Assembly (NCBI GenBank): GCA_026002855.1
Contig: BPGD01000001.1
Location: 868,001-932,000 of the forward strand
Source of the DNA: Bryobacteraceae bacterium
GTDB lineage: Bacteria; Acidobacteriota; Terriglobia; Bryobacterales; Bryobacteraceae
Direction of reading: 5' to 3'
DNA: 64,000 bases
The number at the start of each line of letters is the position of its first letter. Position 1 is the first letter of the stretch. A model generated the notes under the pieces. It saw only the letters and a list, made by a program, of their open reading frames with translations, did no database searches and had not been told where the DNA came from. The position numbers and the translations under genes are program-made. This document shows, one piece after another, positions 1-64,000 of the stretch.

Positions 1-1
1 G

Positions 2-1003
2 CTGGCAGGGATCGTGTGGCTGACGCTGGCGGCTCAGCAGACGCCGGAGCCGCCGGCCGATCCCGGCCGGCCCGCGCTGCGGCGGGGCGGTCCGGCGCAG
101 AAACGCGAGCCGGTGGAGGCGCCGGAGGGACGGCGCACGCCCGATGGGCCGTACCGTGAAGTGGTGGTGGATGAAGAGGGGAAGACCGAAAAGGTGACCG
201 GGGGCGGCGCGGCGGCGGAGCGCGACGATCTGCTCGACCGGGCGCGCGAGGCGGCCTTTGAGTTTAACGAGAAGCTGCCGGCGTTCATCTGCGATGAGTT
301 CGTCCGCCGCTATGAGAGCAAAACGCTGAAGCCGGAGTGGAAGCTGCGCGACCGGGTGCAGGTGGAGCTGGCCTACACCAAAGGAAAGGAGGAGTACCGC
401 AACATCCGGCTGAACGGGAAGCCGCTGAAAAAGGGCACGCCGGAGGACTCGGGCTCCTGGTCCACGGGAGATTTCGGCTCAACGCTGATGAGCATTTTTC
501 TGTCAACACGGCGCGAGGATTTCCGTCTCCGGGGCGAATCGGAGGCGGCAGGAATCAAGGCGCGCGTCTACGATTTTTCCGTTCCGAAAGATCGCTCGCA
601 GTGGACCATCCGGTATGGGTATGCGGTGAAGCCGGCGCACGAGGGTTCGCTGTGGATCGACCCGGACAGCGCGCGGGTGCTGCGGATCGAGCTGAGCAGC
701 CGCAGGCTGCCTTCCAACTACGAGATCGACAAGGTGGAGATGACGGTGGACTACGACTGGGTGGACATCGCCGGGACGCGATATCTGCTGCCGGTCCGCA
801 GCGAAAACCTGGCCTGTTTCCGCGGGACACTCACCTGCACGAAGAACGAAATCGAGTTCAAAAATTATCGGAAATTCGAAGTCGAATCGCAGGTACTGCA
901 GGTGGAAAGCGAAGTGACTTTTCCTGAGGCGGACGAGGAAAAGCCGAAATCGAAAACAGTCCCGCCGTCGATCACGCCGGAGCCGGCGAAGAAAAAGAAG
1001 TAG
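2..1003 (+). CDS. secreted hypothetical protein, 5' end outside window
   Basis: The frame is open from base 2 and the first visible residues (LAGIVWLTLAAQQ) look like the end of a signal peptide, so the true start probably lies left of the window; a GTG at 14 is only an internal candidate. A proline/arginine-rich linker follows, then a conserved-looking domain beginning near FNEKLPAFICDEFVRRY and ending in a NYRKFEVESQV strand, and a lysine-rich tail. The same overall plan and the same closing motif (DYRKFQVDSR) occur in the secreted protein at 52908-53825, so the two look like distant paralogues of a family often seen in Acidobacteriota. Function is unknown; a periplasmic beta-rich fold is inferred only. 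It converges on the methyltransferase with its stop codon directly abutting that gene's stop. Confidence 0.75.
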   Translation: MAGIVWLTLAAQQTPEPPADPGRPALRRGGPAQKREPVEAPEGRRTPDGPYREVVVDEEGKTEKVTGGGAAAERDDLLDRAREAAFEFNEKLPAFICDEFVRRYESKTLKPEWKLRDRVQVELAYTKGKEEYRNIRLNGKPLKKGTPEDSGSWSTGDFGSTLMSIFLSTRREDFRLRGESEAAGIKARVYDFSVPKDRSQWTIRYGYAVKPAHEGSLWIDPDSARVLRIELSSRRLPSNYEIDKVEMTVDYDWVDIAGTRYLLPVRSENLACFRGTLTCTKNEIEFKNYRKFEVESQVLQVESEVTFPEADEEKPKSKTVPPSITPEPAKKKK

Positions 1004-1020
1004 TCAGGGCGCCGCCCTGA
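1004..1020. terminator. palindromic stem between convergent stops (weak terminator candidate)
   Basis: TCAGGGC-GCC-GCCCTGA is a perfect 7-bp stem with a 3-base loop. It starts on the base after the left gene's TAG and contains the TGA of the opposing methyltransferase. There is no T-run on either side, so a role in ending transcription from both sides is only a guess. Confidence 0.3.
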
Positions 1021-1981
1021 CCGCAGCGATGAGGTCGGCCGCCTCGCGGCGGATGCCGGCGAAGCCGGCCTCGCGGAGCCAGGCCGAATATTCCTCCTCG
1101 GTGTAGGTGGAACCTCCGCGCGTGTTGACAAGCATGTTGACGGCGAAGAGGGCGGCCTGAGGAGGGGACGTCTTTTCGGGGTCGAGGATGAAGTCGCGAA
1201 TCAGCAGCCGCCCGCCGGGCGCGAGGGCGCGGAAGCAGCGCGCCAGCAGCGAGCGGTTTTCCTCCGGACTGAGCATGTGGCAGATGGCGGAAAGCAGCAC
1301 GAGGTCGTAGCCGGAGCCCAGATCATCCCGGGTGAGATCGCCAACGCGGGTGGTGACGCGGTCCTCGAGTCCTTCGGCGAGGATGTGGCGGCGGGCGATG
1401 CGGGTGACGGGCTCGCGGTCGAGCACCTCGGCGTGCAGCGCCGGATTCGCTCTGGCGAAGGCGATGGAGTAGACGCCAGAGCCGCCCCCGACATCCAGCA
1501 TGCGCCGGACGTCCTGGGCGCGGCCGATGCGCGCGAGTTCGGCGGCGTCTTTCTGCGCTCGCCAGTGCATGGCTTCGATGAAGCTTTCGGTCCACTGCGA
1601 ATCCTCCGCCCCGGCGCCGGCGCGGACGGCCGTGCCGGAGCGGACGCAGCGGGTGAGCGTAGCCCACGAGTCGAACAGATGAACGGTGTGCATGAGCGCG
1701 GGCCGGGCGCAGTCCGGGCTGCCGGCGACGAGATATTGGGCGGTGGCCGGGGTGTTGAAGAACGTGCCGTCCCGTTTGAGGAGCGCCCCGATAGCGGCAA
1801 GGGCGTTGAGCAGGACTTCCGTAGCGCGGGGATCCGTGCCGGCCCTGCGGGCCACCTCGGCGGCGTTGGCGCCTGTGCCGACGTGGGTGAAGAGGTCGAG
1901 TTCGACGGCGGTGAGCAGGATGCGGCTCTCCTGGAAGCCGCGCATTTTTGACTGGAGTTCATCAAATGTGAGAGGCTGCAT
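1004..1981 (-). CDS. SAM-dependent O-methyltransferase (class I, winged-helix dimerisation domain)
   Basis: A 325-residue protein with the two-part plan of small-molecule O-methyltransferases. Residues ~10-100 form a winged-helix dimerisation domain (FQESRILLTAVELDLFTHV, then EVARRAGTDPRATEVLLNAL). The C-terminal Rossmann domain has SAM motif I LDVGGGSGVYSIAFAR near residue 165, the acidic turn EVLDRE, and the post-motif APGGRLLIRDFILD. Substrates in this family are usually phenolic or polyketide-like hydroxyls; nothing nearby names one. The start ATG has GGAAAC upstream and a TAGCAT box about 33 bases before it. The gene is transcribed away from a SAM riboswitch that lies on the other strand, so it is not in that riboswitch's transcript. 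Confidence 0.85.
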   Translation of the reverse strand: MQPLTFDELQSKMRGFQESRILLTAVELDLFTHVGTGANAAEVARRAGTDPRATEVLLNALAAIGALLKRDGTFFNTPATAQYLVAGSPDCARPALMHTVHLFDSWATLTRCVRSGTAVRAGAGAEDSQWTESFIEAMHWRAQKDAAELARIGRAQDVRRMLDVGGGSGVYSIAFARANPALHAEVLDREPVTRIARRHILAEGLEDRVTTRVGDLTRDDLGSGYDLVLLSAICHMLSPEENRSLLARCFRALAPGGRLLIRDFILDPEKTSPPQAALFAVNMLVNTRGGSTYTEEEYSAWLREAGFAGIRREAADLIAAVRAAP

Positions 1982-2126
1982 GGCTGTTTCCGGGTATGTC
2001 CGCGCCCTTTTTCATGCTAGACCCGGGCATGAGGGGTGAGGGATCCCCGCCGGTCCTTTCGTGGAAAAAAACTGAAACGCATCCGGGCCGGGGCACGTTT
2101 TTCAGGTAGAAGCGAAAGCTTCGACA

Positions 2127-2228
2127 ACACATCGAGAGTGGCGCGAGGGAACTGACCCGCTGACCGCCCGGCAACCTGGCTTCAGCCGCCAAGGTGCCAA
2201 AGTCAGCCCGGCAACGGGACCGATGTGG
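2127..2228 (+). ncRNA. SAM-I (S-box) riboswitch aptamer
   Basis: The segment has the S-box core in order. P1 arms are CACATCG (2128-2134) and CGATGTG (2221-2227). Next come the GAGAG joining segment, a kink-turn-like GCGAGGGA, the near-invariant CCCGGCAACC (2167-2176) and AAGGTGCCAAA (2191-2201). P4 is a short hairpin capped by a GCAA tetraloop (CCCG-GCAA-CGGG, 2207-2218). The P2 loop CTGAC (2152-2156) is complementary to GTCAG (2202-2206), matching the family's pseudoknot. A small GAAA-tetraloop hairpin (2109-2122) precedes it. S-box elements bind S-adenosylmethionine and normally switch off methionine/SAM genes. Here the next gene on the same strand is an AAA+ ATPase 80 bases downstream. 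I am confident of the aptamer; the regulatory target is inferred from position. Confidence 0.9.
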
Positions 2229-2282
2229 CGCGAGATGGCGCAAACAAAGGCTGTCCTCCCACCATCGTTCCTCGCCTGCGGA

Positions 2283-2301
2283 TCCTTCGCGCCCGAAGGA
2301 G
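2283..2301 (+). promoter_or_regulatory. Shine-Dalgarno-masking hairpin (putative riboswitch expression platform)
   Basis: TCCTTCG (2283-2289) pairs perfectly with CGAAGGA (2294-2300) around a 4-base loop. The 3' arm holds the AAGGAG ribosome-binding site (2296-2301), 8 bases before the ATG at 2310, so the folded stem would hide it. GGCGCGA (2227-2233), which begins at the last base of P1, can instead pair with TCGCGCC (2287-2293) and open the 5' arm. This fits translational control by the upstream aptamer but has not been folded computationally. Confidence 0.55.
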
Positions 2302-2309
2302 CGTGAAGG

Positions 2310-3863
2310 ATGAGTACGACAGCAAGGTTGACAGGAACGAAGGCCCGCGCGGAAAGCGCGCTGCGCAAACCGCCCAGATCAGAAAACGCCGACGCCACCG
2401 CGGGCGCTGCCGAAGCGGCTGCGAAATCCACCGATGAATACGAGGAAGGCGCTGAGCCGCAGGGGATTCTTTCGAGCCTTGGGCTGCATGGCCTGGAGGC
2501 GGTGGAGCCAGCGATCCTGGCCTCGCTGGTGACCGAGGACCCACTGCTGCTGATTGGCCCGCACGGGACGGGTAAATCCATGCTGTTGGAGCGGCTGGCG
2601 CAGGCGCTGGGGCTGTGTTACCGCCACTACAATGCCAGCCTGATCTGTTTTGACGACCTGATCGGCTTTCCGGTGCCCGACCGGACCTCGTTCAAACTGA
2701 AGTATCTGCAAACGCCGGCGACGATCTGGGAGGCGGAAGCGGTGTTTTTTGACGAAGTCTCGCGATGCCGACCGGACGTTCAGAACAAGCTGTTTTCGAT
2801 CATTCACGAGCGCAGGGTGCAGGGCCTCAAGCTGGAGCGGCTGCGCTACCGGTGGTCGGCGATGAACCCGCCGATGTCCGGCGAAAGCGGGGACAGCTAC
2901 CGCGGATCGGAGCCGCTGGACACGGCGCTTGCCGACCGGTACGCGTTCATCGTTGAGATCCCGCACTGGTTTTCGCTCTCCGCGGAGGCGCAGAAGAAAC
3001 TGCTCGAACACGGTGACAAGCCGCCGGACCCCAAGGCGGGCCCGAGGCTCAAGGATCTGCTGGAGCGGGCGCGCCCGCTGTGGCGGACGCTGCGTGAGGG
3101 GACGAGGGAGCTGTTGACGAACTACCTGCGCTACCTGGCGGCGTTGCTGCTGGAGGGCGAGATTTCGCTGAGCGGGCGCCGGCTGGTGACAATGATGCGC
3201 AACATCACGGCGGTGCACGCGGTGCGGCTGGTGCAGGGGGGCAGACAGGAGGAGCTGGACGAGTCAGCCCGCATGGCGATTTTCTCCTCGATTCCCGCCG
3301 TCGCGGAAGGGCGCCCAGTGGACCGGGGCCGGCTTGCGGCGGCGCATGCGGAGGCCTGGCGCAGCGCCGGCTCTCCGGAAGTGGACACGCTCATCCAGAT
3401 TCTCTGTCTCAGAGACCCGCTGGAGAGGGCCTATGCCGCCGCCAGGTCGGAGATTCTGAGCCGGCATCAGCGGTCCATCATCGTGGCCGACTGTTTGCAG
3501 TTCCTGCCGGACGGGGCGCGCCACGCCATGTCATTTTTCCTCGTTGAGAGCGGCCTGGCCGCGCGGCTGGTAGGCGCGGTGGCCGAACAGGTGGTGGAAG
3601 AGTACACTCTCGCGGCTATTCCGGCACAGGGTTTCACGTACAATCACCCGATCGCAAGTACGGGCTCTTGCGTCAGGGACCTGATTGCGAAGCTGGATTG
3701 CAGCGACCGCCGTTCGCTGGCGCTGGCGCAACTGATCACCGGATTGCACGCGCGGGACAAGATCCATAGCTCGGCAGAGGGGGAAAAAATCGCCGAGGAA
3801 TGGGAGAGAGCCTGGAGAACCATCTCCCGGCTCACGCGGGAGGAAGCCACAGTGGGCAAGTAA
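2310..3863 (+). CDS. MoxR-like AAA+ ATPase
   Basis: A 517-residue AAA+ protein. A low-complexity Ala/Glu-rich N-terminus (~1-55) precedes the ATPase core, which has Walker A GPHGTGKS near residue 90, Walker B AVFFDEVSR near 145 and sensor-1 SAMNPP near 190, the arrangement seen in MoxR/RavA-type ATPases. The C-terminal ~270 residues are helical and unassigned. MoxR proteins act as chaperone-like ATPases that remodel or insert cofactors into partners, usually with a VWA-domain protein. Such a partner lies two genes downstream, in the same operon. The ATG is chosen for its AAGGAG at 2296-2301. The gene stands directly behind the SAM-I riboswitch. Confidence 0.88.
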   Translation: MSTTARLTGTKARAESALRKPPRSENADATAGAAEAAAKSTDEYEEGAEPQGILSSLGLHGLEAVEPAILASLVTEDPLLLIGPHGTGKSMLLERLAQALGLCYRHYNASLICFDDLIGFPVPDRTSFKLKYLQTPATIWEAEAVFFDEVSRCRPDVQNKLFSIIHERRVQGLKLERLRYRWSAMNPPMSGESGDSYRGSEPLDTALADRYAFIVEIPHWFSLSAEAQKKLLEHGDKPPDPKAGPRLKDLLERARPLWRTLREGTRELLTNYLRYLAALLLEGEISLSGRRLVTMMRNITAVHAVRLVQGGRQEELDESARMAIFSSIPAVAEGRPVDRGRLAAAHAEAWRSAGSPEVDTLIQILCLRDPLERAYAAARSEILSRHQRSIIVADCLQFLPDGARHAMSFFLVESGLAARLVGAVAEQVVEEYTLAAIPAQGFTYNHPIASTGSCVRDLIAKLDCSDRRSLALAQLITGLHARDKIHSSAEGEKIAEEWERAWRTISRLTREEATVGK

Positions 3864-3873
3864 GGAGGGCCGC

Positions 3874-4281
3874 ATGCCGATTCCGACGGGTTCGTACATT
3901 TTTGTCCTGAGCGGCGCACGGTTTGTCCGCCGTATCATCCTTCCCGGACCGAAGCCTTGGCCGCGCGATGTGACGCCGGCCGCGGTGCTGAGTCTGCTGG
4001 ACGGAGAACGCTGGCTCGGTTCCCGGGAGGCCGCCGAGCGCGAGTTAATCCGGAGGATCGAAAACAAAGCTCAGGAACTGGACTGGCCGCCACTGGCCTT
4101 CCGCACGGACGTAGGGTGCCTGGGCGATCCAGTGGAGACGGATCCGCTGACCTGGTGTGTGGCTGCGAGCAAGCGGGTCGGCGCGCTTGTCCTGAAGGAC
4201 AAGCCTCCCAACCTGGATCGGTTGCGAGTGTCGGAAGAACTGGTGCTGAATTTTCCCATCCCGGAAAGGAGTCAACGATGA
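3874..4281 (+). CDS. small hypothetical protein of the MoxR/VWA operon
   Basis: A 135-residue protein I do not recognise. AAGGAGG lies 5 bases before the ATG, 10 bases after the MoxR stop, so expression seems real. Visible features are a short hydrophobic N-terminal strand (SYIFVLSGARFVRRIIL), a proline-rich turn (PGPKPWP), a charged helix (REAAERELIRRIENKAQEL) and two isolated cysteines. There is no signal peptide and no membrane span. Its TGA overlaps the next gene's ATG (ATGA), so translation is probably coupled to the metallopeptidase/VWA gene. The tight placement suggests an adaptor or substrate of that pair; this is inference from context only. Confidence 0.75.
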   Translation: MPIPTGSYIFVLSGARFVRRIILPGPKPWPRDVTPAAVLSLLDGERWLGSREAAERELIRRIENKAQELDWPPLAFRTDVGCLGDPVETDPLTWCVAASKRVGALVLKDKPPNLDRLRVSEELVLNFPIPERSQR

Positions 4282-5768
4282 AGCTGGAGGAGCTTTTCGA
4301 TGCTTTCCCGGCGCGCAGCTATGAAATCAGCGGGTTGATGCGGCTGATCGATATTGTGGAAGACGAGCGAATTCCCACGGCGCAAATCGAGTCGAGGCAC
4401 GCTCCGAGGATCCGCGTCAACCCTCAGTTCCTTGAGCGATACGCGCCGACGCCGGAGCGGCGCGTGGCGCTGATTCTGCATGAACTCCTGCATCTCCTGC
4501 TCGGCCACCAGCTCAAGCCTCTAACGCTATTGGAAAATTTCGTGTTTGACGCGGTGATCAATGCGATGATCACGCGGATGACCGAGAGCCCGGCCTATTG
4601 GTCGCTGTTTACGGCCTTCTACCGCTCAAACCGGTTCCCGGAGTGCCTGCTGCGGCCGCCGACAGGATATCGGCCACACGCGAGGTTGGTGGCCCCGCAC
4701 ATTCTTTACAGGCCGGAGCTGAAGGGGGTGCTGGCGGTCTACAAGGACCTCTATGGCCGCTACGGTGCGTCCTACTCTGACCTATTAGAGGCGCTGCAAC
4801 ACGTCTACCGGGATCACCGCCTGCTGTTTCTGAAGCTCGGGGCTGGCGGCGACGAGACCGAATTGGAGCCGGCGGGGGAGGGACCCTGTGGTGAGCCCGG
4901 GGAAGAGCTGGGGCGCGGCAACGGCGACGCCCGGAGCACGGCGCAGACGCTGGATGCACAGACTGCCTCAAAGGAATTGACCAGGGTGTTTGGGGAGATG
5001 GGGCCGCCCTTGCTGGGCAGCCATCCCATCCGGGCGGCGGAAGTCCGGGGCCTGGGGCAGGAGCTTCGCATGACGATTTGGCGATTGCGGGAAATAGTTG
5101 GCTACAGGCTGCCTTCCCGCTCGCCGAAAGGGCACGAGAAGGTTTCATACCAGGTGGCGCTGCCCAAGGAGGTCACGCGGAAGAATGCGGCGATCCTCAT
5201 GGGTCTGATCCGACAGGTAGCTCTCGCCGGCAACCAGGGGGATCCGCTTAAGCGGTCTGAGAGTCAACAGAGAGCGATTTCCGCCGTTCCGGCGCTGGAC
5301 CGCCGGAGCAACGTGCTCCGCTGTCTGGGACTGCAACCCCTGCTGTACGGGTACGAGACGCCCATGCCGAAGCGGAGCGGGGTCGAGCCAGTCCATGTAT
5401 ACGTGGACGTGAGCGGCAGCGTTGAGAAGTACATCCCCAGCCTGTACCAGGCGGTGGTGCAGTCGGCGCCCCTTGTGTATCCAAAAGTGCATCTGTTTTC
5501 GACGAGAGTCTATACGGTCACCCTGGACGACCTGCATCGCGGGGTCTGCCAAACGACCATCGGAACCGAGATCAACTGCGTTCTCCAACACATGGAGCGC
5601 GAACGGATCCGCCGGACGGTCATCCTGACCGACGGCTATGTGGGGTGGCCGTCTGACAAGTACCGTGACATGCTGAAATGCTGCCATATCGGATTGGCCG
5701 TAACGCCGGGGGGCGGCTTCCACGCCCTGGATGGCCATGTGAAGTTCAGGGCGATGCTGAAGCTTTGA
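4278..5768 (+). CDS. VWA-like metallopeptidase (DUF2201-type)
   Basis: About 496 residues. The N-terminal part carries HELLHLLLGH near residue 65, a zinc-metallopeptidase HExxHxxxGH motif. The C-terminal part carries YVDVSGSV near residue 375, a DxSxS metal-ion-dependent adhesion site of a von Willebrand A-like domain. This is the DUF2201 layout, typically encoded beside a MoxR ATPase as here. A Glu/Gly-rich linker around residues 195-230 separates the halves. The ATG at 4278 is preferred because GGAAAGGAG lies just upstream and it overlaps the previous stop as ATGA; the frame stays open further upstream but that part overlaps the small gene. It is likely a partner or effector of the MoxR ATPase; substrate unknown. 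Confidence 0.87.
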   Translation: MKLEELFDAFPARSYEISGLMRLIDIVEDERIPTAQIESRHAPRIRVNPQFLERYAPTPERRVALILHELLHLLLGHQLKPLTLLENFVFDAVINAMITRMTESPAYWSLFTAFYRSNRFPECLLRPPTGYRPHARLVAPHILYRPELKGVLAVYKDLYGRYGASYSDLLEALQHVYRDHRLLFLKLGAGGDETELEPAGEGPCGEPGEELGRGNGDARSTAQTLDAQTASKELTRVFGEMGPPLLGSHPIRAAEVRGLGQELRMTIWRLREIVGYRLPSRSPKGHEKVSYQVALPKEVTRKNAAILMGLIRQVALAGNQGDPLKRSESQQRAISAVPALDRRSNVLRCLGLQPLLYGYETPMPKRSGVEPVHVYVDVSGSVEKYIPSLYQAVVQSAPLVYPKVHLFSTRVYTVTLDDLHRGVCQTTIGTEINCVLQHMERERIRRTVILTDGYVGWPSDKYRDMLKCCHIGLAVTPGGGFHALDGHVKFRAMLKL

Positions 5769-5786
5769 GAGGCGCGGGAGGCTGCC

Positions 5787-6419
5787 TCAATGGCAGTGGC
5801 AGCCTTCGCCACGCCAGGCGAGCCAGCCTTCGCGGGCGATGATGGGCGTCATGACGAGGCCGGCGAGCGGGTCGGCCCACCACCAGCCGAGCGTGGCGTT
5901 GAGAACGAGTCCGCCGAGAAGGATGGCGGACAGATAGCTGCAAAGGAGGGTCTGACGCGAGTCGGCGGCCATGGCGTGACTGCCGAGCTCGATGCTGACG
6001 GCGCGCTTTCTGCGGGCAAGCACGGGCATGATCAGCAGGGAGCAGCAGGCGAGGAGGATGCCGGGGATGGAACGCTCCGGCGCCTCCTGCCGCCAGAGCT
6101 TTTCCGCGGCTTCGTAGCCGACATAGGCGGCCAGCAGCCAGAAGGAGAGGCCGATGAGGCGCTGGGCGCGGCGCTCGAACTCCTCGCGGCGGTGATGGTC
6201 ATCGACTTTGAGGCGCCATAGCATGACGGCGCCGGAGATGCTTTCGATGACGGCATCGACGCCGAAGCCGACGAGGGCGATGCTGCCGGCGGCCAGACCG
6301 GCAAGGATCGACACGACAGCCTCGGAGACGTTGTAACTGAGCGTGAAGTATTCGAGCCGCAGGCCCCTCTTCACCAGCAACTGCCGCTCGCTGAGTCCGG
6401 TGTCGGCCATCTCTTCCAT
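5787..6419 (-). CDS. cation-efflux-like membrane transporter
   Basis: About 210 residues with five to six hydrophobic helices. LEYFTLSYNVSEAVVSILAGLAAGSIALVGFGVDAVIESISGAVMLWRL is the TM1-TM2 region of cation-diffusion-facilitator relatives, with the paired metal-ligand position GVDAVIE. The cytoplasmic C-terminal domain of classical CDF exporters is absent; the protein ends instead in GEGCHCH, a possible metal-binding tail. The start is uncertain: ATG at 6419 matches the usual short N-terminus, while GTG at 6452 has AGGA 7 bases upstream. It converges on the VWA gene and is divergent from the S46 peptidase. The transported ion cannot be read from the sequence. Confidence 0.75.
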   Translation of the reverse strand: MEEMADTGLSERQLLVKRGLRLEYFTLSYNVSEAVVSILAGLAAGSIALVGFGVDAVIESISGAVMLWRLKVDDHHRREEFERRAQRLIGLSFWLLAAYVGYEAAEKLWRQEAPERSIPGILLACCSLLIMPVLARRKRAVSIELGSHAMAADSRQTLLCSYLSAILLGGLVLNATLGWWWADPLAGLVMTPIIAREGWLAWRGEGCHCH

Positions 6420-6487
6420 TGTGCGACAGCGCGCCGCGCCGCCGGAATTCACACCTCGCTATCCTGTGAAGGAAAGGTCTCTGAACG

Positions 6488-8551
6488 ATGAAACGAACCA
6501 GGTTGTTCCTTTGCGCATGGCTGGCCATGGGCCTCGTCCAGGCCGACGAGGGGATGTGGCTGTTCAACGCGGTGCCGGAATCGCAGCTCGCGTCGAAACA
6601 CGGCTTCCGGCCGACCAAAGAGTTTCTGGACCATCTGCGGCTGTCGTCGGTGCGGTTTGGCGGGGCTTCGGGCTCGTTTGTCAGCCCGAATGGACTCATT
6701 TTCACGAACCACCATGTGGCCTCGCGCTGCATCCAGAACGTGAGTTCGAAAGAGCACAACTACATGCGGGACGGCTTCTACGCCGACTCGCCGGAAAAGG
6801 AGCTGAAGTGCCCGGGCCTCGAAGTTCAGGTGTTGGAAGAGATCACCGACGTGACCGACCGCGTGAGGCAGGCGGTGACGGCGCCGCCGTCCGATGCGAA
6901 GGCGGCGCAGCAGCGGCAGGCGGCGATCAACACGCTTGAGAAAGAGTGCATGGACCGCCACGGCGGCGCCTGCTCGGTGGTGACCCTGTATTCAGGCGCG
7001 CTCTATCATCTTTATCGCTACAGGAAGTACACGGACGTCCGGCTGGTGTTCGCTCCTGAAGAAGCGATCGCCTTTTTCGGCGGCGACCCGGACAATTTCA
7101 CGTATCCGAGATATGACCTCGACATCACGTTCCTGCGAGCCTATGAGAACGGCCGGCCGGCGCAGACGCCGCATTATCTGAAGTGGTCGCGCACGGGGCC
7201 GCGCGAGGGCGAGCTGGCGCTGGTGAGCGGACATCCGGGGTCGACTGACCGCTTCATCACGGTGGCGCAGTTCGAGTATCTGCGCGACGTGAGCTATCCG
7301 CGCTCCCTCCGCAGCCTTTCCGCGGTGATCAGCGCGCTGAAAGAGTATGGCTCGAAGAGCGAGGAGAACCACCGGGTGGCGCGCGACAAGCTGTTCGGCG
7401 CCGAGAATTCTTTCAAGGTGCGCGATGGCGAGCTGAAGGGAATGCGCGAAACCTGGCTCATGGAAGCCAAGCGCCGCAGCGAAGAGCAGTTTCGCAAGGC
7501 GGTGGCGGCGAATGCGGCGGCGAAGGATGAAGTGGGCGACGCGTTTGAGAAGATTGCCGCGGCGTATGAGAAATGGAAGCCGCGTTCAGCCGAATATCTG
7601 CTTGAGAGCGGCGCGATGCTGTGCGACATGTTTTCCTACGCGCGCCATCTGTACCGGCTGGCCGAGGAGCGGCAGAAGCCAAATGCCGAGCGGCTGCGCG
7701 AGTACAGCGATGCGGCGCTGCCGTCGCTGGAGCACCGGCTGACGGCGCAGACGCCGGTGACGCCGGAGCTGGAGGCGCTGATGCTTCAAAAGTGGTTCGA
7801 GCTGCTCCAGGCCGAACTGGGCGAGTCCAGTGCAGTGGTGCGGCAGATTCTGAACGGGAAGACTCCGGCCGAAGCTGCGCGAGGCTACATTTTCAGCTCG
7901 AAACTCCAGGACGCGGCCGAGCGACGGAAGCTGCTGGAAGACCCGGCGGCGGCTCGCAGCTCCGACGACGGCATGATCCGGCTGGTGCGGATGATCGATC
8001 CGCAGGCGCGGGCCATCCGGAGGGTGTATGAGGAGGAGTTTGATGCGGTGGTGCGCGACGCGGCGTCACGGATCGCGCGGGCGCGCTTCACCCTGTATGG
8101 GACGAGCGTGTATCCGGATGCCACCGGCTCGCTGCGGCTGTCGTTCGGGCGCATTGAAGGGTACCGCAACGCGCAGGGACAACCGGTGCGCTGGTACACG
8201 GACTTCGACGGGCTCTACGGCCGCGCCACCGGCAAGGACCCCTACAGGCTGCCCGAACGGTGGCTGGAGCGGAAGGGCGCGCTGAAGCGCAAGACCGCGT
8301 TCAATTTTGTTTCGACGGCGGACATCATCGGCGGCAACTCCGGCTCGCCGACGGTGAACACGCGCGGCGAAGTGATTGGCATTGTCTTCGACTCGAACTA
8401 CGAAGCGATGCACAACCGGTTCCTCTACGGGATGGAACGCGGCGAGCGCTGCGTGCATGTGGCCTCGGACGGCATCATCGAGGCGCTGCGCGCCGTCTAT
8501 GGCGCCGGGCGCGTGCTCGAGGAGCTGGGCTTCGCGAAGGCGGCGAAGTAG
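6488..8551 (+). CDS. S46 family dipeptidyl-peptidase (DPP7/DPP11-like)
   Basis: A 687-residue secreted serine exopeptidase of the chymotrypsin clan. A short signal peptide (to about residue 20) is followed directly by the mature N-terminus DEGMWLF. The catalytic His lies in FTNHHVA (~75), the Asp in DLDITFLRAYENG (~215) and the Ser in GGNSGSP (~616); a helical insertion between them is typical of S46. These enzymes remove dipeptides from peptide N-termini in the periplasm. The position thought to set S1 specificity reads FDSNYEA: Ser, where DPP7 has Gly and DPP11 has Arg, so substrate preference is open. AAGGAAAGG precedes the ATG by about 11 bases. Its 3' end overlaps the convergent methyltransferase by 55 bases. 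Confidence 0.92.
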   Translation: MKRTRLFLCAWLAMGLVQADEGMWLFNAVPESQLASKHGFRPTKEFLDHLRLSSVRFGGASGSFVSPNGLIFTNHHVASRCIQNVSSKEHNYMRDGFYADSPEKELKCPGLEVQVLEEITDVTDRVRQAVTAPPSDAKAAQQRQAAINTLEKECMDRHGGACSVVTLYSGALYHLYRYRKYTDVRLVFAPEEAIAFFGGDPDNFTYPRYDLDITFLRAYENGRPAQTPHYLKWSRTGPREGELALVSGHPGSTDRFITVAQFEYLRDVSYPRSLRSLSAVISALKEYGSKSEENHRVARDKLFGAENSFKVRDGELKGMRETWLMEAKRRSEEQFRKAVAANAAAKDEVGDAFEKIAAAYEKWKPRSAEYLLESGAMLCDMFSYARHLYRLAEERQKPNAERLREYSDAALPSLEHRLTAQTPVTPELEALMLQKWFELLQAELGESSAVVRQILNGKTPAEAARGYIFSSKLQDAAERRKLLEDPAAARSSDDGMIRLVRMIDPQARAIRRVYEEEFDAVVRDAASRIARARFTLYGTSVYPDATGSLRLSFGRIEGYRNAQGQPVRWYTDFDGLYGRATGKDPYRLPERWLERKGALKRKTAFNFVSTADIIGGNSGSPTVNTRGEVIGIVFDSNYEAMHNRFLYGMERGERCVHVASDGIIEALRAVYGAGRVLEELGFAKAAK

Positions 8552-9264
8552 GCATCGAAACAGACATTGCGGCGGGCACCGCCAAAGACGGCGGGGAGCG
8601 TGCTGTCCATCCAGGCGCGGATACGGGCAGCACTCTCCCCGGCAGCGATGGCGGCGGCCACGTTGGTTTCGGTCATCAGATAGCCGGCATAGGAGCCGGC
8701 ATCCCAGGGTTCCTGCTCCTCGAAGACCTGCGCGGCAACGGGCTCCAGCAGTCCTGCGCACAGGCGGCAGAGCGTTGGCGGATCCAGGGCGGCGGCGCCG
8801 TCATCCGGCTTCGGATAGCGCGCCAGGAAGTCCTGGAACCAGCGGGCAAGTGAGGGGTCTTCCGGAAAGCGGCTGCCAGGGGCGAAGTCATAGACAACGA
8901 GCATCCCGCCGGGCGCGAGCACGCGCGCAGCTTCCCGCAGGGCGGCGGGCACGTCGGTGTAGTTCAGGCTTCCGGCGGCGGTGATGACCGCGCAGGACGC
9001 ATCCGCCAGCGGAAGCTCCTCCATGCGGGCAACGAAGAACGGGACCCCGGGCAGCAGCCGCGCTGCCAGCCGAACCATAGGCGGGGCCGCATCCATGCCG
9101 GCCACCCGGGCGGCGTGGCCCAGCAAAGCGCGTGTGGAGAGACCGGCACCGCAGCCTGCATCGACCGCAAGTCCTGCCACGGGCGCGCCGCTGATCCAGT
9201 GCAGGGCGCGGCGGAGGATCCGTGGATGGAGCGGCGGCCGGGCGGCGGCGTAGCCGGCAGCCAT
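8497..9264 (-). CDS. class I SAM-dependent methyltransferase
   Basis: About 255 residues from the ATG. Motif I is AVDAGCGAGLSTRALLG, followed by GMDAAPPMVRLA (acidic residue after strand 2), the ADASCAVITAAGSLNYTD segment and VLAPGGMLVVYDFAPG. This resembles the UbiE/Methyltransf_11 group; substrate unknown. The start is doubtful. Homologues of this type usually begin before an FDSPA motif, which here lies upstream of the first ATG. An ACG at 9300, five bases after a clean GGAGG (9306-9310), would include it; I list the first canonical codon. The reading frame continues far upstream but only as the antisense of the S9 peptidase gene. The 3' end overlaps the S46 gene. Confidence 0.82.
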   Translation of the reverse strand: MAAGYAAARPPLHPRILRRALHWISGAPVAGLAVDAGCGAGLSTRALLGHAARVAGMDAAPPMVRLAARLLPGVPFFVARMEELPLADASCAVITAAGSLNYTDVPAALREAARVLAPGGMLVVYDFAPGSRFPEDPSLARWFQDFLARYPKPDDGAAALDPPTLCRLCAGLLEPVAAQVFEEQEPWDAGSYAGYLMTETNVAAAIAAGESAARIRAWMDSTLPAVFGGARRNVCFDAYFAAFAKPSSSSTRPAP

Positions 9265-9318
9265 TGCCGGAGAATCGAATGGGCTGGCGGATCCTGTCGT
9301 GTGTGCCTCCGGGCGTGA

Positions 9319-9328
9319 AGTGTAGCAT
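9319..9328. promoter_or_regulatory. overlapping divergent -10 boxes
   Basis: On the minus strand TACACT (9324-9319) precedes the methyltransferase; on the plus strand TAGCAT (9323-9328) ends 6 bases before the S9 peptidase ATG. The two boxes overlap by two bases, so the promoters probably compete. Neither has an obvious -35 element. Confidence 0.45.
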
Positions 9329-9334
9329 GGGGAT

Positions 9335-11341
9335 ATGTTGCGCACGCGAACCCTGCTCGCCGCCATTGTGCTTGTTGCCGCTGGCACGCACGCCCAGCAG
9401 AAAAAGGGGCTGGACGCCGAATCGCTGTTCGAGATGGAGTCCATCGCAAACCCGGCGATTTCGCCGGATGGAAAGGCGATTGTCTTTTCCCGCGGGTTTG
9501 TGGACAAGGTGAAAGACCAGCAGCGGTCCAACCTGTGGATGATCACCGGGTGGCAGGAACCGGGCGGGCCGAAGCTGCGGGAGCTGACCGCCGGGCCGTG
9601 GCGCGACTCAGCGCCCGTGTGGTCGCCCGACGGAAAACGCATCGCGTTTCTGAGCGACAGGGACGGGAGCACGCAGATCCACGTCATGTGGGTGGACTCG
9701 CGCGAAGTGGCGCAGTTGACGCGTGTGGAGAAGGCGCCGTCGCAGATCCGGTGGTCGCCGGACGGCAGGAAGATCGCATTCGTGATGACCGTACCGGACG
9801 AGGATCCGATCCTGCCCATCAAAATGCCGAAGAAACCCGAGGGCGCGCAGTGGGCCAAGCCGGCGGTGATCGTGGACCGGCTGAGCTGGGCGAGCGACGG
9901 CGTGGGGCCGGTGCCAAAGGGCCATTTGCACATCTTCATCGTGGACGCGATCACCGGCGGCACGGCCAAGCAGGTGACCACGGGCAAGTACAATCACCAG
10001 TCGCCGCGGTGGTCGCCGGACGGAAAGACGCTGTACTTCAGCGGCATTCGCAAGGCGGACGCCGAATATCTGCGCAATGACAGCGAGATCTACGCACTGG
10101 ATCTGGCCACCGGCGCGATCCGCCAGCTCACGGACCGCAAGGGACCGGACAACAACCCGGCGCCGCACGGAAAATGGATCGCATATACGGGCTACGATGA
10201 CCGGCTGTACACGTATCACATTCCGTCCATCTACCTGATGGACAGCGAGGGCGGGCAGAAGCGGCTGTGGGCGGGGAATCTGGCGTCGGCGCCGGGCGAG
10301 CTGCACTGGGCCGCCGATGGCTCGGGCGTCTATTACACGATGGAGGAACGCGGCTCATCGAACCTGTATTTTCTGCCGCTGACCGGCGCGCCGCGCCGGG
10401 TGACCGACGGGGTGCAGATGATCACGCAGGCTTCGCTGGCGCGGACGGGCGAGATCGCGGCGGTGCGGTCGTCCTTCCATGAGCCGGGCTCGCTGGTGCT
10501 GATCCGCGGCGGCCAGATCCAGAAGATCCTGAACGTGAACGAAGACGTGCTGGATGGCCGCGCGCTGGGCGAAGTGGAAGAGCTGTGGTGGGACGGCCCC
10601 GACGGGTTCCGCATCCAGGGCTGGCTGGTAAAGCCGGTGGATTTCGATCCGAAAAAGAAATATCCGATGGTGTTGTACATTCACGGCGGGCCGTGGTCGA
10701 TGTACAGCGTCGCCTTCAACTGGGCATGGCAGAATTTCGCAGCCAATGGGTATGCGGTTCTGTATGCGAACCCGCGCGGCAGCACGGGCTACGGGCAGGA
10801 TTTTGTCAATGGAATTCAGTACGCGTATCCGGGCAAGGATTATGACGATCTGATGGCGGGCGTGGACGCGGCGCTGAAGAAAGGTTTCATTGACGAGCGG
10901 AACCTGTTCGTGTGCGGCGGCAGTGGCGGCGGCGTGCTGACGGCGTGGATCGTCGGTCACACAAACCGTTTCCGCGCTGCCGTGTCGATGCGGCCGGTCA
11001 CGAACTGGCACAGCTTTGTCGGCACGACTGACGGAGCGATGTGGTACCACCAGTTCCGGAAGAAGCCGTGGGAGGACCCGATGGAGTATGCGCTGCGCAG
11101 CCCGCTGCACTACGTGGCGAACGTCACCACGCCGACGATGGTGATGACGGGCGAGGCGGACCTGAGGACGCCCATTTCGCAGAGCGAGGAATATTACCGG
11201 GCGCTGAAGCTGCTGAAGAAGGAGACGCTGCTGGTGCGGGTGCCGGAGGAATTTCACGGGTGGCGGCGCCCGTCGCACCAGCTGATGCAGCAGCTCTACC
11301 TGCTGGCGTGGTTTGAAAAGTACCGGGTGAAGGACAACTGA
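9335..11341 (+). CDS. S9 family prolyl oligopeptidase-like peptidase
   Basis: A 668-residue exported protein. The signal peptide (residues 1-20) is followed by a WD/TolB-type beta-propeller with repeated WSPDGK blades (for example VWSPDGKRIAF and RWSPDGKTLYF). A C-terminal alpha/beta-hydrolase has the nucleophile in CGGSGGG (~530), the Asp in EADLRTP and the His in EEFHGW. This is the dipeptidyl aminopeptidase/acylaminoacyl-peptidase plan: the propeller restricts access so that only oligopeptides are cut. With the S46 enzyme it suggests periplasmic peptide scavenging. Its TGA overlaps the ATG of the downstream site-2 protease by one base. Confidence 0.92.
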   Translation: MLRTRTLLAAIVLVAAGTHAQQKKGLDAESLFEMESIANPAISPDGKAIVFSRGFVDKVKDQQRSNLWMITGWQEPGGPKLRELTAGPWRDSAPVWSPDGKRIAFLSDRDGSTQIHVMWVDSREVAQLTRVEKAPSQIRWSPDGRKIAFVMTVPDEDPILPIKMPKKPEGAQWAKPAVIVDRLSWASDGVGPVPKGHLHIFIVDAITGGTAKQVTTGKYNHQSPRWSPDGKTLYFSGIRKADAEYLRNDSEIYALDLATGAIRQLTDRKGPDNNPAPHGKWIAYTGYDDRLYTYHIPSIYLMDSEGGQKRLWAGNLASAPGELHWAADGSGVYYTMEERGSSNLYFLPLTGAPRRVTDGVQMITQASLARTGEIAAVRSSFHEPGSLVLIRGGQIQKILNVNEDVLDGRALGEVEELWWDGPDGFRIQGWLVKPVDFDPKKKYPMVLYIHGGPWSMYSVAFNWAWQNFAANGYAVLYANPRGSTGYGQDFVNGIQYAYPGKDYDDLMAGVDAALKKGFIDERNLFVCGGSGGGVLTAWIVGHTNRFRAAVSMRPVTNWHSFVGTTDGAMWYHQFRKKPWEDPMEYALRSPLHYVANVTTPTMVMTGEADLRTPISQSEEYYRALKLLKKETLLVRVPEEFHGWRRPSHQLMQQLYLLAWFEKYRVKDN

Positions 11342-11946
11342 TGACGTTCGACCTGCCGCAGGCGCTGCTGAACGTGACGATTTTCTGGATCCTGACGACG
11401 CCGCACGAATATGCGCATGCATGGGTCGCCGACCGGCTGGGCGACGACACGCCGCGGCTGGAGGGCCGGGTGACGCTGAACCCGCTGGCGCACGTGGACT
11501 GGATGGGCACGGTGTTCATTCCGTTGATGGCCTCGCTGCTCGGTGGCGTCTTTTTTGGATGGGGCAAAGCGGTCAACACCAATCCGGCAAAGCTGCGCGG
11601 GGGCGTGAACGGGCTGGCGGCGGTGGCGCTGGCGGGGCCGGCCAGCAATGTCGTCTTCGCCGTGCTTCTGGCCGGGCTGGCGGCCGTGTTCCCGGCCGGG
11701 GTGGAGATCCTGTTCCGCGCCGCGTTCATCAGTCTGCTTCTGGCGCTGTTCAACATGATCCCGGTGCCGCCGCTGGACGGCTCGAAGCTGCTGATTGCGG
11801 CGCGCATCCCGCCGGCGGCCTATGTAGAGCTGTCGCGCTTCGGATTCATTCTTCTGCTGGTGCTGATGTATTCGACCGGCCTCGGCCGCTGGATGGCGGA
11901 GGCCAGCTACACGGGCGCGCTGCGCCTGTTCCTGATGTTCCGCTGA
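11341..11946 (+). CDS. M50 site-2 protease family membrane protein
   Basis: A 201-residue integral membrane protein. HEYAH near residue 22, in the first transmembrane helix, is the HExxH zinc site; NMIPVPPLDGSKLL near residue 138 supplies the third ligand (Asp). The short length and lack of a PDZ domain place it with small M50B-like peptidases rather than RseP. These enzymes cut membrane-spanning segments. The one-base overlap with the S9 peptidase gene implies coupled translation, but no obvious transmembrane substrate such as an anti-sigma factor lies next to it. Confidence 0.88.
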   Translation: MTFDLPQALLNVTIFWILTTPHEYAHAWVADRLGDDTPRLEGRVTLNPLAHVDWMGTVFIPLMASLLGGVFFGWGKAVNTNPAKLRGGVNGLAAVALAGPASNVVFAVLLAGLAAVFPAGVEILFRAAFISLLLALFNMIPVPPLDGSKLLIAARIPPAAYVELSRFGFILLLVLMYSTGLGRWMAEASYTGALRLFLMFR

Positions 11947-11958
11947 GAGGTGCCGACG

Positions 11959-13857
11959 ATGATCTCACGACGTCTGCTGCTGGCAGCGCTGCTGCCGCTG
12001 CTTGTCCCCGCACAACCGAGAACCGTTGCCCAGACGGCGCCGCCGGCCAGCGACCGGGCGGCCTACATCCGGCAGCATTATACGAAGCATGAATTCCTGA
12101 TCCCGATGCGAGACGGCGTGCGTCTGTTCACGTCCGTTTACGTGCCCAAGGACCGGAGCCGCGCCTATCCAATATTGCTTCTCCGGACGCCCTACACGGT
12201 GGCGCCGTATGGGGCGGAAAATTACCGCGCCAGTCTGGGCCCTGCCAGCGAGAAGTTCATGCGCGAGGGGTTCATCTTCGCCTATCAGGACGTGCGCGGA
12301 CGCGGCCGCAGCGAGGGCGAGTTCGTCCATGTGCGCCCGTACATCCCGGACAAGAAGACAAACAGGGACGTCGACGAGGCCTCGGACACCTACGATACGA
12401 TCGACTGGCTGGTGAAGCACGTTCACGGAAACAACGGCCGCGTGGGCATGTGGGGCATCTCGTATCCGGGATTTTATGCGGCGATGGGAGCGCTGGATTC
12501 GCATCCGGCGCTGAAGGCGGTGTCGCCGCAGGCGCCGGTGATCAACTGGTTCATCGGCGATGATTTTCGCCACAATGGCGCGCTGTTCCTGGTGCACGCA
12601 TTCAATTTCCTGGGCATTTTCGGACGGCCGAGGCCGTCCGAGGGCCTGCTGCCGGAATCGCGCTTCGAAATCGACGGGCCTGACGCCTATACGTTCCATC
12701 TTTCCATCGGACCGCTGGCGAATTACGAAGAAAAACTGTTCAAAGGCCAGGTGAAATTCTGGCGTGAATTGCTGGAAAACGACACTTATAACGAGTTCTG
12801 GAAGTCGCGCGACCTGCGGCCGCACCTCCGGAACATGAAGGTGGCCATGCTCACCGTCGGCGGGTGGTTCGATGCCGAGGACGTGTACGGTCCCTTGCGG
12901 CTGTATGAGTCAGCGGAGAAGCAGAACCCCGGGGCGGTGAATCTGCTGGTGGAGGGGCCGTGGAGCCACGGCGGCTGGGCGCGCACGGATGGCACGCGGC
13001 TGGGCAACGTGAGCTTCGCCGTAAATACGTCCCGGTTTTTCCAGGACGAAATTGAATTTCCGTTTTTCATGCAGCACCTGAAGGGCGCGGGCGGCGGAAA
13101 TCCGCTTCCCGAAGCCTACGTTTTCGAAACGGGCCGCAACGAGTGGCACCGCATGGACGCCTGGCCGCCGCAGCAGGCGCGCCGGCGCACCTACTATTTC
13201 CGGGAAGAGGGCCGGCTTTCGACGCAGCCCCCGGAGACCGCAGGCGAGGCCTTCGACGAGTATCTTTCCGATCCAAACCGGCCCGTCCCCTTCCTGCCGT
13301 TCATCGACCGCGGGATGAACTACGACTACATGGTGGAGGACCAGCGTTTCGCCTCAACGAGGCCGGACGTGCTGGTCTATCAGACCGGGCCGCTTGAAGA
13401 GGACGTGCGCGTGGCCGGGCCGCTGCGCGCGGTGCTGCATGTGTCGACGAGCGGGACGGATGCCGACTGGGTGGTGAAGCTGATCGACGTGTTTCCGAAC
13501 GACGCGCCGGATCCCCAGCCGAATCCGAAGGAGATTCGCATGGGCGGCTATCAGATGCTGGTGCGCGGAGAGCCGTTCCGCGGGCGATTCCGCACGGGCT
13601 TCGACCGGCCGACGCCGTTCACGCCGGGCAAGATGGAGCCGGTCGAGTTCGAGCTGCCCGACGTATTCCACACATTCCGGCGCGGACACCGCATCATGAT
13701 CCACGTGCAGAGCTCTTGGTTCCCTCTAGTGGACCGGAACCCGCAGAAGTTCGTGCGGATCCACGAGGCGAAGGCCAGCGACTTCGTAAAAGCGACACAC
13801 CGCGTCTACCGCTCCCGCCAGGCGGCGAGCGGCGTGGTGCTGCCTATCCTCGAGTAG
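11959..13857 (+). CDS. CocE/NonD-type hydrolase (X-Pro dipeptidyl-peptidase S15-like)
   Basis: About 632 residues. An exported N-terminus (MISRRLLLAALLPLLVPAQ) is followed by an alpha/beta-hydrolase with RDGVRLFTSVYVPKD, a YQDVRGRGRSEGEF strand-turn and the nucleophile in GISYPG near residue 175. A C-terminal jelly-roll domain begins around VYQTGPLEEDVRVAGPL. This is the CocE/NonD acylase plan; substrates range from X-Pro peptides to acyl esters. ATG 11959 is preferred over GTG 11950 because GAGAGG lies 8 bases upstream. The gene follows the site-2 protease by 12 bases and overlaps the end of the convergent prepilin peptidase by 14 bases. Confidence 0.87.
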   Translation: MISRRLLLAALLPLLVPAQPRTVAQTAPPASDRAAYIRQHYTKHEFLIPMRDGVRLFTSVYVPKDRSRAYPILLLRTPYTVAPYGAENYRASLGPASEKFMREGFIFAYQDVRGRGRSEGEFVHVRPYIPDKKTNRDVDEASDTYDTIDWLVKHVHGNNGRVGMWGISYPGFYAAMGALDSHPALKAVSPQAPVINWFIGDDFRHNGALFLVHAFNFLGIFGRPRPSEGLLPESRFEIDGPDAYTFHLSIGPLANYEEKLFKGQVKFWRELLENDTYNEFWKSRDLRPHLRNMKVAMLTVGGWFDAEDVYGPLRLYESAEKQNPGAVNLLVEGPWSHGGWARTDGTRLGNVSFAVNTSRFFQDEIEFPFFMQHLKGAGGGNPLPEAYVFETGRNEWHRMDAWPPQQARRRTYYFREEGRLSTQPPETAGEAFDEYLSDPNRPVPFLPFIDRGMNYDYMVEDQRFASTRPDVLVYQTGPLEEDVRVAGPLRAVLHVSTSGTDADWVVKLIDVFPNDAPDPQPNPKEIRMGGYQMLVRGEPFRGRFRTGFDRPTPFTPGKMEPVEFELPDVFHTFRRGHRIMIHVQSSWFPLVDRNPQKFVRIHEAKASDFVKATHRVYRSRQAASGVVLPILE

Positions 13858-14359
13858 AAGCCCAGAGCACGAGCAGCGTGGCTGCGGCAATGGTGACCGC
13901 CCGCGGCAGCCCCAGGGACTTTTCGCCGCCGGCTTCGAGCTCGCTTTCGCGCTGGAAGCGGAACATGCGAGGGATGTTGCGCAGCGTGCGCAGGAAGCGG
14001 CCGCGGACGATGACGAGCACCAGTGCGGCGATCCCGCCGAGGATGGCGTCCAGAACAAAAATGACGAACATGTTCTGGGCGCCGGCCAGCGCACCGACGG
14101 CGCCCATGAGCTTGACGTCGCCTCCGCCCAGCCAGCGCATGACGAACAGCGGAACGAAAATCAGCGCCGCCAGCCCGAGTCCCGCGGCGGAGAACTTCAG
14201 GCCCTCCCAGCCACGCAGCCACGTATGCAGGCCGAGCCCGGCGAGGATGGCGCCGAGGGTGAGCCAGTTGGGGATCTCGCGGCGCTTCAGGTCCGTGACG
14301 GCGGCGATGAGCACGACGGCGGCAAGCACCGGCTCGATGAGCTCTGGCAAAGGCTTCAT
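13844..14359 (-). CDS. A24 prepilin peptidase (TadV/CpaA-like)
   Basis: A 171-residue multi-span membrane protein. The two catalytic aspartates of the family are visible in AVTDLKRREIPN (~D23) and GGGDVKL (~D81). The N-terminal methyltransferase domain of full PilD enzymes is absent, as in the short CpaA/TadV type that processes Flp-type pilins. No pilus or secretion genes lie in this window, so its substrates are encoded elsewhere. The start ATG sits in a short intergenic space after the cytochrome gene's stop. Confidence 0.87.
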   Translation of the reverse strand: MKPLPELIEPVLAAVVLIAAVTDLKRREIPNWLTLGAILAGLGLHTWLRGWEGLKFSAAGLGLAALIFVPLFVMRWLGGGDVKLMGAVGALAGAQNMFVIFVLDAILGGIAALVLVIVRGRFLRTLRNIPRMFRFQRESELEAGGEKSLGLPRAVTIAAATLLVLWASTRG

Positions 14360-14413
14360 GGCAGGATTGCGACGGGCGAACCCACCATTGTGTCAGAGCG
14401 GCAGGCGGAACCG

Positions 14414-15406
14414 TCAATTGGCCTGCGTGGCCAGTTGCGGGTGCAGCACAACCGGATTGTAGACGGGCCTCAAAGTGCGCAGGTAGGCGTAAATGGCCCG
14501 GAGGTCTTCTTCTTTCATCCGGGAGAAGCCAAACCACGGCATCAGGGTGAAATTCGCCTGGACAGCTCGTGGCGCGGACGCATACGTCAGTCCGCCATAG
14601 TCGCGAAATCTGCGCACGAAGCGCTCCTCTGTCCAGGAGCCGATACCGGTTTCGTGATCCGGGGTCAGATTGGCGCTGCGGACGATGAACTGTCCCACGG
14701 CGAACTCGTGCCCGCCGGCAAATTCCCTGCCCTGAACCGGCTTGCCTTTGCTCAGCTCCGAGTGGCACTGAATGCAGGCAAGGCCCGCGAGAAACTCGCC
14801 ATAGCGCACGGCATCGCGGGGGGAAGGCGGCTGGGGCGGCGTGAGCATCGGCGCTGGCTCGAAGCGGTTCAGCACGCTCACCGGAAACTGGAGCGAAGTG
14901 CGGGGCAGAGGATTTTTCACCGGCGGCAGGCTGTTCATGTAGGCGACGAGGGAGTAGATGTCTTCATCGCTCATCTTTGCAAATTGCCGGTATGGCATCA
15001 GGGAAAAGAGCGCGCGCCCGTCGCGAGAAATTCCTTCGCGGATGGCGCGGATTTTTTCACCGTCCGTCCAGCGGCCAACGCCCGTTTCCGGGTCAGGCGT
15101 GATGTTTGGTCCGACAATGGAGCCTGGGAAACCGAGCTCCTTCGGGAAGACAAAACCGGCTCCGGTCCTCGCCGGGTCGGCCGGCATGGCGAATTTCGAG
15201 GCGTCGCGGGGACTGTGGCAGCCGGCGCAGTCGGCGACACTGTGAAAGAGATAACGCCCGCGCTCGACCCGCTCAGGGGTGATCTCGACGCGGATTGCAG
15301 CCGCAGGCCGTGATTTCGGCGTGGCGAACGCCACGAAAATTCCCGCGGCCCCGGCTAGGGCTGCCAGAGACACGGCGACAGTGATTCCCGGATGTTTCCA
15401 GCCCAC
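14414..15406 (-). CDS. dihaem c-type cytochrome
   Basis: A 330-residue protein with an N-terminal membrane anchor or uncleaved signal (ITVAVSLAALAGAAGIFVAFA) and two cytochrome c domains. Haem sites are CAGCH (~60) and CIQCH (~210). Candidate axial methionines lie in SLMPYRQF and TLMPWFGF, and each half carries a PNITPD/ANLTPD...G.G.WT segment typical of dihaem cytochromes that accompany alcohol or sugar dehydrogenases. It is likely a periplasmic electron carrier facing the cytoplasmic membrane. No dehydrogenase partner is adjacent. An upstream AGGAGG (rc of 15409-15414) lies just before the ATG. Confidence 0.88.
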   Translation of the reverse strand: MGWKHPGITVAVSLAALAGAAGIFVAFATPKSRPAAAIRVEITPERVERGRYLFHSVADCAGCHSPRDASKFAMPADPARTGAGFVFPKELGFPGSIVGPNITPDPETGVGRWTDGEKIRAIREGISRDGRALFSLMPYRQFAKMSDEDIYSLVAYMNSLPPVKNPLPRTSLQFPVSVLNRFEPAPMLTPPQPPSPRDAVRYGEFLAGLACIQCHSELSKGKPVQGREFAGGHEFAVGQFIVRSANLTPDHETGIGSWTEERFVRRFRDYGGLTYASAPRAVQANFTLMPWFGFSRMKEEDLRAIYAYLRTLRPVYNPVVLHPQLATQAN

Positions 15407-15498
15407 GACTCCTCCTTCTGACAGGTTCCATGAGACGGAACGGGCAGTAAAGCGATTTGTTCCCGGCCGGACGGATTGTTACAACCGTAAACGCGGCC

Positions 15499-16920
15499 TT
15501 AAACCGCTTCGCCGACGCGGTGGAGCTTCATCATGTTGGTGGTGCCGGGGCGGCCGATGGGCTGGCCGGCCACGAAGACAACGGCATCGCGCGGCTTGAC
15601 GAGGCCGCGCTCGAGCAGCACGCGGTCCATCAGGGCCATCATTTCATCGGTGGAGGAGACGTGCGGCTGGAGAATGGCATGGACCCCATAGACGACGGAG
15701 AGAGAGCGGGCGGGGGCCATGGAGGGCGTGAACGTGAAGATGGGCACGGGCGGGCGGTAGCGCGCCACGAGCCGCGCCGAGGCGCCTGAAGCGGAGAAGA
15801 CAACGATGGCCCGCGCGCCAGCGAGGCGGGCGGCATGGAAAGCGGCGTCGGCGACGATTTCGGCGTGCGTGACGTAATCGCGGGCGGGCAGCTCGCGGAA
15901 GCCGTATTTCCGCAGGGAGAGTTCGGCCTCATGGGCGGTGCGGTCCATCATGCGGACGGCTTCCACCGGGTATTTGCCCACAGACGTTTCGCCGCTGAGC
16001 ATGACGGCGTCCGTGCCGTCATAGATGGCGTTGGCGACGTCGCTGACTTCGGCGCGGGTGGGAAAGGGATTTTCGATCATCGACTCGAGCATCTGAGTCG
16101 CGGTGATGACGAATTTCCCGGCCTTGCGAGCCTGTTCGATGATTGATTTCTGGATGAACGGAACCTTTTCCATCGGGCATTCCACGCCGAGGTCGCCGCG
16201 GGCCACCATGACGCCGTCGGCTTCGGCCAGAATGTCCTTCAGATTTTCCACTGCTTCGGGCTTTTCGATTTTCGCAATGATCGGAATGTTTGCGCCCTTT
16301 TCTTCGAGAAAAAGCCGGAGGCGCAGTATGTCGGACGAGCGCCGGACGAAGCTCAGGGCGACCAGGTCGATGCCTTCTTCGAGGCCGGCCTGGAGGATCT
16401 CCATGTCCCGGCGGGTCAGCGACGGGGTGGAGAGCTGGACTCCTGGCAGGTTGATGCCTTTCTTGTCGCTGATGACGCCGCCGCGGACGACGCGGCAGCG
16501 CGCGCTGACGCCGTCGGATTCGAGCACGCGCAGTTCGAGCGCTCCGTCGGCCAGCAGGACGCGGTCTCCGGGCCGGACATCTTTGGCGAAGTCCTGGTAC
16601 GTGGTGGAGGCGGCCGTCGCATCCCCTTCGATGGGCTCCGTGGTGATGGTGAACTCAGCCCCCTCCTCGAGAACGGCAGATCCGCCCCGGAAGGTGCCAA
16701 GGCGGATTTTCGGTCCTTGCAGGTCCAGCAGGATGCCGATGGGGAAGGGAGCGCCTTCAGATGCCTCGCGGACCGAGCGGATGACCTGCGCGCGCCATTC
16801 CGGCGTCCCGTGGCTCGCGTTCAGCCGGAAGACGTCCGCGCCTGCTTCGATGAGCCGCCGGATCATGTCCGGCGATTCGGTGGCCGGGCCAAGAGTGGCG
16901 ATGATTTTTGTGTTTGTCAT
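15499..16920 (-). CDS. pyk: pyruvate kinase
   Basis: A 473-residue full-length enzyme converting phosphoenolpyruvate and ADP to pyruvate and ATP, the last step of glycolysis. It starts [14 protein letters not shown] with the [11 protein letters not shown] substrate loop. The active-site segment [14 protein letters not shown] (catalytic Lys) and [12 protein letters not shown] follow, then [31 protein letters not shown]. The C-terminal regulatory domain is complete through GRPGTTN. It is divergent from uppP with a 44-base shared upstream region. Confidence 0.96.
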
Positions 16921-16964
16921 ACAAGACGCGGCCGCGCCTGCGCTACCATGAGTCTTTCTCCATT

Positions 16965-17783
16965 ATGCCCATCCACCAGGCCATTCTACTTGCGGTGATC
17001 CAGGGCCTCACCGAATTCCTTCCCATCAGCAGTTCGGCGCATCTGGCGCTGGCCCCCTGGCTGCTGGGCTGGAAAGACCAGGGACTCGCCTTCGACATTG
17101 CGCTGCATTTCGGCACGCTGCTCGCCGTGCTGCTGTATTTCGCCGGGGACTGGTACCGGATCGTCCGTGCGGGGCTGGGCCTTGGCGGAGATGATGAAAC
17201 CTTTCCCCGGCCCATGTTGTGGATGCTGGCCGCGGGCACGATTCCGGTGGGCGTGGCCGGGCTGCTTTTGAAGCACGCGGCGGAGACGGTGTTCCGAACG
17301 CCCTGGGTGATTGGCACGATGCTGATCGTGGTGGGCGTGCTGATGGGCTGGGCGGAGCGAAGAGCCCGGCTTGGACGCCAGATCCGCAGCATCACCTGGA
17401 CGGACGCGATGACGATCGGGGCGGCGCAGGCGCTGGCGGTGGTTCCGGGCACTTCGCGCAGCGGCATCACGCTGGTGGCCGGGCTGTTCCGCGGGCTGGA
17501 TCGCGCGACCGCGGCGCGGTTTTCATTCCTGCTGGGGACGCCCGCCATCGCCGCGGCCGCGGCCGACGCCTTTCTGGACCTGCACCGCGCGGGCGGCATC
17601 CCGGCCGGCGAGCGCGCGCTGTTTTTCTCCGCGATGGCGGTCAGCGCGGCCACCGGCTGCGCGGTGATTGCCTGGTTCCTGCGGTTCCTCCGGCAGCGGA
17701 CGCTGAAATTCTTTGTTGCATACCGGATTGTTTTTGGTATACTCATTTTCGCTCTGGCTTTTTTCCGCCGGCTGGCGGAATGA
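16965..17783 (+). CDS. uppP: undecaprenyl-diphosphatase
   Basis: 272 residues, multi-span. It dephosphorylates undecaprenyl diphosphate to recycle the lipid carrier for peptidoglycan and other envelope polymers. Family signatures are [15 protein letters not shown] near the N-terminus and VPGTSRSG near residue 160. The ATG at 16965 gives the usual BacA/UppP N-terminus; the open frame upstream to 16908 overlaps pyk and is unlikely to be used. The TGA overlaps the ftsK ATG (ATGA), so the two are probably co-translated. Confidence 0.95.
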
Positions 17784-20176
17784 ACACGATTCAGCCCGCA
17801 CCTCCTGCGCGACTGCGCGAACTGGCAGGGATTGTCCTGCTGTTTTTCGCCCTGGCGCTGCTGTTTGCGCTGGCCTCCTTTGATCCTTTTGATCCGTCGT
17901 GGAACACGGCGACCGGCCGGCATCCGGCCGCGAACCAGATTGGCGTGGCCGGCGCCTGGGCGGCGGACTTCCTGTTTCAGTCGATCGGATATGCCGCCTG
18001 GCTGTTGCCGCCGCTGATGATCTGGGCCGGCATCCGGCGGCTGCGGCGCAGGCCCGGCGGCGCGCCGCTCGTACGGCTGACGGGCTACGGGTTGCTGGCG
18101 CTGTCGGTGGCCGCGGGGCTAGAGCTGGCGCGGGTCCAGAATCCGCTGGCTCATTCTTTCACCGTAGGCGGGCTGTTCGGGTTTCTCATCGCCAGCTCGC
18201 TGGAGTCGGTGCTGAACCGGCCCGGCACGGCGATCCTGCTGGCGCTGGCAGTGGTGCTTTCGATCTACCTGGTCTCGTCGTTTTCCGTGGAGAGCCTGGC
18301 TTCCGCGCTGGAGACGCGGGTGGCGCCCTTCCTGCCGCGCTGGCGGCGGAGACCGCGCGCGACCGGGACGACGGCCGAAGAAATTCCGGAAGCTCATCCG
18401 GAACCGCCCCGGCGCGCGGCTGCCGCGGTTGCGGCCGCGTCCGTGGCACTGACGCCGAACGGGCTCCAGGCTGATCTGGACGCCATGGCCGAACGCGAGC
18501 CGGAACCGCTGGCCGTGGCCGCAGGCGCAGCGGCTCAGGCGCCGCCCTTCGTGGCGGACTCCGAACCGCCGGCCACGGATGACGACATTCCGATCCACGA
18601 GCTGGAAGAACCCGAGCCGCCGCGGCGCCGGAGCGAACCCGCCGAGCGTGAGGACGCGCCCCGCCGCGCGTCTTTCCGACTGCCGCCCACGCGGCTGCTG
18701 AACCCGCCGCCGGAGCGAGAGGGCTACGACTCAGAGGAGCTGAAGGAGATTGCGGCGCGCATCCGCAGCAAGCTGGAAGAGTTCAACGTCTACGGCAACG
18801 TCGTCCAGATCAATCCCGGCCCGGTGGTGACGACGTTCGAGTTCAAGCCCGACGCAGGCGTGAAGATCTCGAAGATCACCACGTTGAGCGAGGACCTGTG
18901 CCTGGGCCTTCAGGCCGAGTCAATCCTGATCGAGCGCATTCCGGGCAAACCGACCGTGGGCATCGAAGTGCCGAACCAGCGGCGCGAGACGATCAGCCTG
19001 CGGCAGATCCTCGAAAGCGACGACTTCATCGACTCGCCGTCGCGGCTCACGATCGCGATGGGCAAGGACATCCAGGGCCGCATTCGCGTGGCCGAGCTCG
19101 ACAAGATGCCGCACCTTCTGATTGCCGGCTCCACCGGCAGCGGCAAGAGCGTGATGCTGAACACGCTCATCATGAGCGTGCTGTACAAGTCCACGCCCGA
19201 CGAGGTGCGGATGATCCTGATTGACCCGAAACGGGTGGAGCTCGGCATCTATGACGGGATTCCGCACCTGCTGACGCCGGTGATCATCGAGCCGAAGAAG
19301 GCAGTGAACGCGCTGCGCAACGCGGTGCTCGAAATGGAGCGGAGGCTGAAGCTGCTGGCCGCCTATGGCGCGCGCAACATCGAGCAGTTCAACCGCAAGG
19401 TGCGCGAGCTGAACCAGCGGCCGCTGTCGCTGTTTGACGAGCAGCAGGGCGCCGAGGCGGCCGAGCGGGAGCAACCGCTGCCCTACATCCTGATCGTGAT
19501 CGACGAGCTGGCGGACCTGATGATGCTGGAGCGGGCCGGCGTGGAAGAAAGCGTGATCCGGCTGGCGCAGATGGCGCGCGCGGTGGGCATGCACCTGGTG
19601 CTGGCCACGCAGCGGCCGAGCGTGGACGTGATCACCGGGCTGATCAAGGCGAACTTCCCGGCGCGGATCAGCTTCCGCGTGGCGACGCGAGTGGACTCGC
19701 GCACGGTGCTCGACGTGATGGGCGCCGAGCATCTGCTGGGCAAGGGCGACATGCTGTTCCTGCCGCCGGGCTCGTCGCGGCTGGTGCGCATTCACGGGGC
19801 GTTCGTCACCGAGAGCGAGATCACGCAGGTGGTGGATTTCTGGCGCAAGCAGGCCGAGCCGGACTACGATCCGAGCTTCCTGATCGCGCCGCGGGAAGAG
19901 GACGACGAAGCCGGCGGCGAGCCGGAGGAAGAGTACGACGACCCGCTTTATGTGGAGGCGGTGCGGGTGGTGTGCTCGGTGGGCAAGGCCTCGACGTCGA
20001 TCCTGCAACGCCGTCTTCGCGTGGGTTACGGCCGCGCCGCCCGCCTGCTGGACCGGATGGAGCGCGAGGGCATCATCGGCCCGCCTGACGGGTCGCGTCC
20101 TCGCGACGTGCTGCGGCGGCCGGACTGGCTGGATGGCGACGGCGGCGCCGCCACGGGACCGGCCCGCAGGACATAG
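17780..20176 (+). CDS. ftsK: DNA translocase FtsK/SpoIIIE
   Basis: About 798 residues. An N-terminal membrane domain with about four helices (residues 10-170) and a Pro/Glu/Ala-rich linker (~190-310) precede the RecA-like motor. Walker A is AGSTGSGKS near 450, followed by [21 protein letters not shown], Walker [13 protein letters not shown] and [19 protein letters not shown]. The C-terminal gamma winged helix ([24 protein letters not shown]) reads KOPS-type polarity sequences. It pumps chromosome termini through the division septum and activates XerCD. The start at 17780 is set by the ATGA overlap with uppP; upstream frame is uppP antiphase. A strong terminator follows. Confidence 0.95.
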
Positions 20177-20198
20177 GTTTTGCGCTGAAACGCTTCCC

Positions 20199-20241
20199 CC
20201 CTCGGGGACCGAACCTGAGCCCGGTCCCCGAGGGCTTTTTT
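20199..20241 (+). terminator. intrinsic terminator of the uppP-ftsK transcript
   Basis: CCCTCGGGGACCG (20199-20211) pairs perfectly with CGGTCCCCGAGGG (20222-20234) across a 10-base loop, then a C and six T residues. At 13 bp this is the clearest rho-independent terminator in the window. It lies 22 bases after the ftsK stop and before the convergent permease gene. Confidence 0.93.
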
Positions 20242-20248
20242 GTATAAA

Positions 20249-22003
20249 TCATTTTTCGTCGCTTTTGTTTTGGCTGGCCAGCTCCGCACGGGAAACGCGT
20301 TCGCCCTTGAGGAACACGCTGTGGATGCGGTTCAGCGCGCCGATGTCCTCCAGCGGGTTGCCATCGACGAGCAGCAGGGTGGCCTCGCAGCCTTCGCGGA
20401 CGCAGCCGAGCCGCCCCTGCGCGCCGAGGCGCGCGGCAGCGCCCGCCGTGGCGGCCTCGAGCGCCCGGGGCGCGGGCACGCCCGCCTGGGTCCAGAGCGT
20501 GAGTTCATGAACCAGGGCCGGCCCAGGCAGGCCCAGCGGGCCGGCGGCGGCGCCCGCCGGGGCCGGCAGCTCGCCGCTCTGCCACAGGGCGCGGAGCCGC
20601 TCGCGGGCGGCCTGAAAGAGTTCCGGCTGTGCTGGCCGCCGGGCCGCATTTGTGGCCAGCCCCTGGAGCCATCCGGGCGCATAGAACTGCTGGGCAAGGT
20701 CGCCGGCGAGGATGGAAGTGTCGCCCGAGGCTGCCTGTGCAGCGGCCAGGCTGATGGCGGGCGGAGACATTGCGAAGAAGATTTCCGGGCCCAGCAGTTC
20801 GCCGTCATCGACACGGCGCTTCAGGGCCAGAACGGCACCGCGGGCGTCCGGCGTGACGACGATGGCGCCGACGCCGCAGTAAACGTAGCTGGCCAGCCCG
20901 CGGTCCTCGCCGGCATTGTCGGCCGGCAGGACCGCCCCGGAATCAATCAGCGCGGGCAGCAGCGTCCGCCCCCCGGCTTCGAGCGTCTCGGCGCGAAGCT
21001 CTTTGGGGGAAGGCGCCGACCCGTTGAAGACGCGCTCGATGCGTCCGTTGCGGACGAGCACGGCGCCGCGTTCCATCACCGGGCCGCTGCCCGGGAAGAT
21101 GCGCGCGTCGCGAATCAGCCAGCTCTGTGAACGGCGCGACTGCCGCTCCAGGATCCTCATCTTGCGCTGGCTGTCCTCGCTTCGCAGTTGCCAGGCGCCG
21201 ATGGCAATGAAAGGCAGCAGCACGGCCGCCAGCCAGAGCTTGGCCGCGGGGCGGATTTTTTCTTCCTTCTCCCAGCGGAAGAGCTTCAGGCTGATGAGGA
21301 AGCCGGCGGCGGCGGCCAGCAGCATGGCGCCGATGGCGGCCCGGTTGTCCCAGGCCGTCTCGCCGCGCACAAGGATCCCCTGCGTGCCGAGGTAGAGGTG
21401 CGTGGCCGGGAGGAACTGGGCCAGCTTCTGGAGCCATGCCGGCAGGATGTGCAGCGGAACGGTAGCGCCGGACAGCAGCAGCAGTGGCATGTAGAAAAGC
21501 TGGGCGATGATCTGGCTTTCCTGCATGCTGTTCACGACGGAGGCGATGATCAGCCCCATGGCGCGGAAGGCGAGCACGCCCGCGGTGACCACCACGAGCA
21601 GCGAAAAGACGTTGCTCGGGACCTGCCAGCCATAGCGCCACTTCGCAAGCAGGATGAACAGAAACACCGACGGCAGGAACAGGGCCCAGCCCGTCACCAG
21701 CGACGCCGCCAGGATGGGCGCGGGCGTGATCGGCGCCACCTTGAAGCGGCGCAGAATGCCGGCCTCGCGGTCCATGGTGGCGCGGATGCCTCCCCCGAAA
21801 AAGCCCGTGCCGAGGACGCCGAAAATAATGACCATGCTGACCACCTGGGACATGGCGCCCGGATTGGTGCCCGCTCCAAGTCCCTCGCTGAAGGCGATGA
21901 AGAACAGCAGCGGCATCAGGTAATTGAAGAACAGCACGACGCGGTCGCGGGAGGTCAGCAACAGCGTGATCCTGAGATAGGCGAGATATGCTCTGAGCCG
22001 CAC
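20249..22003 (-). CDS. ABC-2 permease fused to a degenerate amidohydrolase domain
   Basis: About 584 residues in one frame. Residues ~1-250 are an ABC-2 type exporter permease with six helices (FFNYLMPLLFFIAFSEG, MGLIIASVVNSMQESQIIAQLFYMPLLLLSG). A further helix (~275-295, LWLAAVLLPFIAIGAW) leads into a C-terminal half with amidohydrolase layout: LIRDARIFPGSGPVMERGAVLVRNGRIE, then GRTLLPALIDSG, and the closing AGVPAPRALEAATAGAAARLG...LLVDGNPLEDI. The metal ligands are gone: the HxH after PALID is replaced by SGAV and no downstream His/Asp set is evident. The extra helix would place this domain outside the membrane, opposite the ATPase. The GTG at 22003 starts 2 bases after the ATPase stop. 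Confidence 0.82.
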   Translation of the reverse strand: MRLRAYLAYLRITLLLTSRDRVVLFFNYLMPLLFFIAFSEGLGAGTNPGAMSQVVSMVIIFGVLGTGFFGGGIRATMDREAGILRRFKVAPITPAPILAASLVTGWALFLPSVFLFILLAKWRYGWQVPSNVFSLLVVVTAGVLAFRAMGLIIASVVNSMQESQIIAQLFYMPLLLLSGATVPLHILPAWLQKLAQFLPATHLYLGTQGILVRGETAWDNRAAIGAMLLAAAAGFLISLKLFRWEKEEKIRPAAKLWLAAVLLPFIAIGAWQLRSEDSQRKMRILERQSRRSQSWLIRDARIFPGSGPVMERGAVLVRNGRIERVFNGSAPSPKELRAETLEAGGRTLLPALIDSGAVLPADNAGEDRGLASYVYCGVGAIVVTPDARGAVLALKRRVDDGELLGPEIFFAMSPPAISLAAAQAASGDTSILAGDLAQQFYAPGWLQGLATNAARRPAQPELFQAARERLRALWQSGELPAPAGAAAGPLGLPGPALVHELTLWTQAGVPAPRALEAATAGAAARLGAQGRLGCVREGCEATLLLVDGNPLEDIGALNRIHSVFLKGERVSRAELASQNKSDEK

Positions 22004-22005
22004 GG

Positions 22006-22935
22006 TCAGTCCCTCAGCGTCTTGCCGGTAAGTTCGAGGAAGACGTCTTCCAGGGTGGGCCGGCGAATATGGAGGTCTTCGATTTCGACGCCCGCCCCTT
22101 CGAGCCACCTGACCAGCTCGACGATGAAGCGGGCCGGATTTTCGGCGGCGGCCGTGAGTCTCCGTCGGCCGTCGGCGAAGGCGATGGCGGCGGCGTTGTT
22201 CCAGGCATCCGGCAGCTCCTCTGGCATCGGCTGCACGGTGGCCGCCTCGACGCGCGCGTGGCCAAGCACGCGCTGCTGAAGTTCGCGGGGGCTGCCAAGG
22301 GCGACGATGCGTCCTTCGTCGATGATCGCCACGCGGTCGCAAAGCCGCTCGGCTTCTTCGATGTAGTGGGTGGTGAGAAGCACGGTCCGGCTCTGTTCGC
22401 GGAGGCGTCCGATGAGGGAGTGAATTTCGAGCCGGACCTGCGGGTCGAGCCCGGTGGTCGGTTCGTCCAGGAAGATCAGCTCCGGCTCGTTGACCAGCGC
22501 CAGCGCCAGCGCGAGCCGCTGTTTCTGCCCGCCGGAGAGCGTGCTGTAAAAGGCGTGGCGCTTGTCCCAGAGCTGAAGACGGCGGAGCAGGTTTTCAATG
22601 TCGGCGGAGCGCGAATAGAAGGACGCGAACAGCTCGGCGGCTTCGCTCACGCGGATCTTTTCGGGCAGATTGGTGGCCTGCAAGGCGACGCCGACGCGGT
22701 CCTTCACCGCAGCGGTTTCTTTTTCGGGGTCGAAGCCGAGCACGGCGACCTCGCCGGCGGTGCGCTGGCGCAGTCCTTCGAGAATCTCCACGGTGGTCGT
22801 CTTGCCGGCGCCATTGGGGCCGAGCAGGCCGAAGATCTCGCCCTCGGCGACTTCAAAGTCAATGCCCCGCACCGCCTCAAAATCGCCATACTTCTTGCGG
22901 AGTCCGCGAACGGAGATCGCTGTCCGGTCTGGCAT
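22006..22935 (-). CDS. ABC transporter ATP-binding protein
   Basis: About 309 residues of a DrrA/NatA-type exporter ATPase. Walker A is GLLGPNGAGKTT, the Q-loop region is VGVALQATNLPEKI, the signature is LSGGQKQR, Walker B is LIFLDEPTTGLDP and the H-loop is LLTTHY. A C-terminal extension of about 80 residues ends in RRPTLEDVFLELTGKTLRD, usual for this group. The ATG at 22935 is chosen to match the family N-terminus (ISVRGLRKKYGDFEAVRG); it lies 5 bases after the PfpI stop. It pairs with the downstream permease; the exported substrate is unknown. Confidence 0.93.
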   Translation of the reverse strand: MPDRTAISVRGLRKKYGDFEAVRGIDFEVAEGEIFGLLGPNGAGKTTTVEILEGLRQRTAGEVAVLGFDPEKETAAVKDRVGVALQATNLPEKIRVSEAAELFASFYSRSADIENLLRRLQLWDKRHAFYSTLSGGQKQRLALALALVNEPELIFLDEPTTGLDPQVRLEIHSLIGRLREQSRTVLLTTHYIEEAERLCDRVAIIDEGRIVALGSPRELQQRVLGHARVEAATVQPMPEELPDAWNNAAAIAFADGRRRLTAAAENPARFIVELVRWLEGAGVEIEDLHIRRPTLEDVFLELTGKTLRD

Positions 22936-22940
22936 GCCGC

Positions 22941-23465
22941 CTACCCGCGCGTCAGCACCTGCATGCAGGCCTTGAGAAAGGCGGGCAGGTCGTCCGGCTT
23001 GCGCGAGGAAACCATGTTGCCGTCCACCACGACTTCGCTGTCCTCCCAGAGGCCGCCGGCGTTTACGACATCGTCGCGGATGGCGAAAAAGGACGTGCAG
23101 CGCCTGCCGCGCAGCACGTTGGCCGAACACAGGCACCACAGGCCGTGGCAGATGGCGGCGACGAGCTTGCCCTGAGCGTTCAGCTCGGCAATGAAGCGGC
23201 TGGAGGCCGGGTGGCGGCGGATGAAGTCCGGGGCGAAGCCGCCGGGCACGATGACGCCGTCGTAGTCAGCGGCCCGCACGGCTTCATAGGTCTTGTGCGA
23301 GGTGCAGGGATAGCCGGTCTTCGATGGATACGTCTTCGGCGCTTCGGCAGCGACGAAATCGACGCTGGCGCCCGCCTCAATGAGCCGGTAATACGGGTAC
23401 CAGACCTCCATCTCCTGATACTGCTGATCCACAAGAATCGCGACACGCTTCCCGGTGAGATCCAT
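22941..23465 (-). CDS. DJ-1/PfpI family protein
   Basis: 174 residues with the DJ-1/PfpI flavodoxin-like fold. The nucleophile elbow is AAICHGLW (Cys ~107) and an acidic residue in QEMEVWYP could partner it, as in PfpI and YhbO. Members act as intracellular peptidases or, as claimed for YhbO/YajL, in repair of glycated molecules; the sequence does not decide. It heads a tight operon with the ABC ATPase and permease. The ATG lies 7 bases after a TACACT box, so the mRNA may be leaderless. Confidence 0.9.
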   Translation of the reverse strand: MDLTGKRVAILVDQQYQEMEVWYPYYRLIEAGASVDFVAAEAPKTYPSKTGYPCTSHKTYEAVRAADYDGVIVPGGFAPDFIRRHPASSRFIAELNAQGKLVAAICHGLWCLCSANVLRGRRCTSFFAIRDDVVNAGGLWEDSEVVVDGNMVSSRKPDDLPAFLKACMQVLTRG

Positions 23466-23472
23466 ACTTCAC

Positions 23473-23478
23473 AGTGTA
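23473..23478 (-). promoter_or_regulatory. -10-like box, possible leaderless start
   Basis: TACACT read on the minus strand, preceded by GC and ending 7 bases before the PfpI ATG at 23465. Transcription starting 6-8 bases after such a box would put the 5' end at or next to the start codon. No clear -35. Confidence 0.4.
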
Positions 23479-23497
23479 GCGTTCCCTGTCCCGGCCT

Positions 23498-25003
23498 TTA
23501 CCGGTGCACAGGCCCGGCGCGTTTCAGGCGCGGCCTGAGCTGTTCGGGGAAGTCCGCCGCCTTTGAGCGGTCCGGATGGCGCAGATTCATTTGAGGTCCG
23601 CGGTCCGGCTGGAGCGGAATGTACATGCCGCCGGTCTGCTCGAGCACGCGCCAGAGCCGGGCCCGCAGCTCCTCGGCCGTGCGCCGGTGCGCGGGGTCGA
23701 AGATGAGGTTCCGGCTCTCGATCGGGTCTTCTTCAAGGTCGTAGAGTTCGTCGATGTCCCACAGCCCGTGGACGCGCACGAACTTGTGGCGGCGCGTGCG
23801 GAGCGCGTGGACCGTGGGCGTCTGTGGGAAGTTCCGTTCCCAGTAATACTCGTAGAGCAGCTCTTCCCGCCATGGGACGCTTTCGCCGCGCGCCAGCCGG
23901 AGCCAGCTTGTGCCGTCGAGGCCCTGCGGCGGCGTCACGCCGCAGGCTTCGAGCACGGTGGGCATGATGTCCAGGTTGGCGACCATTTCGTTGACGGCGG
24001 TGCCCGCGCGGAACAGCTCCGGACAACGCGCCAGCAGGGGGACGCGCATGGACTCCTCATACGCGGTGCGCTTGTCGATGAGGCCGTGCTCGCCGAAGGC
24101 GAAGCCGTTGTCGCCCATGTAAATCAGGAGCGTCGAATCGAGCTCGCCGCGCGCTTTCAGCGCATCCAGCACGCGGCCGATGCTTTCGTCGACGCCCATC
24201 AGCGTCTCGGCATACCGCTTGTAGTATTCGCCGATGTCGAGATCCGAGTGGTAGGGATATTCGACGCCATGCCAGGAATTGCGCTGGTTCTGGACCCACA
24301 TGGGGCGGCCCTGCGCATATTCACCGGTGGCAGCCATGGTCTTCGGATAGACGAACTGCGCGTCCCGGTACATGCCCTTGTGGCGCGGGGCGGGCTCGAA
24401 CTCGGCATGGACGGCCTTGTGGGAAAGGTAGAGAAAATAAGGCTGATTTTTTGGCAATGAATCCAGCCATTCCATCGCATAATCAGTGAGTTCGTCCGTA
24501 ATATAGCCTTTTTGCGGCACTTTTTTTCCATTGATGTTCAGGCCGCTGGCGCTGGGATTGTACGTGCCCTGGCCGCGGAAGCTGATCCAGTGGTCGAAGC
24601 CTGGCTGCGGGTCATCGCCCTCGTGGCCCATGTGCCATTTGCCGATGAAGGCCGTCTTGTAGCCTGCTTTCTGGAGATACGAAGGGAAGAACACGGTGCC
24701 TTGCGGAATGGCCGTGTTGTTGTCGACGATGCGGTGCCGGTGGGCGTAAACGCCGGTGAGGATGGTGGCGCGGCTTGGGCTGCACAGGGCAGTGGTGACG
24801 AAGGCATTGCGGAAGTGCACGCCTTCGGCGGCGAGCCGGTCCATCTGCGGAGTGCGCAGCCAGGGCTGCGCCTTCATGAAGCCCATCGCGTCCCAGCGAT
24901 GGTCGTCGCTCAGGATGAAGATGACGTTGCGGCGCCTGGCGGCCTGCGCGGTGCCGCGAAGAATGGCCGGAGCTCCGGCCAGGAGTCCGCGTCGGGTGAG
25001 CAT
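23498..25003 (-). CDS. type I sulfatase, Cys-type
   Basis: 501 residues. The N-terminus TRRGLLAGAPAIL resembles a Tat signal. The formylglycine site is CSPSR (~75) in TTALCSPSRATILTG, so the cysteine must be oxidised by a maturase. Metal-binding LSDDHRWD near the N-terminus and GDNGFAFGEHGLIDK near residue 300 complete the alkaline-phosphatase-like active site. The overall length and motifs such as GKWHMGHEG fit exported sulfatases acting on sulfated polysaccharides; exact substrate unknown. A radical SAM maturase for this reaction lies at 39358-40569. Confidence 0.92.
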   Translation of the reverse strand: MLTRRGLLAGAPAILRGTAQAARRRNVIFILSDDHRWDAMGFMKAQPWLRTPQMDRLAAEGVHFRNAFVTTALCSPSRATILTGVYAHRHRIVDNNTAIPQGTVFFPSYLQKAGYKTAFIGKWHMGHEGDDPQPGFDHWISFRGQGTYNPSASGLNINGKKVPQKGYITDELTDYAMEWLDSLPKNQPYFLYLSHKAVHAEFEPAPRHKGMYRDAQFVYPKTMAATGEYAQGRPMWVQNQRNSWHGVEYPYHSDLDIGEYYKRYAETLMGVDESIGRVLDALKARGELDSTLLIYMGDNGFAFGEHGLIDKRTAYEESMRVPLLARCPELFRAGTAVNEMVANLDIMPTVLEACGVTPPQGLDGTSWLRLARGESVPWREELLYEYYWERNFPQTPTVHALRTRRHKFVRVHGLWDIDELYDLEEDPIESRNLIFDPAHRRTAEELRARLWRVLEQTGGMYIPLQPDRGPQMNLRHPDRSKAADFPEQLRPRLKRAGPVHR

Positions 25004-25108
25004 GGAGCGTGCCTCGGCGGGAGAATATCACACCGTGCGCTGTTGCGGCCCGCCAGGAGACCTTTTCAGATCCCCAACTCTGCTGACGGCGATCGACGCC
25101 GTCCCTGC

Positions 25109-25124
25109 TACACTCCGGAGTGTA
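25109..25124 (+). promoter_or_regulatory. perfect 16-bp palindrome containing a -10-like box and touching the ATG
   Basis: TACACTCCGGAGTGTA is an exact palindrome. Its left half is a TACACT box and its last base is the A of the VOC gene's ATG (25124). It could be a -10 element for a leaderless mRNA, an operator for a dimeric repressor, or both. Confidence 0.45.
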
Positions 25125-25501
25125 TGCTCTATACGGGACTGGAGCACACGGCCATCGCCTCGCCGGATCCGCCGCGGCTGGCACAATGGTATGTGGACAA
25201 GCTCGGATTTGTCATCAACTACAGTTACGGCGGCAATTATTTTGTGAAGGCGCCCAACGGAGCGATGCTGGAAATCATCCCCAGCGAGGGCGATCCGTTG
25301 CCGGCGCAGATGAAGACGCCAGGGCTGCGGCATCTGGCGGTGATGGTCTCCGACTTTGACGCCGCCACCGAAGACCTGAAACGGAAGGGCGTGAACATCG
25401 TCGCCGGACCGCTGGATCTTTCCGGCAACCGGCTGCTGTTTTTCACTGACCTGGACGGCAACCTTCTGCACCTGATTGCGCGCCCGGCGCCCCTGCCCTA
25501 G
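25124..25501 (+). CDS. VOC (glyoxalase/dioxygenase) family protein
   Basis: 125 residues with the paired beta-alpha-beta-beta-beta units of the vicinal-oxygen-chelate fold: LEHTAIASPDPPRLAQWYVDKLGFVI and LRHLAVMVSDFDAATEDLKRKGVNIV. Candidate metal ligands are His8, Glu50 (LEIIPSE), His72 and the Asp/Asn near DLDGNLLHLI. VOC members include glyoxalase I, ring-cleaving dioxygenases and antibiotic-binding proteins; a specific role cannot be assigned. It precedes an MFS exporter in the same direction, 19 bases away, perhaps as an operon. Confidence 0.87.
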   Translation: MLYTGLEHTAIASPDPPRLAQWYVDKLGFVINYSYGGNYFVKAPNGAMLEIIPSEGDPLPAQMKTPGLRHLAVMVSDFDAATEDLKRKGVNIVAGPLDLSGNRLLFFTDLDGNLLHLIARPAPLP

Positions 25502-25520
25502 AGAAAGCGCGAAGCACGCC

Positions 25521-26726
25521 TTGATCCGCAGGATCTTTTCCGCCTTTCACTCGCGCGATTTCCGGCTGATGTGGACCGGAGCCTTCGTGTCGAGCATCGG
25601 CACATGGATGCAGAAACTGGCGCAGAGCTGGCTGGTGCTGCAACTGTCCGGGTCGGCGTTCTACCTCGGCCTGGACAATTTTCTGGGCGAGATTCCGATC
25701 TTTCTGCTGGCACTGGTGGCCGGCGTCGCCGCCGACCGGATCGACAGGCGGCGCCTGCTGATCGGTTCGCAGTTCGTGCAGATGAGCTGCGCATTTACGC
25801 TGGCGGCGCTGTTTGCGTTGGGCCACGTCCGGGTCTGGCACATCCTGACGCTGTCTTTCATCGTGGGCACGGCGCAGGCGTTCGGCGCCCCGGCCTACCA
25901 GTCCCTGCTGCCCTCGCTGGTACCGCGCGAGCACCTGCCGAACGCGATTGCGATGAACTCGATCCAGTTCAACCTGGCGCGCGTCATCGGGCCGGTGGCC
26001 GGCGGGCTGGCCCTGACGCACCTGGGCGCGGCGTGGTGCTTCGGGCTGAACGGACTCTCCTATGTGGCCGTCATCACTTCGCTGCTGCTGATCCATGTGC
26101 GTTACATCCCGGCGCCCGCGCAGGAGTCCGTGATCGAGTCCATGAAGCAGGGGCTCGGTTTCATCCGCGGCCGCGAGGGGATGCTGCCGCTGATCGTGGT
26201 GGCGTTCATCTGCACCTTTCTCGGCATTCCGATCCTTGTCTTCCTGCCGGTGTTCGCGCGCGACATCTTCGCCGGCAACGAGGCCACTTACACGGTTCTG
26301 CTTTCGACGGAAGCGGCGGGAGCGATCACCGGGGCGCTGCTGGTGGCGGCCCGCGGACGCCGGCCGAATCTGGGCCGCGACGCGCTGATCGGGCTGATCG
26401 CGCTCGGGGTCTTCGAGGCGCTGTTTGCGTTTTCGCGAGACTTCCGTTTCAGTCTCGTGTTCGTCTACTTCGGTGGCATGGCGCTGATCGGCTGCTTCGC
26501 GCTGCTGAGCTCGCTGGTGCAACTGATCGCCACCGATGAGATGCGCGGCCGCGTGATGAGCCTGTACAACATCGCCTTCCGCGGCGGGATGCCGATCGGC
26601 AGCCTGGTGACGGGGGCGTTGGCACCCGTTTTCGGCATCTCCGCCGTGGTGGGGACATATGGAATCGTGCTCGCCTGCCTGGCGGCGTACCTGCTTTTCT
26701 TCCACCGCCGGCTGGCGGCCCTATAG
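25521..26726 (+). CDS. MFS exporter (EntS-like)
   Basis: About 401 residues with 10-12 hydrophobic helices. The N-terminal FHSRDFRLMWTGAFVSSIGTWMQKLAQSWLVLQLSGSAFYLG and the loop-2 motif GVAADRIDRRRLL are typical of the MFS_3/EntS group of drug or siderophore exporters. NAIAMNSIQFNLARVIGPVAGG is the conserved TM5 segment. The start is uncertain: no ATG precedes the conserved region. TTG at 25521 avoids overlap with the VOC gene and is listed; TTG at 25476 would overlap it. Neither has a strong ribosome-binding site. Confidence 0.88.
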   Translation: MIRRIFSAFHSRDFRLMWTGAFVSSIGTWMQKLAQSWLVLQLSGSAFYLGLDNFLGEIPIFLLALVAGVAADRIDRRRLLIGSQFVQMSCAFTLAALFALGHVRVWHILTLSFIVGTAQAFGAPAYQSLLPSLVPREHLPNAIAMNSIQFNLARVIGPVAGGLALTHLGAAWCFGLNGLSYVAVITSLLLIHVRYIPAPAQESVIESMKQGLGFIRGREGMLPLIVVAFICTFLGIPILVFLPVFARDIFAGNEATYTVLLSTEAAGAITGALLVAARGRRPNLGRDALIGLIALGVFEALFAFSRDFRFSLVFVYFGGMALIGCFALLSSLVQLIATDEMRGRVMSLYNIAFRGGMPIGSLVTGALAPVFGISAVVGTYGIVLACLAAYLLFFHRRLAAL

Positions 26727-26732
26727 CGCGAA

Positions 26733-28376
26733 CTAGGCTTCGGCCCAGTTGCGGCGTTCAATGAACGTCTGCGGCTCGTAAGTCACACCCCGGGAGAGCC
26801 GTTTCTCTTCCCGACGCGTGAGCCAGAGCAGGACGGGACCGAACGCCGCGCCCGCGGCGGCGGCCAGCGCGCCGCATTCGCGGCGGATCTCTTCGCGCAG
26901 CTCGTGGACGCGCGCGGCGATTTCGGCGTTCTTCTTCCGCATGTGCCGCTCCATCGCCCACAGCACGGCGGCGTAGGAGGTCCGAAGGGCCTGAGCCTCG
27001 CGCTCGAAGCGCTCCCGCACGCGCCAGTCCGGATAAAAGCGGTATTTCTTCACGCCCTCCAGCGTGGTGCGGCAGATGCGGTACAGCGAGGGGCCATTCA
27101 GCTCGAAGTCCCGCCAGAAGGCCCAGTCGAGGAACTTCTTCGAGTCGTCGCGGCTGATGTGCGGATGGCGCCAGTTGAACTTGTACTGGCCGTGGACGTC
27201 GGCCAGATCCACGTCGATCAGCGTGCCTTCCTTCTCCATGCGCTGGTGCAGCGGGGTGCCAGGCAGCGGCGTGTAGAGCATGAACTGGTGGAAATCCGTC
27301 TCATGCCTGCAGGCGTAGTCCACTTCATCGCGGATATTGTCGGGCGTGTGGTGGTGCATGCCGATGATGGTGGAGCCGAGGACGCGGATACCGTGGCTGC
27401 GCAGCTCGCGCACCAGGCTGAGCGTGTCCGAACCCGCCAGCTTGGCGTAGCCGCTCTGCGGCGACTCAAGGCCCATCCAGATCCACGACACGCCGAGCTC
27501 GACAAGCTCTTCCATGCTGTACTTGCGGATGGCGTTGGCCGAAGAGAAGACGTACAGGTCCCAGCTTTTGCCGCCTTCCTTCATGCAGTCAAGCAGCTCC
27601 ATGGCGCGGCGGCGGTGCAGCAGGAAGTTTTCGTCCATGACGAAAAACGATTTGAATCTGAAGGCGCGCTCGGCCTTTTCCATGGCCTCGTAAATTTCAC
27701 GCCCGGTCTCGAAAAAGTTGATGAAATTGCCCTTGCCGCCGAAAAAGGCCGACGTGGTGCAGAAGTCGCAGCCCATGGGACAGCCGACGCTGGGGATGAT
27801 GGTGGCCGCGGTGGAGCCAAGATTGCCGGGCAGCTTCAGTCCCATGACGCGGTGGCCGAAGCCGCTGGCGATGAGCGGATGCTCGATCTTCCGGTTCGGG
27901 TCCTGGCCGAGGAACTCGCGCATCCAGCGGACGCCTTCGCCCTTGACGATATGGTCGGCGTCGATCATGTGCTCGAGGCCCGGGATGGCGGCCACATGGC
28001 CGCCGACAACGATGACCGATTTCGGTGAGACGCGGCGGACGATGCGGCACATTTCGCGCACCTTGCCGACGTTGACGATGATCGAGCTGATGCCGACCAC
28101 GTCGTAGTCGTGGTCGCGCAGCTCCTGTTCGAACTGTTCCTTCGTTGGGAAATCGAGCACCGTCGAGGGGTTCTCGATGTTGGCCTGGATGAACATGATG
28201 CCCCAGGAACGGTGGAACATGCGGAGCGAATACGGGCCCTGGGCCCGCGTCACCTGGTTATGGTAAAGCTCCATCGGGTTGATGGAGCGGCTTCCGTACT
28301 CGTCGTCCCTTGCATAGGGGCCAAAGACGCTCGTCAGCAACACCCGGGCCCTGGGCCCTTTGGGATGCACAATCAT
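26733..28376 (-). CDS. B12-binding-domain radical SAM protein
   Basis: About 547 residues. Residues ~1-170 form a Rossmann-like cobalamin-binding-type domain (HDYDVVGISSIIVNVGKVREMCRIV, VIVVGGHVAA). The radical SAM barrel follows with the cluster motif CPMGCDFC near 198, VFSSANAIRKYS and GLESPQSGYAKL. The C-terminal ~120 residues are helical and unassigned. The canonical DxHxxG base-off motif is not apparent, so cobalamin use is unproven. Relatives include methyltransferases acting on lipids and natural products. The start ATG at 28376 lies about 55 bases downstream of a TACAAT box (28433-28438, minus strand). It converges on the MFS gene, 6 bases away. Confidence 0.85.
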   Translation of the reverse strand: MIVHPKGPRARVLLTSVFGPYARDDEYGSRSINPMELYHNQVTRAQGPYSLRMFHRSWGIMFIQANIENPSTVLDFPTKEQFEQELRDHDYDVVGISSIIVNVGKVREMCRIVRRVSPKSVIVVGGHVAAIPGLEHMIDADHIVKGEGVRWMREFLGQDPNRKIEHPLIASGFGHRVMGLKLPGNLGSTAATIIPSVGCPMGCDFCTTSAFFGGKGNFINFFETGREIYEAMEKAERAFRFKSFFVMDENFLLHRRRAMELLDCMKEGGKSWDLYVFSSANAIRKYSMEELVELGVSWIWMGLESPQSGYAKLAGSDTLSLVRELRSHGIRVLGSTIIGMHHHTPDNIRDEVDYACRHETDFHQFMLYTPLPGTPLHQRMEKEGTLIDVDLADVHGQYKFNWRHPHISRDDSKKFLDWAFWRDFELNGPSLYRICRTTLEGVKKYRFYPDWRVRERFEREAQALRTSYAAVLWAMERHMRKKNAEIAARVHELREEIRRECGALAAAAGAAFGPVLLWLTRREEKRLSRGVTYEPQTFIERRNWAEA

Positions 28377-28488
28377 TCGGACACTCACTTTCTCTTGGGG
28401 GAAACTCGGACTACGAGCCCCGGATGTCCTAATTGTACACCCCACGCATGCCCTCAGCCGGGGAAACCGCGAAAAGACGCCGCCGCGG

Positions 28489-29853
28489 TCAGACGCTGAC
28501 GCTGGGCAGACCGGCCAGCGCCATCGCCAGCTCGCTTTCGTCGTACTGCTGATCGACGAGCCTGCCGGCAAAGTAGTCCATGTAAGCCTGCATGTCGAAG
28601 TGGCCGTGGCCGCAGAGGTTGAACAGGATGGTCTCGCTGCGGCCTTCCTGTTTGCAGCGCAGCGCCTCGTCGATGGCGCCGCGGACGGCGTGGTTGGCTT
28701 CGGGCGCCGGCAGGATCCCTTCCGCGCGCGCAAACAGCACGCCCGCCTCGAAGCAGGCCAGTTGCGGATAGGCCCTGGCCTCGATCAGGCCCAGCTCCTT
28801 GCAGTGGCTGACCAGCGGCGCCATGCCGTGGTAGCGCAGGCCGCCGGCGTGGAAGCCCGGAGGCGTGAACGTGCTGCCGAGCGTGTGCATCTTCACGAGC
28901 GGCGTCAGGTGGGCGGTGTCGCCGAAATCGTAGGCGTATTTGCCGCGAGTCAGCGACGGGCAGGCCGCCGGCTCCACCGCCACGATGCGCATCTTCCTGC
29001 CGCCGCGCAGCATGCGGCCGATAAACGGGAAAGCAATGCCGGCGAAGTTCGAACCGCCACCGGTGCAGCCGACCACCACGTCGGGTTCGTCGCCAGCCAT
29101 GGCAAGCTGCTCGATGGCCTCCTGGCCGATGACCGTCTGGTGCAGCAGCACGTGATTCAGCACGCTGCCAAGGGCGTACTTGGTGTCCGCGCTCTGGGCG
29201 GCGACTTCGACGGCTTCAGAGATCGCAATGCCGAGGCTGCCGGGATGATCGGGCCTCTGGGCGAGGATTGCGCGTCCGCTCTGCGTTTCGTTCGAGGGGG
29301 ACGCCACGCAGCGCGCTCCGTAAGTCTCCATCAACGCGCGCCGGTATGGCTTCTGCTCATAGCTGACGCGCACCATGAAGACCTCGATCTTCAGCCCGAA
29401 GAAGGCTCCGGCCAGAGCCAGCGACGAGCCCCACTGCCCGGCCCCGGTCTCAGTGACGATGCGTCGCACGCCGGCCTCCTTGTTATAGAAGGCCTGGGCG
29501 ACGGCCGTGTTCGGCTTGTGCGATCCGGCCGGGCTGACGCCCTCGTACTTGTAATAGATCTTCGCCGGCGTGTCGAGGGCCTGCTCCAGACGGCGCGCGC
29601 GATACAGCGGCGTGGGGCGCCACTGCCGGTAGATGTCCCGCACCGGTTTCGGGATCTCGATCTCGCGTTCCCCGGAGACTTCCTGCTCGATGAGGCTCAT
29701 CGGGAAGATCACTTCCAGGTCGGCCGGCGTCACTGGCTGCCTGGTGGCCGGATGGAGAACCGGGGGCGGAGGGACGGGCAGATCGGCCGCGATGTTGTAC
29801 CAGAATTTCGGCAGGCGGCTTTCGTCCAGAACGTATTTGATCTCGTCGCTCAT
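28489..29853 (-). CDS. trpB2: tryptophan synthase beta-like enzyme, TrpB2 type
   Basis: About 454 residues, longer than canonical TrpB, with the TrpB2-type N-terminal extension ([26 protein letters not shown]). The PLP lysine is in GSHKPNTA (~118), [12 protein letters not shown] is the substrate loop and [10 protein letters not shown] binds the cofactor phosphate. TrpB2 makes tryptophan from indole and serine without a TrpA partner; no trpA is near. ATG 29853 is chosen (GGGAGA about 10 bases upstream); GTG 29871 would add six residues. A TACAAT box (29890-29895, minus strand) lies upstream. Confidence 0.92.
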
Positions 29854-30070
29854 ATGTATCAGGTCTCCCACGCGAAGGGTGAACCCGCGATTGTATCAAC
29901 ACCGCGCCGGCGTCCGGCCAGGCAGGACGCACGCCGCGGAAGATGGCAGGAGGCCCAGCACAAGGCCGCCCCGTCCGTTGCCGCGAGCGGGGTGGTTAGA
30001 ATGAAGGTGAGCCACCCGCAAGCCTCGGGCGGATCGTCAAAACATATCTTCCGGTTCGTGTTCAGACCCA

Positions 30071-32203
30071 GTGGACGTGACGTTGCATCCGGCTGCCCCC
30101 TTCCGCATCGCAGTCTCCGCTTCTTTCACGGCGGAGCCTCTGGAGGCGTTCTTCCGGTTTTGGAGCCGGAGACTGAGTGCAGGGTTCGAGCCGGTGTTCG
30201 CGCCCTACAACCAGATCCTTCAGACGCTGCTTGACCCGGGCTCCGTGTTCGCGGCCAACCACGCCGGGGTCAACGTCATCCTTGCGCGCGCGGCGGACCT
30301 GGCCGCGTCGCCGGCCTCCGGCCCGGGGCAGCGCGAGCAGCTGGCCGCGCACGCGCAGGAGCTGGCGTCGGCGGTGCGCAGTGCAGCGGCGCGGTTCGCC
30401 GTCCCTCTGCTGTTCGTGCTTTGCCCCTCTCCGGACGAAGAAGAGTTCCAGGCTGCGGAGATGATCCTGCGCGATGCACTCGCCGGTGCGGCGCAGATCC
30501 ACTTCATTGACCATGGGGAGATCCTGCGCCTCTATCCCGTGGCCCAGGTCCATGATGCGCACGCGGCCCGGATCGCACGGATCCCGTACACGGAGGAGAT
30601 GTACGCAGCCCTGGCCACGATGATCGTCCGGCGGGCGCACACGCTTTCGATGCCGCCCTACAAGGTGATTGCCGTCGACCTGGACAACACGCTGTGGCGC
30701 GGCATCTGCGGCGAGGACGGGCCGGCCGGCGTCGTGCTGGACGCGCCGCGCCGGTGGCTGCACGAGTTTCTGCTCCAGCAACGAAACGCCGGCATGCTGC
30801 TGGCCATCGTTTCGAAAAATAATTTCGCGGACGTGGAGGAGACATTTGCCGCGCACCCGGAGTTCCCGCTTCGGCTGGAGCATTTTGCCGCGTGGCGCAT
30901 CGACTGGAACCCCAAGTCCGTGAACCTCGCCTCGCTGGCCGCCGAGCTGAACGTGGGGCTGGACACGTTCATCTTTCTGGATGACAACCCGAAGGAGTGC
31001 GCCGAAGTGGCATCTTCGGCTCCGGAGGTTCTCTCCATCGCGCTGCCGGCCAATCTCGAGGAGCTGCCCGAATTCCTGGCCCACGTCTGGGCCTTCGATC
31101 ATCCGAAGGTGACTGAGGAGGACCGGCGGCGGGCGGAGATGATCGGGCGCTCGCTCGAATTCTCGCGGGCCGCCCGGTCGGCGGGGTCGCTGGATGAGTT
31201 CATCGCCTCGCTGAACCTCCGCGTGGATGTACAGCCGCTCGATCCGGAGCGGCTGCCGCGCGCGGCGCAACTGACGCAGCGGACCAACCAGTTCAACACG
31301 ACCACGATCCGGCGCACGGAGACCGAGCTGGCCGCGCTGGCCGCCCAGCCGGGCGCGCGCATTTTCACGGCGGAGGTGAGCGACCGTTTCGGCGAATATG
31401 GGCTCACTGGGCTGGCGATCGTTTTCACGCGGCTCAACGAGCTGTACGTCGACTCGCTGCTGCTTTCCTGCCGTGTGCTCGGCCGGGGCGTGGAGCACCG
31501 CATTCTGGCGCGCCTGGCGGAGCTGGCTCTCGACGAAGGCGTTTATACGGTGACGGTGCCGTTTGTGCCGACGGCGAAGAACGCCCCGGCCCGCGCGTTT
31601 TTGGACTCCATCCCGTTTGGCGCCTGCTACGAGGACAATGGCGGATTCGTTTACCGCTTCCCGGCGGTCGAATTGCAGACGCTGCGATGGGCGCCATCGG
31701 CCGCGGCCCCGGCGGTGCCGGAGCGGCCCGCGACGGCGGCGCCGGCCGTACGCTCTTTTGCCGGATATGCGGACATCGCCGCCGCCCTGCGCCGACCGGC
31801 GCAGATTCTTGACGCGGTGCGGCGGGAGGCCGCCGCCGGGCGCGAGGCGCCGCAGGCGGGAACATTTTCTTCAGAAACCGAAGAAAGGCTGGCCAAAATC
31901 TGGTCTGAACTACTGCAAAAGCCGGTGACCGATCCGGCAGCCAATTTCTTCGATCTCGGCGGTCATTCGCTGCTTGCCGTGCTGCTTCTCATGCGGATCC
32001 GCGAGGAATTCGGTGTCGAATTGTCGGTGGACGAGGTCTATTCCGCGTCGCTGACGCTCGGCTCGCTGGCCGCCGCCATCGAGGCGAGGCAGCTGGGTGC
32101 GGCCGATCCGGAAGAATACCAGGCGCTGCTGGCCGAGATCGAGAACCTCTCTGACGAGGAAGTGCGGGCGCTGCTGGAACGCGAACTCGGCCAGGAAGAG
32201 TGA
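30071..32203 (+). CDS. FkbH-like HAD-IIIC protein with C-terminal phosphopantetheine carrier domain
   Basis: 710 residues. Residues ~1-190 are the FkbH-type N-terminal region. The HAD motif is DLDNTLWRGICGEDG near 203, with LLAIVSKNN and IFLDDNPKECAEV following. Residues ~380-545 are the C-terminal FkbH region (QLTQRTNQFNTTTIRRTE; DSLLLSCRVLGRGVE). After an Ala/Pro linker, a carrier domain at ~600-680 has NFFDLGGHSLLA, with the phosphopantetheine serine at ~632. FkbH enzymes take a glyceryl group from 1,3-bisphosphoglycerate and load it on a carrier protein; here the carrier is fused. Two glycosyltransferase genes and a fused thioesterase follow within a few bases. The GTG start has no good ribosome-binding site; a TAGAAT box lies at 29997-30002. 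Confidence 0.9.
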   Translation: MDVTLHPAAPFRIAVSASFTAEPLEAFFRFWSRRLSAGFEPVFAPYNQILQTLLDPGSVFAANHAGVNVILARAADLAASPASGPGQREQLAAHAQELASAVRSAAARFAVPLLFVLCPSPDEEEFQAAEMILRDALAGAAQIHFIDHGEILRLYPVAQVHDAHAARIARIPYTEEMYAALATMIVRRAHTLSMPPYKVIAVDLDNTLWRGICGEDGPAGVVLDAPRRWLHEFLLQQRNAGMLLAIVSKNNFADVEETFAAHPEFPLRLEHFAAWRIDWNPKSVNLASLAAELNVGLDTFIFLDDNPKECAEVASSAPEVLSIALPANLEELPEFLAHVWAFDHPKVTEEDRRRAEMIGRSLEFSRAARSAGSLDEFIASLNLRVDVQPLDPERLPRAAQLTQRTNQFNTTTIRRTETELAALAAQPGARIFTAEVSDRFGEYGLTGLAIVFTRLNELYVDSLLLSCRVLGRGVEHRILARLAELALDEGVYTVTVPFVPTAKNAPARAFLDSIPFGACYEDNGGFVYRFPAVELQTLRWAPSAAAPAVPERPATAAPAVRSFAGYADIAAALRRPAQILDAVRREAAAGREAPQAGTFSSETEERLAKIWSELLQKPVTDPAANFFDLGGHSLLAVLLLMRIREEFGVELSVDEVYSASLTLGSLAAAIEARQLGAADPEEYQALLAEIENLSDEEVRALLERELGQEE

Positions 32204-32206
32204 GCC

Positions 32207-33409
32207 GTGCGCATCCTGCTCGCCTCGAACGCGTCCTATGATCCCCCAAGGGGCGGCTCCACGCGGTCGAACCTGGCCTGGTTGCGGCGGCTGGCCGCCG
32301 CCGGGCATTCCTGCGCCGTGGCGGCGTCGGCGAGCGGGACGGCGCGCGTGTCCGAAGTGGACGGCATCGTCATTCATTCCGTTCCGGCGCTCTCGCTGCA
32401 TGCGGCCGAGCTCGGGCGCCTGATCCGGGAGTCCGGCCCGGACTGGGTGCTGGTTTCGAGTGAAGACCTCTCCCATACGCTGCTGCGCGAGGCGGCGCGT
32501 TCGGCGCCCGGGCGCGTGGTCTACCTCGCCCACACGCCGCAGTTCTTTCCCTTCGGGCCTGAGTCCTGGCACACGGACCCGCCGGCGGCCGAGCTCGTGC
32601 GCCGCGCTGCCGCCGTGGTCGCCATCGGCCATCACATGGCTGCCTACATCCGGCAGCATCTCGGCCGGGATGCCGCCGTAATTCACCCTCCCATTTACGG
32701 GGATCCGCCGTGGCGCAATCTTTCCGATTTTTCGAGAAAACGGGTTTTGATGATCAATCCCTGTGCGGTGAAAGGAATCTCGATTTTCCTTGAACTGGCC
32801 AGACGTTTCCCGGAAATTCCCTTCGACGCGCTCCGCGGCTGGGGCACCACACCGGAAGACGAGGCCCGGATGGCGGCCCTTTCCAACATCACTCTGCTGG
32901 ACAGCGTCGCCGACATCGAAGAGTTTCTGGCCCGGGGCTCCGTGCTGCTGATGCCGTCGCTCTGGTATGAGGGATTCGGGCTGATCGTGATGGAAGCGAT
33001 GCTGCGCGGAATTCCCGTCATCGCGTCGGATTCCGGCGGCCTGCTCGAAGCGAAGGCCGGCACCGGGTACGTGATTCCGGTGCGGCCGCCGGAGGGCTAC
33101 CGGATGGAATTCGACGCGGCCCATATGCCGCGACCGGTGATTCCGCCGCAGGAGATCGGGCCGTGGGAGGCGGCGCTCGGAAAGCTTCTGGAAGACGAAG
33201 ACGAGTACCGCGCCGAAAGCGGCCGTTCCCGCCGCGCCGCGGAAGCGTTCGTCGGCGGCATCCAGCCTGCCGCGATGGAGGATTTTCTCGCTTCCCTGCC
33301 CCGCGGGGCGGCCCTGCCGCCGCCCGCCGAACCCGAGCCGAAGCCGACGGACGCGGCCCGGCGCGCGCTGCTCGTGAAAAGGCTGAAAGAGCGGAGCCGG
33401 CGATCATGA
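32207..33409 (+). CDS. GT4-type glycosyltransferase with NRPS-linker-like tail
   Basis: 400 residues, GT-B fold. The N-terminus MRILLASNASYDPPRGGSTRSN holds the donor-side glycine loop; MINPCAVKGISIFLELARRFP and PSLWYEGFGLIVMEAMLRGIPVIASDSGGLLEAKAG form the nucleotide-sugar site with the GT4 E-x7-E motif. The C-terminal ~25 residues (PKPTDAARRALLVKRLKERSRR) resemble the short helix seen at domain borders of peptide and polyketide synthetases. The GTG start is 3 bases after the FkbH stop, and the TGA overlaps the next ATG (ATGA). It is clearly paralogous to the next gene. Sugar and acceptor unknown. Confidence 0.9.
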   Translation: MRILLASNASYDPPRGGSTRSNLAWLRRLAAAGHSCAVAASASGTARVSEVDGIVIHSVPALSLHAAELGRLIRESGPDWVLVSSEDLSHTLLREAARSAPGRVVYLAHTPQFFPFGPESWHTDPPAAELVRRAAAVVAIGHHMAAYIRQHLGRDAAVIHPPIYGDPPWRNLSDFSRKRVLMINPCAVKGISIFLELARRFPEIPFDALRGWGTTPEDEARMAALSNITLLDSVADIEEFLARGSVLLMPSLWYEGFGLIVMEAMLRGIPVIASDSGGLLEAKAGTGYVIPVRPPEGYRMEFDAAHMPRPVIPPQEIGPWEAALGKLLEDEDEYRAESGRSRRAAEAFVGGIQPAAMEDFLASLPRGAALPPPAEPEPKPTDAARRALLVKRLKERSRRS

Positions 33410-35436
33410 AGATCCTGCTGGCGCACAATTCGACCTACTTCCCCTCGCTGGGCGGCGGCGACAAGAGCAACCGGCTGCTGATGGAGGCGCTTGCCGCGCG
33501 GGGGCACGACACGCTGGTGGTGACGCGCGCCCCGGACTTTTCAGAAAGATCGCATGCGGAGCTGAAACAGGAGCTGGCGGCGCGCGGCATCGGGGCGGAG
33601 GAAGACCACGAGTCGCTCAGCTATACGCTGAACGGCGTGCGTGTGCGCGCGCTGACGCGGCAGCCGCACCTGCGCGCGTTTTTCCAGTCCTGTCTGCACG
33701 CGTTCGACCCGGACATCATCATCACGTCCACCGACGATCCGGGACAGATCCTGTTCGACCTGGCGATCCGTCACCCGCGGGCGCGCGTCGTCTATCTGGT
33801 GCGCGCGACCATTGCGGTGCCCTTCGGGCCGGACAGTTCGATGGTGAGCTCGGCCAAGACAGCGAATCTGCGCCACGCGGACCTGATCATCGGCGTCAGC
33901 CACTATGTGGCCGGCTACGTGCGGGAGTGGAGCGGCCTGGACGCCATCCATGTGCCGATCTCGCTGCTGGAGCCCGGTTCGGAGTTCCCGCAGCTTGGTT
34001 CGTTTGACAACGAGTTCGTCTCGATGGTGAACCCGTGCGCCGTAAAGGGCATCACCATTTTTCTGGAGCTGGCGCGGCGGATGCCGCAGCTCCGCTTCGC
34101 CGCCGTGCCCACGTGGGGCACGACGCCCGTGGAGCTCGACGAGCTGCGCCGCGTGCCGAACATCACGCTGCTGCCGCGGGTCGACAACATCGACGAGCTG
34201 CTGCGGAGGACGCGCGTGATGCTGGTGCCGTCCATCTGGGCAGAGGCGCGTTCCCGGATCGTGCTGGAGGCGATGAGCCGCGGCGTGCCGGTGGTGGCTT
34301 CCGACGTGGGCGGTCTGCACGAGGCCAAGCTGGGAGTCCCGTATCTGATCCGCGTGAACCCGATCGTCCGCTACCAGCCCGCGCTGGATGCGTCCATGGT
34401 CCCCGTGGCGGAAGTCCCACCACAGGACGTGGCTCCCTGGCAGCGCGTACTCGAGCGGCTGACAACGGACCGCGCGCACTGGGAAGAGATCGCCGCCGCG
34501 AGCCGCCGTGCGGCGCTGGAATATGCCGCCTCGCTGTCGATCGAGCCCTTCGAACATGCACTGCTCGAGCTGCTGAAAAAGCCGAAGAAGGCCCCGCCGC
34601 AGGCGGCGCCGAAGCCGGCGATGAGCGAGGAGAAGCGCCGGCTGCTGGCACTGCGGCTGGCGCGGCGGGCCGCCGGCAAGCCGCCTGCCACGCATGACTG
34701 GTTCCCGAACATCCACTCGGCGCCGCCGGACCGGCTGCGGCTGTTCTGCTTCCCCTGGGCCGGGGGCGGGGCGTTGCCGTTCCGTTCCTGGAGCGAAGCG
34801 CTGGGGCAGGTGGCGTTCGTCGTGCCGGTGCGGCTGCCGGGGCGCGAGTCGCGCGCGTCCGAAAAGCCCTTCGAGCGGATGGAGCCGCTGATTGAAGAGC
34901 TCGTCGCGCAGATCCGGCCGTTCCTGGACGCACCGTTCTCTTTCTTTGGACACTCGATGGGCGCCGGCATCGCTTTCGAGCTGACCCGCGCACTGCGGCG
35001 CGTGGGGCTGCCATTGCCACGCTCGCTTCATGTCTCCGGCGCCAGGGCGCCGCAGTTCCGTCTGAACCATGTGCCGCCGCCTGAGCCGTCCCTGCGCGAT
35101 TTCATTGAGGAGCTGCGCCGCCTGGAAGGATTTCCACCGAGCGTTCTCAACCAGCCTGAGCTCCTGAAACTCGCCCTGCCGGCGCTGCTTGCCGACGCGC
35201 GCCTGTACCGCCATTACGTCTATCGGCCGGAGGCGCCGCTCGACATCCCTATCTTTGCCTATGGCGGCGACGCGGACCCGAACGTCACCGCGGCGCACCT
35301 GGAAGCCTGGCGCGAACAGACGACGGCGCGCTTCGAACGCGTGGATTTCCCCGGCGGGCATTTCTATTTTGAGGCGGCGTTGCCGGCCCTGCTGGCGGTG
35401 CTGCGAACCCATTTGGCGGCACTGGAAAGCCGTTAA
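33406..35436 (+). CDS. glycosyltransferase-thioesterase fusion
   Basis: 676 residues. Residues ~1-390 are a GT4 glycosyltransferase paralogous to the preceding one (MVNPCAVKGITIFLELARRMP; PSIWAEARSRIVLEAMSRGVPVVASDVGGL). A short helix MSEEKRRLLALRLARRAAG (~405-425) follows, then a type II thioesterase (~435-676): FCFPWAGGG, the nucleophile GHSMGAG (~516), GGDADPNV and GGHFYF with the catalytic His (~650). Such thioesterases hydrolyse acyl groups from carrier proteins in RifR/GrsT fashion. Fusion to a glycosyltransferase is unusual and ties the sugar-transfer step to the carrier domain encoded two genes upstream. The ATG overlaps the previous stop. Confidence 0.9.
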   Translation: MKILLAHNSTYFPSLGGGDKSNRLLMEALAARGHDTLVVTRAPDFSERSHAELKQELAARGIGAEEDHESLSYTLNGVRVRALTRQPHLRAFFQSCLHAFDPDIIITSTDDPGQILFDLAIRHPRARVVYLVRATIAVPFGPDSSMVSSAKTANLRHADLIIGVSHYVAGYVREWSGLDAIHVPISLLEPGSEFPQLGSFDNEFVSMVNPCAVKGITIFLELARRMPQLRFAAVPTWGTTPVELDELRRVPNITLLPRVDNIDELLRRTRVMLVPSIWAEARSRIVLEAMSRGVPVVASDVGGLHEAKLGVPYLIRVNPIVRYQPALDASMVPVAEVPPQDVAPWQRVLERLTTDRAHWEEIAAASRRAALEYAASLSIEPFEHALLELLKKPKKAPPQAAPKPAMSEEKRRLLALRLARRAAGKPPATHDWFPNIHSAPPDRLRLFCFPWAGGGALPFRSWSEALGQVAFVVPVRLPGRESRASEKPFERMEPLIEELVAQIRPFLDAPFSFFGHSMGAGIAFELTRALRRVGLPLPRSLHVSGARAPQFRLNHVPPPEPSLRDFIEELRRLEGFPPSVLNQPELLKLALPALLADARLYRHYVYRPEAPLDIPIFAYGGDADPNVTAAHLEAWREQTTARFERVDFPGGHFYFEAALPALLAVLRTHLAALESR

Positions 35437-35572
35437 ATCTCACACAAGGGTCAATTCCGCCGCCGGCACGTTCCCGGTCGGCCAGGATGAATGGAACTGA
35501 CACCGGCCTATTCCTGCGCAGAAGGCAGACATATGGAAACCGGCGTCCAGAGAGCCGAATTCATGGGCAGAG

Positions 35573-36505
35573 ATGACGAGGCACGTTGGAAATCAAAAGG
35601 CACGATGGACTGCGAAGGCGGTAGTGATTTGGATCACCCTGATGAGCGGGCTGGCGCTCAAGTCTGCGGCCGCGGCCGATTCCCGCGACGTGCAAGTTCC
35701 CATTCGAAACTGGCCAGTCCCACAGTATTGGATGCCGACATGGACATTCCCGGAGGTGGGCTCTACGAGCGCAAAGAGCCAGGGTCTCACAGCGGCGGCG
35801 GGGCCGCGCCTGGGCAGCGTGACGCCGCTCGCCGGCCCCCTGGCGTTCGTCGGCATCACCCCTTGCCGTCTTGTGGACACGCGGGCCTTCGCCGGGATGC
35901 CCGCACCCTTCGGGGCGCCGGCGTTGTCCGGATATGTGACCCGCAGTTTTCCGCTCAAGAACCACCCGAATTGCATTCTGCCGCCGGAGGCGAAGGCATT
36001 TTCGCTGAATCTGGTGGCAATCCCGCATGGGACGCTGAGCTTCCTGTCTTCCTGGCCGGATGGCTATCCCTACCCGGGGACCTCCTTCCTGAATTCCCTT
36101 TCCGGGGACATCGTCAACAATGCGGTCATCATCGCTGCCGGGGTCAATGGCGGCATCAACGTGGTCGCCGGCGAACCGACAGACCTGCTGATTGACATCA
36201 ACGGCTACTTCATCGACGTCTCCGGAGCCAAAGGCTCTCTCGGCGGCGTCGTCTCCGCAAACGGAACCGCGCAGAGCCTGCCCGCCGGTTGGACCAGCTC
36301 GCGAAATGGGACCGGGCAATATGTGATCACGTTTCCTGCCGGGACCTTCCAGGCCGGCTCCGCGCCGGCGCCTGTCCTGAGTCCCATCGGTGCGGTGGCC
36401 ACACTTCAGGGGGCCTCGATCGTGCGCCTCTCAGATGGTTCCGGCACATTGACCGTCAACTGGTCCAACGACGTGGCGTTCAGCTTCGTGGTGGCATCGA
36501 ATTAA
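35573..36505 (+). CDS. secreted surface protein with PCRLVDTR-type domain
   Basis: 310 residues with a signal peptide (hydrophobic core VVIWITLMSGLALKSAAAA). The mature part holds ITPCRLVDTRAFAG, AKAFSLNLVAIPHGTLSFLSSWPDG, SFLNSLSGDIVNNAVIIAAGVNGGINVV and DLLIDINGYF. This order (CR-DTR, then NxV, then aN..., then DxxGYF) is a domain repeatedly found in exported proteins of Acidobacteriota and Actinobacteria. It is probably an extracellular beta-sandwich; function unknown. A C-terminal Ser/Thr-rich beta-like region of ~90 residues follows. It stands 136 bases after the carrier-protein cassette in the same direction, but no link is evident. Confidence 0.78.
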   Translation: MTRHVGNQKARWTAKAVVIWITLMSGLALKSAAAADSRDVQVPIRNWPVPQYWMPTWTFPEVGSTSAKSQGLTAAAGPRLGSVTPLAGPLAFVGITPCRLVDTRAFAGMPAPFGAPALSGYVTRSFPLKNHPNCILPPEAKAFSLNLVAIPHGTLSFLSSWPDGYPYPGTSFLNSLSGDIVNNAVIIAAGVNGGINVVAGEPTDLLIDINGYFIDVSGAKGSLGGVVSANGTAQSLPAGWTSSRNGTGQYVITFPAGTFQAGSAPAPVLSPIGAVATLQGASIVRLSDGSGTLTVNWSNDVAFSFVVASN

Positions 36506-36592
36506 CGAGCAACGGGCGGTTGCGCAAGAGGATTGGGCACGAAACCTCTGCGGCTGAATCCGACTCGCGCCACCGGACGGGCGCCAATCGCG

Positions 36593-36628
36593 AGGGCGGC
36601 CAGAGGCCGCTGGCCTGTCGGCCGCCCT
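36593..36628. terminator. nested GC-rich hairpin between convergent genes
   Basis: AGGGCGGCC (36593-36601) pairs with GGCCGCCCT (36620-36628), and inside it AGGCC-GCT-GGCCT (36604-36616) forms a second stem. Only a short T-run follows on the plus strand. It sits between the convergent surface-protein and ARPP-1 genes, so a two-way terminator is plausible. Confidence 0.5.
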
Positions 36629-36667
36629 TTCCTCCGAGGTCCGCCGCCAAAATCGCAATGGTCTGGT

Positions 36668-37741
36668 TCAGTGCACGTCCCGATGGCGTCTTTCAGAGCG
36701 CCGCCGCGGGCGCTGCATGTTGACGAAGTCCAGATCCGGCCGCTGATGGCCGCCGTCTCCGGCCGGGAAAGCGCAAAGGTGGAGGTAACGGTCCTCCGCC
36801 CACAGGGCCGCGCCGGCAACGGCAGTACTCTCAATGCGGACGTCCGTCCCCATGCCGATGGCCGGCCGGCTGAACGTTTCCGCCTGTCCGATCGAAATCG
36901 CCCAGGAGCGCAGCGTAGCCTCCAGGGAACTGGCAGTGCCCGGTTTGGAAGAGCATGCGGGCTCTTCACTCCGAAGTTCGGTCTTGCAGATTTGTTGTTC
37001 GAGAGCGTCCAGCGCATAGCCGCGGAGCAGTCTGGGCAGGATGCGTGCACAGGTCTTCTGATGGTCGAAAAGGTCGAGCCCGGCCGGCTGGCCGTCCAGG
37101 GCGAAGACGGCGCCAACCTGTCCCGGGCACCAGGTCAGGACGCGGATGTAGTCTTCGAGCTCTGGCAGACGTTGATCATACGCCGCGCGCATGGAGGAGG
37201 TCGGAGATGTAACTCGCAGATTGGCAAGCTTTTCCTCCACGTCCGCCCAAACGGCCCACTGATCGGTTCTGGCCCTGCCGACGGTGCGCAAGGCCCTTGT
37301 CACCTGGGCAACCGTTCGGGCGCGCAGTTTGCGAAACGCGAGTGCGGGAGTCGGCGCGAACTCCCGGCTGATCGGGCGCCAACGCCCTGCTTCCACGCAC
37401 GAGACGGGAATCACGATCTTTGCCTGCGGCGGCGCGAGGATGGTGAGATTGATGATCCGGTTCTGCCGTGCCCCGGCCAGCTCTTCGCCGCCAAGCATCA
37501 GCACCGGGCGGTCCGAAAGGTTCTCGAACATGATCTCCGGCACGGTGGCCATCTCGAGCTCTGCCACCCGGATGAGGCCGGAAGCGGCAGCATCCTGCAA
37601 CAGGAGATAGGGTGGGTCCGCGTCAGCGTCAGCGTCAGCGTCAGCGTCCGGCGCATGCAGGATCGGCAACATCGCCAGACCGCCGTGCTCCACCAGCCCG
37701 CCAAACTGCAATCCATCAACAAAGTCCTTGATTGTCACCAT
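36668..37741 (-). CDS. ARPP-1 domain (DUF6569-type) protein
   Basis: 357 residues. ENLSDRPVLMLGGEELAGARQNRIINLTIL followed by IPVSCVEAGRW is the core of the ARPP-1 domain, named for its association with ADP-ribosylglycohydrolase and rhodanese-phosphatase-like proteins. The biochemical role is not established. Near residue 35 an (Asp-Ala)n stretch is encoded by a hexanucleotide repeat. AGGAGG lies about 9 bases before the ATG. The opposite strand also has a long open frame (36533-38290), but its translation is low-complexity and lacks family motifs. No ARG or phosphatase gene adjoins; a 97-residue orphan lies upstream. Confidence 0.82.
   Translation of the reverse strand: MVTIKDFVDGLQFGGLVEHGGLAMLPILHAPDADADADADADPPYLLLQDAAASGLIRVAELEMATVPEIMFENLSDRPVLMLGGEELAGARQNRIINLTILAPPQAKIVIPVSCVEAGRWRPISREFAPTPALAFRKLRARTVAQVTRALRTVGRARTDQWAVWADVEEKLANLRVTSPTSSMRAAYDQRLPELEDYIRVLTWCPGQVGAVFALDGQPAGLDLFDHQKTCARILPRLLRGYALDALEQQICKTELRSEEPACSSKPGTASSLEATLRSWAISIGQAETFSRPAIGMGTDVRIESTAVAGAALWAEDRYLHLCAFPAGDGGHQRPDLDFVNMQRPRRRSERRHRDVH
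37621..37648. repeat. tandem hexanucleotide repeat (CGTCAG)
   Basis: Four exact copies of CGTCAG plus CGTC. It lies inside the ARPP-1 gene and encodes alternating Asp-Ala. Six-base units keep the frame, so copy-number change would alter length without disrupting the protein. Confidence 0.9.
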
Positions 37742-37954
37742 CGGAATTTCCCTCCTCTCCGGCGTGCGTGCGGCTCGGCTCGGACGCCGTCCGCTGTCGT
37801 GAATCCGGCGCGCCCGGCGGCGGTCACCTCGCCGCCAGGCGCACCGTCCGGCAGCAGAGCGGCCGGAAGACTCCCGGCCGCGGCCGCCACCGAACCTGCC
37901 GGGCTGCCCGCGGTTCCAAGGCTCCGAGACCGTGGCTCCGCACCGGACAGCCTG

Positions 37955-38248
37955 TTAATGAAGCGTGGTGAAGGTGGAGCGCAACTGTTCCTCCTGGTCG
38001 AGAAGATTGAAGGCCGATGGGAGAAACAGGAGGCCGAACATGTCCTCCCACAAGAGCCCTTCCGGATACTGGAGTCTGGCCAGTTGCCGTCCGATCTCCG
38101 TGAGAGCAGCGCCGATCACTTCCTGCGCCTCGTCGTTGATGTGCTCCCGGACAAAACGCAGTTCCAAAGCAACACTGGCGAAGGCCCGCAGGTAAGCGGC
38201 CTGCCGGGCCTCCAGGTGAATGCCTGTCGTTTCGGATCCTTTCTGCAT
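37955..38248 (-). CDS. small hypothetical protein
   Basis: 97 residues, Leu- and Glu-rich and largely helical: LEARQAAYLRAFASVALELRFVREHINDEAQEVIGAALTEIGRQLARL. There is no signal peptide and no cysteine. I do not recognise it. Balanced composition and amphipathic helices make it look like a real protein rather than a chance frame. It is transcribed toward the ARPP-1 gene 213 bases downstream, which has its own strong ribosome-binding site; that gap shows nothing else. The ribosome-binding site of this gene is weak. Confidence 0.5.
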   Translation of the reverse strand: MQKGSETTGIHLEARQAAYLRAFASVALELRFVREHINDEAQEVIGAALTEIGRQLARLQYPEGLLWEDMFGLLFLPSAFNLLDQEEQLRSTFTTLH

Positions 38249-38275
38249 GGGATGGCCCCATTTTGGCCGGACAGG

Positions 38276-38294
38276 GGGCTCAGGAAGTGAGCCC
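38276..38294. other. perfect inverted repeat in the 38249-38559 intergenic region
   Basis: GGGCTCA-GGAAG-TGAGCCC, a 7-bp stem with a 5-base spacer, 28 bases upstream of the small minus-strand gene. It could be an operator or a leader hairpin. The rest of this 311-base gap between that gene and fabI shows only the TACAAT box at 38545. Confidence 0.5.
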
Positions 38295-38544
38295 GCGCGC
38301 GGCCCGGGGAAATATTGCCGACATCCGGTTCCGGCGCGGCAGCGTCCCCGTGGTCGTCAATCCATCGAGCGTGTCCGGTGAAGGCGGCGCTGCTACTTCC
38401 GGCCCGCAACTCCGGGTCTGGCAGGAAGGCTCGCCGCGCAAGGCCACAGACGGCGCGCGGGCTCAGCCGCCGGGCGCCCGGCCCGGAAAGCCGGCAAGTC
38501 GTGCCGGAGGACGGGTTTGCGGAAAGCGCCTGCGGCCGGCAGGC

Positions 38545-38550
38545 TACAAT
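38545..38550 (+). promoter_or_regulatory. -10-like box of fabI, possible leaderless start
   Basis: TACAAT, five of six matches to TATAAT, ends 9 bases before the fabI ATG. No -35 element at standard spacing and no ribosome-binding site between box and ATG. Confidence 0.5.
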
Positions 38551-38559
38551 GGTGGATTC

Positions 38560-39330
38560 ATGCCGCAACTGCTGAAGGACAGGACTTCGCTGATACTGGG
38601 GCTCGCCAACCGCTGGTCACTCGCCTATGCGATCGCCCGCGCCTTCCGCAGGGAGGGCGCCCAGCTCATCCTCACCTATCAGGGCGACCGCCAGCAGGAG
38701 ACGGTGGAGGAGCTGGCGCGCGAGCTCGGCGCCTCGCGCGTGGTCTCCTGCGACGTCACCCAGGAGGCCGACATCGAACGGCTGGCCGAGATGCTCCGCG
38801 CGGAAGGCGACGACCTTCACGCGGTCGTCCATTCGATCGCGTTCGCCAACAAGGAGGATCTGGCGCGGCCATTCTACATGACCTCTCGGGAAGGCTTCCT
38901 GCTGGCGCAGGAGATCAGTTGTTATTCGCTGGTGGCCGTGGCGCGGGCGGTGGCGCCGGTGATGCGGCAGGGCGGGTCCATTACGACTCTCACTTACCTG
39001 GGCAGCCAGCGCGTGCTGCCCAACTACAACGTGATGGGCGTCGCCAAGGCGGCGCTCGAAGCCAGCGTCCGATACCTCGCCAGCGAACTCGGCCCCCAGC
39101 AGATCCGGGTGAATGCCATCAGCGCCGGCCCCGTCAAGACCGCGTCGGCACGGGGCATCAAGGACTTCTCGAAAATCCTGGAAACGGTGGCCGAAAAGGC
39201 CCCACTGCGCCGCCCCACGGACCCTGAGGAGGTGGCCGACGCGGCCGTGTTCCTGGCCTCCCATCTGGGCCGCGGCGTCACCGGCAACATCCTCTACGTC
39301 GATTCGGGCTACCAGATCATGGGCATCTGA
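38560..39330 (+). CDS. fabI: enoyl-[acyl-carrier-protein] reductase (NADH)
   Basis: 256 residues of the SDR-type enoyl-ACP reductase, which performs the last reduction in each fatty-acid elongation cycle. The cofactor loop is LGLANRWSLAYAIA. The catalytic Tyr-x6-Lys appears as YNVMGVAKAALEASVRYLA, and ISAGPVKTASARGI is the substrate loop. Length and motifs are typical. The ATG at 38560 gives the family N-terminus and follows the TACAAT box by 9 bases; the frame is open further upstream but with unlikely composition. The sulfatase maturase follows after 27 bases with its own box. Confidence 0.95.
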   Translation: MPQLLKDRTSLILGLANRWSLAYAIARAFRREGAQLILTYQGDRQQETVEELARELGASRVVSCDVTQEADIERLAEMLRAEGDDLHAVVHSIAFANKEDLARPFYMTSREGFLLAQEISCYSLVAVARAVAPVMRQGGSITTLTYLGSQRVLPNYNVMGVAKAALEASVRYLASELGPQQIRVNAISAGPVKTASARGIKDFSKILETVAEKAPLRRPTDPEEVADAAVFLASHLGRGVTGNILYVDSGYQIMGI

Positions 39331-39345
39331 CCCGCCGGCGGATGC

Positions 39346-39357
39346 TACACTCCGTGT
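39346..39357 (+). promoter_or_regulatory. -10-like box of the maturase gene, possible leaderless start
   Basis: TACACT (39346-39351) ends 6 bases before the ATG at 39358. The surrounding GCTACACTCCG...GTGTATG is nearly the same as at the VOC gene (25109-25126) and forms TACAC-TCC-GTGTA. Confidence 0.45.
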
Positions 39358-40569
39358 ATGCCGGCCGGGGATCCCTTTCCCATCCTGGGCCATGACTATC
39401 CGCTGACGGCGATGCCTGGCCCGGCGCCGCGCATCGGGTCGGTTCTCGTCAAGCCGGCCTCCGCCGTCTGCAATCTGGACTGCGAATACTGCTTTTACCT
39501 CGACCGCGAGGCGGATCCTTACCGGGACCTGCCGTCGCGGATCATGCCGGCAGAAGTCCTGGAGCGCCTGGTAGACGGATTTCTTTTCTATTCCTACCCA
39601 GTGTCGGTTTTTGCATTTCAGGGCGGAGAGCCAACGCTGGCCGGACTGGCATTTTTCGAAAAGCTGGTGGAATTGCAGCAGAAATACGGCCGGCCGGGAC
39701 ACACCATTTCCAATTCGCTCCAGACGAACGGCATCCTGCTGGACGACGCCTGGTGCGAATTCCTTCACCGGTATCAGTTCCTCACCGGCATTTCGCTGGA
39801 CGGGCCGGAAGACGTCCATGACCGCTACCGTTTCAACCGTGCCGGCCATCCCACCTGGCGCAGGGTGATGGAGGCGGTAGAACACATGAAAAAACACGGC
39901 GCGGAATTCAATATCCTCTGCGTTCTTTCCCAGGCCAACGTGGAAAAACCGCGCGAATTATACAGGTTTTTCCGCTCCATTGGTGCCGATCATCTGCAAT
40001 TCATTCCGCTGGCGGAGTTTCACCGGGACGGAACGCCGATGCCCTTTACGATCACACCGGAGCAGTACGGACGCTTCCTCTGCGAGCTGTTCGATGTGTG
40101 GTGGCCGGACCGGAGGCGCGTGCGCATCCGCTTTTTTGACAACCTGGCCGAGGCTCTTGCCGGCATGAAGCCGGGCTCGTGCACGATGCACAAGGCGTGC
40201 GACAGTTACGTGGTGGTGGAGTACAACGGCGATGTCTACCCGTGCGACTTCTTCGTGGAATCCGGCTGGAAGCTGGGCAACCTGATGCTGGATTCCTTCG
40301 CCGAAATCGCGCGCCGGCAGCGCCGCCATTCGTTCGCCTTGAAAAAATCCCTGCCGCACGAAGAATGCCGCGCGTGCGAATATCAGACGATCTGCCACGG
40401 CGGCTGCCCGAAATTCCGTCATGGGCCGGCGGGCCGGTTTGAGGACCTCGACTATTTCTGCCGCGCTTACAAAATGATCTTTGCGCGGGCCGCCGGGCCG
40501 CTGCGCCGTGAAGTGGAGAAGATCCTCGGGACAGGCCGCAATGCCGCGGCGGTCCCCAGCCCTTACTGA
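39358..40569 (+). CDS. anaerobic sulfatase-maturating enzyme (radical SAM)
   Basis: 403 residues. The radical SAM cluster site CNLDCEYC (~38-45) starts a barrel continuing through FAFQGGEPTLAGLAFFEKLV and NSLQTNGILL. The C-terminal SPASM-like region has the cysteine series CTMHKAC, YPCDFFVESGWKLGNL and CRACEYQTICHGGCPKFR for two further Fe-S clusters. These enzymes oxidise a Cys or Ser in sulfatases to formylglycine without oxygen. The natural client in this window is the CSPSR sulfatase at 23498-25003, some 14 kb away. It converges on the CorC-like gene. Confidence 0.93.
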   Translation: MPAGDPFPILGHDYPLTAMPGPAPRIGSVLVKPASAVCNLDCEYCFYLDREADPYRDLPSRIMPAEVLERLVDGFLFYSYPVSVFAFQGGEPTLAGLAFFEKLVELQQKYGRPGHTISNSLQTNGILLDDAWCEFLHRYQFLTGISLDGPEDVHDRYRFNRAGHPTWRRVMEAVEHMKKHGAEFNILCVLSQANVEKPRELYRFFRSIGADHLQFIPLAEFHRDGTPMPFTITPEQYGRFLCELFDVWWPDRRRVRIRFFDNLAEALAGMKPGSCTMHKACDSYVVVEYNGDVYPCDFFVESGWKLGNLMLDSFAEIARRQRRHSFALKKSLPHEECRACEYQTICHGGCPKFRHGPAGRFEDLDYFCRAYKMIFARAAGPLRREVEKILGTGRNAAAVPSPY

Positions 40570-40573
40570 CGGG

Positions 40574-41944
40574 TTACGGCGCCTTCTCTTCCGCTGCCTC
40601 GCCGCCTTCCTGAGCCTCCAGCCGCTCGATCCGCACCCGGGCGATGCGATTAAACTCCATGGCGAGGACCGTGTAGCGCCGCCCGCCATGCTCCACCCAC
40701 TCGCCTTCGCGCGGGATGCGGCCCAGCCGGTAGAGGATGTAGCCCGCCAACGTCTCGTAGTCGCCTTCCGTTGGAAGTTCGATGCCGTACTGCGTCTCCA
40801 GATCCCGGATCGGGATCGTGCCATCCACTTCCAGCGCCTCCGATTCCCGGGAAACCGACTCCAGCCGCAGGTCGAACTCATCCTCGATCTCCCCGAAGAT
40901 CTGCTCGAAGACATCCTCGAGCGAGACCATGCCGGAGACGGTGCCGAATTCGTCCACCAGAAACGCCAGGTGGGCGTGCTGTTCGCGCAGGTCCTCAAGC
41001 AGCAGATGAAGCGGGCGCGACTCGGGCAGGATGGGCGCCTTGCGGAGAATTCTCCTCAGCGAGAAGGGCTCGACGGCCCGGCGCCGGAGGTTGGACAGGC
41101 GCCGCTGGGCCCAGAAATCCAGCACGTCCTTGACATGCACGAATCCGATGGGATTTTCGTTGCCTTCTTCGACGACCGGGAGCCGCGAGTATCGTGTCTC
41201 GCTGACTTTCTGGAGCACTTCGTCGATGTCAGCCCCGGCATCGACGGTCGCCATCTGGCTGCGCGGCACCATGATTTCGCGCGCGATCCACTCGGGCAGA
41301 TCCAGCAGCCGCTGCATCGCCTCGGCCTCAAAACGGCCCAGTTGCCCGGCCGAACAACTGGCCTGGAGCACGAATTTGAGTTCCTCGGCCGAGTGGGCTC
41401 CCGGATGTTGCTCCTTCACCCCGAGCAGCAGGCTGACCGCCGCGGAGGACCGTTCCAGGACCCAGACAAAGGGCTCCACCAGCCGGTAGAAAACCAGCAG
41501 CGCCGGGGCGACGATCACGGCCAGCCGTTCGGCGCGCGCCATGCCGAAGTTCTTCGGAGCCACCTCGCCGAAGACGACGTGGACGTAAGTCATCACCAGA
41601 AAGGCCAGGCCTACGCTCACGAGGCTGATCGCCGGAAGAGCGGCCGCCGGAATCGCGGCCGGCAACAGCCGCTGAAACAGGGCGTGAAGCGTCTCCTCGC
41701 CCAGCCAGCCGAGGCAGAGACTGGTGAGCGTGACCCCCACCTGGACCACCGAAAGCAGGCGCTCGGGATTTTCCAGCAGCGCCGCCGCGGCCCGCGCTCC
41801 CATGTGGCCTTCCTCGCAGAGCTGCTTCAGCCGGCTGCGGCGGATCGAAATGAGCGACATCTCCGAAGCCGCAAGGAAGGCGTTGGCCCCGACGACAAGC
41901 GCCATCAGGATGAGCCGGTATCCATAATGGGGACTGCCTTCCAT
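40574..41944 (-). CDS. CorC/HlyC-family CNNM-CBS membrane protein
   Basis: 456 residues. A DUF21/CNNM membrane domain (~1-195: ANAFLAASEMSLISIRRSRLKQL, VVFGEVAPKNFGMARAERLAV) is followed by a CBS pair (~215-345: EIMVPRSQMATVDAGADIDEVL, VDEFGTVSGMVSLEDVFEQIFGEI) and a C-terminal CorC_HlyC domain (~360-440). CNNM proteins take part in Mg2+ or Co2+ efflux and resistance; 'hemolysin' in older annotations is misleading. The gene is 9 bases after the RodZ gene and probably in the same operon. Confidence 0.92.
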   Translation of the reverse strand: MEGSPHYGYRLILMALVVGANAFLAASEMSLISIRRSRLKQLCEEGHMGARAAAALLENPERLLSVVQVGVTLTSLCLGWLGEETLHALFQRLLPAAIPAAALPAISLVSVGLAFLVMTYVHVVFGEVAPKNFGMARAERLAVIVAPALLVFYRLVEPFVWVLERSSAAVSLLLGVKEQHPGAHSAEELKFVLQASCSAGQLGRFEAEAMQRLLDLPEWIAREIMVPRSQMATVDAGADIDEVLQKVSETRYSRLPVVEEGNENPIGFVHVKDVLDFWAQRRLSNLRRRAVEPFSLRRILRKAPILPESRPLHLLLEDLREQHAHLAFLVDEFGTVSGMVSLEDVFEQIFGEIEDEFDLRLESVSRESEALEVDGTIPIRDLETQYGIELPTEGDYETLAGYILYRLGRIPREGEWVEHGGRRYTVLAMEFNRIARVRIERLEAQEGGEAAEEKAP

Positions 41945-41953
41945 GGAGTCCGC

Positions 41954-42826
41954 TCAGGGCTGCGCGCCATCCGGCGGCGCCTCTGCGTCGGCCGCCGGTC
42001 TGCCTGGCTGAATGAGCTCCCAGGAGTCCCGGCGGAACTCGATGGTGCGCACCTGGCCGCGCGGCCCGAATGGCGCCATTTCCTTTCCGTTCCACTCCAC
42101 GCGGACGCCGCCGGCATTGCCGATCTTCACGCGCAGCACGTCGTCGCCGCCGAAGCCGCGGACCTCGCCCGGACGCATCAGATCGCCGAAGAGGTACTTC
42201 CTGCCCTGCCAGACGCCCACCCAGGTGAGTTCGCTGGCGCGGACGATGACGCGGACCGGCGAGCCCGCCACCGCTGCGACGGCGGAAGCGGGGGCCAGGG
42301 CCGTCTCCTGTGTCTCCTGCGGGGACTGAGCCGGAGCGACGGCACCCGTAGCGGGCATCGGAGATGGCTGAGCCGCTGCCGGCGCCTGTTGTTGCGCCGC
42401 GGCGGGAACGGCCTGCGACTGCTTCCACCGCTCCCATCCGATGTAGAGCCCGGTGCAGGCGGCCACCGTCAACAGGAGTCCGCCCGCGCGCACGGCCCAC
42501 CACACCGCCTCTTCGCGCCGGCTGCGCTTCGGCGTGGGCAGCGGCGGCACGTCGATATGACGTTCAGGCACCGTGTAGGGTCTGCCGGCTTCCTCGGCGA
42601 GGCTCCTTTCGATTTCCGCCTGGTAAACCTCCTCCGGAATGCCCAACAGGCGCGCATACTGGCGGAGAAAGCTGCGGTAGAAGAATCCGCCAGGCAGCGA
42701 AGCGATGTCGTCGCGCTCAATGGCCTCGAAGTACCGGGCGTGGATCCGTGTCTGCCGGGCAAGCTCGTCGATGCTCAGGCCGCGCTTTTCCCGTTCTTCG
42801 CGCAGCCGCTTGCCCAGCGTGGCCAT
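41954..42826 (-). CDS. rodZ: RodZ-like helix-turn-helix membrane protein
   Basis: 290 residues. A cytoplasmic helix-turn-helix (~1-75: LGKRLREEREKRGLSIDELARQTRIHARYFEAIERDD) precedes one transmembrane span (~112-130, AGGLLLTVAACTGLYIGW), an Ala/Pro/Gln-rich periplasmic linker and a C-terminal beta domain (DUF4115: LTWVGVWQGRKYLFGDLMRPGEVRGF). RodZ links MreB to the elongation machinery and sets rod shape. No mre genes are in the window. It is divergent from the GH2 gene. Confidence 0.85.
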   Translation of the reverse strand: MATLGKRLREEREKRGLSIDELARQTRIHARYFEAIERDDIASLPGGFFYRSFLRQYARLLGIPEEVYQAEIERSLAEEAGRPYTVPERHIDVPPLPTPKRSRREEAVWWAVRAGGLLLTVAACTGLYIGWERWKQSQAVPAAAQQQAPAAAQPSPMPATGAVAPAQSPQETQETALAPASAVAAVAGSPVRVIVRASELTWVGVWQGRKYLFGDLMRPGEVRGFGGDDVLRVKIGNAGGVRVEWNGKEMAPFGPRGQVRTIEFRRDSWELIQPGRPAADAEAPPDGAQP

Positions 42827-42901
42827 AACAGGTGGATGGAACTATCAAGCGTATGATACCGCACGCCTGCCACGAGCGCCGTGCCGCTGCGTCGCGGAAC
42901 G

Positions 42902-42907
42902 TAAAAT
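42902..42907 (+). promoter_or_regulatory. -10-like box of the GH2 gene, possible leaderless start
   Basis: TAAAAT ends 6 bases before the ATG at 42914. There is no ribosome-binding site between box and ATG. Confidence 0.45.
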
Positions 42908-42913
42908 ACAGAC

Positions 42914-44719
42914 ATGCGTCTCCTCTGCCTGGCCCTACTTTTTCCCATGCTGACGACGAACCTCGCGGCGCAGCCGGCGCCGCGCCCGGAACACCCGCAG
43001 CCGCAGTTCCAGCGGCCGGAGTGGCTCACGCTGAACGGCCCGTGGCAATTCGCCTTCGACGACCGGGACGAAGGGCTGGCCGCCGGCTGGCACCTCAGCG
43101 AGAAGCCGTTCACGCGGATCATCTCCGTCCCGTTTGCCTTCGAAAGCCGGCGGAGCGGCATCGGCGACACGTCGTTCCATCCCGTGGTCTGGTACCGGCG
43201 GCAGTTCGAGGTCCCGGCGGCCTGGAAAGGACGACGCGTGCTGCTGCATTTTGGCGCCGTGGACTACAAAGCCACCGTCTGGGTGAACGGGCTGACGGCG
43301 GGCGAGCACGAAGGGGGCAACACGCCCTTCCGGTTCGACATTACCGGCTTGCTGCGTCCGGGCGCGAATACCGTGGTGGTACGCGCCTGGGATCCGCCCG
43401 AGGACCGTTCCATTCCGCGCGGCAAGCAGTATTGGGAGCCGAAATCGCGCGGCATCTTCTACACGCGCACGTCGGGCATCTGGCAGAGCGTATGGATGGA
43501 GGCCGCGGGCGAGAGCTGGCTCGAATTTGTGCGGATTGCGCCCCGCCTCGACGGCACGGTGACCTTTCACGGCCGCGTGGCACGGCCGCAGCCGGGGCTT
43601 ACGCTGCGCGTCACCGTCCGCTCCGGCAACGAAACGGTGGCCGGCGGCGAGGGCGCTTTGACAGACGGCAAATATGTGGACGCCGCCGCCTTTGTGCGGA
43701 ATCCGCGGCTGTGGACGCTCGAGCGGCCGCATCTTTATGACGTGATTTTCGAGCTCCGCAAAGACGGAAAAACGATCGATACGGTAAATTCCTATTTCGG
43801 TTTCCGCGAAGTCGCGATCGAAAATGGCCGGTTTTGCCTGAACCACCGGCCGATTTATCTCAAATTCCTGCTCGACCAGGGCTACTGGCCGGAGAGCCTG
43901 CTGACGCCGCCCTCCGACGAGGCCATCCAGTACGACATCCGGATGGCGAAGGAAATGGGCTTCAACGGCGTGCGCAAGCACCAGAAAGTGGAGGACCCGC
44001 GCTTCCTCTATTGGGCGGACAGAATGGGTTTTCTGGTCAGCGGCGAGATGGCCAATGCCTATCTCTACGATGAGCAGTACGTGTTGCGCTTCCTGCGCGA
44101 GTGGACCGAAGCAGTGGAGCGCGACATCAACCACCCGTCGCTGGTGATCTGGGCGCCCCTGAATGAGAGCTGGGGCGTGCCCGACCTGCGCGATCCCCGG
44201 CAGCAGGCGCACCTGCGGACGCTCTATCACCTCACCAAATCGCTCGATCCCTCGCGTCTGGTGATCGACAACGAAGGCTGGGAGCACGTCGACACGACCG
44301 ACCTCTATGCGGTGCACGACTATTCGGCCAACTACGAGGCCCTGTACGGCCGCTGGGCGAAGGTCGAGCCGAAGGCCGGCTCGGCGCTGCCGCCCAACGG
44401 CCGCCCCTATGTCGCGGCCGGCCATGTCTACAATGGCGCGCCGCTGTACCTGAGTGAGTTCGGCGGCATCGCCTACATCCCGCCGGAAGCGAAGACGCCG
44501 GAGGGCTCGTGGGGCTATGCAGGTGTTGAAAAAACTCCGGAAGACGCGCTGAAGCGGCTGGCCGGCCTGTATGACGCCATTGCGAAGCTCCCCTTCATCG
44601 GCATCTGCTACACGCAGATCACGGACGTCGAGCAGGAAGTGAACGGGCTGATGACCTACGACCGCAAGCCCAAGTTCGACCCGAAGGCGATCAAGGCGCT
44701 CAACGACCGTCTGCGCTGA
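42914..44719 (+). CDS. glycoside hydrolase family 2 (beta-galactosidase-like)
   Basis: 601 residues, exported (signal peptide to ~20, cleavage near NLAAQ). Three-part GH2 plan: sugar-binding jelly roll (~30-170), immunoglobulin-like sandwich (~175-290) and TIM barrel. The acid/base Glu is in WAPLNESWG (~418) and the nucleophile in YLSEFGG (~514). Known activities include beta-galactosidase, mannosidase and glucuronidase; the sequence does not decide. It is shorter than LacZ and lacks its extra C-terminal domains. It is likely a periplasmic enzyme for plant or microbial glycans. Confidence 0.9.
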   Translation: MRLLCLALLFPMLTTNLAAQPAPRPEHPQPQFQRPEWLTLNGPWQFAFDDRDEGLAAGWHLSEKPFTRIISVPFAFESRRSGIGDTSFHPVVWYRRQFEVPAAWKGRRVLLHFGAVDYKATVWVNGLTAGEHEGGNTPFRFDITGLLRPGANTVVVRAWDPPEDRSIPRGKQYWEPKSRGIFYTRTSGIWQSVWMEAAGESWLEFVRIAPRLDGTVTFHGRVARPQPGLTLRVTVRSGNETVAGGEGALTDGKYVDAAAFVRNPRLWTLERPHLYDVIFELRKDGKTIDTVNSYFGFREVAIENGRFCLNHRPIYLKFLLDQGYWPESLLTPPSDEAIQYDIRMAKEMGFNGVRKHQKVEDPRFLYWADRMGFLVSGEMANAYLYDEQYVLRFLREWTEAVERDINHPSLVIWAPLNESWGVPDLRDPRQQAHLRTLYHLTKSLDPSRLVIDNEGWEHVDTTDLYAVHDYSANYEALYGRWAKVEPKAGSALPPNGRPYVAAGHVYNGAPLYLSEFGGIAYIPPEAKTPEGSWGYAGVEKTPEDALKRLAGLYDAIAKLPFIGICYTQITDVEQEVNGLMTYDRKPKFDPKAIKALNDRLR

Positions 44720-44748
44720 GGCGCCCCGCCCTCGGCGCGGAAATTCGC

Positions 44749-44775
44749 GGAACCCGGGCGGTGCTGGTTCGTAAG
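44749..44775 (+). promoter_or_regulatory. ECF-type promoter candidate, autoregulatory
   Basis: GGAACC (44749-44754), a 15-base spacer, then CGTAAG (44770-44775), 9 bases before the sigma-factor ATG. GGAAC / CGT-type elements at this spacing are the usual signature of ECF sigma promoters, so the operon may drive itself. Confidence 0.5.
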
Positions 44776-44784
44776 AGCTGACAG

Positions 44785-45297
44785 ATGGACGCAACGCCCG
44801 ACTTTGCCGAGATCGTCCGCGAGTATCAGGGCATGGTCTACAGCCTGGCCTGGCATGCGCTGCGGGACCGGGCGGCGGCGGAAGACATCACGCAGGACGT
44901 CTTCCTGGCGCTGCACGAGAACCTGGGCCGGCTTGAGGGCCGGGAACACATCCGCCACTGGCTGGCGCGGGTAACCAGCCATCGCTGCATCGACGAGATC
45001 CGCCGCCGCGGTTACCGCCGCGGACCGTCGCTGGAAGAAGTGCCCGAGCCGGGCATGGACGGCAACGGCCAGGACCCGCTGCTGCGCAGCCGCCTGCGGC
45101 AGATGGTGGCCTCGCTGCCCGCGCCGGCGCGAATGATGATTCTGCTGCGGTATCAGGAGGAAATGGAGCTGGCCGAAATTGCCAGAGTCCTGGAGATTCC
45201 GGTGCAGACGGTGAAGAGCCGCCTGCACCGGGCGCTGAATCTGCTGCGGGCAAAGATGGCGCGGCGCCGGCCGGCGCCGAGGGAGGCAGCCAGATGA
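44785..45297 (+). CDS. ECF RNA polymerase sigma factor
   Basis: 170 residues. Region 2 (REYQGMVYSLAWHALRDRAAAEDITQDVFLALHENL) with the RHWLARVTSHRCIDEIRRR end is followed by region 4 (SLPAPARMMILLRYQEEMELAEIARVLEIPVQTVKSRLHRALNLLRAKM). No regions 1 or 3, as in ECF (group 4) sigma factors. It is overlapped by ATGA with a single-span protein that looks like its anti-sigma factor, and a DUF4252 protein follows. The regulon signal is unknown. Confidence 0.93.
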   Translation: MDATPDFAEIVREYQGMVYSLAWHALRDRAAAEDITQDVFLALHENLGRLEGREHIRHWLARVTSHRCIDEIRRRGYRRGPSLEEVPEPGMDGNGQDPLLRSRLRQMVASLPAPARMMILLRYQEEMELAEIARVLEIPVQTVKSRLHRALNLLRAKMARRRPAPREAAR

Positions 45298-45641
45298 GCG
45301 GGATGGAGCAATTTGAACAGCAGTTGCGGGAAACGTTTCGCCGCGTGGACCCGCCGGCAGGGCTTGAGCAGAAGATCCTCCGGCGCCTCCGGCCGAGGGC
45401 GGCCCGGCCGTGGCCCGCATGGGCGTCCGTGGCGGCGGGGCTGCTCATCGCCGTGGGCGGATCGCTCGGCTGGATGCGGTGGCAGGAACAACGGTTGCGC
45501 GCACGGCAGGCCGAGCAGGTCCGCCAGCAGCTCGAGGTCACCCTCCGGGTGACCGCGCGGACGCTTGCCAGGACAGAAGGGCGGCTGAAGTCCATCGGCG
45601 TGCAACAGATCCAGTTACAGGAGGCATCATGGCAAGACTGA
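45294..45641 (+). CDS. single-span membrane protein, likely anti-sigma factor
   Basis: 115 residues. A cytoplasmic acidic/basic N-terminus (~1-38: FEQQLRETFRRVDPPAGLEQKILRRLRP) leads into one membrane span (~42-60, WASVAAGLLIAVGGSLGW) and a helical Gln/Arg-rich C-terminal coil. No zinc HxxxCxxC motif is present. The assignment as anti-sigma factor rests on topology and on the ATGA overlap with the sigma gene. Its 3' end overlaps the DUF4252 gene by 13 bases. Confidence 0.7.
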   Translation: MSGMEQFEQQLRETFRRVDPPAGLEQKILRRLRPRAARPWPAWASVAAGLLIAVGGSLGWMRWQEQRLRARQAEQVRQQLEVTLRVTARTLARTEGRLKSIGVQQIQLQEASWQD

Positions 45642-46186
45642 CCGTTCTGGCGGCGGCATTGCTGCCGCTCTATGCACAGCAGATCGACTACAGCCTCTTC
45701 GACCGGCTGGCGGAGAAAGCGAAAGAATCCGCCATCGTCAACCTGGGGCCGGAACAACTCTCGCTTCTGGCCGGCATGCAGAAGCAGGAGGGCAAGGACC
45801 TGGCAGAGCTGGCGAAAACGCTCAAGGGGATCATGGTGCGGAACTTTGAATTCGACGCGCCGGGCCAGTACGACCTGGCGCAGGTCCGCGCCCTCGGCGA
45901 AAAGATCAAGAGCGGCGGAAGCTGGAGCCCGATTGTCAGCGTGCGGGAAAAAGGCGAGTTCACCGAGATCCTCATCCGCAAAGGCGCCGACGGCAAGGCC
46001 GACGGGCTGTTGATCATCGCCGCAGAGCCGAAGGAGCTGACGTTCGTGCACATCGATGGCATCGGCGACCTGGCAGCGCTGGCCAGGCTGGGCGGGCTGG
46101 CCGGGATTCCGGAGGTGGCCGGCAGCCTGCCTGGCGGGCAAAAGGCCGCGCCGAAAAAAGCCCCAGAATCCAGGAAAGAAGAGTAG
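45629..46186 (+). CDS. DUF4252 secreted protein
   Basis: About 185 residues with a signal peptide (MARLTVLAAALLPLYAQ). The segment FDRLAEKAKESAIVNLGPEQLSLLAGM, then LAKTLKGIMVRNFEFDAPGQYD, WSPIVSVREKGEFTEILIRK and GLLIIAAEPKELTFVHIDG, matches the DUF4252 pattern. Such proteins are often encoded with ECF sigma factors; function unknown. GGAGG lies just before the ATG at 45629, which sits inside the preceding gene, so the three genes form one coupled operon. Confidence 0.82.
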   Translation: MARLTVLAAALLPLYAQQIDYSLFDRLAEKAKESAIVNLGPEQLSLLAGMQKQEGKDLAELAKTLKGIMVRNFEFDAPGQYDLAQVRALGEKIKSGGSWSPIVSVREKGEFTEILIRKGADGKADGLLIIAAEPKELTFVHIDGIGDLAALARLGGLAGIPEVAGSLPGGQKAAPKKAPESRKEE

Positions 46187-46316
46187 GCAGTCGCGATCCA
46201 TGAACGCTCCGGAGCCCTGCGCGGCGCTGAAGCGGAGGGCCTTCCGGGGCGCATGGCGTCCGGCGGCGACCGGATCGTCCGCGCCTCGCCACGCCGGGTT
46301 CTATCCTGCCCGTGAG

Positions 46317-46322
46317 TACAAT
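46317..46322 (+). promoter_or_regulatory. -10-like box, possible leaderless start
   Basis: TACAAT ends 7 bases before the ATG at 46330. This position argues for ATG 46330 over the GTG at 46312, which would lie upstream of the box. Confidence 0.45.
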
Positions 46323-46329
46323 CAGGGGC

Positions 46330-48267
46330 ATGGTACGTAGCCTGTGCTGGCTGGTTCTCGTTGCGCTGACGCTTGCGCCGGCGCCAGCGCGCGTGGTACG
46401 CATTGAGGTGCTCGCACGCAGTCCGGTGCTGGGCGGGAAGGCTTTCGGCGCCGGTCCCTATGAGCGTGTCGTTGCAAGGGCCTATTTTGTACTGGATCCC
46501 GGGCGGGCGGAGAACCAGCGGCTGGTGGATCTGGGCCTCGCGCCCAAGAACCCGCAGGGGCTGGTCGAATTCTCCGCCGACCTGTATCTTTTGCAGCCCG
46601 CCGAGCCGGCGCGCTCGAATGGCACGTTGCTCGTCGAAATCCCGAACCGCGGCGGCAAGGCGATGCTGGCCCGCTTCTGCTACGCCCGCGGCTCGCTCGA
46701 TCCGCACAGCGCGGAGGAGTTCGGCGACGGCTGGCTGCTCGACCAGGGCTACACGCTGGCCTGGATCGGCTGGCAATGGGACGTGCCAGCCGGCGATCCG
46801 CGCCTCCTGCGGGCTCATGTCCCGGTGATCCACGGCGTCGAAGGCGTGGTTCGCGCGGAGTTTCTTCCCGAGCAGCGCAGCACGCGCATGCCACTGGCCG
46901 ATCGCAACCACATCGCGTATCGGGCGCTGGAGAGACCGGCCGTGCTGACCGTTCGCGATTCGGTGACCGGCCGCCGCACGCGGATCCCCGAGTCACAATG
47001 GAAGTTCACCGCGGACCGCACGGCCATCGAAATGAGCGTCGGGTTTGAGCCGGGGCGGCTCTATGAGCTGGTTTACACGGCCGCCGATCCGAAGCTTTCC
47101 AGCGCCGGACTGGCCGCCGTGCGCGACCTGGTGGCCTGGTTGAAGCATCCGCCAGAGCAGGGCGCTTTCCCGAAGCCGTCGCCGCGAGTGACGCGGGCCA
47201 TCGGCTTCGGCATCTCGCAGAGCGGGCGGTTTTTGCGGTCCTTTCTGTATGAAGGGATGAACGGGGATGAAGACGGACGGATCGTCTTCGACGGCGTCTG
47301 GGCCGATGTGGCCGGAGCGGGCCGCGTGTTCCTCAACCACCGCTTCGCGCAGCCATCGCGCGACGGCTGGGCCTGGTGGAACACGCTGTACCCCACGGAT
47401 CTGTTTCCGTTCTCGGACACGCCCCAACCTTCGCCCTCCGGAAGCGGGGAGGAAGGGCTGCTCAGCCGGTTGCGGCCGGAGCACATCCCCCGGCTCGTGC
47501 TCACGAACGGCAGTTGGGAATACTGGAACCGCTGCGCCGCGCTGGTTCACACCGACGTCCGCGGCAGAATGGACGTGCCGCTGCACCCGAACACGCGGCT
47601 GTATGTGCTCTCCGGTTCCCAGCACGGCCCGGGTCGGCTGCCCGCACAGGACGCACTGCTTCAGTACCCTTCCAATCCGAACGACACGCGGCCGTTCTTT
47701 CGGGCGATCCTCGCGGCGCTCCACGCGTGGGTGAAAGACGGCGTGGCGCCACCGCCGTCGCAGTACCCGGCGATCACCGAAGGTCAACTCGTCGAGCGCG
47801 AGCGGATCCGCTGGCCGAAAATGTTGCGCGCGCCGCTGCCCCGCCATCCGAAGCAGGCGTTTGACCTGAATTTCGGCGGCGAGTTCCCCTTGAGGGGCGT
47901 CATCACGGTGGAACCGCCACGGATTGTTCGGAAGTTCCCGGTGCTGCTGCCGCAGGTGGACGAGGACGGTATCGACCTGGGCGGCATCCGGCTGCCGGCA
48001 GTCGCCGTGCCGCTGGGGACGTTCACCGGATGGAACCTGCGACATCCGCAGACCGGCGCCCCGGAGCAGATTGGCGGCACGGCAGGATCGTTTTTCGCAT
48101 TCGATGCATCCGAAATCCTGCGGCGGTATCGGAACAGAGAGGAGTACCTGCGGCGCGTGGATGCGGCCGCAGGAGAGCTGGTCCGCCAACGCTTCCTGCT
48201 GGAGGCCGACCGCCGCCACGTGCTGCGCCATGCGGGCGAGCTCTGGGACACGGTGATGAAACGCTAG
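46330..48267 (+). CDS. alpha/beta hydrolase domain-containing secreted protein
   Basis: About 645 residues with a signal peptide (MVRSLCWLVLVALTLAPAPA). It belongs to a large alpha/beta-hydrolase-like family whose nucleophile here would be in GFGISQSGRFLRSF (~290), followed by FDGVWADVAGAGRVFLNHRFAQPSRDG. The closing region TFTGWNLRHPQTGAP...FAFDASEILRRYRNREEYL is typical of this family. Substrate unknown; esters or peptides are possible. ATG 46330 is preferred to GTG 46312 on signal-peptide quality and the upstream TACAAT box. The Mrp gene follows after 9 bases. Confidence 0.8.
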   Translation: MVRSLCWLVLVALTLAPAPARVVRIEVLARSPVLGGKAFGAGPYERVVARAYFVLDPGRAENQRLVDLGLAPKNPQGLVEFSADLYLLQPAEPARSNGTLLVEIPNRGGKAMLARFCYARGSLDPHSAEEFGDGWLLDQGYTLAWIGWQWDVPAGDPRLLRAHVPVIHGVEGVVRAEFLPEQRSTRMPLADRNHIAYRALERPAVLTVRDSVTGRRTRIPESQWKFTADRTAIEMSVGFEPGRLYELVYTAADPKLSSAGLAAVRDLVAWLKHPPEQGAFPKPSPRVTRAIGFGISQSGRFLRSFLYEGMNGDEDGRIVFDGVWADVAGAGRVFLNHRFAQPSRDGWAWWNTLYPTDLFPFSDTPQPSPSGSGEEGLLSRLRPEHIPRLVLTNGSWEYWNRCAALVHTDVRGRMDVPLHPNTRLYVLSGSQHGPGRLPAQDALLQYPSNPNDTRPFFRAILAALHAWVKDGVAPPPSQYPAITEGQLVERERIRWPKMLRAPLPRHPKQAFDLNFGGEFPLRGVITVEPPRIVRKFPVLLPQVDEDGIDLGGIRLPAVAVPLGTFTGWNLRHPQTGAPEQIGGTAGSFFAFDASEILRRYRNREEYLRRVDAAAGELVRQRFLLEADRRHVLRHAGELWDTVMKR

Positions 48268-48270
48268 ACT
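48265..48270 (+). promoter_or_regulatory. -10-like box of the Mrp gene, possible leaderless start
   Basis: TAGACT overlaps the preceding gene's stop codon and ends 6 bases before the ATG at 48277. Confidence 0.35.
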
Positions 48271-48276
48271 GGACGT

Positions 48277-49107
48277 ATGGGCGCACCTCCACACGCAGAA
48301 CCGCCAAGGCAGCCGATTGAAGGCGTCAGGAACCTGATCGCGATCGGGTCCGGCAAGGGCGGGGTGGGCAAGACGACCGTGGCCGTCAACCTGGCGATCG
48401 CGCTGGCGAAGCTGGGCCAGAAGACGGGCCTGCTGGACGCCGATGTGTACGGGCCGAACGTGCCGTTGATGATGGGTATCTGCGAGGCGCCTTACGCGAT
48501 CGGGAACCGCATTCAGCCGCTCGAGCAGCACGGCATCCGGCTGATGTCGATGGGCTTCCTCAACCCCGGAGACAAACCGCTCATCTGGCGCGGCCCGATG
48601 CTGCATAGCGTGATGCAATCCTTTATCCGCCAGGTGGACTGGGGCGAACTGGACTACCTGCTGGTGGATCTGCCTCCGGGCACGGGCGACGTGGCGCTGA
48701 GCCTCATTCAGACAGTGCCGATCACCGGAGCGATTGTCGTGTCAACGCCTTCCGAGGTGGCGCTGGAAGACGGGCGCAAGGCGGTGCTGATGTTCCAGCA
48801 GGTGAGGGTGGAGCTGCTGGGTATCATCGAGAACATGAGCTATCTGCAGGTCCCGGAGACGGGCCAGAAGCTCGACGTCTTCGGGCAGGGCGGCGGACGG
48901 CGGACAGCCGAAGCGATGGGCGTGCCATTTCTGGGCGAGCTCCCGCTGAATCCGCAGGTGCGCCTGGGCGGAGACACCGGCCGGCCAGTGGCGCTGGCGG
49001 GACCCGAGGATCCGCATGCGGCGCCATTTTATGAGATCGCCCGGCGCGTGATGGAGCGGGTGGAGTCGCTTGAGCGGAAATCGCCAAAGATGACCATCGA
49101 GGACTGA
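48277..49107 (+). CDS. Mrp/NBP35 family P-loop ATPase
   Basis: 276 residues. The deviant Walker A is GSGKGGVGKTT near residue 26, with LLDADVYGPNVPLMMG, DYLLVDLPPGTGDV and VSTPSEVALEDGRKAVLMF following. Mrp/ApbC proteins carry and transfer Fe-S clusters. Two usual parts are missing: the N-terminal MIP18-like domain, and the CxxC that normally follows the ENMSY segment. Here that segment reads ENMSYLQVPETG; the only visible Cys is in GICEAP. Cluster binding through CxxC is therefore unlikely. It may be a diverged ATPase with another role. Confidence 0.85.
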   Translation: MGAPPHAEPPRQPIEGVRNLIAIGSGKGGVGKTTVAVNLAIALAKLGQKTGLLDADVYGPNVPLMMGICEAPYAIGNRIQPLEQHGIRLMSMGFLNPGDKPLIWRGPMLHSVMQSFIRQVDWGELDYLLVDLPPGTGDVALSLIQTVPITGAIVVSTPSEVALEDGRKAVLMFQQVRVELLGIIENMSYLQVPETGQKLDVFGQGGGRRTAEAMGVPFLGELPLNPQVRLGGDTGRPVALAGPEDPHAAPFYEIARRVMERVESLERKSPKMTIED

Positions 49108-49126
49108 AACGGCGAGAAACTGAGGG

Positions 49127-49144
49127 CAGGACGGTTTCGTCCTG
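49127..49144 (+). other. hairpin immediately upstream of an outer-membrane protein RBS
   Basis: CAGGACG-GTTT-CGTCCTG, a perfect 7-bp stem. It ends at the first base of GAGGGA, the probable ribosome-binding site of the gene at 49153. No T-run follows. Confidence 0.5.
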
Positions 49145-49152
49145 AGGGACGT

Positions 49153-49797
49153 ATGCGGCGCGCGCTGATTTTTCTTTCCGCACTGACTCTAGTCATGCCG
49201 GGCGCTTCGGGGCAGTGGGGCAAGGGGTGGCACCCCCGCCATCACATTTACACGGGACTCGGTTTCGCCGTGCCCGGCATGGATCTGACCACGTTTTACC
49301 AGAGCGCCTTTCTCTGGAATTTCGGCTATGGGTACCGTCCGCTGAAATATTTCCAGATCGACCTCGGATATGAGGGCGCCTACAATGCGGCGCGGGTGAA
49401 AGATTACATCTACAACCCGGCGGCAGGCTACCTTCGAATTCGCGATTTCCAGACGTATCTGCCGCTGGGCGCGCGCGTGGTTGCACCGCTGGCCGGGGGC
49501 CGTGTCGAGCTGTACGGGGGCGGCGGCGGGTCGTACGTGAGGACGGCGGAGAGTCTTCGCCAGCCAAGCCAGTGGGTGCGGTTCGAATGTCCCGACTGCG
49601 TGTCCCGCGATGGGTGGGGCTACTTTGCGCTGCTGGGGACGGGCATCGCGCTGAACACGTCGCAGTCGGTGCGGCTGACGGTGACGACGCGAGTCTACCG
49701 GGCCGAGACATCGGGGCCGCCCATCGGAACGAACCCGGCCATTTTCACGCGCGAGCGCTGGGTGAACACCACGTTCGGCTTCGCCTTCAGCTTCTGA
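49153..49797 (+). CDS. outer-membrane beta-barrel protein
   Basis: 214 residues: signal peptide (MRRALIFLSALTLVMPGASG), then alternating aromatic strands (YTGLGFAVPGMDL, FLWNFGYGYRPLKYFQIDLGYEGAY, RVVAPLAGGRVELYGGGGGSYV, SVRLTVTTRVYRA) and a terminal Phe in WVNTTFGFAFSF, the usual barrel-assembly signal. One Cys pair (ECPDC) lies in a loop. About eight strands are likely. Ligand or role unknown. Confidence 0.78.
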   Translation: MRRALIFLSALTLVMPGASGQWGKGWHPRHHIYTGLGFAVPGMDLTTFYQSAFLWNFGYGYRPLKYFQIDLGYEGAYNAARVKDYIYNPAAGYLRIRDFQTYLPLGARVVAPLAGGRVELYGGGGGSYVRTAESLRQPSQWVRFECPDCVSRDGWGYFALLGTGIALNTSQSVRLTVTTRVYRAETSGPPIGTNPAIFTRERWVNTTFGFAFSF

Positions 49798-49941
49798 CGC
49801 CAGCAGCATCGGGCGGCGCTGTGGATGGCCGGCATCACCCGTAGCAGACGTGTTTTTCGCCGACGGCAGAGGCCGTTTCCGCGACGGGGATCAGGCTGCT
49901 GGGGGGATTCGCCGCGCCTTCCAGTGGGCGGCAGAACAGAA

Positions 49942-49976
49942 GGCGGCCGCCAGCCCCACGGGGCCGGGCGGCCGCC
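49942..49976 (-). terminator. large GC hairpin between convergent genes
   Basis: Two copies of the palindrome GGCGGCCGCC (49942-49951 and 49967-49976) pair with each other, with CCCC/GGGG pairing inside. Read on the gltA strand, a TTCTGTTCT tract follows, so it probably ends gltA transcription and blocks read-through from the opposing gene. Confidence 0.6.
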
Positions 49977-49998
49977 AGCAGTAGAATGAACGTCCCTG

Positions 49999-51309
<1,311 letters not shown>

Positions 51310-51393
51310 GACTGCAGCTCCAGCATGAACCGGTTGTGCCGGCCGCCCGGCGCCCTCGGCGCGCCGGGGCAGCCGGCGAGCCCTTGCCTGCCA

Positions 51394-51409
51394 CCCACCG
51401 GTCGGTGGG
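51394..51409. other. palindrome in the gltA-icd divergent region
   Basis: CCCACCG-GT-CGGTGGG, 7-bp arms. It lies in the 286-base space between gltA and the icd leader and could be a shared operator. Elsewhere in this space a TATACT box (51519-51524) faces icd. Confidence 0.45.
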
Positions 51410-51595
51410 CAGCGAACACGTCGGACCGCCGGGGATCGCAAGCCCCAAATTCCGTGTATCACCGTACGGCGCCGGACGCAAGGCCCAGGCAGATGATTAG
51501 ATCCGATTCTCCGGGAGATATACTGCAAGAAGCCGGCGGCCAGGCTGGGCAAATTCCCGGAGGCTGCCGGCGATACCAGCAAGAGGTGAATCAGA

Positions 51596-51646
51596 ATGGA
51601 ATCCTATAAATGGTATTCCGGTGCCCGCAGAGGGGCAGCCCATTGA
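51596..51646 (+). CDS. short ORF overlapping the icd start; probably the displaced N-terminus of icd
   Basis: ATG at 51596 follows AGAGGTGA by a normal spacing and reads [16 protein letters not shown] before TGA at 51646. If one G of the GG at 51620-51621 is skipped, it reads MESYKWYS then [10 protein letters not shown], which is what icd N-termini look like (E. coli icd begins MES...VPAQG). So it is either icd's true start after a one-base insertion or sequencing error, or a leader peptide. Confidence 0.55.
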
Positions 51647-52829
51647 GTTCCGGGAGGGCCGCTTTGCCGTTCCGGACAGGCCCATCATCCCCTTCATCGA
51701 GGGCGACGGCACGGGCCCCGACATCTGGCGCGCCGCAAAGGCGGTCTTCGACGCCGCCGTGGAAAAGGCTTACGGGGGAAAGAAACAAGTTGTCTGGTAC
51801 GAGGTCTTCGCCGGCGAGAAAGCCTTCCAGAAATTCAATACCTGGCTGCCGGAAGACACGTTGAAAGCAATCCAGCGCTTCCGGGTGGCCATCAAGGGGC
51901 CGCTGACGACGCCGGTCGGCGGCGGCATCCGCAGCCTGAACGTGACGCTGCGCCAGCTTCTGAACCTGTATGTCTGCCTGCGGCCGGTGAAATATTACCC
52001 GGGCGTGCCGTCACCGATGAAGCGGCCGGAGCTTCTCGATATCGTCATTTTCCGCGAAAATACCGAGGACGTTTATGCCGGCATCGAATGGAAACAGGGG
52101 ACGCCGGAAGCAGCAAAAGTCATCGAATTTCTCGCCAGGGAGATGGGCGCGAAGGTCCGGCCGGATTCAGGCATTGGCGTCAAGCCGATCAGCGTGGAAG
52201 GGCCCAAGCGACTGGTGCGGCGGGCCATCCGCTACGCGATCAAGAACGGGCGGAAAAGCGTCACGCTCGTCCACAAGGGCAACATCATGAAATTCACCGA
52301 AGGCGCCTTCCGCGACTGGGGCTACGAGGTGGCACGGGACGAATTCGCCGGTCAGGTGATCACCGAGGCCGAAGCCGGCGCCAGTCCGCCGGAAGGCAAG
52401 GTGATCATCAAGGACCGCATTGCGGACTCGATGTTCCAGCAGCTTCTGCTCCGTCCGGACGAATACGACGCGCTGGCAACGCCCAACCTGAACGGCGATT
52501 ATCTGTCCGACGCGGCGGCGGCGCAGGTAGGCGGGCTGGGAATGGCGCCCGGCGCCAACATCGGCGACGAGCAGGGCGTGTTTGAGGCAACACATGGCAC
52601 GGCGCCCAAGTACGCCGGCCAGGACGTCGTGAACCCTTCCAGCGTCATACTGTCCGGCGTGATGATGTTCGAGTTCATCGGCTGGGAGGAAGCCGCCCGG
52701 CTGATTGAAAAGGGCATCACCGAAACGATCCGGCAGAAGCGGGTCACTTACGACCTGCACCGGCAGATGGAAGGCGCCACCAGACTGAAGACGAGCGAGT
52801 TCGGCCAGGCCATTATCGAGAACATGTGA
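51621..52829 (+). CDS. icd: NADP-dependent isocitrate dehydrogenase
   Basis: 402 residues from the GTG. It oxidises isocitrate to 2-oxoglutarate. Strong E. coli-type identity runs through [32 protein letters not shown] (with the Ser that E. coli phosphorylates), [30 protein letters not shown] and [11 protein letters not shown], where Lys-Tyr indicates NADP specificity. The GTG start has no ribosome-binding site and cuts the protein at the conserved VPAEG, whereas the better start lies 25 bases upstream in another frame (see 51596-51646). A T-run after the stop has no clear hairpin. Confidence 0.94.
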
Positions 52830-52907
52830 GGCGTTTTCTTTCCTGAAGGCGGAGAAAGCGGCAGCGGAAAGGCTTACACTTTTTTTCGCGCCGTTCCCCG
52901 TGCCGAC

Positions 52908-53825
52908 TCACGGAAGCGGCGCTGCCGGATTTTCGATCGCATCCGTGATGCGCGAATCGACCTGGAATTTGCGATAGTCGCGCCAGAAAACTTCCACTTC
53001 GCCGCGCAGTTTCCTCACCAGCGCCAGCCGGGCGCTGAGCTGCATGTGGGCGTGCGAGGGCAGCCAGACTTCTCCCTGGACCCGGCGCTGCTCGAAGACC
53101 ATTTTCGCGCCCGGGTCGAGCCGGGCCAGAATCCAGCCAAAGCGAACCGGAGCGATGGTTTCGGCCTCGACGCGCACCCACTGGTAGTCTTCCTGGTCGA
53201 TCCACAGCCGTCCGCGGAATTTCGTCAGCAGGTCGGCGCGCTTCGCCCGGCCGCGGTAGCCGGGCCTGGGCTCGGCCTCAATGATCCAGACGGGGCGGCC
53301 CTCGATGCTTTCCACGCCGGTCAGGCGGAACGTGAATGCATCAGGGATCTCGAGGGCAAACTCGCGGCCCTGCTGGCGCCGTTTTTCCGCCTCCGTGCGA
53401 CGGCGGGCGCGCGCTTCAGGGTCCTGGCCGCGCCGGCGCGCCAGTTCGCGGTCCAGCTTCTCCTGTTCGCGCCGCGCTTCGGCGCCGGCAAGCGGGCGGC
53501 CATCGCGCGCGATCAGTTTCTCATAAGGCTCGCCGTCGAGGACGATTACATCATAGGTGCGGGATTCAGTCTTTTTCACGCGGCCCTGGCTGTCGAGTTC
53601 GCGCTGCTCGATGTGCTGGACATAGCTGTAATCGTTTGCCCGGCGGAAGTTCAGCCGGTCCCGTTCGACGCTGCGGCGCACGATTTCCCGCGGATCCGGC
53701 GCCTGTGCGGACGCGCCTGCCGCAAGCAGGGTCAAAAACAGCACAGCGCACGACGGCGAAGACATTCGATTTTTCAGACGCTCAGCGACCGCAGGCGATT
53801 GCAAAGATTCCGGCGCGGCGGTCAT
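52908..53825 (-). CDS. secreted hypothetical protein, paralogue of the protein at the left edge
   Basis: 305 residues. The signal core is CAVLFLTLLAAGASA, with KNR just before it. The mature part has DPREIVRRSVERDRLNFRRANDYSYVQHIEQRELD, a charged Arg/Glu/Ala coil (~115-150) and a beta-rich domain (GRLWIDQEDYQWVRVEAETIAPVRFGWILARLDPGAKMVFEQR) closing with WRDYRKFQVDSRI. The WID...Y and YRKF-V-S pattern matches the protein ending at 1003. Function unknown; LolA-like folds have similar strand order, but this is only a guess. The ATG overlaps the kinase stop (ATGA); ATG 53765 is an alternative with a poorer signal peptide. Confidence 0.78.
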   Translation of the reverse strand: MTAAPESLQSPAVAERLKNRMSSPSCAVLFLTLLAAGASAQAPDPREIVRRSVERDRLNFRRANDYSYVQHIEQRELDSQGRVKKTESRTYDVIVLDGEPYEKLIARDGRPLAGAEARREQEKLDRELARRRGQDPEARARRRTEAEKRRQQGREFALEIPDAFTFRLTGVESIEGRPVWIIEAEPRPGYRGRAKRADLLTKFRGRLWIDQEDYQWVRVEAETIAPVRFGWILARLDPGAKMVFEQRRVQGEVWLPSHAHMQLSARLALVRKLRGEVEVFWRDYRKFQVDSRITDAIENPAAPLP

Positions 53826-54481
53826 TCCTGGGGCAGGGGCGCGCGGATCGTAAAGACGGCGCCTCCCTGGGCGCTGCGGTTGGCAGCGGTGACGGTGGCG
53901 CCGTTGCTTTCCACCAGTGTGCGCACGATATGGAGCCCGAGGCCCGCCTGTTTGGACCGGGTGGAGAAGCGGGCGGCGAAGATGCGAGGCAGAATGGCCT
54001 CTTCGATCCCCGGCCCGTCGTCGAGGACCTCGATGACGAGCATGTTTTCCTCGACGCGTGAATGGATTTCGATGGTTCCGCCGCCGCGGTCCTTCATCGC
54101 CTGCGCCGCATTGAGCAGGAGGTTCATGAAGACGCGTTCCCAGTCGCCCGGGTTGCCAGGGAGGCGGTGGCGGCCGTCGAGGCGCCGCTGAAGGCGGATC
54201 TTCGTGCCTGCCAGATGGCGGAGGAAGTCGCGGAGGAAGGTCTCAGCGCGGTCTACGATCTCGCCCAGGTCGGTGCCGGCGCGGCTCTGGTCAGCATAGA
54301 CGCCGACGATGCGGCGGCCGCGGTCCACGCTGCGCGCGAGCGTCTCGGCCAGTTCGCGCCAGCGCTCGTCCGACGCCAGCAGTTCCGCCGCTTCGGAGAT
54401 CGTTTCGAAGACGTTGTTGAGATCGTGGACGAGTCCCTGAACCGTGAGATCGGCGCCTTCGCGGGCGGTCGGATCGCTCAC
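53822..54481 (-). CDS. histidine kinase, soluble
   Basis: About 219 residues. The phospho-acceptor box is LVHDLNNVFETI near the N-terminus. The ATPase domain has the N-box FMNLLLNAAQAM, G1 DDGPGI and G2 GLGLHIV. There is no membrane span and no sensor domain, so input must come from a partner or from the short N-terminus. No response regulator is adjacent. GTG 54481 is chosen because AGGGGGA lies 7 bases upstream; an earlier TTG overlaps aroA. The downstream secreted protein is translationally coupled. Confidence 0.87.
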   Translation of the reverse strand: MSDPTAREGADLTVQGLVHDLNNVFETISEAAELLASDERWRELAETLARSVDRGRRIVGVYADQSRAGTDLGEIVDRAETFLRDFLRHLAGTKIRLQRRLDGRHRLPGNPGDWERVFMNLLLNAAQAMKDRGGGTIEIHSRVEENMLVIEVLDDGPGIEEAILPRIFAARFSTRSKQAGLGLHIVRTLVESNGATVTAANRSAQGGAVFTIRAPLPQE

Positions 54482-54495
54482 GCCCCGTCCCCCTC

Positions 54496-55776
54496 TCAAC
54501 CAGCGATCTCTCGCAGTTTACTCCAGAACTCGGGGAAAGACACGGAGGCCGCCTCGGCGCCCTCGATCTCCACCGGTCCGTCGGCGGCCAGGGCGGCGAC
54601 GGCGAACGCCATGGCGATGCGGTGGTCGCCGAAACTCGCCACCTTGCCGGCGCGGAACCGCTGGCGGCCTTCGACGCGCAGGCCGTCAGGGGCGGTTTCG
54701 ACTCGAATGCCAAGCCGGCGCAGGTTCTCCGCCACCGTCTCGATGCGGTCCGTCTCCTTGACGCGGAGCTCGGCGGCGTCGCGCACGGTGAGTCCTTCCT
54801 CGCTCACCGCGCCCAGCACCGCCAGCACCGGAATCTCGTCGATCAGCGCCGCAGTGAGGCCCTTTTCAATGAGGCCGCCGGCGAGCCTTGATCCGCGGAC
54901 CCGCAGCACGCCCACCGGTTCGCCGTGGCGCATGCCAATGTCGAGGATCTGAATGCGCGCGCCCATCGAGGCCAGGAAGTCCACCAGCGCCGCCCGCGTG
55001 GGGTTGAGCCCGACGCCGTCCAGGATCAGGTCAGAGCCTTCGAGCATGGCCGCCCCTGCCAGAAAGAAGGCGGCCGAGCTGAGATCTCCAGGCACGACGA
55101 GCTCGCGCGGTTCGAGCCGCGCCGGTCCCTTCACGCGCGCCCATCCGGGGCCCGCCTCGATGGCGGCGCCGAATTCGCGCAGGGCGACTTCCGTGTGGTC
55201 GCGCGTGCGCGCCGGCTCGCGCACCGTGGTGACGCCCTCGGCCATCAGGCCCGCCAGCAGGACGCAGCTCTTGACCTGGGCGCTGGGGACGGGCGTTTCG
55301 TACTCGATGGGCTGGAGCGCACCGCCGCGAATCGTCAGCGGCGGATATTTCCCTTCGCGCGCCTCGATGGAAGCTCCCATCCGCCGCAGCGGCTCCATAA
55401 TGCGCTGCATCGGGCGGCGGGACAGGCTCTCGTCGCCGCCGATCCGGGTCTCAAACGGCTGCCCCGCCAGCAGGCCGCTCAACATCCGGATGGTGGACCC
55501 GCTGTTGCCGGCGTCCAGCGGCTCGTGCGGCGGCCTGTAGCCGTGCAGGCCGCGCCCGTGAATGCGGACCTCGTCTCCCTGAACCTCCACTTCGATGCCC
55601 AGTTCACGCAGGCAGGCAAGCGTCGAATGGCAGTCGGCACCGGACGAGTAATTGCGGATCGTCGTCACGCCCTGGGCCACCGAGGCGATCATCGCGTAGC
55701 GGTGGGAAATCGACTTGTCGCCGGGAAGGCGCAGGCTGCCGTGCAGACGCCGCGCCGGGTGGATCACTTCAACCAT
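54496..55776 (-). CDS. aroA: 3-phosphoshikimate 1-carboxyvinyltransferase (EPSP synthase)
   Basis: 426 residues, shikimate pathway: joins phosphoenolpyruvate to shikimate-3-phosphate. Family signatures are LPGDKSISHR near the N-terminus, LDAGNSGSTIRML and RVKETDRI; the final FGDHRIAMAFAVAAL is also conserved. AAGGA lies before the ATG. It starts a run aroA - histidine kinase - secreted protein on the same strand; the kinase ribosome-binding site overlaps the aroA stop. Confidence 0.96.
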   Translation of the reverse strand: MVEVIHPARRLHGSLRLPGDKSISHRYAMIASVAQGVTTIRNYSSGADCHSTLACLRELGIEVEVQGDEVRIHGRGLHGYRPPHEPLDAGNSGSTIRMLSGLLAGQPFETRIGGDESLSRRPMQRIMEPLRRMGASIEAREGKYPPLTIRGGALQPIEYETPVPSAQVKSCVLLAGLMAEGVTTVREPARTRDHTEVALREFGAAIEAGPGWARVKGPARLEPRELVVPGDLSSAAFFLAGAAMLEGSDLILDGVGLNPTRAALVDFLASMGARIQILDIGMRHGEPVGVLRVRGSRLAGGLIEKGLTAALIDEIPVLAVLGAVSEEGLTVRDAAELRVKETDRIETVAENLRRLGIRVETAPDGLRVEGRQRFRAGKVASFGDHRIAMAFAVAALAADGPVEIEGAEAASVSFPEFWSKLREIAG

Positions 55777-55797
55777 CCAACGGTCCTTTCACGCGAG

Positions 55798-56196
55798 TCA
55801 TTCGATGGGGTACGGCCCGCCGCGGTCGAGCGGATACCAGCGCTGCGTGCGGTCGTACATCTCCAGCCGGATCGAGACCGCGCGCGCGGGCGGCAGCGAC
55901 TGAAGCATGAACGAGGCTTCGTCGCCGGGTGCGAGCTCTTCGGGTTCGAGGTCCGTGCGCCGCGTGGAGACCACCCGCTTGTCCGAAGACAGGAACTGAA
56001 AGACGAGCACCGGGAAGCGCACCGCCACGTCGCCCTTGTTACGCACGCGCCCGTCGATCCAGATGCGATCCTCGTTGCGCTGCGCCTTGAACTCGACCAC
56101 TTCGAAGCGGGGCGGCTCCGGCTTGCGCCGTGCCTGTCCCAGGGCCCAGAATAAGGAAGCCGACGCGGTCAGCACCAGCAGCCGCGAAATCATCAA
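55798..56196 (-). CDS. small secreted beta-sandwich protein
   Basis: 132 residues: signal peptide (LLVLTASASLFWALGQA) and one beta-sandwich with the pattern WIDGRVRNKGDVAVRFPVLVFQFLSSDKRVV...LEPEELAPGDEASFML, resembling FxLYD-type domains that probably act as extracellular adhesion or binding modules. No partner is evident. It is 21 bases upstream of aroA on the same strand and divergent from the asparaginase-like gene. Confidence 0.7.
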   Translation of the reverse strand: MMISRLLVLTASASLFWALGQARRKPEPPRFEVVEFKAQRNEDRIWIDGRVRNKGDVAVRFPVLVFQFLSSDKRVVSTRRTDLEPEELAPGDEASFMLQSLPPARAVSIRLEMYDRTQRWYPLDRGGPYPIE

Positions 56197-56232
56197 TCAC
56201 TCAGTGTAGCGAACAGCGAGGACCGGAGAAAA

Positions 56233-57348
56233 ATGCGGAGAAGAGACTGGCTCATGGCAAACGCGGCCTGGCCGCTGGCGGCCCGGGCGGCGCAGGAGGC
56301 GCCCGGAGGCCCGAAAAACCTCGTCATTTCCAGCGCCAACGGCCTGAAGGCCTGCGCGAAGGCGATGGAGGTCCTCAAGGCGGGCGGTGACACGCTGGAG
56401 GCCGTGGTGGCCGGCGTCACCCTGGTTGAGGACGACCCGAACGACACGAGCGTCGGTTACGGCGGCCTGCCGAACGAAGAGGGCGTTGTCGAGCTGGACG
56501 CCAGCGTCATGCACGGCCCTACGCGTCGCGCCGGCGCAGTGGCGGCGGTGCGCAACATCAAGAACGTGGCGCGCCTGGCCAAGCTCGTCATGGAGCGGAC
56601 CGACCACATCATGCTGGTCGGCGAGGGCGCGCTGCGCTTCGCCCGAGCCTGGGGATTTGAGGAGACGAACCTGCTCACCGAGCGGGCCCGCATGGCCTGG
56701 ATCGCCTGGAAGCAGTCCCTGCGCGACTCCGAAGGCAACAACAACTGGACCGACGGACTCGACTCGCCGGCCCTGCTCGCCGCCGCCGAACGGCTAAAGC
56801 GGCAGTTCCCGGGGGCCAGCGACGAGCTCATCGCCTGGGCGCTGGACGTCGCTGCCGACCCACCCACCGGAACCATCAACTGCCTGGCACTGAATACGAA
56901 GGGCGAAATCAGCGGCGTCACCACCACGAGCGGGCTCGCCTGGAAGATCCCCGGCCGGGTGGGCGATTCGCCCATCATCGGCGCCGGACTCTATGTCGAC
57001 CAGGACGTCGGCGCCGCCGGCTCCACCGGCCGCGGCGAGGAAAACATCCGCATCGCCGGAGCGCACACCATCGTCGAGCTGATGCGGCAGGGCAGGACTC
57101 CAACGGAGGCCTGCCTCGAGGCGCTGCGGCGCATCGCCCGCAATTTCCGCAACAACACGAACTTGCTGGGCCGCTTTGACATCAACTTCTATGCCCTCCG
57201 CAAGGACGGGCTCTATGGGGCCGCTTCCCTGTGGGACGGGCGGATGCGGCGCGGCTACTGGGCCGACGCCCGGTTCGCGGTCAACGACGGCACGGGCGAG
57301 TCGCGGCTGGAGAAGTGCGCGCATCTGCTGGAAAGAAAGCGCGGATAA
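56233..57348 (+). CDS. N4-(beta-N-acetylglucosaminyl)-L-asparaginase-like Ntn hydrolase
   Basis: 371 residues. Exported: MRRRDWLMANAAWPLAARAAQ, with a twin-arginine-like start. The Ntn fold begins KNLVISSANGLKACAKAMEVLKAGGDTLEAVVAGVTLVEDDPNDTSVGYGGLPNEEG. The autocleavage site is PTGTINCLAL, making Thr ~214 the N-terminal nucleophile of the beta chain, followed by GEISGVTTTSGLAWKIPGRVGDSPIIGAGLYVD. Glycosylasparaginases split the GlcNAc-Asn bond of N-glycopeptides; isoaspartyl peptidase is the alternative. GGAG lies 5 bases before the ATG. Confidence 0.9.
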   Translation: MRRRDWLMANAAWPLAARAAQEAPGGPKNLVISSANGLKACAKAMEVLKAGGDTLEAVVAGVTLVEDDPNDTSVGYGGLPNEEGVVELDASVMHGPTRRAGAVAAVRNIKNVARLAKLVMERTDHIMLVGEGALRFARAWGFEETNLLTERARMAWIAWKQSLRDSEGNNNWTDGLDSPALLAAAERLKRQFPGASDELIAWALDVAADPPTGTINCLALNTKGEISGVTTTSGLAWKIPGRVGDSPIIGAGLYVDQDVGAAGSTGRGEENIRIAGAHTIVELMRQGRTPTEACLEALRRIARNFRNNTNLLGRFDINFYALRKDGLYGAASLWDGRMRRGYWADARFAVNDGTGESRLEKCAHLLERKRG

Positions 57349-57403
57349 ATCCAGCAGAGGGAAGCCCGAATCCGTCCGGCTGATTCCCGGTTCATCAGCC
57401 GTC

Positions 57404-57432
57404 TTGACAATTCGAATATCAAGATGATATTC
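57404..57432 (+). promoter_or_regulatory. promoter with overlapping operator-like palindrome
   Basis: TTGACA (57404-57409) is a perfect -35. GATATT (57426-57431) at 16 bases or TATTCA (57428-57433) at 18 bases is the -10. GAATATC-AAGAT-GATATTC (57414-57432) is a perfect inverted repeat that spans the spacer and covers the -10, a typical repressor position. It drives a leader of about 225 bases before the glycosyltransferase gene. Confidence 0.65.
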
Positions 57433-57521
57433 AAGGATTGAAGGCGCTGATTTCCGGCGGCGGATCGCGCCCCAACCTGAGCTTGCTTTTTGCGTTCCAC
57501 CGCCTCTTTTCCTTTCTGCGT

Positions 57522-57554
57522 GGCGCCTGCAAAGCGGCGCGTGTGCGCCTTTTT
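57522..57554 (+). promoter_or_regulatory. attenuator-like hairpin pair in the leader
   Basis: GGCGC (57536-57540) pairs with GCGCC (57545-57549), followed by TTTTT (57550-57554), a short intrinsic-terminator shape. The same GGCGC can instead pair with GCGCC at 57523-57527, extended by GC/GC with one bulge. The folds are exclusive, as in attenuators. The rest of the 317-base gap holds the promoter and a GGAG site before the ATG. Confidence 0.45.
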
Positions 57555-57665
57555 GTCGCCATGCGGGCCGCAGGCGAGAGCCGGCCTCTGGCCTCGGCGC
57601 GCCCGGAGCGCGCATCCTCGAGCCCCAGGATCGGGCCATCAAATTAGGAGAGGAGTGACACCGGG

Positions 57666-59954
57666 ATGTCTACCGCCGTTCAGAGCCTTTCCGCACCGGC
57701 GCTGCCGCCGGCTTCCGTGACCCTGCGCAAGATCGCGGTGGTGGGCAACTATCTGCCACGGCAATGCGGCATCGCCACCTTCACCACGCACCTCTGCGAG
57801 GCGCTGGCCGGCGTGGCCCCCGACCTGACGGTGATCGCCATCCCGGTGAACGACCGCCCCGAGGGCTACGAATATCCGCAGCGGGTGCGCTTCGAGCTGG
57901 AGCAGAACGAGATCGCGTCCTATCTTTGCGCGACCGATTTCCTCAACATCAACAACGTCGACCTCGTCTGCGTACAGCACGAGTACGGCATCTTCGGCGG
58001 ACCGGCGGGCAGCCACATCCTGGCCATGCTGCGCGAGCTGCGCATGCCGGTGGTGACCACGCTGCATACGGTACTGAAACAGCCGGACGAAAATCAGCGG
58101 CGTGTTCTTGAGGAAATCGCGCAGCTTTCGGACCGGATCGTGGTGATGACGCGGCGCGGCGTGGAATTCGCCCGCGATATTTACGGCATTCCGGAGGAAA
58201 AAATTGACCTGATTCCTCACGGAATTCCGGACATGCCCTTCGTTGATCCGAATTTCCACAAGGATCAATTCGGACTTCAGGGCCGGACGGTGCTGCTGAC
58301 GTTCGGCCTGCTATCGCCGAACAAGGGCATCGAATATGTCATCCGGGCGCTGCCCGAGGTGCTCAGCCGGTATCCCAACGTCGTCTACGTGGTGCTGGGC
58401 GCCACGCATCCGCACGTCCGCCTGCATCACGGGGAGAGCTACCGCTACTCGCTGGAAAGGCTGGCGCGGCAGCTTGGAGTCGAGGACAACGTCGTCTTCC
58501 ACAATCGCTTCGTCAGCCAGGAAGAGCTGCTGGATTTCATCGGCGCGGCCGACATCTACATCACCCCGTATCTCAATCCGGCGCAGATCACTTCGGGCAC
58601 GCTCGCCTACTCGGCGGGCGCGGGCAAGGCGGTGATCTCAACGCCCTACTGGCACGCCGAGGAGCTGCTGGCCGACGGCCGCGGCGTGCTGGTGCCCTTC
58701 GCCGACCCGCACGCGGTCGCCGCGGCGGTGCTGCGGCTGCTGGACAACGAGGCCGAGCGGCACGCGATGCGGAAACGGGCCTATCTGGCCTGCCGCGACA
58801 TGATCTGGCCCAACGTGGCGGCCATGTACCTGCGCACGTTCGAGCGCGCGCGGGAGGACCGCAGCCGCAGGCCGCGGCCGGCCTTCACGGCAGTGACGCT
58901 GCGGCAGCGGGCGGTGGAGCTGCCGTCGCCCAACCATGCGCATCTGCGGACGCTGACCGGCCCGGCGGGCATCTTCCAGCACGCCATTCACACGGTTCCC
59001 AATTATGCGGAAGGCTACACGACGGACGACAACGCGCGGGCGCTCATTCTCAGCGTGCTGCTGGAACGGCGCGGCACGGAGTGGCCCTACGCCCCGCGCT
59101 ACCTCAGCTTCCTGCACCACGCATTCAACCGCGAGACAGGCCGTTTCCACAACCGGATGAGCTTCGATCACCGCTGGCTGGACGAGGTGGGCTCGGAGGA
59201 CTGTCACGGGCGTGCGGTGTGGGCGCTGGGCGTCGTGCTCGGCTCAAGCCGCAGGGAGGGACTCCGGGGCGCCGCCGGCCAGTTGCTGGAGCCCGCGCTG
59301 CATGCCGTGGAAAAGTTCACAAGCCCCCGTGCGTGGGCGTATGTGCTGCTGGGGCTCAACGAATATCTCCGGCGCTTCCCGGGTGACCGCGCCGCTCAGG
59401 CGCTGCGCGAGGAACTGGCCGCAAGGCTGATGCGGCTCTATGAAGCCGTCAGGACGCCGGACTGGCTGTGGTTCGAGGATATCGTCGCCTACTGCAATGC
59501 GCGGCTGAGCCAGGCGCTGATCGTCACCGGACGGAGCCTCGAGCGGAAGGACTGGCTGGATGCGGGACTCGAGTCGCTCGAGTGGCTGGTTCGCGTGCAG
59601 ACCGACGAAGCCGGCCACCTGGTGCCGGTCGGGTCCAACGGGTTCTGGCGCCGCGGCCAGGAGCGGGCGCGCTTCGACCAGCAGCCGGTGGAAGCGCACT
59701 GCATGGTCTCGGCATGCCTGGATGCCTGGCGCGCTACCGGCGAGGAGAAGTGGCGCGCCGAGGCGCGCCGCGCCTTCGACTGGTTCCTCGGCCGCAACGA
59801 CCTCGGCCTGCCGCTCTACGACGCCGCCACCGGCGGCTGCCGGGACGGCCTGCACCCGGACCGCGTCAACCTGAACGAAGGCGCCGAGTCCACGTTGAGT
59901 TTTCACTTCGCCCTGGAGGAGATGCACCAGGCAGGAGACCTTATCGGGAACTGA
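57666..59954 (+). CDS. glycosyltransferase family 4 fused to an (alpha/alpha)-barrel-like domain
   Basis: 762 residues. Residues ~15-400 are a GT4 GT-B enzyme: GNYLPRQCGIATFTTHLCEALAG, VCVQHEYGIFGG, LTFGLLSPNKGIEYVIRALPEV and the donor-site segment ITSGTLAYSAGAGKAVISTPYWHAEELL. Residues ~415-760 are helical with TDDNARALILSVLLERR, SEDCHGRAVWALGVVLG and QPVEAHCMVSACLDAW, like glycan-processing (alpha/alpha)6 barrels. This two-domain form often sits next to a GH130 gene, as here, suggesting paired synthesis and phosphorolysis of a mannoside. Substrates unproven. Confidence 0.87.
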   Translation: MSTAVQSLSAPALPPASVTLRKIAVVGNYLPRQCGIATFTTHLCEALAGVAPDLTVIAIPVNDRPEGYEYPQRVRFELEQNEIASYLCATDFLNINNVDLVCVQHEYGIFGGPAGSHILAMLRELRMPVVTTLHTVLKQPDENQRRVLEEIAQLSDRIVVMTRRGVEFARDIYGIPEEKIDLIPHGIPDMPFVDPNFHKDQFGLQGRTVLLTFGLLSPNKGIEYVIRALPEVLSRYPNVVYVVLGATHPHVRLHHGESYRYSLERLARQLGVEDNVVFHNRFVSQEELLDFIGAADIYITPYLNPAQITSGTLAYSAGAGKAVISTPYWHAEELLADGRGVLVPFADPHAVAAAVLRLLDNEAERHAMRKRAYLACRDMIWPNVAAMYLRTFERAREDRSRRPRPAFTAVTLRQRAVELPSPNHAHLRTLTGPAGIFQHAIHTVPNYAEGYTTDDNARALILSVLLERRGTEWPYAPRYLSFLHHAFNRETGRFHNRMSFDHRWLDEVGSEDCHGRAVWALGVVLGSSRREGLRGAAGQLLEPALHAVEKFTSPRAWAYVLLGLNEYLRRFPGDRAAQALREELAARLMRLYEAVRTPDWLWFEDIVAYCNARLSQALIVTGRSLERKDWLDAGLESLEWLVRVQTDEAGHLVPVGSNGFWRRGQERARFDQQPVEAHCMVSACLDAWRATGEEKWRAEARRAFDWFLGRNDLGLPLYDAATGGCRDGLHPDRVNLNEGAESTLSFHFALEEMHQAGDLIGN

Positions 59955-59971
59955 CGATTTCAGATCGAGCC

Positions 59972-60952
59972 ATGACCGTCGAGCTGAACAACAAGCACGA
60001 GATCCTGTTCCACCGTTATCGTCACAACCCGATCCTGCGGGCCGAGGACTGGCCCTATCCGGTCAACAGCGTCTTCAACGCGGGCGCCACGCTGCTGCCC
60101 GACGGCACGACGCTGCTGTTGTGCCGCGTCGAGGACCGCAGCGGCATCTCCCACCTGTGCGCCGCCCGCTCGCGCGACGGCATCACCGGCTGGGAGATCG
60201 ACCCGGAGCCGACGATGCGGCCCGACCCGGCGAATCACCCCGAAGAGATCTGGGGCATTGAAGACCCGCGGATCACCTTCGTGCCCGAGCTCAACAAGTA
60301 CGCCATCGCCTACACGTCGTATTCCAGGGGCGGCCCGGGCGTCTCGCTGGCGCTCACCGAGGATTTCCGCCACTTCGAGCGCTTCGGCGTCATCATGCCG
60401 CCCGAGGACAAGGACGCGGCGTTGCTGCCGCGGCGCATCGGCGGCCACTGGGCGCTGATCCACCGCCCGGTGACCACCTGGCGAGGCGCCCACATGTGGA
60501 TCTCCTACTCGCCCGACCTGCGCCACTGGGGCAGCCACAAGCTGATCCTGCGCGCCCGCGAAGGCGCCTGGTGGGACGCCAACAAGATCGGGCTTTCGCC
60601 GCCGCCGATTGAGACCGAGCGCGGCTGGCTCGTCATCTACCACGGCGTGCGGCAGACGGCCAGCGGAGCGCTCTACCGGCTCGGCCTGGCGCTGTTCGAC
60701 CTCAACACGCCCGAGCGGTGCCTGCTGCGCAGCGACAGCTGGATCTTTGGCCCCGAAGAACCATACGAGCGGCAGGGCGACGTGGCCAACGTCGTCTTCC
60801 CGTGCGGCTACACGATGCGGCCCGACGGCGACACGCTGTACATCTATTACGGCGGCGCCGACACCTGCGTGTGCCTGGCAACGGCGAGCGTCCGGGCGAT
60901 GCTCGAGTGGCTGGACCGCCACGGCCGCCCGGACACCGGCGGCTACGCGTAA
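59972..60952 (+). CDS. GH130 family glycoside phosphorylase/hydrolase
   Basis: 326 residues of the five-bladed GH130 fold. It opens RHNPILRAEDWPYPVNSVFNAGATLLPDGTTLLLCRVEDRSGISHLCAARSRDG; GIEDPRITFV carries the proposed catalytic Asp and DVANVVFPCGYTM is near the end. Family members phosphorolyse beta-mannosides, for example beta-1,4-mannooligosaccharides; a few are hydrolases. The ATG lies 17 bases after the glycosyltransferase stop, so both share the promoter at 57404. Donor linkage cannot be read from the sequence. Confidence 0.9.
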   Translation: MTVELNNKHEILFHRYRHNPILRAEDWPYPVNSVFNAGATLLPDGTTLLLCRVEDRSGISHLCAARSRDGITGWEIDPEPTMRPDPANHPEEIWGIEDPRITFVPELNKYAIAYTSYSRGGPGVSLALTEDFRHFERFGVIMPPEDKDAALLPRRIGGHWALIHRPVTTWRGAHMWISYSPDLRHWGSHKLILRAREGAWWDANKIGLSPPPIETERGWLVIYHGVRQTASGALYRLGLALFDLNTPERCLLRSDSWIFGPEEPYERQGDVANVVFPCGYTMRPDGDTLYIYYGGADTCVCLATASVRAMLEWLDRHGRPDTGGYA

Positions 60953-61065
60953 GTGGGGAAGTGTGATACTGGTGAGAGGGGGCTCAGCACTGGTGGTGCC
61001 GCCGGGCCGAGCCTCACAGGCCTCGAAATAGCAGACGATTTCGTCAGGCGCGCCTCGGGAAGCTT

Positions 61066-61527
61066 ATGTCCGAGCAACTCTCTCTCGGCGGACCTTATCT
61101 TGCCTATGCCGTCATCTGTGAGCGAGTTCTGACTGAGACGGATGGTACGATCAGCCTGATCCGGATCATTGATCGGTTTACGATCCGGGGACCGTCGCCC
61201 TCGCTGGCGCCCACGGTCGTCTCTTTCTGGCTGGCGATTCTGTTCCGCCGCGGGTTCCCCCGGGGCGTCATGAAGCTGACCTTACAGCCGACGACTCCCT
61301 CGGGGAAGACTGTGGCAGCCATGGAGATCGCCCTTCATTTCGAAGGAGATGAGGAACACGGCTGTCAGGCTGCACTTCCAGTGCAATTTCTAGTCGAAGA
61401 GGACGGACTTTACTGGTTTGATGTCAGGCTTGAGGGCCAACTGATAACCCGGATCCCACTCCGGATTGTCTACCTGCCCACGGTGACCATGCCGGGACCG
61501 GGACCCGAGTCACCGATGAACCGCTAA
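61066..61527 (+). CDS. DUF6941-like hypothetical protein
   Basis: 153 residues: GGPYLAYAVICERVLTETDGTISLIRIIDRFTIRG, then VVSFWLAILFRRG and LEEDGLYWFDVRLEGQLITRIPLRI, a mostly beta protein of the DUF6941 type. Function unknown. There is no signal peptide. The 3' 104 bases overlap, in antisense, the small gene at 61424-61783. Codon choice is less GC-biased than neighbours, which may mean a recently acquired segment; this is an impression, not a calculation. Confidence 0.72.
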   Translation: MSEQLSLGGPYLAYAVICERVLTETDGTISLIRIIDRFTIRGPSPSLAPTVVSFWLAILFRRGFPRGVMKLTLQPTTPSGKTVAAMEIALHFEGDEEHGCQAALPVQFLVEEDGLYWFDVRLEGQLITRIPLRIVYLPTVTMPGPGPESPMNR

Positions 61528-61783
61528 CGACGCCAGTGTCCTCGAAGGTCGTCAGCATGCAGTGCCTCAGCAGTTCCTCTCTCAGCTCGTCTTCGGTCAG
61601 ATGGCCAGCCTCGAACTCCGAGAGGGCGAGGTCGATCGAGCCGGCGAGTTCCGCCTCCCGCTGGCTGCCCCACGCCCCAATGCCCCAGCTCAGGACAGAA
61701 ACGCTTCTTCTCAAGTCCCCAGCAGACAGCTTCCCCTGCAGGTACCAAGCCACGTCTTGAACCAGCTGTTGAAACACGCCCAT
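61424..61783 (-). CDS. small hypothetical protein
   Basis: About 119 residues: VFQQLVQDVAWYLQGKLSAGDLRRSVSVLSWGIGAWGSQREAELAGSIDLALSEFEAGHLTEDELREELL. The helical N-terminal ~80 residues look genuine; the tail after TGVVSG is low-complexity and lies opposite the DUF6941 gene. GGGGA five bases before ATG 61783 decides the start over ATG 61795. Its start codon shares CATG with the divergent gene at 61782. Unrecognised. Confidence 0.6.
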   Translation of the reverse strand: MGVFQQLVQDVAWYLQGKLSAGDLRRSVSVLSWGIGAWGSQREAELAGSIDLALSEFEAGHLTEDELREELLRHCMLTTFEDTGVVSGSSVTRVPVPAWSPWAGRQSGVGSGLSVGPQA

Positions 61784-62075
61784 GTCTATCCCCATTGTAC
61801 GGCTGCCGGCAAGGGATCTACGGCGAATGTTCAATGAATGGTTCGCCAGCAGGCCAGCCGGACTACGGGAGGTGATCCTGAAGGAGCGCCACCCTTCTCT
61901 GCCGCGTGCGAATGAGCCTTTCTGCACGCGAAGCCAGATGGTTTCCTACATGGTAGGGGGAACGGAAATCGCGAGAGCGCACCGCTATATCCGACCTGAT
62001 GGTTCGGTCGGAGCGAGCGGACAGCCGGATCCAAAGCTTTTCTTCGACGGAGCCACACTGTACCTGCCCGGGTAA
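61782..62075 (+). CDS. small conserved hypothetical protein
   Basis: 97 residues ending GTEIARAHRYIRPDGSVGASGQPDPKLFFDGATLYLPG. The RYIRPDGS-GASG-PDPK block is one I recall from small hypothetical proteins in several phyla, function unknown. The ATG has no ribosome-binding site and overlaps the opposite gene's start codon. It converges on the Nramp-like gene. Confidence 0.6.
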   Translation: MSIPIVRLPARDLRRMFNEWFASRPAGLREVILKERHPSLPRANEPFCTRSQMVSYMVGGTEIARAHRYIRPDGSVGASGQPDPKLFFDGATLYLPG

Positions 62076-62111
62076 GGCCTGACAAAGCGTTGGCCGGGCG
62101 CGGGGCCCAGC

Positions 62112-63356
62112 TCACGCGCTCATCAGGTCGCGCAGGCTGAGAATGACCAGCGCCACGGTGAGGCCGATCAGGATCACCACGCTTGTCCAGCCGACGAAGT
62201 TGTAGAAGCGCGTGTTCTTCCACTTCTTCATCAGCCGGTCCTTGTTGACCAGCAGGATCATGTAGATCAGCACCAGCGGCAGCAGCGCGCCGTTGATCAC
62301 CTGGCTGAGCAGGATCATCTTCACCAGCGGAAAGCCGGGGATCAGGATGACGCCTCCGCCAACCACGATGAGCAGCGTGAACAGCCAGTAGAAGACGGGC
62401 GCCTCGCGGAAGCCCTTGTTGACGCCCGACTCAAACCCGAGCCCCTCGCACACCGAATACGCCGTGGACAGCGGCAGGATGCAGGCGGCGAATAACGAGG
62501 CATTGAACAGCCCGATGGCGAACAGCAGGAACGCATACTGGCCAAAGGGCTTCAGGCCGAGCGCGGCGTCGGTGGCGTCCTGGATGTCGCGCGGAGCCAC
62601 GTCGTGAATGGCGCCGGCGCAGGCGACGATGATGAAGAACGCGATCACCGTCATCGCCACGCAGCCGACAATCACTTCCAGCCGGCTCTCCTTGTATTCG
62701 CGTGCGGTGATGCCCTTCTCGACCACGGCCGCCTGGAGATAGAACTGCATCCACGGCGCCACCGACGTGCCAACCATTCCGACGAGCATCGTCAGGTAGC
62801 CCGGCTCGAGCATCAGCACAGGACGCACGCTGTAAATGGCTGCCTGCGTCCAGTCCGGCTTCACCAGGAAGCCGGAGATCACATAACAGATGTAGACGGA
62901 GGAAGCGGCCAGAAAGACCTTCTCCACCCGTTCATACGTCCCCTTGACGACCAGCAGCCACACGCCGACGGCCGCCGCCGGCACGGTGATGTAGCGCGTG
63001 ATGCCGAACAGTTCGAGCGAACTGGCCACGCCGGCAAAGTTGGCCATCACGTTGGTCAGGTTGGTAAGCACGAGCAGCAGCATCACGACGAACGTGGTGC
63101 GCAGCCCGAACTCCTCGCGAATCAGGTCCGAGAGCCCCTTGCCGGTCACCGCGCCCATGCGTGCGCACATCTCCTGCGTGACCACCAGCAGCAGCGTGAT
63201 CGGCGCCAGCGTCCACAGCGGCAGGTAGCCGTATTTGGCGCCGGCCTGTGAATAGGTGAAGATGCCGCCGGCGTCATTGTCCACCATGGCGGTGATGAAG
63301 CCGGGGCCGATGACGGCGAAGAACACGGCGATGTGCCGCCGCAGGCGCTTCAGCAT
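62112..63356 (-). CDS. Nramp-like divalent metal transporter
   Basis: 414 residues with about eleven helices. TM1 reads PGFITAMVDNDAGGIFTYS, where canonical Nramps have DPGN. TM6 reads GMVGTSVAPWMQFYLQA, lacking the metal-selecting Met-Pro-His. The rest (TGKGLSDLIREEFG; QDATDAALGLKPFGQYAFLLFAIGLFNASLFAACILPLSTAYSVCEGLG) fits the superfamily. The changed site argues against a plain Mn/Fe importer; Nramp-related Mg2+ transporters with altered sites are known. The ATG directly abuts the stop of the MgtE-N/CBS gene, so the two are surely co-expressed. Confidence 0.88.
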   Translation of the reverse strand: MLKRLRRHIAVFFAVIGPGFITAMVDNDAGGIFTYSQAGAKYGYLPLWTLAPITLLLVVTQEMCARMGAVTGKGLSDLIREEFGLRTTFVVMLLLVLTNLTNVMANFAGVASSLELFGITRYITVPAAAVGVWLLVVKGTYERVEKVFLAASSVYICYVISGFLVKPDWTQAAIYSVRPVLMLEPGYLTMLVGMVGTSVAPWMQFYLQAAVVEKGITAREYKESRLEVIVGCVAMTVIAFFIIVACAGAIHDVAPRDIQDATDAALGLKPFGQYAFLLFAIGLFNASLFAACILPLSTAYSVCEGLGFESGVNKGFREAPVFYWLFTLLIVVGGGVILIPGFPLVKMILLSQVINGALLPLVLIYMILLVNKDRLMKKWKNTRFYNFVGWTSVVILIGLTVALVILSLRDLMSA

Positions 63357-64000
63357 TTACCGGCCCCTCAGCACGGAAATGATGTCATCGGCGGTGATCA
63401 CGCCGGCCAGCCGCTCCTCCTCGTCGACGACGGGCAGCGTGAGCAGGTTGTATTTGTCGAACAGTTCGAGCACGCGGGAAGCCGGGGCGCCGGTGTTCGT
63501 CCGGATCACCTCATCATCCTCGCGAACCAGCTCGGTGACCTTCGCCGAAGGCTTTGCCAGGAACAGACGCCCGACGGGCAGAGCGGCGCGGAGGCGGTCG
63601 TCGGAATCGATGATGAACACCGTATTGATCGAATCCACCAGGTCCTGGCGCTGGCGAAGCGCTTCGACGGCGTCGGCGACGGTGGCGTCCTCGTGCACGG
63701 CGATGAATTCGGTGTTCATCAGGCCTCCCGCGGTGTTCTCGTCATATTCGAGCAGCTCTTCGACTTCCGCCTTCGGCGCGCTCTCCATCTCTTCGAGGAT
63801 CTCTTCGCTGGTCTCCTCTTCCAGTTCGCCCAGCACATCGGCGGCCTCGTCCGGCGCCATCTCTTCCAGAATGTCGGCAGCCTTGCCCGCATCGAGCGAC
63901 TCGATGATCTGGGCCTGTGTCTCCGGATCCATCTCCGAGAGCGCCTCGGCGGCCACCTCGGTGTCGATGGCTTCGATGATGGCTTCGCGGTCCTCGGGGC
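63357..64000 (-). CDS. MgtE N-domain/CBS protein without channel, 5' end outside window
   Basis: The frame is open to the right edge, so the start is missing; a GTG at 63956 is internal. Visible are MgtE-N superhelix repeats (MDPETQAQIIESLDAGKAADILEEMAPDEAADVLGELEEET, EVEELLEYDENTAGGLMNTEFIAV) and a CBS pair (ATVADAVEALRQRQDLVDSINTVFIID; LFDKYNLLTLPVVDEEERLAGVITADDIISVLRGR). It stops there, with no MgtE transmembrane channel. In MgtE these domains sense intracellular Mg2+ and gate the pore. Here the next gene, with no gap, encodes an Nramp-like transporter. Confidence 0.87.
   Translation of the reverse strand, partial: PEDREAIIEAIDTEVAAEALSEMDPETQAQIIESLDAGKAADILEEMAPDEAADVLGELEEETSEEILEEMESAPKAEVEELLEYDENTAGGLMNTEFIAVHEDATVADAVEALRQRQDLVDSINTVFIIDSDDRLRAALPVGRLFLAKPSAKVTELVREDDEVIRTNTGAPASRVLELFDKYNLLTLPVVDEEERLAGVITADDIISVLRGR

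Follow-up and report, generated by a model that had tools for sequence, protein, structure and literature searches.

In the genome of a Bryobacteraceae bacterium we found a three-gene cassette which, as judged from its sequence and at about even odds (0.5), would encode a stand-alone carrier-bound route to mono- or diglycosyl-glycerate, with release of the product by a thioesterase. The cassette occupies positions 30071-35436 of a 64,000-nucleotide stretch (contig BPGD01000001.1, positions 868,001 to 932,000; hereafter the window). All of its genes lie on the plus strand, and they encode an FkbH protein fused to a carrier domain (FkbH-PCP), a GT4 glycosyltransferase (GT1) and a second GT4 enzyme fused to a type II thioesterase (GT2-TE). 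The first-pass annotation had proposed the same succession of glyceryl loading, glycosylation on the carrier and thioesterase release. The FkbH score and motifs, the conservation of the unit and the relatives of the GTs speak for that interpretation, whereas the absence of ketosynthase, adenylation and condensation domains does not extend to all relatives of the cassette.

Cassette layout and conservation in Bryobacteraceae

The features of the cassette are listed in Table 1. FkbH-PCP and GT1 are separated by 3 bases (32204-32206), and GT1 and GT2-TE overlap in an ATGA (33406-33409). Coordinates, domains and junctions were all as first annotated. The start of GT2-TE is the ATG at 33406, the ORF finder having given a longer start at 33163. 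A promoter/terminator scan gave no signal exceeding that of shuffled sequences.

Table 1. Features of the cassette and of a nearby transporter gene (window coordinates).
Feature	Position	Strand	Length	Basis and remarks
FkbH-PCP	30071..32203	+	710 aa	TIGR01686, PF00550, invariant columns, model
GT1, GT4-type glycosyltransferase	32207..33409	+	400 aa	Pfam/NCBIfam GT4 matches, alignment, tree
GT2-TE, whole gene	33406..35436	+	676 aa	GT4 + PF00975
GT2 domain of GT2-TE	33406..34635	+		GT4 matches, EX7E EARSRIVLE, GT-B fold
GT2/TE linker, predicted helix at residues 408-422 (SEEKRRLLALRLARR)	34636..34690	+		Model secondary structure; L413 invariant, L414 nearly so
Type II thioesterase domain	34690..35436	+		PF00975; GHSMG (serine 517), D624, H652
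MFS exporter-type gene (MFS_3)	25476..26726	+		PF05977; about 3.3 kb upstream of the cassette; kept in four fetched genus relatives

The window genome is a single contig of 4.44 Mb with one FkbH and three PP-binding domains. A Pfam scan found no adenylation (A) or condensation (C) domain within the cassette, which is thus not an NRPS C-A-PCP module, and there was no ketosynthase (KS) among the scanned neighbours. The genome as a whole gave no match to PF00668, which rules out that the cassette is the margin of an undetected NRPS cluster, and its AMP-binding domains (6 matches, 5 over the cut-off) all lie outside the cassette. The earlier claim that no KS, A or C domain is nearby therefore stands for the genome neighbourhood of the window but not for the group, in which some relatives carry FAAL-ACP-C before FkbH. 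Besides the cassette PCP, one PP-binding domain belongs to a 112-aa frame, presumably the fatty-acid ACP, and the other to an 827-aa protein with AMP-binding, PP-binding and acyltransferase domains (L109:2156-4639). The only PPTase detected in the genome is of the AcpS type, so that AcpS must activate the NRPS-type PCP, a point that we count against our preferred explanation. The same goes for the lack of nucleotide-sugar genes next to the cassette. The MFS_3 gene is a possible partner. Around the cassette we also observed a sulfatase gene (23498-25003) and an anaerobic sulfatase maturase (39358-40569; TIGR03942 over the cut-off), which flank it, as well as a B12-binding radical SAM protein (26733-28733) beside a TrpB-like PLP enzyme (28489-29871), cassette-adjacent in the four fetched genus relatives.

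We searched 200 genomes of the family Bryobacteraceae, which are related to one another and include many incomplete assemblies, with FkbH-PCP and with an alignment of GT2-TE. The former matched 156 of the 200 at E 0.001 and the latter 108 of the 200 at 1e-60. Under strict limits that we chose from the tables (1e-100 for FkbH, 1e-160 for GT2-TE), each part was present in 95 genomes: 92 had both, three FkbH only (G032, G124 and G039, where the match sits on a 3.7-kb contig), three GT2-TE without a strong FkbH match (G065, G068, G158), and 102 neither. A search for the three-gene order across genomes had been suggested as a check, and the order FkbH, PCP, GT1, GT2, TE was indeed kept in 36 of the 40 loci fetched among the listed family FkbH-PCP matches. 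The exceptions were L058, truncated where its contig stops, and three loci with lower-scoring FkbH proteins and no GTs (L073-L075), the FkbH of L073 belonging to an NRPS and that of L074 to a PKS. Chance juxtaposition is ruled out by this conserved order and by the co-occurrence across the 200 genomes, although relatedness and incomplete assemblies make the p-value of a Fisher test on the latter an unfair measure. GT1, GT2 and TE form one open frame in 7 of the 36 family loci, in several lineages, and a single protein in 13 of the 45 full-cassette loci of the named-genome scan described below (best 80 of 167 stretches encoding a GT relative). The linkage is broken in SKYG38, where GT2-TE (L126) and GT1 (L153) lie on different contigs with no FkbH in the fetched stretch, and L155 has GT2-TE alone; these cases, and the three genomes with GT2-TE but no strong FkbH match, also count against our preferred explanation. 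Overall, the cassette is conserved as a unit, and no C, A or KS domain was seen in its genome neighbourhood in the window. An MFS-like transporter gene, a possible exporter, was observed near the cassette in 12 of the 36 family loci, in most cases directly after it and on the other strand (e.g. L040 8777-9817); it belongs to a different subfamily from the MFS_3 of the window (24-29% identity).

Predicted glyceryl loading, glycosyltransferases and thioesterase

FkbH-PCP comprises an N-terminal domain, a HAD-IIIC/FkbH core (DLDNTLW, 203-209), a GNAT-like domain, the carrier domain and a C-terminal tail (LSDEEVRALLE). The FkbH part scored 292.1 bits against TIGR01686 (cut-off 146.65), and the NRPS-type carrier domain 59.1 bits against PF00550. 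The HAD DxDxT motif and the conserved cysteine in SCR are marks of the FkbH family; D203, D205 and T207 as well as S466-C467-R468 showed no variation in two alignments, one of 22 and one of 30 FkbH sequences. The carrier motif GGHSL (serine 633) was likewise invariant in the aligned FkbH-PCP sequences. The structural model (pLDDT 86.2, pTM 0.66), built like that of GT2-TE from the sequences of the window and of related loci, matched 3slr best in the fold libraries, its C-terminal part resembled GNAT enzymes, and no solved full-length FkbH was among the matches. With a score far over the cut-off, invariant motifs and a fused carrier, FkbH-type loading is the only reading of this family with a precedent, and the protein would be expected to work in that way.

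GT1 and GT2 matched only GT4-type models, and both keep the EX7E motif (EGFGLIVME in GT1), which places them among GT4 enzymes. In the model of GT2-TE (pLDDT 88.5, pTM 0.60) the closest folds to GT2 were sucrose-phosphate synthase (Z 31.3 over 339 residues, 2.7 A), MshA (Z 30.9) and BshA (Z 29.6). EGFGL was found in 48 of 50 GT1 sequences and EAR(S/G)R in 56 of the 59 best GT2 matches, the remaining three being GTs in an NRPS context; EARGR occurred in 1 of 20 NRPS-type GTs. Since these donor-site motifs differ consistently, GT1 and GT2 probably use different donor sugars, and we would guess that the arginines of the GT2 motif are a sign of an acidic sugar. In the tree, GT1 and GT2 formed separate clades of 14 rows each (100 and 99, both starred) among thiotemplate-associated GTs, the deep branches being weakly supported and the outgroup branch very long. 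A tandem duplication within the cassette was not favoured, given the separate clades among these GTs, although the weak deep branches qualify this. A C-terminal helix-like motif (ARRALLVKRLK in GT1) was present in 31 of 32 separate GT1 proteins, a count that includes the window and drops L137 for its disrupted frame, versus 0 of 13 GT1-GT2 fusions. Docking through this helix was considered and was not significant, as only 2 independent pairs lay on well-supported branches. FkbH tails and GT C-terminal helices were similar in stand-alone and NRPS forms.

We then looked at GT relatives beyond the family. Among 396 genomes of the phylum, three matched in the GT part at 1e-60, namely the window's own, G250 and G382, and 26 other genomes matched in the TE part only. 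G250, from another family of the phylum, encodes a 2963-aa NRPS that starts with a GT4 (L107:170-9061; GT-C-A-PCP-C-A-PCP-TE). A scan of named genomes gave 167 stretches encoding a GT relative, of which the best 80 were kept, yielding 78 loci whose surroundings were typed by tblastn domain probes: 45 full cassettes, 12 partial ones and 21 with other surroundings. The following counts refer to this best-80 set. C, A, PCP or KS domains were found in 19 of the 21 non-cassette loci, no thiotemplate domain being seen in L114 and L119. The GT was fused to a C domain in 12 (L111, L112, L113, L115, L116, L117, L123, L124, L135, L138, L151, L186), to an A domain in one (L118) and to PCP-TE in another (L158); in five (L112, L117, L123, L124, L151) FkbH-PCP lay immediately upstream. 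Of the 19 thiotemplate loci, 14 showed no FkbH-PCP directly upstream, some contigs ending there, and the GT subfamily is thus not tied to glyceryl, which counts against our preferred explanation. The organisms include Pyrinomonadaceae, Holophagales, Paenibacillus, Chitinophaga, Herpetosiphonaceae and Chloroflexota, and L115 is a Bryobacteraceae record with its own NRPS. Sequence comparison thus places both cassette GTs in a GT4 subfamily that is otherwise encoded mostly within thiotemplate machinery, across phyla.

Several of these loci deserve description in their own right. The Chloroflexota locus L158 encodes an 834-aa GT4-PCP-TE protein (12129-14633) beside another GT and NRPS modules. On two Streptomyces plasmids (L189, NZ_CP107920.1; L195, NZ_CP108122.1) an ACP, two GTs, a TE and FkbH-PCP are followed by nucleotide-sugar genes; only one of these GTs is of the subfamily (the other is PF06722), the TE gene runs in the opposite direction and a gene with a condensation domain lies near, all of which weighs against our preferred explanation. 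The same clusters also encode an FGE-type and a GH38-type protein. In a Niveispirillum plasmid the GT relative was found, and the other cassette parts were not found nearby.

A front end FAAL-ACP-C-FkbH-PCP occurs in at least three family loci (L125, L130 and L141) and in Paenibacillus L151, each with PF00501, PF23024, PF00668 and two PP-binding domains; FAAL models scored best in both loci tested (L130 and L151). In L122 a C-FkbH-PCP is cut by the contig end. The product of these relatives is probably acylated too. The four front-end loci of the family cluster together in the tree (88% SH-aLRT, not starred), so that acylation may be particular to their lineage. The Paenibacillus curdlanolyticus locus (L151:3073-19078) continues after FAAL-ACP-C-FkbH-PCP with a GT and then GT-C-A-PCP-C-A-PCP modules, and is predicted to be an acyl-glyceryl glycopeptide cluster. 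Together with the NRPS-loading FkbH-PCP and GT units of other phyla, the FAAL-ACP-C relatives place the cassette within a thiotemplate theme, as a stand-alone offshoot of it.

The TE domain scored 145.4 bits against PF00975, and S517, D624 and H652 were invariant in 31 sequences. Its closest folds were RedJ (Z 31.0, 41% identity), BorB and RifR, as expected for a type II thioesterase, with the difference that it is fused to GT2 and thus not free-standing. Enzymes of this class frequently serve to clear mis-loaded carriers instead of releasing a product, which counts against our preferred explanation. In this case we infer that the TE releases the product, although it may only edit.

Proposed route and competing readings

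FkbH forms glyceryl-carrier from 1,3-bisphosphoglycerate according to the available text of two studies (PMC7489565, PMC8949500). In the cassette, FkbH would in all probability take the glyceryl group of 1,3-bisphosphoglycerate, strip the phosphate and load the glyceryl as a thioester on the phosphopantetheine of the fused PCP. With nucleotide sugars as donors, GT1 and GT2 may then attach one or two sugars to hydroxyls of the carrier-bound glyceryl or of the first sugar, and the TE fused to GT2 would hydrolyse the thioester to give mono- or diglycosyl-glycerate. Glycosylation on the carrier is suggested by the position of a GT between glyceryl-PCP and C and by the fusions of GT to PCP-TE and to TE. 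Indeed, GT relatives are built into carrier machinery, in five loci right after FkbH-PCP, and this makes on-carrier glycosylation followed by TE release reasonable. In one sub-lineage and in Paenibacillus, FAAL-ACP-C probably first esterifies the glyceryl with a fatty acid, giving an acylated version. The window genome has no C domain, so the product there would be unacylated, or another acyltransferase would be needed.

Alternatively, the GTs could work on their own to make a glycoside or glycolipid, with the TE as an acyltransferase that moves the glyceryl from the PCP onto the glycan, which would give a glyceroyl ester of a sugar. The TE-GT fusion would let glycan and glyceryl-PCP meet, and MshA and BshA, among the nearest GT folds, act on small soluble acceptors. 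We nevertheless consider this unlikely: the GT lies between glyceryl-PCP and the next C domain in the NRPS relatives, and in L158 a PCP is fused between GT and TE, both of which fit a carrier-bound acceptor better, and by its sequence the TE falls among hydrolytic type II enzymes. The FAAL-ACP-C-FkbH-PCP order in L125, L130, L141 and L151 raises another reading, in which the product is a fatty-acylated glycosyl-glycerate, a glycolipid whose acyl chain would be transferred in trans in the window genome. AMP-binding enzymes encoded elsewhere in that genome would suit it, as would the same FAAL/ester-forming C/FkbH logic in the described part of vioprolide synthesis (PMC8949500). It appears quite unlikely for the window, given the missing condensation domain and the grouping of the four front-end family loci, which may make acylation a lineage trait.

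That the GTs and the TE work on unrelated acceptors, or only edit, with glyceryl-PCP being used elsewhere, e.g. in a cell-surface polysaccharide pathway, would agree with the editing habit of such TEs. We regard it as distinctly improbable, considering the gene fusion, the order and the co-occurrence of all parts, and the scanned neighbours include no polysaccharide genes. Finally, homology to NRPS parts, and a GT1 C-terminal helix that precedes a C domain in the NRPS relatives, could point to a decaying NRPS-cluster remnant with no function of its own, a very improbable view that we rejected because dozens of family members keep their frames intact and their catalytic motifs unchanged, and because the GT1-GT2-TE fusion recurs.

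Known systems and significance

Sugar-glycerate compounds are compatible solutes and lipid heads, and are made from free precursors. The GpgS/GpgP and MpgS routes start from free phosphoglycerate or glycerate and use a dedicated non-GT4 synthase and a phosphatase. The carrier-bound route proposed here would lead to the same class of end products, gluco- and mannosylglycerate in those cases, but with a carrier protein and GT4 enzymes, and the cassette GTs are not of the GpgS/MpgS kind. As in vioprolide synthesis, where a FAAL and an ester-forming C domain accompany FkbH according to the available text (PMC8949500), FkbH would load glycerate on a carrier, there in an NRPS setting and with the FAAL-C-FkbH order seen in L125, L130, L141 and L151. 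Unlike in vioprolide synthesis as described there, the window FkbH is preceded by neither FAAL nor C domain, the cassette lacks an A domain, and in place of peptide modules come GT4 enzymes and a type II TE fused to one of them.

For suomilide, dysinosin and varlaxin, methylation and sulfonation have been proposed to act on the glycerate while FkbH has it loaded on the carrier, and domains of their loading modules tailor the FkbH-PCP glycerate according to the portions available to us (PMC13122637, PMC6520454, PMC10143770). In the window, by contrast with these accounts, the tailoring would be GT4 glycosylation, with no NRPS elongation; the suomilide GT is proposed in the accessible text to act after release and elsewhere on the molecule (PMC13122637). 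The glycerate-utilisation operon of tetronates and the methoxymalonyl-ACP pathway, as far as the source at hand covers them (PMC7489565), also make glyceryl-ACP with an FkbH-like enzyme and a carrier. The window differs from them in having GTs and a TE instead of dehydrogenases, an acyltransferase and a FabH-like ligase, the last of which was absent from the scanned neighbours.

Searches of the open-licence PMC literature yielded no description of the cassette or of PCP-acting GT4 domains, in agreement with the earlier remark that no system of this form was known. Each part is known; what would be new among glycerate-loading thiotemplate systems is the combination and the putative carrier-acting GT4 enzymes. 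We propose, tentatively and at somewhat less than an even chance, that a phylum-spanning, undescribed GT4 class glycosylates PCP-bound acyl groups, and that in one acidobacterial family two such enzymes with FkbH-PCP and a TE make up the smallest thiotemplate line, producing (acyl-)glycosyl-glycerates without adenylation, condensation or ketosynthase domains. If this is true, it would represent new chemistry for sugar-glycerates and make glycosylation a step carried out during thiotemplate synthesis itself. It would also give a rule for prediction: where the GT subfamily occurs in NRPS clusters, as it does in several phyla, it would point to glycosylated building blocks that may escape current product predictions. 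The cassette family is common in soil acidobacteria, a group whose chemistry is little known.
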